Positions 1 through 42,154 of a stretch of 42,154 bases of DNA are shown here, in pieces. The translations under genes and the position numbers were made by a program. The stretch is from Nitrospira sp. UW-LDO-01 (GTDB lineage Bacteria; Nitrospirota; Nitrospiria; Nitrospirales; Nitrospiraceae). How positions within the stretch are numbered: position 1 is the stretch's first letter; every line of letters begins with the position of its first letter. The notes beneath the pieces are model-generated. The model did not search any database. It was not told the DNA's origin and was given only the letters and a program-made list of their open reading frames with translations. Location: contig NIUT01000055.1 in assembly GCA_002254365.1 (NCBI GenBank), positions 19,118 through 61,271 of the forward strand, given 5' to 3'.

Positions 1-2
1 CA

Positions 3-518
3 CCGGTTTTGCATGAACCTTCGACTTCCCAGAAGGTATTAAGCAGCCGAGACGGAGAACAGGGTGTTCAGGTCAAGGGTGGACGTGATTTGCTGATGCA
101 GTTGTCCCGCTGTTGTAATCCGGTTCCCGGTGATCGGATTTTAGGCTACATCACTCGAGGAAGGGGGCTCACGATCCATTCCGTGGATTGTCCGAATCTG
201 GAGGCCTTGGACTATGACCGAGCTCGGTTGGTGGAGGTGGAATGGGATACCGCTGCGCCCAGCCTTCATGCGGTTAAGATCGCCGTCATCGCCGAAGATA
301 GGACGGGTGTCTTGGCGAATGTTTCTTCGGCGATCGCTGAATGTAAAGCGAATATCAGTCGCGCTGAAATCATCACGCGGGAAGACCGAAAGGCCGAGTT
401 GGATTTTATTGTAGAGGTTGCCGACACGGCTCATCTGAATCGAGTTTTGAAAACCATTGAACGGATTGATGGCGTGATTACGACGCGACGAATTCGGTCG
501 TGGCAACATCGACCCTGA
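3..518 (+). CDS. RelA/SpoT-family (p)ppGpp synthetase/hydrolase, C-terminal fragment
   Basis: This is the 3' end of a gene that starts before the window, so only about 171 C-terminal residues are visible. The segment LMQLSRCCNPVPGD followed by GYITRGRGLTIHSVDCPN is the cysteine-containing zinc-finger/RIS module of long RelA/SpoT homologues. The last ~75 residues (from HAVKIAVIAEDRTGVLANVS) form an ACT domain, and the protein ends normally. These domains regulate the N-terminal hydrolase and synthetase domains, which lie outside the window, by sensing ribosomes or amino acids in the stringent response. The reading frame is open to base 3; the TTG at 9 is an internal codon, not a start. The C-terminal half alone does not separate RelA from Rel/SpoT, so no symbol is given. 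Confidence 0.9.
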   Translation, partial: PVLHEPSTSQKVLSSRDGEQGVQVKGGRDLLMQLSRCCNPVPGDRILGYITRGRGLTIHSVDCPNLEALDYDRARLVEVEWDTAAPSLHAVKIAVIAEDRTGVLANVSSAIAECKANISRAEIITREDRKAELDFIVEVADTAHLNRVLKTIERIDGVITTRRIRSWQHRP

Positions 519-564
519 TGAAGATGTCTTGAGAGGCGATGCGAGCCTGGTATTGCACCAAGCG

Positions 565-1041
565 TTAGGGCTGGCCGAACTGCAATTTTGATCCTTTCTC
601 GATCTTATATCCGTCAACCGTCCCTCCGGCAATCTCCAGGACGTACACCGCGTCATCACTATTCGGGCGATACTGCGGGCAGGAATCATCACTCTTCGTG
701 CAAATGGGCACATTGCGCTCGATGTGCGTCACACGTTTTTTCCCGTCGATCCAGATGAGGTCAAGCGCGATCTTGGTGTTCTTCATCCAGAAGTTCCAGG
801 CCTGGGGCTGGCCAAAGAAAAACAGCATGCCGTGATCTTTTTTGAGATGGTCTCGATACATCAGCCCCACCGAGCGCTTTAACGGCGTGTCGGCGACTTC
901 GGCCTTGAGCGTGATTCCCGATGGCGTTTGAATGGAAACCAGATCGGATCCCGCGGCGCGAGCTGCCTCTCTGTCACTGACAAGGAGTCCACCGGCGGTG
1001 ACGATAGAAAGAGCAAGCCAAACTGAGAGTTTTTGGCGCAT
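565..1041 (-). CDS. Secreted DUF192 family protein
   Basis: A 158-residue protein with an N-terminal signal peptide (MRQKLSVWLALSIVTAGGLL, likely cut after the Ala-rich stretch near residue 30). The rest is a single DUF192 domain. Hallmarks are TPLKRSVGLMYRD, HGMLFFFG, a W-x-F-W-M-K-N-T motif near residue 83, and LDLIWID followed by VLEIAGGTVDGYKI. DUF192 proteins are small, usually exported beta-rich proteins of unknown biochemical function. The extra C-x5-C pair (ICTKSDDSC) in the loop before the last strands could form a disulfide in the periplasm. The gene is convergent with the RelA/SpoT gene. The start codon is ATG with a weak AGGATG-type ribosome site. Confidence 0.88.
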   Translation of the reverse strand: MRQKLSVWLALSIVTAGGLLVSDREAARAAGSDLVSIQTPSGITLKAEVADTPLKRSVGLMYRDHLKKDHGMLFFFGQPQAWNFWMKNTKIALDLIWIDGKKRVTHIERNVPICTKSDDSCPQYRPNSDDAVYVLEIAGGTVDGYKIEKGSKLQFGQP

Positions 1042-1171
1042 CAGGGCATCCTAATGATCGCAACCTTCTCCAGTCAAGAAGGCTGTTTTTGTGAGCGTGG
1101 TACTGGCTGCCATCATGTTGCAATCTTCTCGTGTCTTGTGCGATTCTCCAACCGGATCAAGCGAGGAGCCT

Positions 1172-1357
1172 ATGCAAGAGAAGCGGCGGGTGTTATACAA
1201 AAAAGGCGTGTTCGTGTGCCCTGGATGTCGCCAGTCCTATGTTCAGGAGAAATGGATCGAAGAGTGGCGGATTCGATGTCATCGCTGTACCTATCGTGGA
1301 ACGCTGACCGAAGTGTCGGTGGAAGAGCATATGGAGGAAGAGACATTCCGGCACTGA
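1172..1357 (+). CDS. Small zinc-ribbon protein, unknown function
   Basis: A 61-residue protein with two Cys knuckles, VCPGCRQSY and IRCHRCTYRG, about 23 residues apart, the spacing of a rubredoxin-like zinc ribbon. The ATG at 1172 is chosen because GAGGAG lies directly upstream (1163-1168). The GTG at 1091 would add 27 residues with no matching content. Charged residues dominate the tail (VEEHMEEETFRH). Such stand-alone ribbons usually bind nucleic acid or protein, but nothing here shows the partner. The flavodoxin-like gene follows closely on the same strand, so co-transcription is possible. Confidence 0.6.
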   Translation: MQEKRRVLYKKGVFVCPGCRQSYVQEKWIEEWRIRCHRCTYRGTLTEVSVEEHMEEETFRH

Positions 1358-1392
1358 CCCTCTGACTGTTGTTCTATCTGGACTATCACCCC

Positions 1393-2034
1393 GTGGCGGC
1401 ACTCTACACGCAACGTTCCGCTTCAACCTCCCCTCTGTTTTTCATTGCCATCGTTCTGCTGCTCTTCACTCTCTCTACCGGCTGCGCCTCAAGATCCTGG
1501 GCGGACGAGGCCTCTCCGGTTGTGAAGGTTCTCGTGACTTACCACTCTCTTTCCGGCAATACCGAGCGGATGGCGGAGGCGGTCGTTGAGGGGGCCAAGT
1601 CTGTGCCGAATACCGTGGTGGTGCTCAAACGTGTCAGCCTGGTGACGGCGGAAGATTTGTTCTCCTCCGATGCGGTAATCGTCGGATCACCGGTCTACTG
1701 GTCCAACATGTCCGGAGAGGTCAAGACGTTCTTCGATAATTGGCAGTTCAAGTTCGGCGTGTTTCCTGAGTTCAAAATGAAGAACAAAGTCGGTGCGGCG
1801 TTTGCAACCGGCGGACAAGTCTCCAGTGGCAAGGAAGTCACGATGCTGACGATTCTTGCCGCCATGCTGGGCAATCACATGATCGTAGTGAGCGGCGGGG
1901 GTGCATTCGGAGCATCCGCCACGACAGAAGGCGACAGTCCGGGGATAGACAAGAGCGAACTGGCCGATGCGAGGGCTCTGGGTCAACGAGTCGCAGATGT
2001 GGCCAAACTGATCAGTAGCGCCTCTTCCAAATAA
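1393..2034 (+). CDS. Exported flavodoxin/WrbA-like NAD(P)H:quinone oxidoreductase family protein
   Basis: About 213 residues. After an N-terminal hydrophobic segment (FFIAIVLLLFTLSTGCAS, with a loose lipobox-like LSTGC) comes a flavodoxin fold. VLVTYHSLSGNTERMAEAV is the FMN phosphate-binding loop (S-x-S-G-N-T). GSPVYWSNMSGEVKTFFDNW and AAFATGGQVSSGKE match the WrbA/NADPH-dependent FMN reductase branch. Members of this family reduce quinones by two electrons using FMN. An apparent signal sequence or lipoprotein anchor is unusual, because most relatives are cytosolic. No Shine-Dalgarno is evident; GTG at 1393 is preferred over TTG at 1369, and both give the same signal region. The flavodoxin fold is sure; substrate and location are inferred. 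Confidence 0.82.
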   Translation: MAALYTQRSASTSPLFFIAIVLLLFTLSTGCASRSWADEASPVVKVLVTYHSLSGNTERMAEAVVEGAKSVPNTVVVLKRVSLVTAEDLFSSDAVIVGSPVYWSNMSGEVKTFFDNWQFKFGVFPEFKMKNKVGAAFATGGQVSSGKEVTMLTILAAMLGNHMIVVSGGGAFGASATTEGDSPGIDKSELADARALGQRVADVAKLISSASSK

Positions 2035-2086
2035 ACGAATTCTTGCGCAGACACCTTCCAGCAACAAACATATAGGAGCAATTGGA

Positions 2087-2131
2087 ATGGGGGCGTATCC
2101 GGAGGAAGAGTACTGTGCGTTGAAGGGGTGA
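2087..2131 (+). CDS. Possible 14-codon micro-ORF
   Basis: Between the flavodoxin-like gene and bfd there is a tiny reading frame, MGAYPEEEYCALKG. It starts at ATG 2087, preceded by TAGGAG with 7 bases of spacing, and ends at TGA. It lies antisense to any bfd read-through and 53 bases after the preceding stop. The good ribosome site is the only support; it could be chance or a degraded gene end. Confidence 0.2.
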   Translation: MGAYPEEEYCALKG

Positions 2132-2167
2132 ACGTCTCGGTGCGATTTCAGTAAGAAGACAGGTTGA

Positions 2168-2362
2168 TCACCTCGGGCAGGAGGTGGCGGCTCCTTGCGC
2201 GGCGACCTCGACGAACTCATGGATGTTCTTGGCGCAGCGCCCGCAACAGCCGTGACACTTGAGGTCAAACTTGGCCTTGAGTTGGCTGGGCATCACAATG
2301 CCATTCCGACCGGCGGCTCGGACTTCTGACTCGGTGATTCCTTTGCACAGGCACATGTACAT
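2168..2362 (-). CDS. bfd: Bacterioferritin-associated ferredoxin-like [2Fe-2S] protein
   Basis: A 64-residue protein of the BFD-like [2Fe-2S] family. The N-terminal MYMCLCKGITESEV carries C4 and C6; C40 and C43 sit in CHGCCGRCAKN. Together they give the CxC...CxxC cluster ligands of Bfd. Two more Cys (C36, C39) precede the second pair, which is unusual. Bfd passes electrons to bacterioferritin to release stored iron under iron limitation. The start is fixed by AAGGAG six bases upstream of ATG. A TTGACA-N17-CATACT promoter followed directly by a Fur-box-like palindrome lies upstream, which agrees with iron-repressed expression. No bacterioferritin gene is in the window, so the electron acceptor is inferred from the family. 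Confidence 0.85.
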   Translation of the reverse strand: MYMCLCKGITESEVRAAGRNGIVMPSQLKAKFDLKCHGCCGRCAKNIHEFVEVAAQGAATSCPR

Positions 2363-2384
2363 GGAATTCTCCTTTTTGCGATTA

Positions 2385-2399
2385 TGAGAAGCATTCTCA
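2385..2399 (-). promoter_or_regulatory. Fur box-like operator of bfd
   Basis: On the coding strand of bfd this reads TGAGAATGCTTCTCA, a 7-1-7 inverted repeat with one mismatch. It is close to the classic Fur-recognition form TGAGAATnATTCTCA. It directly abuts the -10 element and lies 23 bases before the bfd start, the expected place for a repressor that blocks RNA polymerase. The bfd family is often iron-regulated, which supports the reading. Confidence 0.65.
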
Positions 2400-2427
2400 G
2401 TATGCCAGATAGTGGATATTCTGTCAA
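2399..2427 (-). promoter_or_regulatory. Sigma70-type promoter of bfd
   Basis: On the minus strand a perfect -35 TTGACA (2427-2422) is followed by a 17-base spacer and CATACT (2404-2399, 4 of 6 to TATAAT). This predicts a leader of about 30 bases before the bfd ATG. The Fur-like palindrome overlaps the -10/start region. Confidence 0.65.
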
Positions 2428-2465
2428 CTCATGCAAAACGCTCTAGCAGGAGGCCTACTTGGTGC

Positions 2466-2495
2466 CCATTTCCGCTTCTCTCTGGTTGGAAATGG
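2466..2495. other. Inverted repeat upstream of rluE
   Basis: CCATTTCC and GGAAATGG are perfect 8-base arms around a 14-base loop, 45 bases before the rluE start. No U-run follows, so it is not a typical terminator. It may be a structured leader of rluE or a protein-binding site; chance cannot be excluded. Confidence 0.3.
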
Positions 2496-2539
2496 ATAGC
2501 AGATGGGATTAAACGATTAGCGTAGCGCTCAAGGTGAGC

Positions 2540-3139
2540 ATGTCTGTTCGCACCATTGCATTCAATAAGCCCTACGGGGTGCTGCCATGTTTTACCGATC
2601 CAGAGGGGAGACCGACGCTGGCGGATTACGTCTCTGTCTCGAATGTCTATGCGGCAGGGCGTCTCGATCAGGACAGCGAGGGATTGATGATTTTGACCTC
2701 GGATGGCGCCCTCGCCCACCGGATTACCGACCCGCAACATAAGCTACCGAAAGTCTACTTGGTGCAGGTTGAACGGATCCCTGTTGAACAAGCAATCACG
2801 CAACTCTCCCAAGGGGTGGTGCTTGCTGGAAAACGAACAAGGCCGGCACAGGTTGTACTATTGCCCCATGAACCAGTGCTACCCGAGCGGCCAGTGCCTA
2901 TCAGATTTCGGAAAAACGTTCCAACCGCCTGGCTGGAAATTACGATCCACGAAGGGATGAATCGGCAGGTTCGTCGCATGACGGCGGCAGTCGGTCATCC
3001 CACCTTGCGGTTGGTGCGCATTGCCATCGGGCCGGTTCGACTCGGCAATCTCAAATCAGGTGAATGGCGTGCGTTACGGGAGAATGACATAACCTCTCTT
3101 CTGACCAGTCGTCACCACTCCTCCTCACCCGACGGATGA
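2540..3139 (+). CDS. rluE: 23S rRNA pseudouridine synthase, RluE type
   Basis: About 199 residues of the RsuA/RluB/E/F pseudouridine synthase family. GRLDQDSEGLMILT holds the catalytic Asp in the family motif GRLD-x-DSEG. IAFNKPYGVLPCFT and the ending EGMNRQVRRMTAAVGHPTLRL are typical. There is no N-terminal S4 domain, and the length and motifs match RluE, which modifies a uridine near the peptidyl-transferase centre of 23S rRNA (U2457 in E. coli). ATG at 2540 is chosen because AAGG lies 5-6 bases upstream; the GTG at 2534 is possible. The last residues (SRHHSSSPDG) are a non-conserved tail. The exact target uridine is by homology only. Confidence 0.87.
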   Translation: MSVRTIAFNKPYGVLPCFTDPEGRPTLADYVSVSNVYAAGRLDQDSEGLMILTSDGALAHRITDPQHKLPKVYLVQVERIPVEQAITQLSQGVVLAGKRTRPAQVVLLPHEPVLPERPVPIRFRKNVPTAWLEITIHEGMNRQVRRMTAAVGHPTLRLVRIAIGPVRLGNLKSGEWRALRENDITSLLTSRHHSSSPDG

Positions 3140-3169
3140 GCCCGTTTCTGTCACCATCAATCTCGCGGC

Positions 3170-4972
3170 TCACATCGTTTCTTCCAGCTGTTCCACCATC
3201 TCCCGGATCGTATCGAACCCTGATTGCCAGAAGACTTCGGATGTCATGTCGACACCGACGGTGGCAAGGATCTGCTGCGGTGACTGCGAGCCGCCGGTGG
3301 CCAAGAGATCCAGATACTTGGGCACGAACGAGGCTCCCTGTTCCTTGTACATGCGGTACAGTGCCAGCACGAGTAAGTTCCCAAAGCTATAGGCGTAGCA
3401 ATAGAACGGGCTGGCGAAAATATGAGGAATCGTCAGCCACTCCCATTGAAATTCATCCGGTACCTTCACAGCCTTTCCAAACTGTTGCCGCAGCTCTTGT
3501 CCATAGGTCTTCGCCAATTGCTCAGCCGTGGCGCCGTCCGCAATCATCTGATGGGCCAGCTTTTCGAATCGAACGAAGTAGGCTTGCCGCAGGACGGTGG
3601 CGTAAATGTCGTCCAATTGGCCCAACAGGAGGCCCTGCTGAACGGCCTTGTTCCGTTCCTGGGACATCAGAGCATCGGAGAGAATGCGTTCCCCGAAGAC
3701 GGATGCGGTTTCCGCCAAGGGGAGAGTTGAATGGAAGGTGAAAGTGGAATGGTCCCTGGCCAGCATGCCATGGACGGCATGGCCGAGTTCATGGGCCATC
3801 GTCGCGATGTCTCGGGCTTCCCCTGTGTAGTTCAGCATGACATAGGGGGTCATGCCTGGAACGATGCTGTAACAGTAGGCCCCACCTAGTTTGCCGGGGC
3901 GTGTTGGGGCGTCGATATGTCGATCGCGGAACACCTGCTCGGCCAAATCAGCCAGACGAGGCGAAAAGCCCCGATAGGCGTCGAGCACCATCGTGATGGC
4001 ATCAGCGTACTGGTACTGTTGGGTTTCTGTCCGGTGTGGCGCGTACAGATGGTATCGGCTCATCGACTTAATTTTGCAGATCTTGGCTTTCAATTTGAAA
4101 TAGGTCTGAAAGATGTCGGCGTTTTTCGCGCAGGACGCCAGCAGGACGTCGACGGCCTGGTCTGGCACGTCGTTGCTGAGGTTGCGACTGGCAATGGGAG
4201 AAGGAAAACTACGAAGTCCGAGGTTTTCGGATTTCAGATCATTCACGAGCGTTTTGTAGATCTCTCCCAACAAGTCGCGCTGGGTTGCAAAAACGCGATA
4301 GAGCTCTTGATAGGCGGCCTGACGGACAGGGGCCTTCGGGTGTCGCACGTAGGTCATCAGCTCTTCCCGATTGACCGTCTTTTTCTTCCCGCCGACGGTC
4401 ATGGTGAACGTGAGTCCGTTGGTTACAAGGTCGTAGAGGGTGTGAACCGCGCTTCGGCCGGTGACGTTTTTGAGGTTGAGGATCTTTTCTTCCGGTTCGG
4501 ACAGGGTATGTGGCTTGAAACGCCGGATGGTCTCCAAGTGATAGCGGAGGTCACCCGCGTCCGCCATCAGACGTGCCGCATTGGCGTCGTCCACGCTTTG
4601 CCACCAGAGTTCGAAAAAAAGCAGCCGATTTGTGAGCTCTGTCAGTTGCTCTTCTACCCGCGTCTTGAGCGAACGTGTTTCGGCGTTTTTTGTGTTTTCG
4701 GAAAACCGTAGATAGGCATAGGCTCCGAGCCGTGAGGCGCCTTGCGCGATCTCCTCGCTGGGATGGAGCAGCGTGAGAAGATCTTGACTGGACATAGAAG
4801 GGGTCAGCGTCGATCGTGCGGCTTCTATTTGTGCGACCTTTGATCCCAGATCCGCCAACTGGGCGTCGATATCGGTCGCTGGGTCATTGACCAGCTGCGT
4901 CAGGTCCCATCGGTCAGGAAATTTCATACGGTTGCGTCTGGTGATACGGGGTGTCGTGGGCGTTCCGGCCAT
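3170..4972 (-). CDS. pepF: M3 family oligoendopeptidase F
   Basis: A 600-residue zinc metallopeptidase. HELGH at residues 394-398 (TMAHELGHAVHG) gives two zinc His ligands and the catalytic Glu. E421 in LAETASVFGE is the third ligand. The helical N-terminal half and the PFYCYAYSFGNLL segment near the C-terminus fit the M3B/PepF branch. The enzyme cleaves short cytosolic peptides, usually 7-17 residues long. The start at 4972 has a perfect AAGGAG six bases upstream. An in-frame open stretch continues further upstream but lacks family content. No signal peptide is present. The gene points away from the unknown pair at 5124-6302 and converges with rluE. Confidence 0.93.
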   Translation of the reverse strand: MAGTPTTPRITRRNRMKFPDRWDLTQLVNDPATDIDAQLADLGSKVAQIEAARSTLTPSMSSQDLLTLLHPSEEIAQGASRLGAYAYLRFSENTKNAETRSLKTRVEEQLTELTNRLLFFELWWQSVDDANAARLMADAGDLRYHLETIRRFKPHTLSEPEEKILNLKNVTGRSAVHTLYDLVTNGLTFTMTVGGKKKTVNREELMTYVRHPKAPVRQAAYQELYRVFATQRDLLGEIYKTLVNDLKSENLGLRSFPSPIASRNLSNDVPDQAVDVLLASCAKNADIFQTYFKLKAKICKIKSMSRYHLYAPHRTETQQYQYADAITMVLDAYRGFSPRLADLAEQVFRDRHIDAPTRPGKLGGAYCYSIVPGMTPYVMLNYTGEARDIATMAHELGHAVHGMLARDHSTFTFHSTLPLAETASVFGERILSDALMSQERNKAVQQGLLLGQLDDIYATVLRQAYFVRFEKLAHQMIADGATAEQLAKTYGQELRQQFGKAVKVPDEFQWEWLTIPHIFASPFYCYAYSFGNLLVLALYRMYKEQGASFVPKYLDLLATGGSQSPQQILATVGVDMTSEVFWQSGFDTIREMVEQLEETM

Positions 4973-5123
4973 GGAGTACTCCTTCAATGCATGAGTCGAA
5001 TAATGGTCGATCATACCATCGGTCTCACGCGAGAAAAGAGAAAAATATGAGATGCTAGGCCGAACGCAGCCGACTGCATTGACGGAGGCGCCGGGAATGT
5101 GACAGGTTTTCGATGTCGTTGCC

Positions 5124-5453
5124 ATGACTGAGCAAGAAATCAATCGCGTGATTCAATACGTGACGGCCAGCACCTCGTATGGAAGAGAGCTGGTCGCCGA
5201 GATTGTGCACACTGGATTAGGTGAACTTGTGACATTGGCCACGCAGTCCAGTCGACATTTTGACCGAGACACGCTCTTGGAGTATGTGTCGCAATGGACC
5301 ATCCGCCGAACCGGTCAGCCTGAATCGCTCGTCCGTGAGGTGTTGGGTTGCGCCGGACGATGGTTGGATGAGGTTTGTGATGAAGTTGTCAAGCGGCCTC
5401 CAGAGACCTTTGGACAGGGGGCGACTGATGAGGGTGATTCAGAGGTTGTCTGA
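5124..5453 (+). CDS. Hypothetical protein, first gene of an unknown pair
   Basis: I do not recognise this 109-residue protein. It is acidic and mostly alpha-helical, with a repeated heptad-like pattern (VIQYVTASTSYGRELVAEIV, TLLEYVSQWTI, VREVLGCAGRWLDEV). It has no signal peptide, membrane segment or clear metal motif. The stop lies 3 bases before the start of the next gene, so the two are very likely co-translated and may act together. The ATG at 5124 has no obvious Shine-Dalgarno. The only context is the divergent oligopeptidase gene. Confidence 0.6.
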   Translation: MTEQEINRVIQYVTASTSYGRELVAEIVHTGLGELVTLATQSSRHFDRDTLLEYVSQWTIRRTGQPESLVREVLGCAGRWLDEVCDEVVKRPPETFGQGATDEGDSEVV

Positions 5454-5456
5454 ATC

Positions 5457-6302
5457 ATGGGACGGTTTCGCCCAAGAAAATCATTTAGGTTAATCGCACC
5501 CCTACGAAGCAGTTCTCCTGAACCGCTCCCGGCTTGGAAGTGGGAAGAGCAGGGGCTTCCTCGCGAGCTGCACGACCGGTGGGATACCCTTCATCGGCAC
5601 TGTTTCGATCCATCAAGTCATTTACGTTTGGGCCGCCTCATCCGTCGATTGACTCATGCTGACTACGGGGTACGGGAATCGGCACTTGCCGAGGTGGAAC
5701 TGGCCACCCAGTTGATTCGAGCCGGGGTTCGCGTCACCTTCTTGCCCGAATCGAGAGCGCGCACAGCGGATCTTGAGTGCCGAATCGGTTGTGAACGGTT
5801 TTTTGTCGAAGTCACCGCCATGGTGGGATCAGCGGAACGGCAACGGTTGCCGTTGCGTGGGCTTGCTCTCGACGAGGCCGTTGGTCAGGAAGAAGATCGC
5901 GGCGTCATCCTCATCCATCGGATTCTGGCGCGCATTCGCCAGAAGGCTAAGCAACTCGCCGACTACTGTGACCCGGTCGTTCTCGGAATCTCGATTCCAC
6001 GAGCTGATCTGCAAGGCGACCGAGCGACCAGGCCGGAAGAGATCTGGCTCGATCTCAAGATGCTGGCCGGGACGGTGACGGTGCTCTTGATGAGCCTTTG
6101 TTCAATCAGTGCGGTGGTGATTTCGTTGTGGGATGTTGAGCCCTTGCCGTCAAAAGCCGCGACCAGATTGGTCAATGTGGAGTTGGTGGAGCGTCCACGG
6201 CACCAGAAGACCCAGCCAAGGGTACGGTTGTTGATTCAGAATCCCCAAGCATTAGCCTCACTCTCAGAACTGCAGAGGGTCTCTATTTGTGAGACATTGT
6301 AA
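5457..6302 (+). CDS. Hypothetical protein, possibly PD-(D/E)xK nuclease-like
   Basis: This 281-residue protein matches no family I can name. The middle has a pattern seen in restriction-endonuclease-like folds: an acidic residue in a helix (E81 in LAEVELATQLI), then a beta strand with VRVTFLPE, D105 in TADLECRIG, a strand ending in E118-V-T (RFFVEVT), and a later helix with lysines (RIRQKAKQLADY, 160-170). The usual E-x-K lysine is Thr, so the basic residue may have moved to the helix or activity may be lost. Later hydrophobic strands (VVLGISIP, VTVLLMSLCSISAVVISLW) complete an alpha/beta core. The tight link to the preceding gene suggests a two-protein unit. The nuclease reading is weak inference from spacing of residues. 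Confidence 0.55.
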   Translation: MGRFRPRKSFRLIAPLRSSSPEPLPAWKWEEQGLPRELHDRWDTLHRHCFDPSSHLRLGRLIRRLTHADYGVRESALAEVELATQLIRAGVRVTFLPESRARTADLECRIGCERFFVEVTAMVGSAERQRLPLRGLALDEAVGQEEDRGVILIHRILARIRQKAKQLADYCDPVVLGISIPRADLQGDRATRPEEIWLDLKMLAGTVTVLLMSLCSISAVVISLWDVEPLPSKAATRLVNVELVERPRHQKTQPRVRLLIQNPQALASLSELQRVSICETL

Positions 6303-6369
6303 TGCTGTCGCATTGCAATTGTTCTGATCGCGAACTGTGAAACGGAAGTCGTCGACGAGGCGCAACATC

Positions 6370-6687
6370 TCAGGAAGACAATGAGCCTTTGAGCATCTCG
6401 AGATTCTTCGTCACCATGGCATCGCCGTTTTTAGTCGAGACCTCGATGCCGGTGGCGCAGACGGCCCGGCATTCGTCGATCTGGTTCAGCTTGTGAAGTG
6501 ACTGCGCCAGTGCAAAGTAGGCGGCTGAATAGGTGGGTTTCACCGTCACACATTGCCGGAGGGCTTTCGCGGCTTCTTCAAAATTCCCATCGTCCATATA
6601 GGCTTTCCCCAAGCCAAACCAGGCCACATCGTCGTGTGGATCGATGGCGAGGACTTTCTTGAGCGGTTCAATTCTTGGATTCGGCAT
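6370..6687 (-). CDS. Small TPR-repeat protein
   Basis: A 105-residue protein made almost wholly of tetratricopeptide repeats. AWFGLGKAYMDDGNFEEAAKAL and AAYFALAQSLHKLNQIDECRAV show the W/Y-G-Y-A-F-A pattern of two full TPRs, flanked by partial repeats. TPR solenoids bind other proteins; no partner is visible. GGAGG six bases before ATG fixes the start. No signal peptide is present, so it is probably cytosolic. It converges with the nuclease-like gene, with a 67-base gap holding no clear terminator. Confidence 0.8.
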   Translation of the reverse strand: MPNPRIEPLKKVLAIDPHDDVAWFGLGKAYMDDGNFEEAAKALRQCVTVKPTYSAAYFALAQSLHKLNQIDECRAVCATGIEVSTKNGDAMVTKNLEMLKGSLSS

Positions 6688-6815
6688 GGTTTTCCTCCGT
6701 GTGAGGACGATAGCAGCGCCGTTGGTACATTGTCTATGAACTTTCTTGCGTGCTAATCTGACGGCATATCAGCTGGAGGTTTCACCTTTTACTTTTCCCG
6801 TTTTGCGACGTCGTC

Positions 6816-7760
6816 ATGGGAAGAACCGGCCTCGTCTATCATCCTGCCTATCTTGAGCATGACATGGGAGCCGGGCATCCGGAATCACCCAACAGGCTTC
6901 GTGCGATCATGCAACGATTAGAGGAGAGTGGGACTGCCGCTCAACTGACTCGCATCGAGCCTCGACGAGCCGAAGATGATTGGATCACACAGGTACATAC
7001 GCCGGCTTATGTGGCGTCGCTGAATCGGCATGCGCCGAAGGACGGACATGTCTCACTCGATCCCGATACATCGATGTCGTCGGGCTCGTTGCCTGCGGCT
7101 TATCTTGCGGCAGGTGGTGCATTGGCGGCGGTCGATGCCATTATGACCCATCAGGTGGACCACGTCTTTTGTGCGGTCAGGCCTCCCGGGCACCATGCCG
7201 AAGCCGGTCGAGCGATGGGGTTTTGCCTCTTCAACAACGTCGCGATCGCCGCGCGCTATGTCCAAAAACAATACGGGCTCACCCGGGTCCTGATCGTCGA
7301 TTGGGACGTACACCATGGCAATGGGACGCAGCATAGTTTTGAGGATGATCCCTCCGTGCTCTTTTTCAGTACGCACCAGTACCCGCATTATCCTGGGACA
7401 GGTCGAGGGACAGAGGGAGGTGAGGGATCTGGGGAAGGATTCACCATCAATGTGCCGATGGAGGCCGGGGAGGGGGACGAGGAGTACCATGCGATCTTCC
7501 TCAAAGCGCTTGTGCCTGCAGCCGATAAGTTCAAGCCGGAGTTTGTCATTATCTCAGCGGGATTCGATGCCCACAAAGACGATCCTTTGGCCAGCATGGG
7601 GCTGACGGAGGCAGGATACACCGATTTGACACACATCGTTGCGGGGATCGCCAAACGCTATGCCAAGGGTCGCATCCTGTCTTCGCTCGAAGGCGGCTAC
7701 AACCTCACTGCGTTGGCCCGTTCCGTAGAGGCCCACATCAAAGCATTGGTAGGATGTTGA
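6816..7760 (+). CDS. Histone deacetylase superfamily hydrolase (AcuC/HDAC-like)
   Basis: 314 residues with the full arginase/deacetylase-fold signature. RPPGHHAEAG (H126, H127 are the catalytic His pair), VDWDVHHGNGTQ (D164 and H166 are zinc ligands) and SAGFDAHKDDPLASM (third Asp ligand near 253) are all present. The length and HPESPNRLRAI start match class II-type bacterial homologues, which deacetylate acetyl-lysine, acetylpolyamine or acetoin-pathway proteins. The substrate cannot be told from sequence. No acs or acu genes are adjacent. The final codons and stop lie inside the left arm of a palindromic repeat (7749-7872), which encodes the last residues. Confidence 0.92.
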   Translation: MGRTGLVYHPAYLEHDMGAGHPESPNRLRAIMQRLEESGTAAQLTRIEPRRAEDDWITQVHTPAYVASLNRHAPKDGHVSLDPDTSMSSGSLPAAYLAAGGALAAVDAIMTHQVDHVFCAVRPPGHHAEAGRAMGFCLFNNVAIAARYVQKQYGLTRVLIVDWDVHHGNGTQHSFEDDPSVLFFSTHQYPHYPGTGRGTEGGEGSGEGFTINVPMEAGEGDEEYHAIFLKALVPAADKFKPEFVIISAGFDAHKDDPLASMGLTEAGYTDLTHIVAGIAKRYAKGRILSSLEGGYNLTALARSVEAHIKALVGC

Positions 7761-7872
7761 AAAAGTCTTCCAGCCTCGTTCTCGCGTCGCTCAGAGGCTC
7801 AACGTACCGAAGCGTACGCCTCGCCTCTTCGCTCGCTGCGGCCTTGCCGGAAGGCCTTTTTGAACATCCTAC
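7749..7872. repeat. Palindromic intergenic element, copy 1
   Basis: A 124-base element with terminal arms GTAGGATGTTGAAAAAG and CTTTTTGAACATCCTAC (16 of 17 pair). The inner part can fold further: TCTTCCAGCCTCG... pairs imperfectly with ...GGCCTTGCCGGAAG, and CGTACC/CGTACG flank the tip. A second copy lies at 23477-23602 with a conserved core (CTCAACGTACC, GTACGCCTC, CTCGCTGCGGCCTTGC) but different arms. The left arm contains the TGA stop of the deacetylase gene. It may act as a bidirectional terminator, a REP-like element or a non-autonomous mobile repeat. Confidence 0.8.
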
Positions 7873-7927
7873 GGACTGTTTTGATTCGAATGAATCAGGC
7901 GCGACTGGATTGTAAAGGAACAATATC

Positions 7928-8806
7928 GTGAACCACCCATTCTTGATCGATACCGACACACTTCATGAGCAATTAGGGAAACCTGGTTTGGTCGTCATCG
8001 ACGTGCGCGGCCGAGCAGCCTATGAATTCGGTGGCCATATCCCGGGGGCCGTCCATTCGACGTGGCATGAATACAGTGACCCCAAGGCTGTGGCGAAGGG
8101 ATTGCTCAATCCGGATTTTCGTCAGATCGAACAGATCCTTCGTCGTCTTGGAATCAATCATGACAGCGATGTCGTGATCTACTCGAACCCCTTCGACAAT
8201 TGGGGCGATGAAGGACGGATGTTTTGGATGCTGGAGTATCTGGGGCACCAACGGCTGCGTATTCTGGATGGAGGATGGGTGAAGTGGACGGCAGAGAAGC
8301 GGCCCTTTGAGCATGGGCCGGTGTCGTCAGCAATGGGTAACTTTACAGCGCAACCGGTGCCTGCGTTGATGATGGTGAAAGACGATCTGAAAACGATCGT
8401 GAACATGCCCCATCCTCAGACGGCCATTCTGGATGCTCGGAGTGTGGAAGAATATCTAGGTAAAGAATTGTCAGGGATTCCACGTCCAGGACATGTTCCA
8501 TCAGCCATTCATCTGGCGTGGAACGGATTTTTGAATAAGGATGCCACGATCAAGGACGTTACCGTGATTAAGGAGATGTTGCAGGCCAAGGGAATTCACC
8601 CCGACCAAGACGTCGTATGCTACTGTACCGGAGGGGTACGATCAGCCTGGCTCTACTTTATTCTCAAGCTGGTGGGGTATCCAAAGGTGAGCAACTATCC
8701 AGGATCATGGTGGGAGTGGAGTCGGGACTTCGCCGCCCCGGTCGAGAAGGATTTGCAGGCACTGCAGAGAATTCTTGGATTTTCCTCGTTCCCCCAGCAT
8801 TCTTGA
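7928..8806 (+). CDS. Tandem-rhodanese sulfurtransferase
   Basis: 292 residues, two rhodanese domains (about 5-125 and 150-280). Only the second has the active-site loop, CYCTGGVRS, with C233 as the sulfur-carrying residue (C231 is two before). The first domain has the rhodanese fold (VVIDVRGRAAYEFGGHIPGA) but Asn/Pro-rich residues where the Cys would be, as in typical thiosulfate or 3-mercaptopyruvate sulfurtransferases. It moves sulfane sulfur from thiosulfate or mercaptopyruvate to cyanide or thiols. The start is GTG at 7928 with AAAGG about 8 bases upstream. No signal peptide is present. Donor specificity (SseA or GlpE type) is not decidable. Confidence 0.88.
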   Translation: MNHPFLIDTDTLHEQLGKPGLVVIDVRGRAAYEFGGHIPGAVHSTWHEYSDPKAVAKGLLNPDFRQIEQILRRLGINHDSDVVIYSNPFDNWGDEGRMFWMLEYLGHQRLRILDGGWVKWTAEKRPFEHGPVSSAMGNFTAQPVPALMMVKDDLKTIVNMPHPQTAILDARSVEEYLGKELSGIPRPGHVPSAIHLAWNGFLNKDATIKDVTVIKEMLQAKGIHPDQDVVCYCTGGVRSAWLYFILKLVGYPKVSNYPGSWWEWSRDFAAPVEKDLQALQRILGFSSFPQHS

Positions 8807-8830
8807 CAGTCGTGAGACACGCTGTGTAAG
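8803..8830 (+). promoter_or_regulatory. Candidate promoter of smbP
   Basis: A perfect TTGACA overlaps the stop codon of the rhodanese gene. After 16 bases comes TGTAAG (8825-8830, 4 of 6 to consensus). This would start transcription about 55 bases before the SmbP start. Confidence 0.4.
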
Positions 8831-8875
8831 GTGAATTCGTAGGTCGTCGCATTATTGCGAATGACGAATCTTCAC
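8831..8875 (+). other. Hairpin in the smbP leader
   Basis: GTGAATTCGT (8831-8840) pairs with ACGAATCTTCAC (8864-8875) leaving a 2-base bulge. An inner TCGCA-TTAT-TGCGA stem (8847-8860) sits within it. It ends 5 bases before the AAGGAGG ribosome site and has no following T-run, so a leader structure is likelier than a terminator. Confidence 0.4.
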
Positions 8876-8892
8876 CCATCAAGGAGGCAGCC

Positions 8893-9240
8893 ATGATGAG
8901 AAGAATCCTTCGTTGTGCATTAGTGGTGATTGGGGGCGGTTTGTTGCTCGGAGCTCCGGTGTCGAATAGTCTCGCGCTGGCGGGTGACAAGCATGTGGCG
9001 GAAGCGGTCGAACATGCGAGAGGTGCGGCCTCGCATGGCAAAGAAGGCCATGCGGACGCCTGTGTGCAACATGCAGAAGAGGCGCTGAAGCATGCGACGG
9101 CTGCGGGTGGGAAAAACCCGCATTTACTTGAAGGGGTGAAGCACCTGACGGAAGCGGTGAAGCATGGTAAAGCTGGTCATGCGGATGCCTGCACGGAACA
9201 TGCTGACGGCGGCGCGACGCATCTGGCTGAAGTGAAGTAA
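8893..9240 (+). CDS. smbP: SmbP-like periplasmic small metal-binding protein
   Basis: 115 residues with a cleavable signal peptide (through about ALA-GDKH near residue 30). The mature part is a four-helix-type repeat rich in His. HGKEGHADACVQHAEEALKH recurs near the C-terminus as HGKAGHADACTEHADGGATH, and HVAEAVEHA as HLTEAVKHG. This matches the small metal-binding protein first described in Nitrosomonas europaea, which binds Cu and other divalent metals in the periplasm. The Cys in each GHADAC unit is a notable addition. AAGGAGG five bases before ATG gives a strong start. A structured leader and a following terminator (9281-9310) suggest a single-gene transcript. The family is clear; the role in metal handling is inferred. 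Confidence 0.85.
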   Translation: MMRRILRCALVVIGGGLLLGAPVSNSLALAGDKHVAEAVEHARGAASHGKEGHADACVQHAEEALKHATAAGGKNPHLLEGVKHLTEAVKHGKAGHADACTEHADGGATHLAEVK

Positions 9241-9280
9241 CGTCAAAAGTTGATCGTCGTCGATCGACAGCCGTGAGTCG

Positions 9281-9310
9281 GAACGGGTAGGGCAGGAGCC
9301 CTGCCCGTTC
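9281..9310 (+). terminator. Terminator hairpin after smbP
   Basis: GAACGGGTAGGGC and GCCCTGCCCGTTC form a 13-base-pair stem (one G-T pair) around AGGA, followed by only a short TTCT. It lies 40 bases after the smbP stop and 21 bases before the nitrilase start, and being near-symmetric could act in both directions. Confidence 0.65.
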
Positions 9311-9331
9311 TTCTATGAAACGGAGCGTTTT

Positions 9332-10123
9332 GTGAGAGTTGGGTATTACCAGTTTGATCCGCAGTTCGGCGAAGTCGCCGCAAATCTTGATGCGGCGGCG
9401 GCAAAGCTGGAGCAGGCGGATGCCGACCTTCTCGTGCTCCCTGAATTGTTTGCGTCAGGCTATCAATTCGTGTCTCGCGAAGAGGCCCAGAGATTAGCCG
9501 AGCCGGTCCCGGATGGCCCGACGGTTCGTCGGCTGGTCGATATCGCAAAACGCCGCAAGATGCATCTTGTGGCAGGACTTCCCGAGCGATCCGGATCAGT
9601 CTGTTATAACTCCGCTGTGGTCGTGGGGCCCTCGGGCTTTCTGGGATGTTATCGAAAAACCCATCTGTTTTACGAAGAGACCCAGTTCTTCACACCGGGT
9701 GATTCTGGATTTCTGGTGTGGGATATCGGCGTCGCCAAGATCGGTGTCATGATTTGTTTCGATTGGTACTATCCGGAGGCTGCCCGGACATTGGCGATAC
9801 AGGGTGCCGAGATTATTTGCCATCCCTCGAACCTCGTCTTGCCGAACTGCCCGGATTCAATGCCGGTTCGGTGCCTTGAAAATCGAGTCTTTGCCGTAAC
9901 GTGCAATCGCATCGGTCGGGAAGCGCGCGGTGGGAAGGATCCATTAACCTATATCGGCCAGAGTGAAATCGTCACACCGAAAGGCGTGATCACACGGCGA
10001 GCGGCTCGTGACAAAGAAGAACTGACCATCATTGACATCGATCCGGCTGAGGCCCGCAATAAGAGCCTCAATCGCTACAACGATCTGCTTCGCGACCGAC
10101 GTGCATCCCTGTACAAGTTATAA
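9332..10123 (+). CDS. Nitrilase/omega-amidase family carbon-nitrogen hydrolase
   Basis: 263 residues with the complete Glu-Lys-Cys triad of the nitrilase superfamily: E38 in VLPELFASGY, K109 in CYRKTHLFY, and C142 in GVMICFDWYYPE. Enzymes of this branch hydrolyse amides such as omega-amides, N-carbamoyl compounds or deaminated glutathione. The sequence does not settle which. Length is normal and no signal peptide is present. GGAG lies seven bases upstream of the GTG start, just after the smbP terminator. The yqgE gene follows 72 bases later on the same strand. Confidence 0.9.
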   Translation: MRVGYYQFDPQFGEVAANLDAAAAKLEQADADLLVLPELFASGYQFVSREEAQRLAEPVPDGPTVRRLVDIAKRRKMHLVAGLPERSGSVCYNSAVVVGPSGFLGCYRKTHLFYEETQFFTPGDSGFLVWDIGVAKIGVMICFDWYYPEAARTLAIQGAEIICHPSNLVLPNCPDSMPVRCLENRVFAVTCNRIGREARGGKDPLTYIGQSEIVTPKGVITRRAARDKEELTIIDIDPAEARNKSLNRYNDLLRDRRASLYKL

Positions 10124-10195
10124 CCGCGCACATGTATTCTGCCGAGAGAAACCTAGAGCTTGCGCAAGTCGCATGCACAGGGTAGGATTTCGCTC

Positions 10196-10756
10196 ATGAG
10201 TACGGAACTCCGGAAGGGCATGTTTCTGATCGCCGCTCCAGGCCTGCGCGATCCAAATTTTCGCCAGACCGTGGTGTTGCTATGCGAGCATGGACCGGAG
10301 GGCGCACTGGGTGTCATTGTGAATCGGCCTACGGCCATGTCCATTTCTGAAGCCCTGCCGCAGATTCCAGTTCTCGAAGGTACAGGACATGTCCTCTATG
10401 CTGGCGGTCCCGTACAAACCAACCAGGTGATGTTGCTCTATCGGGGCGACCAGTTTCCGGACAATGCCCATCATGTCTTTGACGGAGTTTGCCTTGGTGG
10501 GGATATCGGGATGGTTGAGCGCATTCTCACTGAGACCGGCACCAAGGAATTCTTCAGGGCCTATCTTGGCTATTCTGGATGGGGACCTGGGCAGCTGGAG
10601 GGCGAGATGAAAACCGGCTCGTGGATGATTCTCCCTGCCGACCCACAGGCGGTGTTTGAAAAGGATCCGACGCGTGTGTGGGGAGACATCCTGTGCACGT
10701 TGGGCGAAGCCTATCAGCCATACGCGGAGATGCCGTTCGATCCATCCTGCAATTAA
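10196..10756 (+). CDS. yqgE: YqgE/AlgH family protein (UPF0301)
   Basis: 186 residues. GMFLIAAPGLRDPNFRQTV, EGALGVIVNRPT, YAGGPVQTNQVMLL and GYSGWGPGQLEGEM are the conserved blocks of the YqgE/AlgH family in order. The molecular role is not established; AlgH was named for an effect on alginate regulation in Pseudomonas. ATG at 10196 with TAGGAT about 9 bases upstream fits the family start; an upstream in-frame ATG at 10160 would add 12 unrelated residues. No yqgF follows, unlike the common arrangement. Confidence 0.88.
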   Translation: MSTELRKGMFLIAAPGLRDPNFRQTVVLLCEHGPEGALGVIVNRPTAMSISEALPQIPVLEGTGHVLYAGGPVQTNQVMLLYRGDQFPDNAHHVFDGVCLGGDIGMVERILTETGTKEFFRAYLGYSGWGPGQLEGEMKTGSWMILPADPQAVFEKDPTRVWGDILCTLGEAYQPYAEMPFDPSCN

Positions 10757-10985
10757 ACTCTCTCGTCCCGTCAACAGCTGGACCGATCACCGAATCATTG
10801 AACGTGACAGCGTCGGATGATAGGGTCATGCAGATCTTGATCGCCTGTGGGTTGTTCCCTGGCCAAGCCTCACCCGGGTGGGGACAGGGGTGTTTCTCCA
10901 GGAGCGTGATCCTGCCGCAGCATGATGCCGGTGGCATGGGAAGCGTGGGGTGGTGGGCTAGTATTGAATTGGGGAGGGAATCGAC

Positions 10986-12365
10986 GTGAGTCAGTCGGAC
11001 GGAGCGCAATCGGGTTCTGACGCCTTCTTACGGAAGTTACACGAGCAACCGCATCAGCCGATCAGCGAGTGGCTTCGTGTGCCGGCCCATGTGCAGTATG
11101 AAGCGTTTCGCATGTCCGATCCGCCCGCAGATCGCCCAGCCAGCCGAGCTGAATTTCAGTCGTTACTGGAACGATTCGACGTTCCTGAGGATCGGATTGA
11201 GCTGCGAGACAATTTTGGCTACGGAGTGAAGGAGGCCGAAAACGGAGACCGACTCATTCTCATCTGGCAAGCCCATACGGAATACTACAACTACCAATTT
11301 TGGCATGTGCCTTCATCCATGACGAGTATGCTCACTTTTGGGCCACTCACGTTCCCAGCTGCACCCGTATCGTTGACACCCCTTGGTTCTGTCGTCTGCC
11401 GGTTGGATATCATTCTGAAGATGGGCGCGCTGCCTTCCCGGGATGAGGTGCGAGGGCAGTTGCCGGGGCCTGTGCTGTACGGCAGCCGAATTTTCAATGA
11501 GCAGGCTGCTGTCGTCACCAGTTTTACTCCGGACAACCACGGGCGAGAACGCTACTGGGTGAGCGTTGGCCCATTGCAGGGGGACCACTCACGGTTAAAA
11601 GATATTGTGGATGCGATCGTGAGGATCGAAACCTACTACCATCTCCTGCTGATGCAGAAACCGCTGTTCTCTGCCGCGATCGATCAGGTCTATAAATTCG
11701 AACAGGTGCACCTCCAGCAGCGAGAAATCATTACGGGGCATATCGGGCACGCCAATTCTGAGACGTTGCAGCGATGGTTGAACAGTCTCACGCAAGACTT
11801 GCTGAAAACCAATCGTATGGCCGGTAAGTTGCACTTCGAACTATCGGCCTCGATTCCGTACGATAAGATCGTGCATGCCACGTTAGCATCGCTGGCGGAG
11901 CAACCCACCGCCTCCTATCGTCCCATTTCCGACTATGTGTTGGGAGGTATTACCGGCGTGGCAGACGGGTATCAACAACTCTTGCGTCGGATCGATACGC
12001 TCCGCGGCGGATTTGAAGGCATCATTGCGATTATTCGCACCCGTATCGACTTAATCGTGGAGTCGCAAAATCTGACGCTCCTCCAGAGCGTCGACAAGAC
12101 GACGAAGAGCCAAGTGATCCTCCAGCATACCGTTGAAGGACTGTCGGTCATTGTCATTGCATATTACCTGGCCGGACTTTGTGGATATGTATTCAAAGGG
12201 TTTCAGGAAATGGGTTGGCTCAAGAATGCGAATATTGCCTCGGCAGTGTTCGTCCCTATCGCGATCGGTCTTGCCTTCGCCGTGACAACGTTCAGTAAAA
12301 ACTATTTACATAAGAAGCTAGCGAGTGAACCGCCAGCGAACAAACCCCAAAAGTCTGAAGAATAG
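10986..12365 (+). CDS. DUF3422 family membrane-anchored protein
   Basis: 459 residues. The N-terminal half contains LHEQPHQPISEWLRVPAHVQ, similar to the opening block of DUF3422, then a globular domain and a long helical part. Conserved stretches include RIETYYHLLLMQKPLFSAA and RIDTLRGGFEGIIAIIRTR. Two transmembrane helices follow near 385-405 (LSVIVIAYYLAGLCGYVF) and 420-440 (IASAVFVPIAIGLAFAV), with a short charged tail. The function of the family is unknown. GGGAGGG seven bases upstream of GTG 10986 supports this start. It stands alone, with a 229-base gap before it. Confidence 0.75.
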   Translation: MSQSDGAQSGSDAFLRKLHEQPHQPISEWLRVPAHVQYEAFRMSDPPADRPASRAEFQSLLERFDVPEDRIELRDNFGYGVKEAENGDRLILIWQAHTEYYNYQFWHVPSSMTSMLTFGPLTFPAAPVSLTPLGSVVCRLDIILKMGALPSRDEVRGQLPGPVLYGSRIFNEQAAVVTSFTPDNHGRERYWVSVGPLQGDHSRLKDIVDAIVRIETYYHLLLMQKPLFSAAIDQVYKFEQVHLQQREIITGHIGHANSETLQRWLNSLTQDLLKTNRMAGKLHFELSASIPYDKIVHATLASLAEQPTASYRPISDYVLGGITGVADGYQQLLRRIDTLRGGFEGIIAIIRTRIDLIVESQNLTLLQSVDKTTKSQVILQHTVEGLSVIVIAYYLAGLCGYVFKGFQEMGWLKNANIASAVFVPIAIGLAFAVTTFSKNYLHKKLASEPPANKPQKSEE

Positions 12366-12887
12366 GTCACCGTTGGAGTGACTCGAAGGTGAACAGTACC
12401 ACCTCATTGATTTTCCAGCTCTTTAAGCTGACCCTCACCGTTCCATCATGAGTATCGTGCTACATCACCGAATCAAAAAGTATGATCAGTCGGGTGCGAG
12501 TAATACAATTCGATACACCTCCTGAATCATATCCGATACAGAGCCGAGTAATCAGAGCAGCCAATCTTCGGCAGGGAATGACAGTTCGCAAGGCCTATGC
12601 TGCTGAAAGTAAAGAGATCCGAATGATCTATCCACGGTATCGCTGCGGCTCGTTATCCCACGGGCATCTTGCTTGCTGTTAGCGCATGTGATCTCCACGC
12701 AAGAGTCGAGATGCTCGTGACTTCCGTTGGGCTCATGTGCAGGCCATGCAAATGGAGGAATCAAGGAAAGGAAGAGGTGGTCAGCCTTTAGCCTTATCAA
12801 GCAGTTCGCGAGGCTTGCTGTGTGGATCGATGCATATCGGTTGTTGCAACGTGAGTTCAACTCATCAAGTTAAAGGGAGATATTGCG
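12366..12887. other. Gene-poor gap with one small palindrome
   Basis: About 520 bases with no convincing gene. A 66-codon open stretch (12482-12682) has no ribosome site or domain-like content. The perfect 6-1-6 palindrome TGAGTTCAACTCA (12852-12864) lies 24 bases before the next start codon, within promoter or operator distance. I see no clear promoter hexamers. The region may hold remnants of a lost gene. Confidence 0.4.
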
Positions 12888-13871
12888 ATGGCACCTCAGG
12901 ATCACGCAGAGGCAAAAAAGAATGAACGGAATCTTGGACCGCTAAAGCTACTGCCTGGCGTATGGAAAAGCGAGGGCCGTGGATGGAACATGATCGCACT
13001 GCCGTTTGCAACGGCGCCGAGTCCCCTGGATTATCGGCTGCTGCTCAATCAATATAACGAACAGCTTGAGTTTAAGTTGGTGGATGACAATGTGCCGAAC
13101 CGCGGCGTCGAGCAGAATAACCCTACCGTCCAAACCGATCAATTTGTTGTCACGGTAGATTATCAGCAGACGATTCAGCAAGTCGCGGCTACCGATTTCC
13201 CTGAGAGCGGCGGGTTGGCAGGTGCTGCTGGCCTCGCAATTCACCATGAGCCGGGCTTGTGGCTGCATCTGAAGAACCAGATCACCGATGGCCTGAATAT
13301 CGCGCGTCTCGCGACGATTCCCCATGGCGATTCGGTGTTGGCCTTAGGGCAGAGCAGTGAACACATGGGTGCATCATGCATTCCTCATCTCAATAGCTTG
13401 CCGGAAGGGGTCACCCAAGACCTCGATGGCAACCGCTACTTGAGCCCCTATAAGAAATTCCATGACAGCCCGTTCAAAGGAACGGTAACCGCCCCAGGAT
13501 TCCCTGGATTCGACCCAACGGCGACGCATGTCCTGCTTGAACTTGCCAACAAAGGTGTCGCTGTTGATAGGACAACGACACTGACTGTTGACACGACGAA
13601 TCCAACGGGTGGCATTACGAACATTCCGTTTGTCGTGAGAAAGGCCAATGCGACCGTCATGAAGTCGATATTTTGGATTCAGGAATTAGCAGAGAAGGAT
13701 ACGTATGGAGATCCGAAGCTCCGTCTGCAATATTTGCAGGTGGTTATGTTGGATTTCTTTCCGCGGAGGGACGGGTTCCCAGACTGCTGCCCTGGTCTTA
13801 TTAGATGGCCACACGTCAGCATCAATACGTTAGAGAAAGATCCAGATGCGAGTAAGCCGTACTACTCGTAA
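12888..13871 (+). CDS. Hypothetical protein, possible calycin/nitrobindin-like beta-barrel
   Basis: A 327-residue protein without signal peptide or membrane segment. LGPLKLLPGVWKSEGRGWN resembles the opening of calycin/FABP-like domains (G-x-W after a short helix). The segment AIHHEPGLWLHL recalls the His-containing strand of nitrobindin-type barrels. The rest is beta-rich (FVVTVDYQQTIQQVAAT, GTVTAPGFPGFDPTATHVLL, LTVDTTNPTGG) and includes a Cys pair near the end (FPDCCPGLIRWPH). A heme- or lipid-binding role would be a guess. The start has AAGGGAGA eight bases upstream. It is convergent with the phosphoesterase gene at 13985-16228. Confidence 0.6.
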   Translation: MAPQDHAEAKKNERNLGPLKLLPGVWKSEGRGWNMIALPFATAPSPLDYRLLLNQYNEQLEFKLVDDNVPNRGVEQNNPTVQTDQFVVTVDYQQTIQQVAATDFPESGGLAGAAGLAIHHEPGLWLHLKNQITDGLNIARLATIPHGDSVLALGQSSEHMGASCIPHLNSLPEGVTQDLDGNRYLSPYKKFHDSPFKGTVTAPGFPGFDPTATHVLLELANKGVAVDRTTTLTVDTTNPTGGITNIPFVVRKANATVMKSIFWIQELAEKDTYGDPKLRLQYLQVVMLDFFPRRDGFPDCCPGLIRWPHVSINTLEKDPDASKPYYS

Positions 13872-13984
13872 CATCTGGGAAGCACTTAACCAACGCATCG
13901 AGGCGCGGCGGACCGCATATCCGCCATCGCCTTGATGTGCGGGGAGACAGTACGTGCGGATCGACACCCTGTGCGAGACTGCTG

Positions 13985-16228
13985 CTACTCACGCGCCTTC
14001 CGTTTTGTCCGCAATCGTTCGAGTTTGGCTTCTGCCTGTTCGACGGACAGGGGTGACGGCAACTCGCGCGTTCCCTTTGCCTTGCCTCGGCCTAAACTTG
14101 GTCGCCTGGACCCTTTGCTCGTTCTCGATACCTGTTCGGGCAATTGATTCACGTACATCAGCAGGGCCTCTCGCGAGCCCTCAATGGGCGGTTCCGCAAG
14201 GGCTCTCCTGCTTCTTGCCATTGGGGGTGACTTAGCCGTCAATGTTTCCGGCGTGTCGGTTCTTGGCACGTCGAGTGTCAGGAGTTCTTCGGCAAAGGTA
14301 TTCGCTTGTTTGTTTCCGGCACTGGCCTGTATCCGTTGGCCCAAGGGCTCCAGGTCCCATTTGTCGCAAAGATAGCGCAACAGGCTGGTGTGGTCGAAGA
14401 CGGTCTTGATGACACCTTTCTTGATCCACGGTGAGACGAGAATGGTCGGCACACGCACACCTAGTCGGTCGAAGGTCCAGTGTGCGGTGTGATCATCCGG
14501 TGCTACCGTGTTAGGTGGTGCGACATGGTCATAGAAGCCCCCGTGTTCGTCGTACGTCACGATCAACAACGTCGACTCCCACAAAGCCTTGTTCTTACGA
14601 ATGGCGTTGTAGACATCAGCAATCAGCTGTTCGCCTTGCCTCACGTCGGCCGGTGGATGTTGGTCATTCTCGGTCGATCCGAAGTAACGGGGTTCGATGA
14701 ACGCGTATTGTGGAAATTCCGCCGCATCCCCTGCAGCCGCATCAAAGAAGCCGTCCATCCCGTCATAGCCTCGGAAGGTCAGATATCGAGTGAGGAGTCG
14801 AGTGAGCACGATGCTCTGCGGAATGCCATCGTGGAAGATGGCCCAGTCAATGTTTGAATCAGAAAGGCGGTCAAAGATGGTCTCTTGGTAGTAGAGACGC
14901 ATGGCCAAAGGATTCGTTTGTGATGGCATTTCCGTATGGCCGAGACAGGTTCCGCTATGCGCAAAAAACCGGTTTTGCCAAGTCGGTCCAGGCATCGAGG
15001 CGAACCAGTGATCGCAGACGGCAAAATTGCGGGCCAAGCCGTGTAAGACGGGAAGGCTGTCAGCGTTCGGTTCGTCGCCGAATGGGAAGTAGGCCATCAC
15101 CTGATCGAGTTCCGCATCGGACGCATCTTGATAGCGATCGACATACGAGGTAACGAACCCCGACATCGGTTTGGCCGGGGACCCGATTTGTTTCAGTGTG
15201 CCATCGAGCTCATGGTTGAGGTCACGCCGGACAACCCAGTCTGCGATGGGTTGTTGCTGAACGAGGGTCCCGTTTGGCGCGGTATTACTTGCGGGTTGGT
15301 TCAGCTGGATGCCCTCGACCGTGGGATCGATTTTGGTCATGCCCCCGAGCATGTGGTCAAACGATCGGTTCTCCAACATCAGGACGACGACATGTTTGAT
15401 CGGGTCGCGCTCATCCGTCGCACGGGCAGGAATCGTCTTCACCTTGCGTCGGCGCAGGAGTTCGCGATGAGCACGTTCGCGACTGGACGTTGCTTGTGTG
15501 TATTTGCGTAGATAGCCGCGGCCATACTTCGCGGCGCGTTTAATCGCGAGGCGTGTTCTCGCTTTGGCGTCCTTCGGAGGGGCCCACTGCTCGTGCGTGC
15601 GGGTCCTTGGGTTGAAGAAGCCGATGTACCCACCAGGCGCCACGCCGAACGATGCGAGTCCGTTTCTTTTTGTGAGCATCCCTAAAAAGTCGTTTCGACC
15701 GCCTTCTTGCTCTTCTTTCGTAAAATAGAGCGGGAGCACGAAATTCGACACCTCAACACCGTCGATTTGGTAGGTTTGAGATTGAACGGCATCGCACATT
15801 TCAAACCAATGAAAGACCTCGAGGGTCGGCTTTTCAGGATGTGGCCCTTGGATGAGTAGATTGACCTGTGCATCGGCCAGCAACTCGAGCGCTTCATGCG
15901 ACAGGGTCACGCTCCATTGTTCGTCAAGGTTCTTCGAAAGTTCTGTGAAGACAAAGCCATAGGGAATGCCGCGCGCGTTCGTGTCGTGATAGCCGAGAGC
16001 TTCCTCAACGTTCGGCTTATCCCAAAGGTAAATAATCGCATCGCCACGAAGGTCTAAGAGCGATTCTTTGTTTGGGCGTTTGCCGACCTTACCCTCTAGC
16101 CGCAGGGTGGCGCCGAAGCTCCAGTAGGGTTCGAAATCTTCACGGATTTGACGGTTGATCGCCCGAATGACCCGTTGCAGCGCAGGATCCGGAATCGTAA
16201 GGGAACGGTTGATGATCGAGATAATCAT
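13985..16228 (-). CDS. Phospholipase C/AcpA-type phosphoesterase with an N-terminal HEALE domain
   Basis: 747 residues in two parts. Residues ~275-660 form a bacterial phosphoesterase (non-specific phospholipase C / acid phosphatase AcpA) domain: HVVVLMLENRSFDH (280-292), CDHWFASMPGPTWQNRFF (405-422) and VTYDEHGGFYDHVAPP (557-572) carry the metal and nucleophile residues. Residues 1-220 are a separate domain with SVTLSHEALELLADAQVN (HEALE 111-115), FEMCDAVQ, and GVEVSNFVLPLYFT, which looks like a zinc-peptidase-derived module. The C-terminus is a basic tail. No signal peptide or Tat motif is seen, unusual for a family that is mostly exported. GGAG seven bases before ATG supports the start. 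Substrate is unknown. Confidence 0.82.
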   Translation of the reverse strand: MIISIINRSLTIPDPALQRVIRAINRQIREDFEPYWSFGATLRLEGKVGKRPNKESLLDLRGDAIIYLWDKPNVEEALGYHDTNARGIPYGFVFTELSKNLDEQWSVTLSHEALELLADAQVNLLIQGPHPEKPTLEVFHWFEMCDAVQSQTYQIDGVEVSNFVLPLYFTKEEQEGGRNDFLGMLTKRNGLASFGVAPGGYIGFFNPRTRTHEQWAPPKDAKARTRLAIKRAAKYGRGYLRKYTQATSSRERAHRELLRRRKVKTIPARATDERDPIKHVVVLMLENRSFDHMLGGMTKIDPTVEGIQLNQPASNTAPNGTLVQQQPIADWVVRRDLNHELDGTLKQIGSPAKPMSGFVTSYVDRYQDASDAELDQVMAYFPFGDEPNADSLPVLHGLARNFAVCDHWFASMPGPTWQNRFFAHSGTCLGHTEMPSQTNPLAMRLYYQETIFDRLSDSNIDWAIFHDGIPQSIVLTRLLTRYLTFRGYDGMDGFFDAAAGDAAEFPQYAFIEPRYFGSTENDQHPPADVRQGEQLIADVYNAIRKNKALWESTLLIVTYDEHGGFYDHVAPPNTVAPDDHTAHWTFDRLGVRVPTILVSPWIKKGVIKTVFDHTSLLRYLCDKWDLEPLGQRIQASAGNKQANTFAEELLTLDVPRTDTPETLTAKSPPMARSRRALAEPPIEGSREALLMYVNQLPEQVSRTSKGSRRPSLGRGKAKGTRELPSPLSVEQAEAKLERLRTKRKARE

Positions 16229-16409
16229 GGCAGATCTCCAATCGCGTCGTGGATCATGGTCTCAGTACTGCTCTGCAGGTCGTGGTGTGTTTGATCAGCA
16301 GTGGGCAGCTCTGTGACTCAGGTCACCATACTCAAATATGATACGAAAGCCAAGCGGAAAGGGGAGGATACTGATAGTGGTTATTCTGATATTGACGACA
16401 CGATTGTTG

Positions 16410-19250
16410 TCAGGAACTCTGGTGTGAAGCGGCTGATCTCATGGCCGCTGCCAGAAATCGTCCAGTATGAGATGCCTCACTTGTTACAAGTTGTTCCGGC
16501 CGGCCTTCGGCGACAATCTGTCCGCCAGCAGCACCACCTTCTGGGCCGAGGTCGATGATCCAGTCGGCGGATTTGATGACATCGAGATTATGTTCAACGA
16601 CGACCAACGTGTTGCCGGCATTCACGAGTTTGTGGAGGACGGTGAGCAGTTTCTTGATGTCTTCGAAATGCAGGCCGGTCGTCGGCTCATCCATAATGTA
16701 GAGCACGTCTTTGGCAGAAGCATCTTTGAGTTCAGCCGCAATCTTGAGCCGCTGGGCCTCGCCGCCGGAGAGGGTGGTCGCGGACTGGCCAAGCCGTAAG
16801 TAGCCCAGGCCGATCGAAGTCAGGAGATGCAGCTTTTCTTGTAGCTTCAGGGTCCCGTTGAAAAAGGAGAGAGCTTCTTCCACCGTCATGGCGAGGACTT
16901 CGGCGATGTTCTTGCCTTGATACTGTATCTTTAAGACATCTGCTTTGAAGCGTTTGCCCTCGCAGACCTCGCAGGGGGCATAGATGTCCTCGAAGAAGTA
17001 CATCTCTAACTTCTCTACCCCGCTGCCTTCGCATCGTTCACAGCGGCCACCGGCGGCATTGAAAGAAAAGTGTCCTGGCGTGAGTCCCTGCCGTTGGGCT
17101 TCCCGTTCCGCGGCGAAGAGTTGACGGATCTCGTCGAACGCTTTTAGATAGGTGATCGGATTGGAACGAGGTGTACGCCCAATCGGCTGTTGGTCGATCA
17201 GACGAATGCCCTTGAGATGCTCGATACCTTTGATCGCTGTGAACTGCCCCATAGGGAGAGATGCCACACGAAAGGCTCGGGCTATGGCCCGATAGAGCGT
17301 CTCTTCAACCAGCGTACTTTTCCCGGAACCAGACACGCCGGTGACACAGATCAACATGCCGAGGGGAATGCGGAAGGAGAGGTCTTTCAGGTTGTGTTCC
17401 CTGGCCCCGGCGAGCACCAGCATTTTGCCGTTCCCGTTTCGTCGCGACCGAGGTTGCGGGATCTCCTCGTCGCCACGCAAGTATCGGGCAGTTGTGGCTC
17501 GACGGTCCTGCCGGAATTCTTTCGTCGGAGCTGCACAGACGATTTCCCCGCCCTTTTCTCCCGACTGGGGGCCCAGCTCGACAAGGAAATCAGCCGACTC
17601 AATCATGTGGCGGTCATGCTCGACGACCACGACGGTATTTCCACTCGCTGCGAGGTCATGGAGTATGCCGGCGAGTAAGTCTGTATCCCGTGCATGGAGA
17701 CCGATCGTCGGTTCGTCGAGCACGTAGAGCGTACCGACCAGTCGCGAACCCAGTTGATTTGCCAGTGCTACTCGTTGGGCTTCCCCACCGGAGAGGGTTT
17801 TTGTTTGCCGATTGAGTGTCAGGTACCCAAGGCCAACGCGCTGGAGAAAAGCAAGTTTGGCTTTCAGCTGTCGGAGAATGTCCGACGCGATCTCTTGTTC
17901 GGATTGGCGCAGGGACAGGCAGTCCACCCATTCGGCAAGACTCTCCACGGTTCGTTCGGTGGTCTCGTGAATATCGCTGCCGGCGAGCTTGACGAAGAGG
18001 GCTTCCGGCTTGAGGCGGCTGCCATGGCAGCTGGGACAGTCGAAGGGGGTGCGATAGCGGCTGAGGAACACGCGCACATGCATTTTGTAGCGCTTCCCTT
18101 CGAGGTACTCGAAAAAATCGTTGATGCCATCGAATGATTTCTCCCCCTGCCAGAGCAATCGTCGGGTGTCCGTGGGCAGTGACTTGAACGGGACCGTGCT
18201 ATCGACGCCTTTCTTTTTCATCGCCTGCAGCATCTGCTTCTGCCACCAGGCCGTGCTGGGTTTGCTCCAAGGTTCGACGGCTCCATCGAGAAGGGATTTG
18301 GTCTGGTCCGGAATGACGAGCTCGGGGTCGTATCGCAGCACGTTGCCGAACCCTTTGCACTCCGGGCAAGCGCCGAGGGGGTGGTTAAATGAAAAGAGAA
18401 TCGGACGGAGAGGCTCAAAGGTACGGCCGCAACCCTGGCAGAGAAACTGTGTGCTGTAAGACAGTCGTCCATGGTCGATGATGTCGACGGAACAACGGCT
18501 CTCTCCTTCGCGAAACGCTGTTTCCACTGCTTCAACCAGACGGGTGCGGTTGTCTGCTTTAATAACGAGGCGATCCAGGACCACGTGGAGTGATGCAGCT
18601 TTGTGGAGTCGAGGTTGTTCTGCCTCATGCAGATCAATCACATCGTCCTGCGTTTTGAGCCTGGTGAAGCCTCGTGTGAGGAGCGATTGAATAAATGCAG
18701 CCTCTTCCTTGGGCTTGGGAGTGGTAATAGGGAACAGGATCATGGCCCTGGCATCGGGCCATCGCGTCAGCAGATCATCAGCGACCGTGTCAGGCTGGAA
18801 CGAACGGCCTTCTTGCTTGCAATCTGGGCATGTCGGTTTACCGATCTTAGCGAAGAGCAGACGCAGGAGATCGGCGATCTCCGTCGTCGTGCCGACCGTT
18901 GAACGGGCCGTTCGTACTTGATTCTTCTGTTCGATGGCAATTGCCGGGCGGACATTGATCAGCCGATCGACATCCGGGCGAGCCACTTTGTCGAGAAACA
19001 TACGAGCGTAGGTCGAGAGCGACTCGACATACCGCCATTGGCCTTCCGCGAAGATCGTGTCGAAGGCCAGCGACGATTTCCCGGACCCTGACACGCCGGT
19101 AATGGCTGTCACCTGATTGTGCGGAATCTGCAGCGAGATGCTCTTGAGATTATTTTGCCTGGCGCCCTCAATGATGAGGTGATCAATTGAAGGTTTAGGG
19201 GGCACAGGGTTGGGCACAGTGAGGGTTCCTCTTGGTGAATGACCGAACAT
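16410..19250 (-). CDS. uvrA: Excinuclease ABC subunit A (UvrA family)
   Basis: About 946 residues, near the usual UvrA length. It has two ABC modules: Walker A GVSGSGKSS at 52-60 and a second near 640; LSGGEAQR signatures in both halves (second near 827); and zinc-binding CERC...CEVC (about 737-763). An insert after the first zinc site (about 125-250) corresponds to the UvrB-binding region. UvrA scans DNA for bulky lesions and loads UvrB. ATG 19250 is chosen because the open frame further upstream translates intergenic repeats; the GTG at 19217 with AGAGGA upstream is an equally good start. uvrB is 11 kb away. Nitrospira often has more than one uvrA, so this may be a paralogue. Confidence 0.88.
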   Translation of the reverse strand: MFGHSPRGTLTVPNPVPPKPSIDHLIIEGARQNNLKSISLQIPHNQVTAITGVSGSGKSSLAFDTIFAEGQWRYVESLSTYARMFLDKVARPDVDRLINVRPAIAIEQKNQVRTARSTVGTTTEIADLLRLLFAKIGKPTCPDCKQEGRSFQPDTVADDLLTRWPDARAMILFPITTPKPKEEAAFIQSLLTRGFTRLKTQDDVIDLHEAEQPRLHKAASLHVVLDRLVIKADNRTRLVEAVETAFREGESRCSVDIIDHGRLSYSTQFLCQGCGRTFEPLRPILFSFNHPLGACPECKGFGNVLRYDPELVIPDQTKSLLDGAVEPWSKPSTAWWQKQMLQAMKKKGVDSTVPFKSLPTDTRRLLWQGEKSFDGINDFFEYLEGKRYKMHVRVFLSRYRTPFDCPSCHGSRLKPEALFVKLAGSDIHETTERTVESLAEWVDCLSLRQSEQEIASDILRQLKAKLAFLQRVGLGYLTLNRQTKTLSGGEAQRVALANQLGSRLVGTLYVLDEPTIGLHARDTDLLAGILHDLAASGNTVVVVEHDRHMIESADFLVELGPQSGEKGGEIVCAAPTKEFRQDRRATTARYLRGDEEIPQPRSRRNGNGKMLVLAGAREHNLKDLSFRIPLGMLICVTGVSGSGKSTLVEETLYRAIARAFRVASLPMGQFTAIKGIEHLKGIRLIDQQPIGRTPRSNPITYLKAFDEIRQLFAAEREAQRQGLTPGHFSFNAAGGRCERCEGSGVEKLEMYFFEDIYAPCEVCEGKRFKADVLKIQYQGKNIAEVLAMTVEEALSFFNGTLKLQEKLHLLTSIGLGYLRLGQSATTLSGGEAQRLKIAAELKDASAKDVLYIMDEPTTGLHFEDIKKLLTVLHKLVNAGNTLVVVEHNLDVIKSADWIIDLGPEGGAAGGQIVAEGRPEQLVTSEASHTGRFLAAAMRSAASHQSS

Positions 19251-19321
19251 GGTAGCAACAGTTGGAGATTGGTTCAACGAGGGAACAGAAGAGGAATTGT
19301 ACTCAGGGTTCCAAACTCCGT

Positions 19322-19471
19322 TTGTGGTGAGCTCGTCGAACCATGAGTCCTTCGACCGGCTCAAGACAGGGTCGTCGAAGCCTGAGTTCCTCGGCAAGCT
19401 CAGAACAGGCCTGTCGAAGCATGGGCACTGTCTTGACGGTTTGTTCATGGTTCGACCAGCTCACCACGAAC
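19322..19471. repeat. Cluster of TTCGAC/GTCGAA short repeats, upstream copy
   Basis: Two outer units are inverted copies of each other: 19322-19347 reads, on the minus strand, CATGGTTCGACGAGCTCACC, and 19443-19471 reads CATGGTTCGACCAGCTCACC. Between them are two related units (CCTTCGACCGGCTCAAGACA and CTCAGAACAGGCCTGTCGAA). The same unit recurs at 22275-22303 and in decayed form at 22231-22254, 22326-22346 and 22662-22730. The cluster fills the space between divergent uvrA and the TIR-STAND gene. Confidence 0.75.
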
Positions 19472-19508
19472 GACTTTCTGAAGTGAGACGTTCGTCGTAT
19501 CGAGTGTC

Positions 19509-19536
19509 TTGCCTTTGTCAGGCGAATAGGTAGAAT
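19509..19536 (+). promoter_or_regulatory. Candidate promoter of the TIR-STAND gene
   Basis: TTGCCT (19509-19514), a 16-base spacer and TAGAAT (19531-19536, 5 of 6 to TATAAT) lie 30 bases before the GTG start. The -35 match is poor. Confidence 0.3.
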
Positions 19537-19566
19537 GCGCCCGTACGTATCCGCACGGGTTCGTGA

Positions 19567-21879
19567 GTGGTCGATCAAACCTCGAATCCATATGATGTCT
19601 TTCTGAGTTACCACTGGCGCGACCATGCCCAGGTGGAAGCACTCGCGCATCGGTTGCATGAGCAGAAGCTCACCGTCTTTCTCGACCGGTGGTATCTCAC
19701 TCCAGGGCAATCATGGCCCAAGGCATTGGAAACAACTCTGGCGAGCTGTCGGGCGGTAGCCGTCTGTCTTGGCCAGGGCGAGATGGGGCCGTGGCAGCAG
19801 CGGGAGCAGTACCTCGCGCTGGAGCGGCAGGTAGCCGCTGAACGCCGTGGCCAGACCTTTCCTGTCATTCCCGTCTTACTACCAGGTGCTGAACCGCCGC
19901 TCGGGTTTCTGAGTCAACAGTCCTGGGTCGATTTCCGTCCACGCGTCGACGATCCAGTTCTCCTGAACACGCTGGTCAACGCCATTCATGGGAAGCCGCC
20001 AGGTCCGGATGCGTTGGAGGCAGTCCGCAACACACTCGCCACGTTATGTCCCTACCGAGGCCTGCTCTATTTCCGTGAGGAAGACGCGCCGTTCTTCTCT
20101 GGGCGCGAAGCCGCCATCACCCAGCTCGCGAGTGCGATTCAGCAGCACCATCTCGTCGCAGTGGTCGGGGCGTCGGGCAGTGGGAAATCGTCGGTCGTCA
20201 GAGCTGGCCTGGTGCCGGAACTGCGGAAGGCTCGTGATCGAGTCTGGGAGGTGGCCACGATCGTGCCGACGGATCGCCCCGTCCATGCGCTGGCGGCGGT
20301 GCTCATGCCATTCCTTGAGCCGGACATGACAGAAACCGATCTGTTGATCGAGACGAACAAGCTGGCCGAGGCGCTAGTCAGTCGGTCCGTTGCCCTTCGC
20401 GATATCGTCGACCGGGTGCTTGCCAAGCAGCCGGGTACCGATCACCTGCTCCTGATCGCTGACCAGTGGGAGGAACTGTTCACGCTTTGTAAGGACGACG
20501 TGGCTAGGCGCTGCTTCATCGACAATATCTTAGAAGCCACTTCAGCCACAAAATTGAGTGCGGTGCTCACCCTGCGGGGAGACTTCTTTGGCCGAGCCAT
20601 TACCGACTATCGGCCGTTGTCGGATCGAGTCCAAGGCGCCCAAGTCAATCTCGGGCCGATGAAGCGGGAGGAATTGCGTCTCGCCATCGAGGAGCCGGCG
20701 AAGAAGGTCGGACTCACGTTTGAAGCGGGCCTGGTTGAACTGATTCTTGAACAGGTCGGCGATGAACCGGGCCATCTCCCCTTGGTGGAATTTGTGCTCA
20801 GGCGCTTGTGGGAGGATCGCCAGGGCGGCCAGCTCCATCATGCGGCCTACAAGGCGATGGGGGAGTTACAGGGGGCTATTGCGCAAAAGGCAGATGCGTT
20901 GTTCTCACAGCTGAGTGATGCAGACCAACGAAGGGTTCAACAGATCTTTCTTCGCCTGGTACGACCGGGTGAAGGTGAGGCAGACACCAGGCGCCGTGCG
21001 ACCCTCGCGGAAGTCGGCGCGGAGGAACATCGTCTGGCGAAGAAACTTGCCGATGAGCGTCTCCTGGTGACCTCGCAGGTTACCCGTGGTGGAGAAGAGA
21101 CCATCGAGGTGTCGCATGAGGCGCTCATTCGGCATTGGGATCGACTCAAGAGCTGGGTGGATGCTGATCGCCGCTTTCTCTTGTGGCAGCAGCGCCTCCG
21201 TATCGTGGTCGACCAGTACGAAGAGAATCACAAAAGTGCCGACCTGCTCCTCAGAGGATTTCCCCTCACCGAGGCGGTGGAATGGCAGAAGAACAAGCCG
21301 GATTCGTTCGCCCAGCGTGAGCGTCAGTTCGTCATGGCCAGTCAGACGCAGATGCTGCGCCACCGGTGGCGCACTGTCGCAATGGGTCTGCTTGCCCTGC
21401 TGGTGGTCGGAGGACCGCTCCTCTGGGTGGAACGACAGGGTGTGACGCTCAAGTATGCGAGCAGCATTGTCCTGGCTCGGTTGCATGTGGTGTCGGTGGC
21501 GGAGCCGGCAATGGTTCCAATCTCGGGTGGCAGCTATCAGCAAGGAGATATCCATGGTCTTGGGGACAAGAGCGAACTACCAGTCCGACAGGTGACGATC
21601 AAGCCGTTCGCCATTGGCAAGTATGAAGTGACATTTGAGGAGTATGATCACTATGTGGAGTTGACTGGTGGTCGATCACCAAGCGATCAATCATGGGGGC
21701 GCGAGAACCGTCCCGTGATCAACGTCTCGTGGGACGACGCTATGGCGTACGCGACGTGGCTCTCACAAGCGACGGGCAATCACTATCGGTTGCCGACAGA
21801 ATCCGAATGGGAATACGCGGCGCGGAGTGTGGGGGAAACGATGAGACCTGGGCTGGGACATCGGACGAGCAGCAGCTGA
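19567..21879 (+). CDS. TIR-nSTAND1 NTPase-transmembrane-FGE protein, truncated by frameshift
   Basis: 770 residues as read. A TIR domain (7-140) opens with NPYDVFLSYHWRD, and E55 in KALETTL is the likely NADase Glu. Next is a novel-STAND (nSTAND1) NTPase introduced by CPYRGLLYFREEDAPFFSGR (161-180), with Walker A GASGSGKSS (201-209) and Walker B LLLIADQWEEL (294-304). A transmembrane helix lies at about 602-621 (VAMGLLALLVVGGPLLW), and an FGE/SUMF-type domain begins near 645. The FGE domain breaks after YRLPTESEWEYAARSVG, where a -1 shift at the G5 tract 21831-21835 would restore the frame to 22202 and give about 878 residues. TIR-STAND proteins are sensors in antiphage defence or conflict systems. 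The GTG start is forced by an in-frame stop just upstream; no ribosome site is visible. Confidence 0.85.
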   Translation: MVDQTSNPYDVFLSYHWRDHAQVEALAHRLHEQKLTVFLDRWYLTPGQSWPKALETTLASCRAVAVCLGQGEMGPWQQREQYLALERQVAAERRGQTFPVIPVLLPGAEPPLGFLSQQSWVDFRPRVDDPVLLNTLVNAIHGKPPGPDALEAVRNTLATLCPYRGLLYFREEDAPFFSGREAAITQLASAIQQHHLVAVVGASGSGKSSVVRAGLVPELRKARDRVWEVATIVPTDRPVHALAAVLMPFLEPDMTETDLLIETNKLAEALVSRSVALRDIVDRVLAKQPGTDHLLLIADQWEELFTLCKDDVARRCFIDNILEATSATKLSAVLTLRGDFFGRAITDYRPLSDRVQGAQVNLGPMKREELRLAIEEPAKKVGLTFEAGLVELILEQVGDEPGHLPLVEFVLRRLWEDRQGGQLHHAAYKAMGELQGAIAQKADALFSQLSDADQRRVQQIFLRLVRPGEGEADTRRRATLAEVGAEEHRLAKKLADERLLVTSQVTRGGEETIEVSHEALIRHWDRLKSWVDADRRFLLWQQRLRIVVDQYEENHKSADLLLRGFPLTEAVEWQKNKPDSFAQRERQFVMASQTQMLRHRWRTVAMGLLALLVVGGPLLWVERQGVTLKYASSIVLARLHVVSVAEPAMVPISGGSYQQGDIHGLGDKSELPVRQVTIKPFAIGKYEVTFEEYDHYVELTGGRSPSDQSWGRENRPVINVSWDDAMAYATWLSQATGNHYRLPTESEWEYAARSVGETMRPGLGHRTSSS

Positions 21880-22202
21880 CTGATTATGCGGTGTATCGAC
21901 AGGAGGAGGGTGGAACGGAGTCGGTGGGGAGCAAAAAGCCTAACGGCCTCGGCCTCTATGACATGAGTGGTAATGTCTACGAGTGGGTGAACGATTGCTG
22001 GCACAATAGTTACCAAGCGGTTCCAACAGACGGCTCGGCCTGGTTAGAGAAAAACGGCGGCGAGTGCGGCCAGCGTGTGGTCCGTGGTGGTTCCTGGGGC
22101 AACTCACCGGTGGACCTGCGTGTTTCCCTCCGGAGCGGGGGCTCCACCGACGACCGGATCAACCTCATTGGCTTCCGTCTCGTTCAGGACCCAAATTCCT
22201 AA
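21834..22202 (+). pseudogene. Frameshifted C-terminal half of the FGE domain
   Basis: In the -1 frame from base 21834 the sequence continues GGNDETWAGTSDEQQLTDYA, then GLGLYDMSGNVYEWVNDCWH, RVVRGGSW and IGFRLVQ, which is exactly the second half of an FGE/SUMF domain. It has no start of its own and must belong to the gene at 19567. A sixth G in the tract at 21831-21835 would fuse the two frames. The good conservation of the downstream half argues for a very recent mutation, an assembly error, or a slip during expression. The catalytic Cys pair of true formylglycine-generating enzymes is absent, so it is probably a binding domain. Confidence 0.75.
22089..22190 (+). other. Candidate DGR-type variable region
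   Basis: The last part of the FGE domain, GGSW-GNSPVDLR-VSLR-SGGSTDDR-INL-IGFRL, has the layout of variable repeats of diversity-generating retroelements, where a template reads GGSW-NNN...R...N...IGFR. At the positions that vary in such proteins the codons here are mostly NNC (GGC, AAC, GAC, CTC, AGC, GGC, TCC, GAC, ATC, AAC, CTC), as expected if AAC template codons changed at their adenines. Exceptions are TCA, GTG, GTT and GGG. No template repeat or reverse transcriptase is seen in the window. Confidence 0.4.
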
Positions 22203-22230
22203 CCCTTTGCACTTTGCATCTGGTTAATCC

Positions 22231-22346
22231 GTTCGCCCTGAGCTGGTCGAAGGGCGCATATTGTCCTGGAGCCCGTTCATGGTTCGACAAGCTCACCACG
22301 AACGTTTGTACAAAACATACCGATTCAGAGCAGGCTTGTCGAAGCG
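22231..22346. repeat. Cluster of TTCGAC/GTCGAA short repeats, between TIR-STAND and GIY-YIG genes
   Basis: Contains CATGGTTCGACAAGCTCACC (within 22275-22303), nearly identical to the unit at 19443-19471. It also has the flanking relatives GTTCGCCCTGAGCTGGTCGA (22231-22250) and CAGAGCAGGCTTGTCGAAGC (22326-22345). It separates the TIR-STAND gene from the GIY-YIG gene. Confidence 0.75.
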
Positions 22347-22378
22347 CGAATATCTCCATCCCTGGCATAATAGGCTCC

Positions 22379-22669
22379 ATGGATTTCTGGGTCTACATTC
22401 TTCGCTGTGCGGACGGGTCCTATTACACTGGGCACACCGACAATCTCGAAAAGCGAATTGCGGAACACCAGGCGGGGGCGTTACCTGGGTACACCTTCTC
22501 CAGACGTCCGGTCACTGTGGTATATACCGAAGCATTTGCGAGCAGGGAAGAGGCCTTGGCATGTGAGCGGCGGATAAAGGGCTGGAGTCGACGGAAGAAG
22601 GAGGCGATGATGCGAGGGGATTGGGCAGAAGTAACTCGACTGGCGAAAGGGAAGCGTCTGGTTCGATAA
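22379..22669 (+). CDS. GIY-YIG nuclease superfamily protein (UPF0213-like)
   Basis: A 96-residue single-domain protein. FWVYILRCADGSYYTGHTDN gives the two GIY-YIG strands as VYIL...YYTGHT. RIAEHQAGALPGYTFSRRPV contains the catalytic Arg and helix, and E51 in VYTEAFASREEALACERRIK is the metal-binding Glu. This matches the YhbQ/UPF0213 group, whose cellular substrate is poorly known. The ATG at 22379 is the family start. The stop TAA falls in GGTTCGATAAACTCACC, a decayed copy of the surrounding repeat, so repeats sit on both sides with the gene between. Confidence 0.88.
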   Translation: MDFWVYILRCADGSYYTGHTDNLEKRIAEHQAGALPGYTFSRRPVTVVYTEAFASREEALACERRIKGWSRRKKEAMMRGDWAEVTRLAKGKRLVR

Positions 22670-22730
22670 ACTCACCCGAGGCTTCGACATGCCTGTTCTG
22701 AGCGAAGTCGAAGAACTCAGGACGAACGGA
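22662..22730. repeat. Cluster of TTCGAC/GTCGAA short repeats, downstream of GIY-YIG
   Basis: GGTTCGATAAACTCACC overlaps the end of the GIY-YIG gene. It is followed by GGCTTCGACATGCCTGTTCT and GAAGTCGAAGAACTCAGGAC, then GAACGG. These are diverged inverted units of the same family as at 19322-19471. Confidence 0.65.
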
Positions 22731-23156
22731 GTCATAAGTCGGCATGAGAAGAATCTTGAGTTCCCATTTCCTCCAGTCCGCCCGCACGGCAGACCGCCGG
22801 TCCGGAGCCGATCTGTTCATGGATAGGTCGGGTGAGACAGCGGGTGTCCATGAGCCTGTTTCCCGGTTTCTCGTTGCAACGAGAAGGCCGAATAGAGGGC
22901 CTGGGGTGAGGTGGTCGGGACTGATCGGCGAAGCCGACGGTCCCGGCCGCTGCCATAGCAGAATGCAGCTGGTAGTGTTGCGTGGTGGAGTGGACCAAAT
23001 GCCAAGTCCCTTAGTGTTTCGTGCTGCTAAACGCAGGGCTCGTGGTGTGGTGAACGGTGCTTCTACACATCTGTTTACAATCGGGACATTCAGCAGAAGC
23101 CTTGGCGATTGTTTGGAATGGATGAGAGGATGAAGACACCTAATCTGGGAGGACGT
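22731..23156. other. Gene-poor gap with hairpins
   Basis: No gene can be supported. Long open frames on both strands overlap one another and have no ribosome sites or family content. A second dyad, CGGGAC...GTCCCG (22916-22945) with inner TCGGC-GAA-GCCGA, lies 31 bases after the perfect palindrome at 22868-22885. The region may be the remains of a mobile element. Confidence 0.4.
22868..22885. promoter_or_regulatory. Perfect 18-base palindrome
   Basis: TTCTCGTTGCAACGAGAA is its own reverse complement over 18 bases. It lies 271 bases before the ybjQ-like start. It could be a dimer-binding operator or a remnant of a mobile element end. Confidence 0.35.
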
Positions 23157-23477
23157 ATGATTCTTTCCACGACGAACCATATCGAAGGCAAGAAGGTGGT
23201 GAAGTATTTGGGACTGGTGTCCGGAGATGCCATTCTTGGCGCGAATGTGTTTCGTGATTTTTTCGCGTCCATTCGGGATATCGTCGGAGGCCGCTCGGCT
23301 GGTTATGAAAAAGAACTCCGGAAGGCCAAGGCGATTGCGCTTGAGGAAATGGAGGAGCAAGCCAAAAACCTGGGAGCCAATGCCATCGTCGGGATTGATA
23401 TCGACTATGAGACGATTGGCGCCAATGCCAGTATGCTGATGGTGAGCGCGAATGGGACGGCGGTGGTCGTGGAGTAG
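23157..23477 (+). CDS. YbjQ/UPF0145 family protein
   Basis: 106 residues of the YbjQ (UPF0145) family. [27 protein letters not shown] forms the start. The helical [35 protein letters not shown] is the central conserved block, and a hydrophobic strand ends the protein. The family forms pentameric or decameric rings and is sometimes called a heavy-metal-binding domain, but function is unproven. GGGAGG precedes ATG 23157 by 4-5 bases; an earlier in-frame ATG at 23109 adds residues outside the family. The stop codon touches the first base of palindromic repeat copy 2. Confidence 0.85.
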
Positions 23478-23602
23478 CAGGAGACTGAAAATGACCGCCA
23501 GCTTCGTTCTCGCCTCATTTAGACCCTCAACGTACCCCAGAGGGTACGCCTCAGCCCTTCACTCGCTGCGGCCTTGCTGGACGGTCATTTTGAGTCTCCT
23601 GC
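23477..23602. repeat. Palindromic intergenic element, copy 2
   Basis: A 126-base element. Arms are GCAGGAGACTGAAAATGACC (23477-23496) plus G, and its partner CGGTCATTTTGAGTCTCCTG (23582-23601) plus C, pairing at 20 of 21 positions. The one mismatch (G against G) is at the same place as in copy 1. The core with CTCAACGTACCCC, GGGTACGCCTC and CTCGCTGCGGCCTTGC is shared. The following 205 bases (23603-23807) hold no gene I can support. Confidence 0.8.
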
Positions 23603-23807
23603 GAGAGAAGCGGCTTTCAGTATGCAGAAAACGTCGTCTCCAGATGCCTCTCAAGTATGATTCTCCAGCTCCGCATTAGACATCGTGGTATAGGCCCGTT
23701 CAAGTTAGTCTTGGCGCAACGTTGGTCGACGCTGCAAAGCTTCTTGGAAGCATACGGAATCCGAACCCTTGGCAAGCCGGAGTTCTGGCGAATCTGATTT
23801 TGTGCGG

Positions 23808-24146
23808 CTACCGCAGCATCACCTTTACCAGCCCCACGCATCCCAGATAGAGGACGAGCGATCCGCCCATCGCCGGCCAGAAGCCGAGGCGCGGGATGCC
23901 TATGATCATGGCGGTGACGTAGATGATCCAGGGCGGGACAAACCACATCAGGTTCTTGGCATAGTCGACGGTCGTTGCGCCGCCGCTATTCATATAGAGC
24001 AGGATGAACGTGGCAGCGGTGATGGCAGGAAAGGTGCTGGCCATGGCTGCTAGAAAAGAATTGCCTTTGGCGCCGAGGTAGGTGGATAGGCTGACGATCG
24101 TGCCGCCCAACAGAAAGTAGACGGCGTACTTCATGAGATCGCTCAC
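23808..24146 (-). CDS. GlpM/DUF3147-like small membrane protein
   Basis: 112 residues with four predicted transmembrane helices (YAVYFLLGGTIVSLSTYLG, FPAITAATFILLYMN, WFVPPWIIYVTAMIIGI, GSLVLYLGCVGLVKVML). The first helix with GGTIVSLSTYLGAKGNSFLAAM and the second with FPAITAATF match the GlpM/DUF3147 group of inner-membrane proteins of unknown function. The start is GTG 24146 with AAGGAG seven bases upstream. It is the third gene in the tolC-like, CPBP unit, 88 bases after the CPBP stop. Confidence 0.65.
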   Translation of the reverse strand: MSDLMKYAVYFLLGGTIVSLSTYLGAKGNSFLAAMASTFPAITAATFILLYMNSGGATTVDYAKNLMWFVPPWIIYVTAMIIGIPRLGFWPAMGGSLVLYLGCVGLVKVMLR

Positions 24147-24234
24147 GGAATATTCTCCTTACTTTCCCGAAACGGCTTCGTCGTCTTCCTCTTCAAGGTT
24201 TTGCCCCGTCTGGTATGGCGCAGCAAAATGTACT

Positions 24235-24942
24235 CTAGCCTAATGCCGCCCTCACGGCACTGTATAGCACGATCACTTCGACAGCGTGAGCAATGATTGT
24301 AATCCAGAGATTGCGAGTCTTGAGCCGGAGGATTCCCCAGATGAGTCCATCCCAGAGGGCGATCCAATGAAGGTACCGAAAAGTATTCACCATGAAGGGG
24401 TCGAATGTAAACGTCAGCGTTGTTGCCAGCAGGGCAAGGGGAGCGAGCTGTTCACCGGAGTAAGCCCCTCTCCACTGCCGTTCGTATTCGGCCAAGCGCC
24501 CCAAGAGGAATCCGCGAAAGTTTACTTCTACGAATAGTGCGATGGCGCAGATGAACCAGGGCACCATCAGCAAGACAGGCAGCCGGCCGTGGGGTGTCTG
24601 TTTCAAAAAGGTGATATCGTAACCGAACGATGGATAGATCGACAGAATCACGAAGGTATTCAGGCAGCCTAGGGTCAGTCCTGTCAGAAGCCCCCACTTC
24701 AACCCGGTGATGACTTTCGCTCGTTCCAATCCCAGATGAGTTGAGACATGAGATGTGCGCGAAGCCCAGAGGCCCATCGCCAGATAGGCCAGTAGCTGTG
24801 GGGCGAATTGAGTCAGTAGCTCGGTCTGGAGAGAAGCGGGAAGGGCGTAATAGCCGAGCGTGGCTCCGATAGGGAGCAGCGCGAGTGCTGCTCCCACAGG
24901 AATGATCTGATCGTCATCGAGCCGACGAGGCTCGGGTATCAT
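24235..24942 (-). CDS. CPBP family intramembrane metalloprotease
   Basis: 235 residues, almost entirely hydrophobic with about seven transmembrane helices. FVEVNFRGFLLGRL carries the first CPBP/Abi motif (E-x-x-x-R); the usual leading EE is VE here. FTFDPFMVNTFRYLHW and LWITIIAHAVEVIVL provide the later His-containing motifs. CPBP glutamic-type proteases act in the membrane; Rce1 homologues process prenylated proteins and bacterial ones often serve bacteriocin immunity or signal cleavage. Substrate is unknown. ATG 24942 follows the tolC-like stop by one base, so translation is probably coupled. Confidence 0.8.
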   Translation of the reverse strand: MIPEPRRLDDDQIIPVGAALALLPIGATLGYYALPASLQTELLTQFAPQLLAYLAMGLWASRTSHVSTHLGLERAKVITGLKWGLLTGLTLGCLNTFVILSIYPSFGYDITFLKQTPHGRLPVLLMVPWFICAIALFVEVNFRGFLLGRLAEYERQWRGAYSGEQLAPLALLATTLTFTFDPFMVNTFRYLHWIALWDGLIWGILRLKTRNLWITIIAHAVEVIVLYSAVRAALG

Positions 24943-24943
24943 G

Positions 24944-26509
24944 CTACGAGAGTTCGAGGTGATAGCGGTCCAAGGTGGTCGCCTTGTGTCGAGACAAGTT
25001 GGACAACGACTTATTGTAATCAACGACTGCGCGTAACTCATTTCCCTGCGCAGTGGCGAGATCGCGCTGGAACTCGAGGACAAAGCGTGTCGTACTGAGT
25101 CCTACTTTCAACCGTTCTTGCTCGGCCTGGAGTTGTTTCTCCGCCATGATGCGTGCGGAACGGGTGGTTTCGATCCGCTTAAAATCCGTCTGCACTCGGC
25201 GTACTGCTTCACGAATGCCGACGATGATCTGCTGGCGCACGTTCGCGAGGGCCACCTCAGCGTTTTGGGCCTCAAGCTTTCGTTTGCTGTAAGTGTTGAC
25301 GGCGGCTCGGTTCCCGAGTGGATAGCTGAGCACCAAGCCCGCGCCATAATTGTAAAAGTCGCCGCTGAAGTTTCTGGTGAAGGATTCACTATAGTCCCCC
25401 CCCAGGCCGGCGAGTCCGACTGTGCCTTGGAGCGAGAGCGTGGGGAGCAGCTGGTTACGCGCAAACTGTTTATTGAGTTCACCGGTTTCGACATTTTTCT
25501 TGGCCTGTGTGATTTCAGGCCGTTGTTCGATGGCGGTGTCGATGGCCTCTTGGAGGCTCAGGGGTTCAAGAACGATGACGGGAGGATCAACTGGTGTGAG
25601 CCGGACGTCTTGCCGCAGATCCTCCTCGCCGGGATTCAAAAGCCGCCGTAGCTGATCTTCTTGGTCGCGGATGGCTTTCTCGGCCACTAACACCTGCTCC
25701 ACTCGCGAGGCCATTGCGGCTTCGGCCTGTAGAACGTCGACAATCGACATGACACCCGCCTTGGTCTTTGCTCGGTTGGCAGCCAAGAGCTCTTCGGCGG
25801 CTTTCAATGCGGCTTGGGCGACCTTCAAGTTTTCATTGGCAAACACGACCTCCCAATAGGTTTGTTCCACCGACGTGATGACGGTCATGACTCGATCTCG
25901 AAAGACATGTTGTTCGACGATCGCGTTGTTTTGAGCGACCTTGATGAAGGTCTTGTTGATGGCAATTCCCGCATTCCTCAGCAGGGGTTGCGTGAAGGTG
26001 AACGCCAGTCCGCCCGTCCACGACGGGTTGAACAGAAATCCACGCGCGACGTTTTGGTTGATACTGCTTCTGGCCGGACTATAGTTGATGTCGAAGTTGC
26101 CGCCGGTGATCAGGTTGGTTTGTGCATCGACCGTCAGCGAATGGCTTCGTTGATCGAAGGTGGTGATCTGGTCGAGGACTCCTACGGTTCCTCCGAAGAC
26201 GGGACGATTGAGGGGATTCACGGTTCGGTTGTATTGGCCGTTGATGCTCAGGTTTGGGTCGAACTTCGATTGTTCGATGATGATATCGGCCAGTCGACTT
26301 TCGCGATTCTGTCGGCTGATGCTGATGTCGAGGTTGCTTTGCAGTGCGCGGACGGCCGCGTCGGCCAGAGAGATCGTTTCACGACGCTCCGTCGGGATCG
26401 GTTGAGTGATATCCAACCCCCAACTTCTGTGCGGCGAGGAGACACAGGCCAATCCGGCGATTACAATGATCGTGAGACGATATCGGTAGAACGAGGATGC
26501 GCTATTCAT
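24944..26509 (-). CDS. TolC family outer-membrane efflux protein
   Basis: 521 residues with a signal peptide (cleavage near SWGLDI, about residue 30). Two internally repeated halves have long helices and short strand pairs: LADAAVRALQSNLDISISRQ and LQEAIDTAIEQRPEITQAKK each open a repeat. The QTYWEVVFANENLKVAQAAL and AVRRVQTDFKRIETTRSARI coiled coils form the alpha tunnel, and the beta segments are the barrel strands. TolC proteins trimerise into an outer-membrane channel for efflux or type I secretion. AAGGAG six bases before ATG 26509 fixes the start. No MFP or transporter gene is adjacent; the CPBP gene downstream is probably co-transcribed. Confidence 0.9.
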   Translation of the reverse strand: MNSASSFYRYRLTIIVIAGLACVSSPHRSWGLDITQPIPTERRETISLADAAVRALQSNLDISISRQNRESRLADIIIEQSKFDPNLSINGQYNRTVNPLNRPVFGGTVGVLDQITTFDQRSHSLTVDAQTNLITGGNFDINYSPARSSINQNVARGFLFNPSWTGGLAFTFTQPLLRNAGIAINKTFIKVAQNNAIVEQHVFRDRVMTVITSVEQTYWEVVFANENLKVAQAALKAAEELLAANRAKTKAGVMSIVDVLQAEAAMASRVEQVLVAEKAIRDQEDQLRRLLNPGEEDLRQDVRLTPVDPPVIVLEPLSLQEAIDTAIEQRPEITQAKKNVETGELNKQFARNQLLPTLSLQGTVGLAGLGGDYSESFTRNFSGDFYNYGAGLVLSYPLGNRAAVNTYSKRKLEAQNAEVALANVRQQIIVGIREAVRRVQTDFKRIETTRSARIMAEKQLQAEQERLKVGLSTTRFVLEFQRDLATAQGNELRAVVDYNKSLSNLSRHKATTLDRYHLELS

Positions 26510-26573
26510 AGATGTCTCCTTGATCAAGGTTTAAGGAAAGAGCATACTATAATCAGTTGGATGGTTCACGCCT

Positions 26574-26996
26574 ATGGGTAATTGGAGTCATCGCGTGCGA
26601 TATGTCAGGTCAGTGGGTGGGCTGCTGTGTATGTTGAGCATCGGAAGCCTCTGTGCCGAGGGAACTGTGCTGGCGCAGAATGCATCGAGTGTTCGGTCAT
26701 TCGCCGGAGGGGTTTCTCCGATGTTCAAGTTCAGCAGTGGTAGTCTCTACATTGATAACCAGGGAACGCAGGGATTTCTCTTCACGCCGGGACAAAATTT
26801 CCAATCGTACAACTTTCGCAATCCAACCACGGGACAGGCCTGGAGCGGAGCCGTGATGACCTTCGGTCCACAACTGTCCATTGGGCTTATCCAAGGGGCG
26901 AACCAGACCGGGAGTCCGACCGTTCTGCCTCCTCCACCGCCCCAGACGGATTTGTTACCGCCGATTGAGTCAGGGTTGTTCGAACCATTTCCCTAA
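26574..26996 (+). CDS. Secreted hypothetical protein with Pro-rich tail
   Basis: 140 residues. The N-terminus has a signal peptide with a hydrophobic core (VGGLLCMLSIGSLC) and probable cleavage after VLAQN. The mature part is Gly/Ser/Asn-rich with FLFTPGQNFQSYNFRNPTTG and ends in a proline-rich run (LPPPPPQTDLLPP). I recognise no family. A TATAAT at 26548-26553 lies 21 bases before the ATG, but no -35 is evident, and it is shared with the divergent tolC-like gene. There is no Shine-Dalgarno. Confidence 0.55.
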   Translation: MGNWSHRVRYVRSVGGLLCMLSIGSLCAEGTVLAQNASSVRSFAGGVSPMFKFSSGSLYIDNQGTQGFLFTPGQNFQSYNFRNPTTGQAWSGAVMTFGPQLSIGLIQGANQTGSPTVLPPPPPQTDLLPPIESGLFEPFP

Positions 26997-27055
26997 CTAG
27001 CTCTTGAGCAAGTGCCTTGGTTTCAGCTCGGCCTACTATGCAGAGGCATGACTGA

Positions 27056-28651
27056 TTACTTTGTGTCTTGCGGTAACGGAGATGTGGTAGTGGACTCGCC
27101 TACCATGTCTGTTGGCCCGTAGGCCAGTTGCCACGTCAAGGCCAAGGTGAATTGGGATAGGGCCTTGATGATCTTGGGATCGATCGTATCGGCGCGGTCG
27201 GTTGGTTGATGAAAGTGTGGATGGACGCCGCCGCTGACGATGGTAATGGTTGGGACGCCAGCCTCTTTAAACGGGACATGATCGCCACCAGGGAAAAACC
27301 CATAGAGATCCAGCTTCTCTTTCAGGCCAGCAGACTGACCCGCCTCCAATGCAATATCCTTCTCGATCCCAGTTACTCCGACGGTGAGTCGTCCACTGCC
27401 GACTCCGGCATGGTCGATGTTGATCATGGCTTTAGTGAGCGGGAGCGGTACGGCAGGGCGTGCGGTATACAGACGTGAGCCGAGCATGTCGCGTTCTTCC
27501 CCGCTGAACGAGACGAAGAGGACGGTTCGGGAAGGACGCTTCTCAAGCTTGGCGAGTACCCGTCCTATCTCTAGGATGACTGCCGTTCCCGAGGCGTTGT
27601 CGTCGGCGCCCGGAAAGAGGATCCCACCGGGACGACCGAAATGATCTCGATGGGCTCCGATAATCACGGTTTCCGGCCCTGTTCCCGGGATCATTCCAAG
27701 CACATTGATGAGCAGTCCCTCCTCAGTCGTTGTCTTCCACTGAAGCGATACGAACTGCTCGGTCTTGGTTGCTTGTGATGAGGTCGTTTGGTTCAGACGT
27801 TCTTGGAGCACACGCAGGCGATCAGCACTAGGACCATCTGATTCTTGGAGAAGTTCCTGTGCCAGCGCAGTACTGACCCACGCGCCGGGAATCGCCTGGT
27901 CCTGAGGCAGTTGGCCGTAGAAGGCGCTGGGCCCCCCAGTGACGCCGCGACGAACTTCATAGGGATGGAGGATGGGGCCTGTTGCCGTCAAGTAGCCAAT
28001 CGCTCCACGCTCTCGTGCGTAGCGCACCTTATCGGCGTGGCTGATGGTCTGCCTGTAGTGTTCCGGCTTGCCTCGTAGAAACAGCACGATGCAATGATTC
28101 ACGTCGACACCGGCATAGTCATCGATGTGTTGCGTCGCATCAACGATGCCATATCCGACGAAGACGACCGGGGCTTGGATTTCTGCGGAAGGTGAATCAA
28201 AAATGGGGAGATAGTCCAAGCCAAGAGCTTTGGTGATCAGATGATCTGTCGATCCGACGCGTAGGATTGGATTCGGTGTGAGCACTGGCGTGGGAACCAG
28301 CGTGGCCATCGCACCGGATGAAGTCCCGTCCTTTCCAGTGAAGAACGGTACGATCAGCGATCCATTGTGAACCCGTGTGAGCCGCAGGCCTGCTGAAAGA
28401 AGCTCTTGCGCCACCCACCGTGCAGAGTCGAGATCGGCGCTCGTGCCGGTTTGTCGTCCATTGAACGAGGGGCTGCTGAGTGTTCGGATGTCGGCCAATA
28501 TCCGTTCTGGAGAGAGTGACGCTAGGGCAGCTTGAAAAGCCGTCTCTGGTGCTTCTGCGAGAGTGATCTGAGGTTGCAGTAAGAAGGCCAGGGCAGCGCA
28601 GATCACTATTCTGGCGAGCAACCGATTCATCCAGGGTGCGATAGCATTCAT
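27056..28651 (-). CDS. Secreted M28 family zinc aminopeptidase with PA-like domain
   Basis: About 531 residues. A signal peptide ends near ITLAEA. Residues ~60-300 hold a partial M28 fold interrupted by a protease-associated-like insert (APVVFVGYGIVDATQH, VLFLRGKP, ARERGAIGYL). The catalytic M28 domain then has zinc ligands in GAHRDHFG (about 333-340), GADDNASG (about 348-355), the general-base pair SGEERD (about 383-388), INIDHAG (about 411-417), and the final His in VHPHFHQPTD. These enzymes take N-terminal residues off peptides in the periplasm. ATG 28651 is chosen for the family; ATG 28630 and TTG 28678 are alternatives and no start has a good ribosome site. Confidence 0.86.
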   Translation of the reverse strand: MNAIAPWMNRLLARIVICAALAFLLQPQITLAEAPETAFQAALASLSPERILADIRTLSSPSFNGRQTGTSADLDSARWVAQELLSAGLRLTRVHNGSLIVPFFTGKDGTSSGAMATLVPTPVLTPNPILRVGSTDHLITKALGLDYLPIFDSPSAEIQAPVVFVGYGIVDATQHIDDYAGVDVNHCIVLFLRGKPEHYRQTISHADKVRYARERGAIGYLTATGPILHPYEVRRGVTGGPSAFYGQLPQDQAIPGAWVSTALAQELLQESDGPSADRLRVLQERLNQTTSSQATKTEQFVSLQWKTTTEEGLLINVLGMIPGTGPETVIIGAHRDHFGRPGGILFPGADDNASGTAVILEIGRVLAKLEKRPSRTVLFVSFSGEERDMLGSRLYTARPAVPLPLTKAMINIDHAGVGSGRLTVGVTGIEKDIALEAGQSAGLKEKLDLYGFFPGGDHVPFKEAGVPTITIVSGGVHPHFHQPTDRADTIDPKIIKALSQFTLALTWQLAYGPTDMVGESTTTSPLPQDTK

Positions 28652-28798
28652 GGTTGGTAGGTGGGCCACAGAGTGCAACGGTAGAATCCCGATGAATCAT
28701 AGCATGTGGGGAAGCCGGTTGCAGAGGGCTACCGAGCCCAGGTACTATTCGAGCATCAGCGGCGATGGTTGGTCATGTCATGAGGATGGAGATTCGGG

Positions 28799-29053
28799 AT
28801 GGCAGGGGGCGAACAGGGAAAAGGGTTGTACGACCATTTGTACCGGCGGTTTTTTGAGGAACGTCATACCCACGAGGGCTATTCCTTCCAGCAGGCTCCA
28901 GGCGGGAGTGCGGCGCCTCCGGTAGTGACGTTTCGTGAGAAACTGCGGTGGTGGACATGGGATCGCTGGAAGCGCCGACGAACGCTCCTTGCTGAACGGG
29001 ACCGGCTGCAGCGCGACATTCTTCAAATCAAGAAATCTGAAAGCTTCAAGTAA
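28799..29053 (+). CDS. Small basic hypothetical protein
   Basis: An 84-residue protein I cannot place. It is very basic in its second half (REKLRWWTWDRWKRRRTLLAER, then a short coiled coil RDRLQRDILQIKK). GGAG seven bases upstream supports ATG 28799. It ends nine bases before the ConA-like gene at 29062, so the two are probably one transcript. It is divergent from the M28 peptidase gene. Confidence 0.5.
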   Translation: MAGGEQGKGLYDHLYRRFFEERHTHEGYSFQQAPGGSAAPPVVTFREKLRWWTWDRWKRRRTLLAERDRLQRDILQIKKSESFK

Positions 29054-29061
29054 GGCAGGCT

Positions 29062-29862
29062 GTGTTAACGCTGATGGTCATTCGCGCATTACATGTCGGG
29101 AGAGGAGTGTTGACGACGCTGGGGTTGTTGTTAGTGGCCGGAGCGGTTTTTATTATAATGGGGCCTTCCCTGAGCTACGGTGTTCAACGCGAGACACAAG
29201 AGGAAAAGGCCACCAATCTGAAACAACAGGCAAAGGGTGGGCTCTTTCAGCAATGGGTGTTCGATCAAGAGCCGATCGGAGGGCTGCCTCATGGTTTTGT
29301 ACAGGCCGTATCCCGTGATGAGCCGCTTGCCGAGTGGGTTGTGCAACGTCATCCCACGGCTCCCTCCCCACCCAATGTCGTCGCTGCTTCGTCGAGTTGT
29401 CGGCAGTTTTGTTATCAGGTGCTGTTGGCGGAAGGGATGCAATATGAATATCCGGATGTGAGCGTTCGGTTGTATGCTTCCCCCGGGACTGCTGGATCAG
29501 GTGGAGTGGTGATCGGAGCGCGTGATGCGAAAAATTTCTATGGCGCAACCGTGGACCTTGCAGCTCAGCAGATCAGATTCGTTCGCCTTTCCAGCGGAGT
29601 CGCTACGGTTCTCGGGCAAGCGGCCGTCAATCTAAAATCGGTTGATTGGCATACTCTCAGAGTGCAGCGCAATACGATTATCAGTAAAGACTTCATCGAG
29701 GTGTTTGTGGATGGCACGCTCGTGCTATCCGTTGAGGACCAAGCGTTCGGATTGGGGCAGGTCGGATTTGTCGTGTCAGATAAGTCCACAATGTTGTTTG
29801 ATAGTTTCCACGCGGTTCCGCTCTTCTCGCACCGGCCACTTTCCTCCCCTCCAGCTTACTAG
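29062..29862 (+). CDS. Membrane-anchored protein with ConA-like (DUF1080/LamG) lectin domain
   Basis: 266 residues. An N-terminal hydrophobic anchor (GVLTTLGLLLVAGAVFIIMG, about residues 15-34) is followed by a short linker and a beta-sandwich of concanavalin A-like type. DVSVRLYASPGTAGSGGVVIG, NFYGATVDLAAQQIRFVRL, DWHTLRVQRNTIISKDFIEV and VGFVVSDKSTMLFDSF are its strands, close to DUF1080/glycoside-associated lectin domains. Such domains bind or cleave sugars; no catalytic pair is recognisable. The start is GTG 29062. The stop TAG overlaps a convergent small gene's stop in CTAG. Confidence 0.6.
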   Translation: MLTLMVIRALHVGRGVLTTLGLLLVAGAVFIIMGPSLSYGVQRETQEEKATNLKQQAKGGLFQQWVFDQEPIGGLPHGFVQAVSRDEPLAEWVVQRHPTAPSPPNVVAASSSCRQFCYQVLLAEGMQYEYPDVSVRLYASPGTAGSGGVVIGARDAKNFYGATVDLAAQQIRFVRLSSGVATVLGQAAVNLKSVDWHTLRVQRNTIISKDFIEVFVDGTLVLSVEDQAFGLGQVGFVVSDKSTMLFDSFHAVPLFSHRPLSSPPAY

Positions 29863-30068
29863 TGTGAGCCAACTGGCCGCCTGAGTGTGCCTTCAAACTT
29901 GCCTTTGCCGTTGCATCTGGGGTACGATTCACTCGTCAGCTTGTGAAAGGCCTGCGCAAGCTCGGCGCAGAAAGTGATGAGGCCTGGATAGATGTTGTGT
30001 TGGGCCAGTCCGGGAATCTGATCGGAAGCCAGAGCTAAGCCGCCGTGGTGTTGACGTCTTCGGCCCAT
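29859..30068 (-). CDS. Possible small protein, unknown
   Basis: A 69-residue reading frame beginning MGRRRQHHGGLALASDQIPG, with GAGG five bases before ATG and a helix-like middle (GLITFCAELAQAFHKLT) before a basic tail. No family is recognised. It fills an otherwise empty 265-base interval and its stop shares the CTAG with the convergent gene. Coding status is uncertain. Confidence 0.4.
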   Translation of the reverse strand: MGRRRQHHGGLALASDQIPGLAQHNIYPGLITFCAELAQAFHKLTSESYPRCNGKGKFEGTLRRPVGSH

Positions 30069-30127
30069 TCCTTCCTCGTTGCTTTCTCGAGTCCAAGACA
30101 ACATCCTTGTGTCAAAGGAGGAGCCTG

Positions 30128-30427
30128 ATGGGTGCGAAGATTTATGTCGGTGGATTGCCGTATTCAACGACCGAGCAACAGCTGAGTGACTTGTTTGCGG
30201 CGCATGGGTCTGTGGCCTCGGCCCGGATCATCACGGACAAGTTTACCGGGCAATCTCGTGGGTTTGGATTTGTGGAAATGTCCTCCGACGCTGAAGCGCA
30301 GGCGGCGGTTACCACGTTGAACGGGACGCAACTCGGTGGACGTACCCTGACAGTCAATGAAGCGCGTCCTCAAGAGCCACGTTCCGGTGGCGGAGGCCGC
30401 GGCGGATTTGGCGGCGGTCGCGGTTAA
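30128..30427 (+). CDS. RRM-type RNA-binding protein, glycine-rich
   Basis: 99 residues. One RNA recognition motif spans about residues 2-80: RNP2 is KIYVGGLPY and RNP1 is RGFGFVEM. A glycine/arginine tail (RSGGGGRGGFGGGRG) follows. Single-RRM glycine-rich proteins occur in cyanobacteria and other bacteria and resemble cold-induced RNA chaperones. The start is set by AAAGGAGG five bases upstream of ATG 30128. A strong terminator (30455-30484) follows, so it is probably expressed alone. Confidence 0.92.
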   Translation: MGAKIYVGGLPYSTTEQQLSDLFAAHGSVASARIITDKFTGQSRGFGFVEMSSDAEAQAAVTTLNGTQLGGRTLTVNEARPQEPRSGGGGRGGFGGGRG

Positions 30428-30454
30428 TCCGAGATCTGTTTCGTTGCCAATGAG

Positions 30455-30484
30455 GGGCTGCCGGAGGTTCCGGCAGCCCTTTTT
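30455..30484 (+). terminator. Rho-independent terminator after the RRM gene
   Basis: GGGCTGCCGGA and TCCGGCAGCCC form a perfect 11-base-pair stem with a GGT loop, followed by TTTTT. It lies 28 bases after the stop codon and isolates uvrB downstream. Confidence 0.92.
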
Positions 30485-30557
30485 ACTTTTGAGGGCTATG
30501 GTGGGAGGATTTTGATGGTGATTGGGTATGCGATCCGTCGCATCGAGGGAGAGTGTC

Positions 30558-32555
30558 GTGCCACCCTTTAAGCTCGATGCCCCTTTCAAGCCCTGTGGGG
30601 ATCAGCCTGCCGCCATCGACAAGCTGACGGCCGGAATCCACGCAGGAACCAAGCATCAGGTTTTGTTGGGAGTCACAGGATCAGGCAAGACATTTACAAT
30701 GGCTAATCTTGTCGAACGTGTCCAGAAGCCGACGCTGGTGCTCGTGCACAACAAAACTCTGGCCGGACAACTCTACCAGGAATTCAAACAGTTTTTCCCC
30801 CATAACGCCGTCGAGTATTTTGTGAGTTATTACGATTATTATCAGCCGGAAGCCTATATCCCACAGAGCGATACGTATATTGCCAAGGACTCCTCGATCA
30901 ATGACGCCATCGATCAGATGCGTCACTCCGCGACGACAGAGCTGTTACAACGAAATGATGTTCTGATTGTGTCCTCCGTCTCCTGTATCTATGGGCTGGG
31001 GTCGCCGGAGGTGTACCATGACATGCTGATTTATCTAGAGGTCGGTCTCGAAGCACGGCGCGACAAGCTTTTGTCGAAGTTGGTGGATATTCAATATGAA
31101 CGCAATGATGTGGATTTTCATCGTGGAACTTTTCGGGCGCGCGGAGATGTGATCGAAATTTTCCCTGCGTCGTCGGAAGCGAAATCCGTACGCATCGAAC
31201 TCTTCGGGGATATGGTGGATGCCATTCATGAAATTGATCCGCTTACTGGGAAGTCCTTGGGAAAGCTGCCCAAGGTTGCGATCTACCCGAATACCCACTA
31301 TCTCATTGCGCCGGATCGCTATGAGCGGGCCATTACCGGTATTGAGGAAGAACTCGACGAGCGTGTTGCCTATTTTAGAAAATCCGGACGGCTCTTGGAG
31401 GCTCAGCGGATTGAGCAGCGTACGAAGTTTGATCTTGAGATGATCCGAGCCATGGGCTATTGCCACGGAATTGAAAATTACTCTCGGCATCTCAGCGGAA
31501 GAAATCCGGGCCAGGCGCCCCCCACGTTGCTGGATTACTTTCCGAAGGAGTTTCTGTTGATCGTCGATGAGTCTCACGCGACCATCCCTCAAGTCGGAGG
31601 CATGTATGAGGGGGATTTTTCACGGAAACGGACTCTCGTGGAGTACGGATTCAGACTTCCGTCGGCTGTTGATAATCGACCGTTAAAATTTGTGGAGTTC
31701 GAACAGTGTCTCAATCAGGTCGTGTATGTATCGGCCACACCCGGCACCTATGAGCTCACGCATGCAGGTCATGAGGTCGTGGAGCAGATCGTTCGTCCAA
31801 CAGGACTGATGGATCCGCATATCGAAGTCGTACCGGCCAAAGGGCAAGTCGACCATCTTCTCGGCCAAGTTCGTGCAGAGGTGGCTAAGCGGGGAAGAGT
31901 GCTTGTGACAACGCTGACGAAGCGGATGGCGGAGGATTTGACAGAGTACTATCACGATTTGGGCGTGAAGGTTCGCTATCTCCATTCCGACATCAAAACG
32001 CTTGAGCGAGCTGAGATTATCCGGGATCTCCGGTGTGGAACGTTTGATGTCTTGGTCGGAATCAATTTACTGCGAGAGGGGTTGGACCTTCCTGAGGTGA
32101 GCCTCGTCGCGATTCTGGATGCGGATAAGGAAGGCTACCTGCGTTCCTACCGCGCGTTGATCCAAACGGCCGGCCGGGCAGCACGCAATCTCGAAGGGCG
32201 GGTAATTTTTTATGGCGATGGCGTGACGGACTCGATGAGACAGGCCATTGACGAGACGACTCGTCGTCGTGGGATTCAGGCCGAGTACAATCGCATCCAC
32301 GGCATTACGCCGGTCGGTATTACGAAAGGGATCCCGTCGCTTGAGTATGCGGTCGCGGACCTTGATTACGTTCAATTACCGCTTGCGGCGGAATCCGATG
32401 CGGAATATGGAAGTGCAGAGTCAACCGATCGACTGATTCAACGACTGGAGATCGAGATGAAAGCGGCTGCGAAGGAGCTGGCCTTCGAACGGGCCGCAGA
32501 GTTGCGGAATCGGATCAGGGCGTTGCGACTTCAGACGTTCCAGGTGAAGGATTAG
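30558..32555 (+). CDS. uvrB: Excinuclease ABC subunit B
   Basis: 665 residues, the usual UvrB length. The protein opens [20 protein letters not shown], has Walker A GVTGSGKT (38-45), the beta-hairpin region [20 protein letters not shown], helicase motifs through QTAGRAARN, and a C-terminal UVR domain ([20 protein letters not shown]) that binds UvrC. It verifies lesions found by UvrA and recruits UvrC for incision. GTG 30558 is chosen because GAGGGAGA precedes it by about five bases and the family start matches; TTG 30522 or ATG 30528 would add a non-conserved leader. The stop overlaps the convergent DUF4321 stop. Confidence 0.96.
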
Positions 32556-32812
32556 ACGTGCTTGTACAGATAGATGCCGACAAACATGCCGAGGATGCTC
32601 AAGATGTTGATTTTGAGGCTGAACCCTAATACGAGTTTGATCAACACAAGATCCACGGTCAGGGGCGGATTAATGCCGGGCATGAAATGCGTTGAGAAAA
32701 TACTTTGGATGGTGCCCTGAGGGGCCATCACATGGAGAATCTCGCCAAGGATCCCGCCCAGTAGACCTCCGATGATCACAAACACGATCAAGACCCAGGG
32801 CGATTTTCGCAC
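32552..32812 (-). CDS. DUF4321 family small membrane protein
   Basis: 86 residues with two or three transmembrane helices ([55 protein letters not shown]). The first segment [19 protein letters not shown] and the distal LGFSLKIN match DUF4321, a family of small inner-membrane proteins of unknown function. The stop overlaps the uvrB stop by three bases (TTAG), so transcription of the two genes must collide or be coordinated. Confidence 0.8.
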
Positions 32813-32930
32813 GTGGCTTCTCCTCGTTGACGGCTTCCCTGTAGGCGAGTGGTGAGGTCGAATGGTCTCACTGGGGCACCATATCTGAAGGGTTTCTGCA
32901 TGTCAATAAAACTACTGACTTCTGGTGACC

Positions 32931-32959
32931 TTGACTTGCTTTCTGTGGTCCTATACACT
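32931..32959 (+). promoter_or_regulatory. Candidate promoter of the ffh-ctpA gene run
   Basis: TTGACT (5 of 6), a 17-base spacer and TACACT (4 of 6) lie about 90 bases before the ffh ATG in an otherwise empty stretch between divergent genes. An overlapping TATACA gives a 15-base spacer. Confidence 0.45.
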
Positions 32960-33048
32960 TTCGGGTGCTCTTTCTCTAGGATTTTCGAGGCGATCGGAGG
33001 TCTGGTGCAAGGCCTCGGTGGCCTCTTTCTGTGCGGCGGTACGGTGTC

Positions 33049-34395
33049 ATGCTTGATGCATTAAGTGAGAAGTTCGAAAAGGTTCTGAAAAAGCTCCGTG
33101 GGCAAGGTGTGCTCACCGAGCAGAATATTACTGAAGCGCTCAAGGAGGTGCGATTTGCTCTCCTCGAGGCCGACGTCAACTTTAAGATCGTCAAAGAGTT
33201 TATCGATCGTGTGCGCGAAAAGGCGATTGGACAGGAGGTCCTGCAGAGTCTGACTCCAGGACATCAGGTTGTCAAGGTCGTCTGGGATGAGCTCCGGGCG
33301 ATGATGGGGCAAGATCGAGTTGGTCTCGCTCTCAACTCCCAACCGCCGACCATCGTCATGATGGTGGGACTGCAAGGTGCGGGAAAGACGACGGCCAGCG
33401 GAAAGCTTGCACGTCTTTTCAAGACTCAAGGCAAGCGAGTGCTGCTGGTGGCGGCGGATCCGCGTCGTCCTGCTGCGGGAGAGCAGTTGAGTGCATTGGG
33501 GCGAGATCTTGGAGTCGAAGTACACCGTGTCGATCAGACTCAAGCTTCACAAGCCGATGTGGTGCGGATTTGCGGTGCCGGTGTGGATCGAGGCCGAGAA
33601 CAGGGCTTTGATCTGGTCATTCTGGATACCGGCGGTCGGTTGCATATTGATGACGAGTTGATGGGGGAATTGACCGCGGTGAAGGCTGCCGTGGCCCCTC
33701 ATGAGGTACTCTTAGTCGCGGATGCGATGACCGGCCAGGACGCTGTCACTATGGCCGGACAGTTTGATCAACGGGTCGGCCTCACCGGCATTATCCTGAC
33801 CAAGGTCGAGGGGGATGCGCGCGGGGGGGCGGTCTTGTCGATTCGAGCTGCCACAGGAAAGCCGATCAAGTTTTTGGGGGTTGGGGAAAAACTCGATGCG
33901 CTCGAACCGTTTCATCCGGACCGGATGGCCTCCCGTATTCTTGGGATGGGGGATGTGCTGTCCCTCATTGAAAAAGCACAGGAAAGCATCACGCGGGAAC
34001 AGGCGGAGGCCGCTCAGAAACGGCTCACCAGTAATACCTTTACGTTGGAAGACTTTCGGACCCAGTTGGGACAAATGAATCGCATGGGTTCCTTTGAACA
34101 GATTTTGGGCATGCTTCCCGGTGGACAAAAGCTCAAGGAAGCCATGGAGGGCAATAAACCCGAGCGAGAGATCAGTCGGGTGGTCGCTGTGATTGATTCG
34201 ATGACCGTGAAAGAGCGTCGTGATCATACGATCATTAATGGAAGCCGAAAAAAAAGGATTGCGCGGGGAAGTGGTACGACGGTGCAGGATGTGAATCGGC
34301 TCATCAAGCAATTCCTGTCTGCAAAGAAGTTGGCAAAGGCAATGACCGGTGCGGGAGGGCGTCGGCAACTCGCCCAGCTCTTGCGTGCACGGTAA
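33049..34395 (+). CDS. ffh: Signal recognition particle protein Ffh
   Basis: 448 residues. N domain (1-95) with ALSEKFEKVLKKLRGQGVL, then the G domain: GLQGAGKTT (107-115), VAADPRRPAA, ILDTGGRL, TKVEGDARGG. A Met-rich M domain follows, including SFEQILGMLPGGQKLKEAME and RKKRIARGSGTTVQDVNRL. It binds SRP RNA and signal sequences of nascent chains and hands them to FtsY. ATG 33049 fits the family start (LDALSEKFE); no strong ribosome site is visible. It begins a co-directional run of eleven genes ending with ctpA. Confidence 0.96.
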   Translation: MLDALSEKFEKVLKKLRGQGVLTEQNITEALKEVRFALLEADVNFKIVKEFIDRVREKAIGQEVLQSLTPGHQVVKVVWDELRAMMGQDRVGLALNSQPPTIVMMVGLQGAGKTTASGKLARLFKTQGKRVLLVAADPRRPAAGEQLSALGRDLGVEVHRVDQTQASQADVVRICGAGVDRGREQGFDLVILDTGGRLHIDDELMGELTAVKAAVAPHEVLLVADAMTGQDAVTMAGQFDQRVGLTGIILTKVEGDARGGAVLSIRAATGKPIKFLGVGEKLDALEPFHPDRMASRILGMGDVLSLIEKAQESITREQAEAAQKRLTSNTFTLEDFRTQLGQMNRMGSFEQILGMLPGGQKLKEAMEGNKPEREISRVVAVIDSMTVKERRDHTIINGSRKKRIARGSGTTVQDVNRLIKQFLSAKKLAKAMTGAGGRRQLAQLLRAR

Positions 34396-34435
34396 TCGAT
34401 TCGGAAGACTTGAACCAGGGTAAAGGAGGATCGTT

Positions 34436-34759
34436 GTGGCTGTACATTTAAGGCTCGCTCGCACAGGACGACATAAACGACCGATGTATCGGGTGGTGGC
34501 GGCAGACTCGCGGAAAGCACGCGATGGTCGCTTCATCGAAATTCTTGGAATTTTCGACCCGCTGAAAGAAGCCGGTGTGCCGGAACTCAAGCAGGAGCGG
34601 GTGCTGACGTGGCTTCACCAAGGGGCTCAGCCGACGGTAACCGTGCGGACATTGCTGCGTCGTGCGGGGGTCTGGAAGCAGTTTGAGGCTGAAAAGTCCG
34701 CAAAGGAGAAGGCTCCGGCTGAAAAGTCCACTCAGAAGAAGGCTTCAACAAAAGCTTGA
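34436..34759 (+). CDS. rpsP: 30S ribosomal protein S16
   Basis: 107 residues; the S16 core is the first ~80 (AVHLRLARTGRHKRPMYRVV, ADSRKARDGRFIEILGIFDP). The C-terminal 25 residues are a Lys/Glu/Ala-rich extension (EKSAKEKAPAEKSTQKKAST) not needed for the fold. AAAGGAGG before GTG 34436 is a strong ribosome site. The ffh-rpsP-rimM-trmD-rplS order is a classic bacterial cluster. Confidence 0.97.
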   Translation: MAVHLRLARTGRHKRPMYRVVAADSRKARDGRFIEILGIFDPLKEAGVPELKQERVLTWLHQGAQPTVTVRTLLRRAGVWKQFEAEKSAKEKAPAEKSTQKKASTKA

Positions 34760-34766
34760 CCGTGGG

Positions 34767-35285
34767 ATGGTGAGTCAACCGGAAACCGTCACAGTGGGAC
34801 GGATCGAGCGGCCGTTTGGTGTTCGTGGAGAGGTCAAGGTTCGCCCCCTCTCCGATGTCCCAGGTCGACTGGAGGGGTTGACGCATGTCAGCCTTCTGGC
34901 CACAAACGGACGGACGCTGGAAACCGGCGTGACCCATGTGAGGCGAGCGGGAACGAGCTTTATCCTTGGCCTGTCCGCCTTCACCACACCAGAAGAAGCA
35001 GGCCTTTGGCGGGGAGGATTGATTCAGACAGTTCGCGGGGCTATCCCTGCGCTTCCATCGGGGCAGTACTATGAGTGCGATTTGGTGGGGCTTGCCGTCC
35101 AGACTGAGTCAGGGGGGTCGCTCGGTGCCGTGGAAGCGATATGGGAATTGCCATGCAATTCGCTGATCGTTGTTCGCGATGGAAGTAAAGAGGTCTTGAT
35201 CCCAGCGGCAAAAGAGTTCGTGCTTGCGGTTGATCTGATCGCTCGAATCATGACGGTGCGGTTGATCGACGGGCTTGGTGATTAG
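34767..35285 (+). CDS. rimM: 16S rRNA maturation factor RimM
   Basis: 172 residues. The N-terminal domain has VGRIERPFGVRGEVKVRPLS, and the C-terminal PRC-barrel contains YYECDLVGLAVQTE, ELPCNSLIVV and VLIPAAKEFV. RimM binds ribosomal protein S19 and aids maturation of the 30S head. ATG 34767 lies 7 bases after the rpsP stop; GTG 34770 is possible. A longer open frame upstream overlaps rpsP and is not used. Confidence 0.93.
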   Translation: MVSQPETVTVGRIERPFGVRGEVKVRPLSDVPGRLEGLTHVSLLATNGRTLETGVTHVRRAGTSFILGLSAFTTPEEAGLWRGGLIQTVRGAIPALPSGQYYECDLVGLAVQTESGGSLGAVEAIWELPCNSLIVVRDGSKEVLIPAAKEFVLAVDLIARIMTVRLIDGLGD

Positions 35286-35287
35286 CC

Positions 35288-36073
35288 ATGATACGGTTCG
35301 ATGTCCTGACCTTGTTCCCAGGTATGTTTGCGCCGGTTTTGGCGCAGAGCATGCTCAAGCGTGGTCAGGAGAAGGGACTTCTCACCGTGCGGGTGCACAA
35401 TCTGCGCGACTTTACAGCGGATCGCCACAAGGTCGTCGACGATACGCCGTACGGAGGTGGTGCGGGGATGGTCATGAAAGCCGAACCGATTCTCCAGGCG
35501 GTTTCCGCGGTGCGGAGAGAGGCTCAGTCGCAAGGAGAAGAGATTCGGGTGTTGTTTCCGACTCCTCATGGGCGCCCGTTGACGCAGTTATATGCACAAG
35601 AGTTGGCGACCGAGTCTCGTCGGATGGTGATTCTGTGTGGGCACTATGAGGGTGTGGATGAGCGTGTCCGTCTCGCGCTGGCGCCTGAAGAGATTTCACT
35701 CGGAGATTATGTGCTCACGGGAGGTGAACTGCCGGCGTTAGTGTTGATCGATGCCACGACAAGGCTCGTTCCTGGCGTGTTGGGCGATCCAAGTTCTGCC
35801 GTCGATGAGTCATTTTCTGAGTCGCTCTTAGAGTATCCACAGTACACGAGGCCGGCGGAGATCGACGGTATCACGGTGCCGGAGGTCTTGTTGTCTGGTC
35901 ATCATGAGGCCATTCGCCTGTGGCGTCGCAAACAGGCCTTGCGTAGCACGTATCTCAGACGCCCTGATTTGCTGCGGGATCGGATGTTCACGAAAGAGGA
36001 TCGACAATTGTTGGATGAGTTGATGAATGAAGGCCTGTTGACGGCCCCGTTATTATGTGAGGAGGAGGGTTGA
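35288..36073 (+). CDS. trmD: tRNA (guanine-N1)-methyltransferase
   Basis: 261 residues with the SPOUT trefoil knot of Trm[46 protein letters not shown], and the C-terminal [16 protein letters not shown]. It methylates G37 of tRNAs with G at position 36, preventing +1 frameshifting, using S-adenosylmethionine. Length is typical. It starts two bases after the rimM stop. Confidence 0.97.
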
Positions 36074-36077
36074 GGAC

Positions 36078-36482
36078 ATGAATCAGTTGGAGCGAATTCA
36101 GCGATCATTGACGAAAAAGTCGGTTCCGCACTTCGAAATAGGAGACACCGTACGTGTCCATGTCAAAGTCGTGGAAGGCGAGAAGGAACGTATTCAAGTG
36201 TATGAAGGGACGGTCATTGCCCGTAAGGGCAGCTTGAACACCGAAATGTTCACGGTCAGGAAACTCTCGTACGGCGTAGGTGTCGAGCGGATTTTCCCCG
36301 TGCACTCTCCGATTGTGTCTAAGATCGATGTCGTGCGCCAGGGGCGCGTTCGACGTGCCAAGCTGTACTATCTCCGCGGCAAGAAAGGGCGGTTTGCCAA
36401 AGTTGAGGAGCGGGAGTTTGTTGGAGAGAGCAAATCCTCGGCACAGCCTGCGGTACCCGAAGAAGGAGCGGCCACAGCGTAG
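36078..36482 (+). CDS. rplS: 50S ribosomal protein L19
   Basis: 134 residues; the core ([47 protein letters not shown]-like block, [16 protein letters not shown]) is complete. The tail [19 protein letters not shown] is a short non-conserved extension. L19 sits at the 30S-50S interface. The ATG at 36078 lies four bases after the trmD stop and has GAGG nearby. Confidence 0.96.
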
Positions 36483-36548
36483 GTCAGCTCTACGCAGGCG
36501 TTCCATCATGGCTGGCCGATCGGCAGGATCATCGGTAGAGAGCGATTG

Positions 36549-37208
36549 ATGGGACCTACTGATGAATTTGAACGAGCAGCCCGACTCCGTGGATATCGCC
36601 GTATCGCTGGGATTGATGAAGTAGGGCGTGGTCCATTGGCTGGACCCGTGGTGGCTGCTGCAGTGGTCCTTCCTGTACGCAGTCGGCTTGCTGGGGTGAA
36701 CGATTCGAAGCAACTGTCAGAGCGTGAACGGGAACGGTTCTACATCACGATCCGCGAGCAAGCGGTGGGAGTGGGAATCGGATGGGCCGACGTTGCAGAA
36801 ATCGACCGGTTGAATATTCTTGAGGCCACCCGTCTTGCCATGCGACGGGCTCTCGAACAGCTGGTCCCGTCACCTGATTATGTGCTCATCGATGCTGTGA
36901 GCCTACCCGGTGTCAGCATTCCGGCACGTCCGATCATCAAAGGAGATTCCTTATCCATCTCGATTGCTGCTGCCTCTATCGTGGCCAAGGTCACGAGAGA
37001 TCGGTTGATGGCACGCTATCATGACACGTTCCCGGAGTACGGGTTCCTCTCGCACAAGGGGTATGGGACGGCGGAACACCTGGAACGGCTTGCGCACCAC
37101 GGCCCTTGTTCCATCCATCGTCGAAGTTTTGCTCCAGTCAAACTGGCCATGAGTGCCAGGAAGATGGGGGAGGTTCATCTGACGGGTCCCACGTTATCCG
37201 AGGCATAA
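36549..37208 (+). CDS. rnhB: Ribonuclease HII
   Basis: About 219 residues. GIDEVGRGPLAGPVVAAAVV holds the first catalytic Asp and Glu, VNDSKQLSERERE follows, and LIDAVSLPG with SIAAASIVAKVTRDRLM provides the remaining acidic residues and the type 2 RNase H signature. It removes single ribonucleotides and RNA primers from DNA-RNA hybrids. ATG 36549 is taken over TTG 36546. The rplS-rnhB-yraN order is common. Confidence 0.96.
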   Translation: MGPTDEFERAARLRGYRRIAGIDEVGRGPLAGPVVAAAVVLPVRSRLAGVNDSKQLSERERERFYITIREQAVGVGIGWADVAEIDRLNILEATRLAMRRALEQLVPSPDYVLIDAVSLPGVSIPARPIIKGDSLSISIAAASIVAKVTRDRLMARYHDTFPEYGFLSHKGYGTAEHLERLAHHGPCSIHRRSFAPVKLAMSARKMGEVHLTGPTLSEA

Positions 37209-37212
37209 CCCT

Positions 37213-37593
37213 ATGTACGCTGCAGATCCGCGTCACCAGTTCGGCCAGGTCAGCGAGATGAGGGCGGAGCAGTTCTTGATCGCGAAGGGTTATCGTATCC
37301 TTGACCGAAATGTGCGGCTCTCAATCGGTGAATTGGACCTCGTCGCGGATGATCAGGGTGTCGTCGTCTTTATCGAGGTCAAGGGTAGGAGCACTGAGGC
37401 GTTTGGAGGCGCGCTGTCGGCAGTGGATCGTCGTAAGCAGGCGAAACTGTCGAAGCTGGCCGCGCAGTATCTGGCGCAACGGCACTGGTCTGATAAGCTC
37501 TGTCGATTCGATGTTGTCTTGGTTCAAGGACAGCCATCGGCCCCAGGGCAGATTGAACACATCTCCAATGCGTTCGATGTCACCGAGTTGTGA
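37213..37593 (+). CDS. yraN: YraN family protein (UPF0102)
   Basis: 126 residues. GQVSEMRAEQFLIAKGYRIL, LSIGELDLVADDQGVVVFIE followed by VKGRS, and KLSKLAAQYL are the family blocks. The G-E-x-D...E-V-K layout is that of a Holliday-junction-resolvase-like (PD-(D/E)xK) fold, though no activity is proven. It starts four bases after the rnhB stop. Confidence 0.93.
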   Translation: MYAADPRHQFGQVSEMRAEQFLIAKGYRILDRNVRLSIGELDLVADDQGVVVFIEVKGRSTEAFGGALSAVDRRKQAKLSKLAAQYLAQRHWSDKLCRFDVVLVQGQPSAPGQIEHISNAFDVTEL

Positions 37594-37623
37594 CAGGTCT
37601 CATCTCTATCGAGAGGGGTCTTC

Positions 37624-38313
37624 GTGGACGCGATGATTCAGCTCATCCATGTCTCGAAATGGTACGACCGAAGACCCGCGCTCTCCGACGTCATGATCGA
37701 GATCGAGAAGGGAGAGTTCGTGCTGCTCATGGGCCCCAGTGGGTCGGGAAAATCGACGATCCTACGTATGCTGATCGGAGAGGAGCAACCGGATGAGGGA
37801 CAGCTCTTTGTTCAAGGTAAGAATGTCACGAAACTGAAACGGTCTGAGATCCCATACCTGCGACGGAAGGTGGGGTCGGTCTTTCAAGACTTCCGCTTGC
37901 TGCCGAAGAAATCAGTATTTGACAATGTGGCACTCCCGCTAATCGTGCAGGGTGTCTCAGAAAAAGATATCCGACGTAAGGTCACGGAGGCATTGCGAGC
38001 AGTCGGCGTTGAGCATAAACGTGACCAGTCCCCCAGCAGTCTGTCCACGGGAGAGCAACAGCGAGTGTGCATCGCTCGGGCGATCGTGAACGGACCGGTC
38101 GTTCTGTTGGCGGATGAGCCGACGGGCAATCTTGATCCCGAACTCACGGGTGAGATCATCGAGCTGTTTAAGCTGATCAATGCCAGGGGTACCACGGTGG
38201 TTGTGGCGACGCATAATCATCATGTCATGCGTCAAGTGAATTGCCGAGTGATCAGCTTGATGCAAGGCGTCGTCCTCCCGGAACGGGCGATGCCTGACCG
38301 GGTCGGCGTATGA
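37624..38313 (+). CDS. ftsE: Cell division ATP-binding protein FtsE
   Basis: 229 residues. Walker A GPSGSGKST at 37-45, signature LSTGEQQRV at 140-148 (Thr where most have Gly), and Walker B VVLLADEP at 159-166. FtsE powers the FtsEX complex at the septum, which switches on periplasmic amidase activators. GTG 37624 with GAGAGGGG upstream is preferred; ATG 37633 is another option. ftsX overlaps by four bases (ATGA). Confidence 0.95.
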   Translation: MDAMIQLIHVSKWYDRRPALSDVMIEIEKGEFVLLMGPSGSGKSTILRMLIGEEQPDEGQLFVQGKNVTKLKRSEIPYLRRKVGSVFQDFRLLPKKSVFDNVALPLIVQGVSEKDIRRKVTEALRAVGVEHKRDQSPSSLSTGEQQRVCIARAIVNGPVVLLADEPTGNLDPELTGEIIELFKLINARGTTVVVATHNHHVMRQVNCRVISLMQGVVLPERAMPDRVGV

Positions 38314-39209
38314 GGCGGCTCTTCTATCTGGTTCGCGAAGCCTGGGCCAACATGCGGACGAACCGCATGACGACCATCGTTGCCATCTTGACCACGGCAT
38401 TTACGTTGACCTGTGTTGGAATCTTTCTTCTCCTCTATGTGAATCTACAGCATGCGGCGGGATGGCTTCAGGAAGACGTCAAGGTTATGGTGTATTTGGA
38501 GGACCGCCTCTCTCGAGATGGGCGTCTGCAGCTGGAACTGATGCTCAAGTCCGATCACATGGTAGGAAGTGTGCTCTATATCTCGAAGGAGCAGGCTTTG
38601 GCGGAGTTCCGTACGCAATTCCCCGCTGATTCTCATCTGCTCGAGGGGCTTGGCGAGAATCCTCTCCCGGCCTCATTCGTCGTGACGCTGGCTCAGAACT
38701 CTCGCTCTCCCGAGGCCATTAAAGAGTGGGTGGAACAAGTTCAAACCATGGGAGGAGTGGCAAAGGTCGACTATAATCAGCAATGGATCAGCCTGTTGGC
38801 CGAGCTCATCGGCTATATTGAATTGGCAGCGCTCGGCGTGGGGATCCTCCTCTCAGCCGCCGCGGTGACGATTATCGGGAATACAATCAGGCTTACTTTG
38901 TTTACTAGACGAGAAGAGATCGAAATTCTTCGCTCGATCGGGGCCACCGGCACCTTCATCCGTGTTCCCTACTTCCTCGAGGGGGCGGTGCTGGGAGCGT
39001 GTGGCAGCGCCTTATCCCTGGGAATTCTCAAGGTCGGGTTCGAACTGTTCCGGCAACAAGTGCAGTTCGTCAGCCGTTTCAGCGAAATGGAGGGGCTGAT
39101 ATCATTTTTCCCACTCTCTGCTTGTCTTGCACTGGTCCTCGCTGGAATGGCACTGGGTTTTACCGGCAGTGTGGTCTCGCTACTGCGCATTAGAGAAGGA
39201 CGTGTATGA
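38310..39209 (+). CDS. ftsX: Cell division protein FtsX
   Basis: 299 residues with four transmembrane helices: one near the N-terminus (TTIVAILTTAFTLTCVGIFL) and three at the C-terminal half (GVGILLSAAAVTIIGNTI, FLEGAVLGACGSALSLGI, SACLALVLAGMALGFTG). The periplasmic loop between them (about 50-170) is the part that binds the EnvC-type activator. It overlaps both ftsE and the envC-like gene with ATGA junctions, so the three are translationally coupled. Confidence 0.93.
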   Translation: MRRLFYLVREAWANMRTNRMTTIVAILTTAFTLTCVGIFLLLYVNLQHAAGWLQEDVKVMVYLEDRLSRDGRLQLELMLKSDHMVGSVLYISKEQALAEFRTQFPADSHLLEGLGENPLPASFVVTLAQNSRSPEAIKEWVEQVQTMGGVAKVDYNQQWISLLAELIGYIELAALGVGILLSAAAVTIIGNTIRLTLFTRREEIEILRSIGATGTFIRVPYFLEGAVLGACGSALSLGILKVGFELFRQQVQFVSRFSEMEGLISFFPLSACLALVLAGMALGFTGSVVSLLRIREGRV

Positions 39210-40387
39210 GACTCCCCCTCCTTCTGCTGGCCGGGTTTCTGGCACTCGGGGGGTGGGTCATGCCCGTTGAGGCAGCCACGGATCCCCTCGCCGAAAAAAT
39301 TCAGCGTGAGCGAAAGCGTCTTGAAGCACTAAAAGACAAGATTGAAGAAAAGCGGAAGCGGGAAGAAGCTGCCGAAAAAAAGAGGGAATCCGTGCTACAG
39401 GGACTCCAATCCTTGGATGAACGATTGCTCCACCATCGACAAGATCATCAGGATATCAATAGAAAACTGCGACAAAAAGATCATGAGCTGAATGAGATTA
39501 CTGAACAGTTGGTGGTGACGCGGACCAGTGTCCAATCGCGACGGGAGGCCATCTTGGCCCGGCTTCGCGTGCAGTACATGGAAGGCCGGTTCGGGTATGT
39601 GAAGGCGCTGTTAACCGCTGATTCCTACGGAGATCTTCAACGCCGCGGGCAGTATCTCTCCGCTGTCTCGCAGAAGGACTACGAGCTGCTTCGAGGTTTT
39701 CGAGCCGACATGGCACAGATGGAGCAGGCTGAGCACCAGCGGGCTGATGCTCGAGATGGGCTGGTGGTTTTCAAGCAAAACATCGAAAAGAAGCTTGCCG
39801 ACATTCGAGTGCTTCAAAAAGAGAAAACCCTCTATCTGACGAAAATTACACATCAGAAAGATGCCTATCATCGTGCGGTCGAAGAGCTGGAACGGTCAGC
39901 CTCACGGGTGGATCATTTGCTACAAGACTTGGAATCGCGTCGGCGGGCCGTGGCCCTGCGCCCGCCGACGACGGCATCGCTCCCACGTGGTGTTCGAGGA
40001 GCACTGCCCTGGCCGGCCGAAGGACAGGTGGTGTCGTTCTTCGGGCGGCAGAAACATCCCACCTTTGACACCTATGTCCAACGCAAAGGGATCGAAATTC
40101 GTACGACCGAGGGGAGTCTGATTCATGCCGTGATGCCCGGGAGCATTGTTTATGCGGACTGGTTGAAAGGGTACGGACTCGTTATAATCCTGGATCATGC
40201 CAACGGGTTCTTCTCGCTGTATGCCCATGCATCCAAGATTCTGACCAAGGTTGGTGAGCAGGTGGTCGAAGGCCAGTCGATTGGGGAAACCGGAGACACG
40301 GGCATGACAGGAGAAAATACATTATACTTTGAGTTGCGTGAGGGCGCTGAGCCGGTCGATCCGCTCCACTGGCTGGCGAAGAAATAA
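39206..40387 (+). CDS. envC: EnvC-like murein hydrolase activator (degenerate LytM/M23)
   Basis: 393 residues. A signal peptide (to about residue 23, VEA-ATD) is followed by long coiled coils (about 25-110 and 150-250, rich in E/K/R/Q), then a C-terminal LytM/M23 domain (about 265-393). The metal-binding residues are missing: the first motif reads QRKGIEIRT in place of H-x3-D, and the second reads NTLYFELR in place of H-x-H. That makes it a non-catalytic activator like E. coli EnvC, which FtsEX uses to trigger amidases. Its direct overlap with ftsX fits that pairing. Confidence 0.88.
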   Translation: MRLPLLLLAGFLALGGWVMPVEAATDPLAEKIQRERKRLEALKDKIEEKRKREEAAEKKRESVLQGLQSLDERLLHHRQDHQDINRKLRQKDHELNEITEQLVVTRTSVQSRREAILARLRVQYMEGRFGYVKALLTADSYGDLQRRGQYLSAVSQKDYELLRGFRADMAQMEQAEHQRADARDGLVVFKQNIEKKLADIRVLQKEKTLYLTKITHQKDAYHRAVEELERSASRVDHLLQDLESRRRAVALRPPTTASLPRGVRGALPWPAEGQVVSFFGRQKHPTFDTYVQRKGIEIRTTEGSLIHAVMPGSIVYADWLKGYGLVIILDHANGFFSLYAHASKILTKVGEQVVEGQSIGETGDTGMTGENTLYFELREGAEPVDPLHWLAKK

Positions 40388-40452
40388 AGGGAAGTCGAGA
40401 ACGCGCCTCCAGCCCGAATGGTTCGATGGCGTAAGAAAGAAGGGATGAAAAG

Positions 40453-41811
40453 ATGATGGAACAGCAACCGCGGCGGAAATCTTGGGTGGTCGGGCCGATG
40501 ATTGCACTCGCCCTGCTTGGTGGCGTCATCATCGGGAAGGGTTGGGAGCGGACCGGACATGCCAGCGAAACCTATGAGGAGCTGAAGACCTTCTCGGAAG
40601 TGCTGAACCAGGTCCAGAAGCACTATGTCGACGAGACAAAACCGAAAGATTTGATTCAAGGCGCTATTCGCGGGATGCTGTCGACGCTCGATCCGCACTC
40701 TGCCTATATGACGCCTGAGATGTACAAAGAGATGCAGGTTGAAACCAGAGGGGAATTTGGAGGAGTCGGGATCCAAATCGGCGTGAAGGATAATCGGTTG
40801 GCGGTGATTGCCCCGATCGAAGGCACCCCTGCTCATCGAGCTGGAATCAAGGCAGGGGATTTCATCACCAAGGTCAATGAGGATCCGACCAAAGATTTGA
40901 CGTTGATGGATGCCGTGCAGAAGATGCGGGGGCCGAAGGGGAGTAAAGTCAATCTGACCATTCAACGCGATGGTGCGACAGATCCCTTGGTGTTTACCCT
41001 CGTTCGGGACACCATCAAAATTGAAAGTGTGAAGTCCAAGGTGATCGATAACCTCGGCTATGTCCGGCTCACCCAGTTCCAAGAAGCCACGGGGAGGGAT
41101 TTGGCCAAAGCGATCAAGCAATTTAAGGAGCAGAAGGTCCAGGGCGCGATCCTCGACCTACGGAACAATCCAGGCGGGTTACTGACGGCGGCAGTTGATG
41201 TGTCCGAGCAATTCCTGCCGACGGGAAAGCTGGTGGTCTATACCAAGAGTCGAGAAGGGAAGAAGGATGAATGGGTTGCAAAGGCAAAAGATCAGTTGGA
41301 GGACCTCCCTGTCATTATCCTTGTGAACGAGGGATCAGCCAGCGCATCGGAAATCGTTGCCGGAGCGATCCAAGATTGGGGCCGGGGTCTCGTGGTGGGA
41401 ACCACATCGTTTGGAAAAGGATCGGTTCAGACCATCTTGGCTTTGGGAGATGGGTCGGGACTTCGCCTTACGACCGCGAAGTACTATACGCCGAAAGGTC
41501 GATCGATCCAGTCGACCGGGATTACCCCCGATATTGTGGTGAAGCTGTCTGCGCCAGTGGTGGCCAAGGCGACCGAAGGGAAATCTGGAGACAAGGAAGC
41601 CGAGCCGAAAGCGGTCAAGCCTCCGACAGGGAAGGATGCCGCACCACAGAATGGGAAGTCTCCGGACGAGGGAGGATCGAAGAACGGGACGCCTCCACCA
41701 GCCTTGTCTGAAGCGGGTGGGGAACTTTCTCTTGATCAAGATGTGCAGCTGCAGAAGGCGGTAGAATTGTTAAAGAGCTGGAAGATATTTAAGGAACTCA
41801 AGGCGTCATAG
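40453..41811 (+). CDS. ctpA: S41 family C-terminal processing peptidase
   Basis: 452 residues. A signal anchor (WVVGPMIALALLGGVIIG, about 11-28), a PDZ domain (about 100-185, with GEFGGVGIQIGV), and the S41 catalytic domain with S297 in NEGSASASEIV and K322 in TSFGKGSVQ. The C-terminal ~70 residues are a Pro/Lys-rich linker and a short helix. Such proteases cut proteins at their C-termini in the periplasm and often control murein hydrolases, fitting the position after FtsEX-EnvC. The ATG at 40453 or 40456 may be used. Confidence 0.93.
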   Translation: MMEQQPRRKSWVVGPMIALALLGGVIIGKGWERTGHASETYEELKTFSEVLNQVQKHYVDETKPKDLIQGAIRGMLSTLDPHSAYMTPEMYKEMQVETRGEFGGVGIQIGVKDNRLAVIAPIEGTPAHRAGIKAGDFITKVNEDPTKDLTLMDAVQKMRGPKGSKVNLTIQRDGATDPLVFTLVRDTIKIESVKSKVIDNLGYVRLTQFQEATGRDLAKAIKQFKEQKVQGAILDLRNNPGGLLTAAVDVSEQFLPTGKLVVYTKSREGKKDEWVAKAKDQLEDLPVIILVNEGSASASEIVAGAIQDWGRGLVVGTTSFGKGSVQTILALGDGSGLRLTTAKYYTPKGRSIQSTGITPDIVVKLSAPVVAKATEGKSGDKEAEPKAVKPPTGKDAAPQNGKSPDEGGSKNGTPPPALSEAGGELSLDQDVQLQKAVELLKSWKIFKELKAS

Positions 41812-41887
41812 CAGGGATAGCAACAAGCTGCCGTTCCGCCTCATGGAGGTTGAAGGGCAGCAAGGGTCTTAACTGGGTCTTAACCTC

Positions 41888-42154
41888 CTAATGCTCGGGA
41901 TTTTGGATCCGTTGTTGGACCGCCTGTAACAACGTTTCTTCTGATCCTGAGAAGCTCGGGAGAGTTCGAAGTAAGTGAGACTCGATGAGTTGGGCCAGAT
42001 CGGGCAAAGTCTTGATACTCAGTCTGAAGTACAAGTACGAGACGAGTGAATCCGACAGCCCCGGAAGTGTTGCCCAACTCTTAACCTCCTCGGGGAGTGG
42101 AGTTTTCAGCTCTTCGTAGGCACGGATCTTCCCGGTCTCAAGAAACTCCTCGAT
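41888..42154 (-). CDS. Helix-hairpin-helix protein, PolX N-terminal-like, partial
   Basis: The frame is open from the window edge to TAG at 41890-41888, giving 88 residues that begin IEEFLETGKIRAYEELKTPL. It continues VKSWATLPGLSDSLVSYLYF and ends HLLRTLPSFSGSEETLLQAV plus a short tail. This closely follows the helix-hairpin-helix segment of PolX-type DNA polymerases (I-x-E-L-L-E-T-G...LxxIPGLGPK...LRxLPGFGxKT). It stops right after that domain, where PolX would continue with the polymerase palm. It is therefore either a short DNA-binding protein or a truncated PolX. The first part is beyond the window. Confidence 0.6.
   Translation of the reverse strand: MEEFLETGKIRAYEELKTPLPEEVKSWATLPGLSDSLVSYLYFRLSIKTLPDLAQLIESHLLRTLPSFSGSEETLLQAVQQRIQNPEH

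What the first reader, a model, noticed from the sequence alone, without database searches (positions are those of the whole stretch)
13985..16228. HEALE domain fused to a phospholipase C-like phosphoesterase
The first ~220 residues carry SHEALELL plus CDAVQ and NFVLPLYF blocks and look like a separate peptidase-derived module. The rest is an AcpA/PLC-type enzyme. The whole lacks a signal peptide although relatives are exported. The fusion could be a secreted effector or an intracellular enzyme with a targeting module.
Basis: partly seen in the sequence, partly recalled or inferred. Interest (0 to 1): 0.5.

Follow-up and report, generated by a model that had tools for sequence, protein, structure and literature searches.

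The report
Metzincin-like module fused to phospholipase C
A Nitrospira gene joins a lipid-cutting enzyme to a little-known protease-shaped module that usually occurs on its own in bacteria and also in viral DNA, sometimes near wall-cutting enzymes, which hints at a shared job in taking cells apart.

Summary
Window 13985-16228 (-) is one 747-aa ORF. Residues 1-220 are a separate domain; residues 273-640 are a PF04185 phospholipase C-like enzyme, by sequence nearest to plant NPC4 among solved structures, with all seven NPC4 catalytic residues kept. The fusion is real: four Nitrospira genomes, one per species, carry it, and both halves are under purifying selection.

The N-domain is not a standard extension. 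It has no Pfam, NCBIfam or PHROG model, is mostly a stand-alone gene of about 230-310 aa, and occurs in several bacterial phyla and in 66 IMG/VR contigs. Two AlphaFold models resemble metzincin zinc proteases (Z 6.6-7.8, borderline), but the motif is HExxE...D, not HExxHxxGxxH. In one Rhizobium plasmid it is fused to a phospholipase D-like protein.

In 8 of 13 Nitrospirota loci read, the stand-alone gene follows an intact astacin-type protease; a few viral copies lie near lysin-like genes. I read it as a metal-dependent hydrolase of envelope breakdown tied to a phospholipase; metal, catalysis and substrate are inferred. A signal peptide is absent, but also in its own-genome paralogue. Injection-system cargo is poorly supported: the window's genome showed neither marker searched, though two of the four fused genomes have an eCIS marker.

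The parts
13985..16228 (-). fusion gene, 747 aa
   Evidence: same architecture in four genomes of the genus
16236..16239 (-). GGAG, candidate ribosome-binding site
   Evidence: sequence
15569..16228 (-). N-module, residues 1-220, metzincin-like fold
   Evidence: AlphaFold of residues 1-235, pLDDT 88.9, pTM 0.88; VIA-align Z up to 7.8; 209 confirmed relatives in genome contigs, 80 kept
15872..15901 (-). SHEALELLAD, residues 110-119: HExxE motif in the candidate active-site helix, plus D119
   Evidence: H111, E112, E115, D119 in 61 of 61 aligned members; partly by construction for pattern-found loci; also invariant among 7 members found without the pattern
15986..15988 (-). H81, candidate metal ligand or active-site residue
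   Evidence: 61 of 61; 158 of 162 copies with a letter there
15791..15802 (-). E143-M-C-D146, candidate third ligand D146
   Evidence: D146 in 162 of 162 copies with a letter there
15413..15568 (-). basic linker, residues 221-272
   Evidence: 67 and 71% identity to the 84% and 81% homologues, against 90% in the N-module
14309..15412 (-). PF04185 phospholipase C-like domain, residues 273-640
   Evidence: NPC4 match E 8.5e-55
15368..15373 (-). E286 N287 = NPC4 E23 N24
15212..15214 (-). H339 = NPC4 H79
14981..14983 (-). T416 = NPC4 T158, nucleophile
14657..14659 (-). H524 = NPC4 H264
14546..14551 (-). D560 E561 = NPC4 D299 E300
13988..14308 (-). variable basic tail, residues 641-747
   Evidence: 55 and 54% identity to the 84% and 81% homologues

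Best explanation
The gene encodes a two-domain, leaderless hydrolase. The C-terminal half is a non-specific phospholipase C of the NPC/AcpA kind: T416 is the nucleophile, helped by E286, N287, D560, E561, H339 and H524, and it should cut phospholipids. The N-terminal half belongs to a family of metzincin-like domains without a model in the libraries searched, in which H111, E115 and an acidic residue (D146 or D119) would hold a metal and E112 would be the general base, cutting a protein or peptide bond. The module normally works alone, in Nitrospirota beside protein- and wall-cutting enzymes; here it is tied to a phospholipase, so that wall- or protein-attacking and membrane-attacking activities arrive together. 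Shown: the fusion, its selection, the intact PLC residues, the separate family and its neighbours. Supported by prediction: the fold. Inferred: metal, catalysis, substrate, lytic role and how it leaves the cell.
For: Fusion in four genomes, with dN/dS 0.065 and 0.076 (N-module) and 0.107 and 0.105 (PLC) against the 84% and 81% homologues. All seven NPC4 catalytic residues kept. Fold: two models led by different members; for the second, all 50 listed entries are MMP, ADAM/ADAMTS, snake-venom or archaemetzincin zinc proteases, for the first 47 of 50 by my reading of the titles; HExxE lies in the helix after the fifth strand. H81, H111, E112, E115 and D146 invariant or nearly so. Neighbours: intact astacin-type gene upstream in 8 of 13 Nitrospirota stand-alone loci read and broken in 2 more, Amidase_2 homologue downstream in 5, GH46 confirmed in 1; lysin-like genes in 6 of 57 non-duplicate viral loci, of which two are backed by Pfam or PHROG. 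Fused to a PLD-like protein in Rhizobium. Precedents: CLCA1, a zinc protease domain described with an HEXXE motif (PMC6851300, passages); a phage-origin metzincin that with its partner raises Listeria's sensitivity to phage lysis (PMC8235301, abstract and section list).
Against: No activity or metal data. Foldseek has no match at E <= 0.001, and its two best for the second model are a toxin subunit and a hexosaminidase. No sequence-level relation to archaemetzincin (probability 0.3). HExxE and the missing invariant Met depart from metzincins and could mean a non-peptidase or a dead enzyme. No Pfam family is found in more than 3 of 123 bacterial neighbours. Lysins are near only a minority of viral copies.
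Confidence: 0.4

Rival explanations
1. The N-module is a targeting or binding adaptor (a metzincin-like scaffold, not a working protease) that brings the phospholipase C to its substrate; its conserved acidic and histidine residues bind a structural metal or a ligand.
For: In related genomes the same PF04185 enzyme carries other N-terminal stretches: FG-GAP repeats, below-cut-off matches to crystallin and PUD1_2, and unnamed stretches, so an N-terminal accessory slot is the local habit. The motif is HExxE, not HExxH.
Against: Near-invariance of H, E, E and D is what a catalytic site shows; most copies are stand-alone with no fused enzyme to target.
Confidence: 0.3
2. The module is a protease that acts on its own fusion, cutting the basic linker (residues 221-272) and releasing or activating the phospholipase.
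For: The linker is basic and less conserved than both domains; CLCA proteins, with an HEXXE motif, cut themselves (PMC6851300, passages).
Against: No cleavage site is known; stand-alone copies would have no such substrate.
Confidence: 0.1
3. Cargo of a contractile (eCIS) or type VI injection system.
For: No signal peptide; Pvc16_N, an eCIS marker, is in two of the four fused genomes, G036 and G180; one stand-alone locus (L146) lies beside an eCIS-core (PF13699) protein.
Against: No Pvc16_N in the window's genome or G186; no VipB in the four fused genomes. Over the phylum Pvc16_N is in 3 of 17 module-bearing and 38 of 278 other genomes, so no clear association. In none of the four is the fusion gene on the contig of the marker.
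Confidence: 0.07
4. An intracellular enzyme of lipid turnover, like plant NPC4; the module regulates it.
For: No leader; the nearest solved relative is NPC4, and the own-genome paralogue is leaderless as well.
Against: The module's neighbours in Nitrospirota are wall- and protein-cutting enzymes.
Confidence: 0.13

Closest known systems
Non-specific phospholipase C4 (NPC4, PF04185; PDB 8hav)
   Same: Phosphoesterase domain, E 8.5e-55 over 275-669; seven catalytic residues kept
   Different: No N-terminal metzincin-like module in the matched chain; the NPC4 C-terminal domain was not shown to match the window's tail
Metzincins (archaemetzincin 3lmc and 4axq, MMP11 1hv5, snake-venom and ADAM proteases)
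   Same: Predicted fold
   Different: HExxE...D in place of HExxHxxGxxH/D, no invariant Met, no detectable sequence relation to archaemetzincin
CLCA1 catalytic domain (HEXXE motif, PMC6851300)
   Same: Described as a zinc-dependent protease domain with HEXXE, in a protein of ADAM-like layout (passages)
   Different: Animal secreted protein; no sequence comparison was made here
Phage-origin metzincin of Listeria (PMC8235301)
   Same: Metzincin of phage origin that raises sensitivity to phage lysis (abstract)
   Different: Works with a TIMP-like partner; sequence not compared

Membership tests
PF04185 phosphoesterase, NPC type | Pfam match above the curated cut-off | tested here: met
   249.9 bits against 23
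PF04185 phosphoesterase, NPC type | NPC4 catalytic residues E23 N24 H79 T158 H264 D299 E300 | tested here: met
   E286 N287 H339 T416 H524 D560 E561
PF04185 phosphoesterase, NPC type | NPC4 C-terminal domain needed for full activity | tested here: inconclusive
   The match ends at NPC4 residue 415; most of the tail 641-747 not matched
Phosphocholine-specific PLC, TIGR03396 | Score above the curated cut-off | tested here: not met
   145.8 against 580.25 bits
Acid phosphatase, TIGR03397 | Score above the curated cut-off | tested here: not met
   100.5 against 362.75 bits
Metzincins (N-module) | Metzincin fold | tested here: inconclusive
   Consistent hits from two models but Z 6.6-7.8, below 8, with three unrelated entries at Z 7.0-7.2 for the first
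Metzincins (N-module) | HExxHxxGxxH/D zinc signature (recalled) | tested here: not met
   HExxExxxD in 61 of 61
Metzincins (N-module) | Invariant Met in the Met-turn | tested here: not met
   No Met among the invariant or nearly invariant columns; tested on sequence only
Metzincins (N-module) | Zinc-dependent peptidase activity | not testable with these tools
   Needs the protein
Aspzincin/deuterolysin M35 | Active-site histidine-glutamate motif plus GTxDxxYG | tested here: inconclusive
   An Asp ligand is possible, but M35 is not among the 12 Pfam families that any of 61 members matched at E <= 1
CLCA | HEXXE catalytic domain homology | not tested
   No CLCA sequence was compared; CLCA is not among the Pfam matches of the 61 members
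eCIS or T6SS effector | Injection-system marker in the window's genome | tested here: not met
   No Pvc16_N and no VipB in G000; but Pvc16_N is in fused genomes G036 and G180

The most novel reading that the evidence does not exclude
The module is a new variant of the metzincin plan, with an H-E-D metal site (HExxE...D), spread between bacteria and phages as a lysis enzyme, and Nitrospira has tied it to a phospholipase C to make a single leaderless lysin that attacks both wall or envelope protein and membrane lipid, released by cell lysis or used against neighbours.
Probability: 0.2. Interest if true: 0.72.

Novelty: new variant of a known kind. Interest (0 to 1): 0.52.

Why it matters
It points to a widespread bacterial and phage domain family that the three model libraries searched do not cover, with a likely but unusual metal site. 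If active, it would extend what a metzincin-type site can be made of and add a possibly lysis-linked enzyme to soil and nitrifier biology. The fusions to a PLC-type enzyme and a PLD-like protein give a direct handle for finding what it does.

Tried and rejected
Standard extension of PF04185: rejected, since 14 matches in 98 related genomes include two with the module. Apparent 604-aa N-terminal extension in L017: it lies opposite two minus-strand ORFs and the module has its own ATG with AGGAG, so I treat it as an artefact. L233 was read as an ORF with glycosyltransferase domains before the module; not counted as a fusion because an internal start is possible. Injection-system cargo: no clear association over the phylum, but two of four fused genomes have Pvc16_N. 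Defence system: no PADLOC match at E <= 0.01 for the fusion or for L047. The single-sequence virus scan, PHROGs and the INPHARED search found nothing; the profile scan then found 66 loci, so the virus-scan blank was a matter of sensitivity. The Foldseek search of viral structures gave no match at E <= 0.001; its best rows include poxvirus and phage metalloproteases among unrelated ones. Profile comparison with the neighbouring astacins gave a 21-column tail match that I consider spurious. With archaemetzincin, hhalign gave nothing usable, protein comparison failed in 115 (astacin) and 116, and A4 against A6 gave probability 0.3. Paper searches were aimed at HExxE and metzincin; I make no claim that the family is absent from print.

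Caveats on counts: genome-contig loci were found by the pattern SHEx[LI]E[MLT][LFC][AVI]D and viral loci by SHExLE[ML]LA or an ExCD pattern, so conservation of those letters is partly built in; H81, Q27, F163 and Y201 are in none of the patterns, and D146 is in one viral pattern only. Of 209 confirmed genome relatives 80 were kept. The 162 copies include the window and near-duplicates. Of the eight plasmid hits, L008 (broken frame) and L010 (close to L009) were left out of alignment A1. Neighbour genes come from my own ORF pickers, not from annotation; 'leaderless' for the astacins is by eye. The neighbour scans used 123 of the 151 immediate neighbours listed (303 neighbours) and 110 of the 148 listed, chosen by hand. 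Nine near-duplicate viral loci were dropped to give 57. Stand-alone loci in G068, G047, G073, G259, G304 and G157 were not read for neighbours. The two structure models share most of their alignment rows, so they are not independent. I assume that searches drew the same 295 genomes. On checking I lowered the main reading from 0.42 to 0.40 and raised the injection reading from 0.05 to 0.07, because of the unrelated fold matches and the two marker-bearing fused genomes.

Full report
Pfam and NCBIfam recognise only the C-terminal enzyme. The own genome (3.9 Mb, 230 contigs, 99.4% complete) has one copy, plus a PF04185 paralogue, L002, at 33% identity that starts directly at the domain.

The fusion is genuine. 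Three other genomes of the genus have the same 747-aa architecture: L133 (97.6% identical), L134 (matching named Nitrospira contig L011, 84.2%) and L132 (matching L012, 81.3%). Between the window and the latter two, dN/dS is 0.065 and 0.076 in the N-module and 0.107 and 0.105 in the PLC domain; it is 0.317 and 0.190 in the linker, and 0.208 in the tail for the one pair where it could be computed. Against the 97.6% copy the ratios are 0.016 (N-module), 0.236 (PLC), 0.541 (linker) and 0.456 (tail), from few changes. A 37-row tree makes the four fused modules one clade (100/99), sister to a stand-alone copy in the gammaproteobacterium Solimonas (99/99) and apart from the ten stand-alone copies of the same family in it. 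One fusion event after separate acquisition of the module is the simplest reading; the tree has long branches elsewhere.

The C-terminal half aligns to Arabidopsis NPC4 at E 8.5e-55. The residues whose alanine mutants lose much or all activity in NPC4 (E23, N24, H79, T158, H264, D299, E300; PMC9837106, passages) are all present, as E286, N287, H339, T416, H524, D560 and E561. Phospholipid hydrolysis is therefore the expected activity; it is not shown. The protein falls below the curated cut-offs of the PC-PLC and acid phosphatase models.

The N-terminal half is a separate family. tblastn found it in eight plasmids, mostly in genes of its own, and in Rhizobium sp. Pop5 at the start of an 819-aa protein with a PLDc_2 domain and two HxKxxxxD motifs, of which Pfam covers the second. 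A scan of 84,980 species genomes confirmed 209 relatives, of which 80 were kept. Nearly all those read are single genes of about 230-310 aa, many with a purine-rich site before the start; records are labelled Acidobacteria, Proteobacteria, Chloroflexi, Actinobacteria and others, a few archaeal bins included. In Nitrospirota 17 of 295 genomes have it at E <= 1e-10. None of 61 members has a convincing Pfam, NCBIfam or PHROG match (best E-values 0.0064, 0.021 and 0.035). A profile scan of IMG/VR found 66 contigs with it, although the single-sequence scan and the INPHARED search had found none. Among 110 neighbours in those contigs PHROGs names terminase large subunit (3), several endolysin families (1 to 2 each), a tail sheath and a virion structural protein, so at least some contigs are phage.

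Fold. AlphaFold with 61 sequences gave pLDDT 88.9 and pTM 0.88 for the window's module; a second run led by an Acidobacteria copy, with 66 largely shared sequences, gave 90.5 and 0.86. The order is strand, long helix, four strands, short helix, then the helix holding HExxE. Foldseek had no hit at E <= 0.001; zinc proteases are frequent in its lists but the two best rows for the second model are a toxin subunit and a hexosaminidase. VIA-align, a second look at those lists, ranked metzincin-type zinc proteases high: all 50 entries for the second model (Z 6.6-7.7, rmsd 2.9-4.0, 116-138 residues); for the first, Z 6.7-7.8 with three unrelated entries, two NMDA receptors and a dehydroquinase, at 7.0-7.2. 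Z below 8 is not proof. Sequence profiles do not link it to archaemetzincin. Across 162 copies with letters at these positions, H111, E112, E115 and D146 have no exception, H81 has four and D119 five. The pattern search builds in part of this, but the seven members aligned before any pattern was used also share H81, H111, E112, E115, D119, E143 and D146. One viral-contig copy, L221, carries an intein (PF14890, E 2.7e-25), by eye between module residues 75 and 76, close to H81.

Context. In Nitrospirota, 13 stand-alone loci were read. Eight have an intact astacin-type gene just upstream, two a broken one, three none. Five have a homologue of an Amidase_2 plus SH3 protein downstream, and one a GH46 enzyme with a peptidoglycan-binding domain. 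The window's genome keeps the astacin (82% identical) elsewhere, without module or amidase in the 8.4 kb read. Over the wider set no Pfam family occurs in more than 3 of 123 neighbours at E <= 1e-6. In viral loci, the lysin queries found a lysin-like gene within 3.4 kb in 6 of 57 (L179, L180, L188, L191, L206, L226). PHROGs backs L180 and Pfam backs L206; L226 has only a peptidoglycan-binding domain and L188 no Pfam match. In L206 an amidase with a peptidoglycan-binding domain, a papain-type protease and the module are consecutive.

In related genomes the PF04185 enzyme is a mixed-and-matched unit: other copies carry FG-GAP repeats, below-cut-off crystallin or PUD1_2 matches, or unnamed stretches in front. 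The window's fusion is one more such pairing, with a module that looks like an enzyme.

Mechanism. I commit to a metal-dependent hydrolase on a metzincin-like plan, working in envelope breakdown, tied to a phospholipase C. The main rival is a binding adaptor. Injection-system cargo is poorly supported: Pvc16_N is in 3 of 17 module-bearing and 38 of 278 other genomes; it is absent from the window's genome and G186 but present, on other contigs, in fused genomes G036 and G180. No VipB was found in the four fused genomes. How the protein reaches its target is open.

Noticed in passing
L003:5986-8445 (Rhizobium sp. Pop5 plasmid): The same module fused to a phospholipase D-like protein with two HxKxxxxD motifs, near DUF2252, subtilisin-type and GDSL hydrolase genes.
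   Followed up: partly
L221:4513-6561: A viral-contig copy of the module interrupted by an intein with a weak HNH match, about five residues before the position of H81.
   Followed up: partly
window 12888-13871 (+): Heme-binding protein of the FMP type (NF040572), present at this place in the window and L133 (G186) but not between the fusion and DUF3422 in L011 or L012; local GC is lower.
   Followed up: partly
window 19567-21879 (+): TIR-nSTAND1-FGE-sulfatase protein, possibly a defence or conflict protein; weak PADLOC matches to SEFIR/TIR models.
   Followed up: no
L105, L106, L109, L112-L115: PF04185 enzymes of related genomes with varied N-terminal stretches: FG-GAP repeats, below-cut-off crystallin or PUD1_2 matches, unnamed; L115 also has a ricin-type lectin match after the enzyme.
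   Followed up: partly
L029:7560-8747, L049:7545-8732, L070:7449-8753 (Caulobacterales): Module preceded by a hydrophobic, possibly membrane-spanning stretch (by eye). A RoxA-like cytochrome c match (PF21419) is in 2 of 123 neighbours, L027's upstream gene being one.
   Followed up: partly
L235:5884-6534 (242-kb viral contig): A divergent module copy with an apparent signal peptide (by eye), a few kb from a gene that reads like a tail sheath.
   Followed up: no
L146:3035-6058: An eCIS-core protein (PF13699) with a below-cut-off M35 metallopeptidase match, and a second gene alike by eye, next to a module with a broken astacin.
   Followed up: partly
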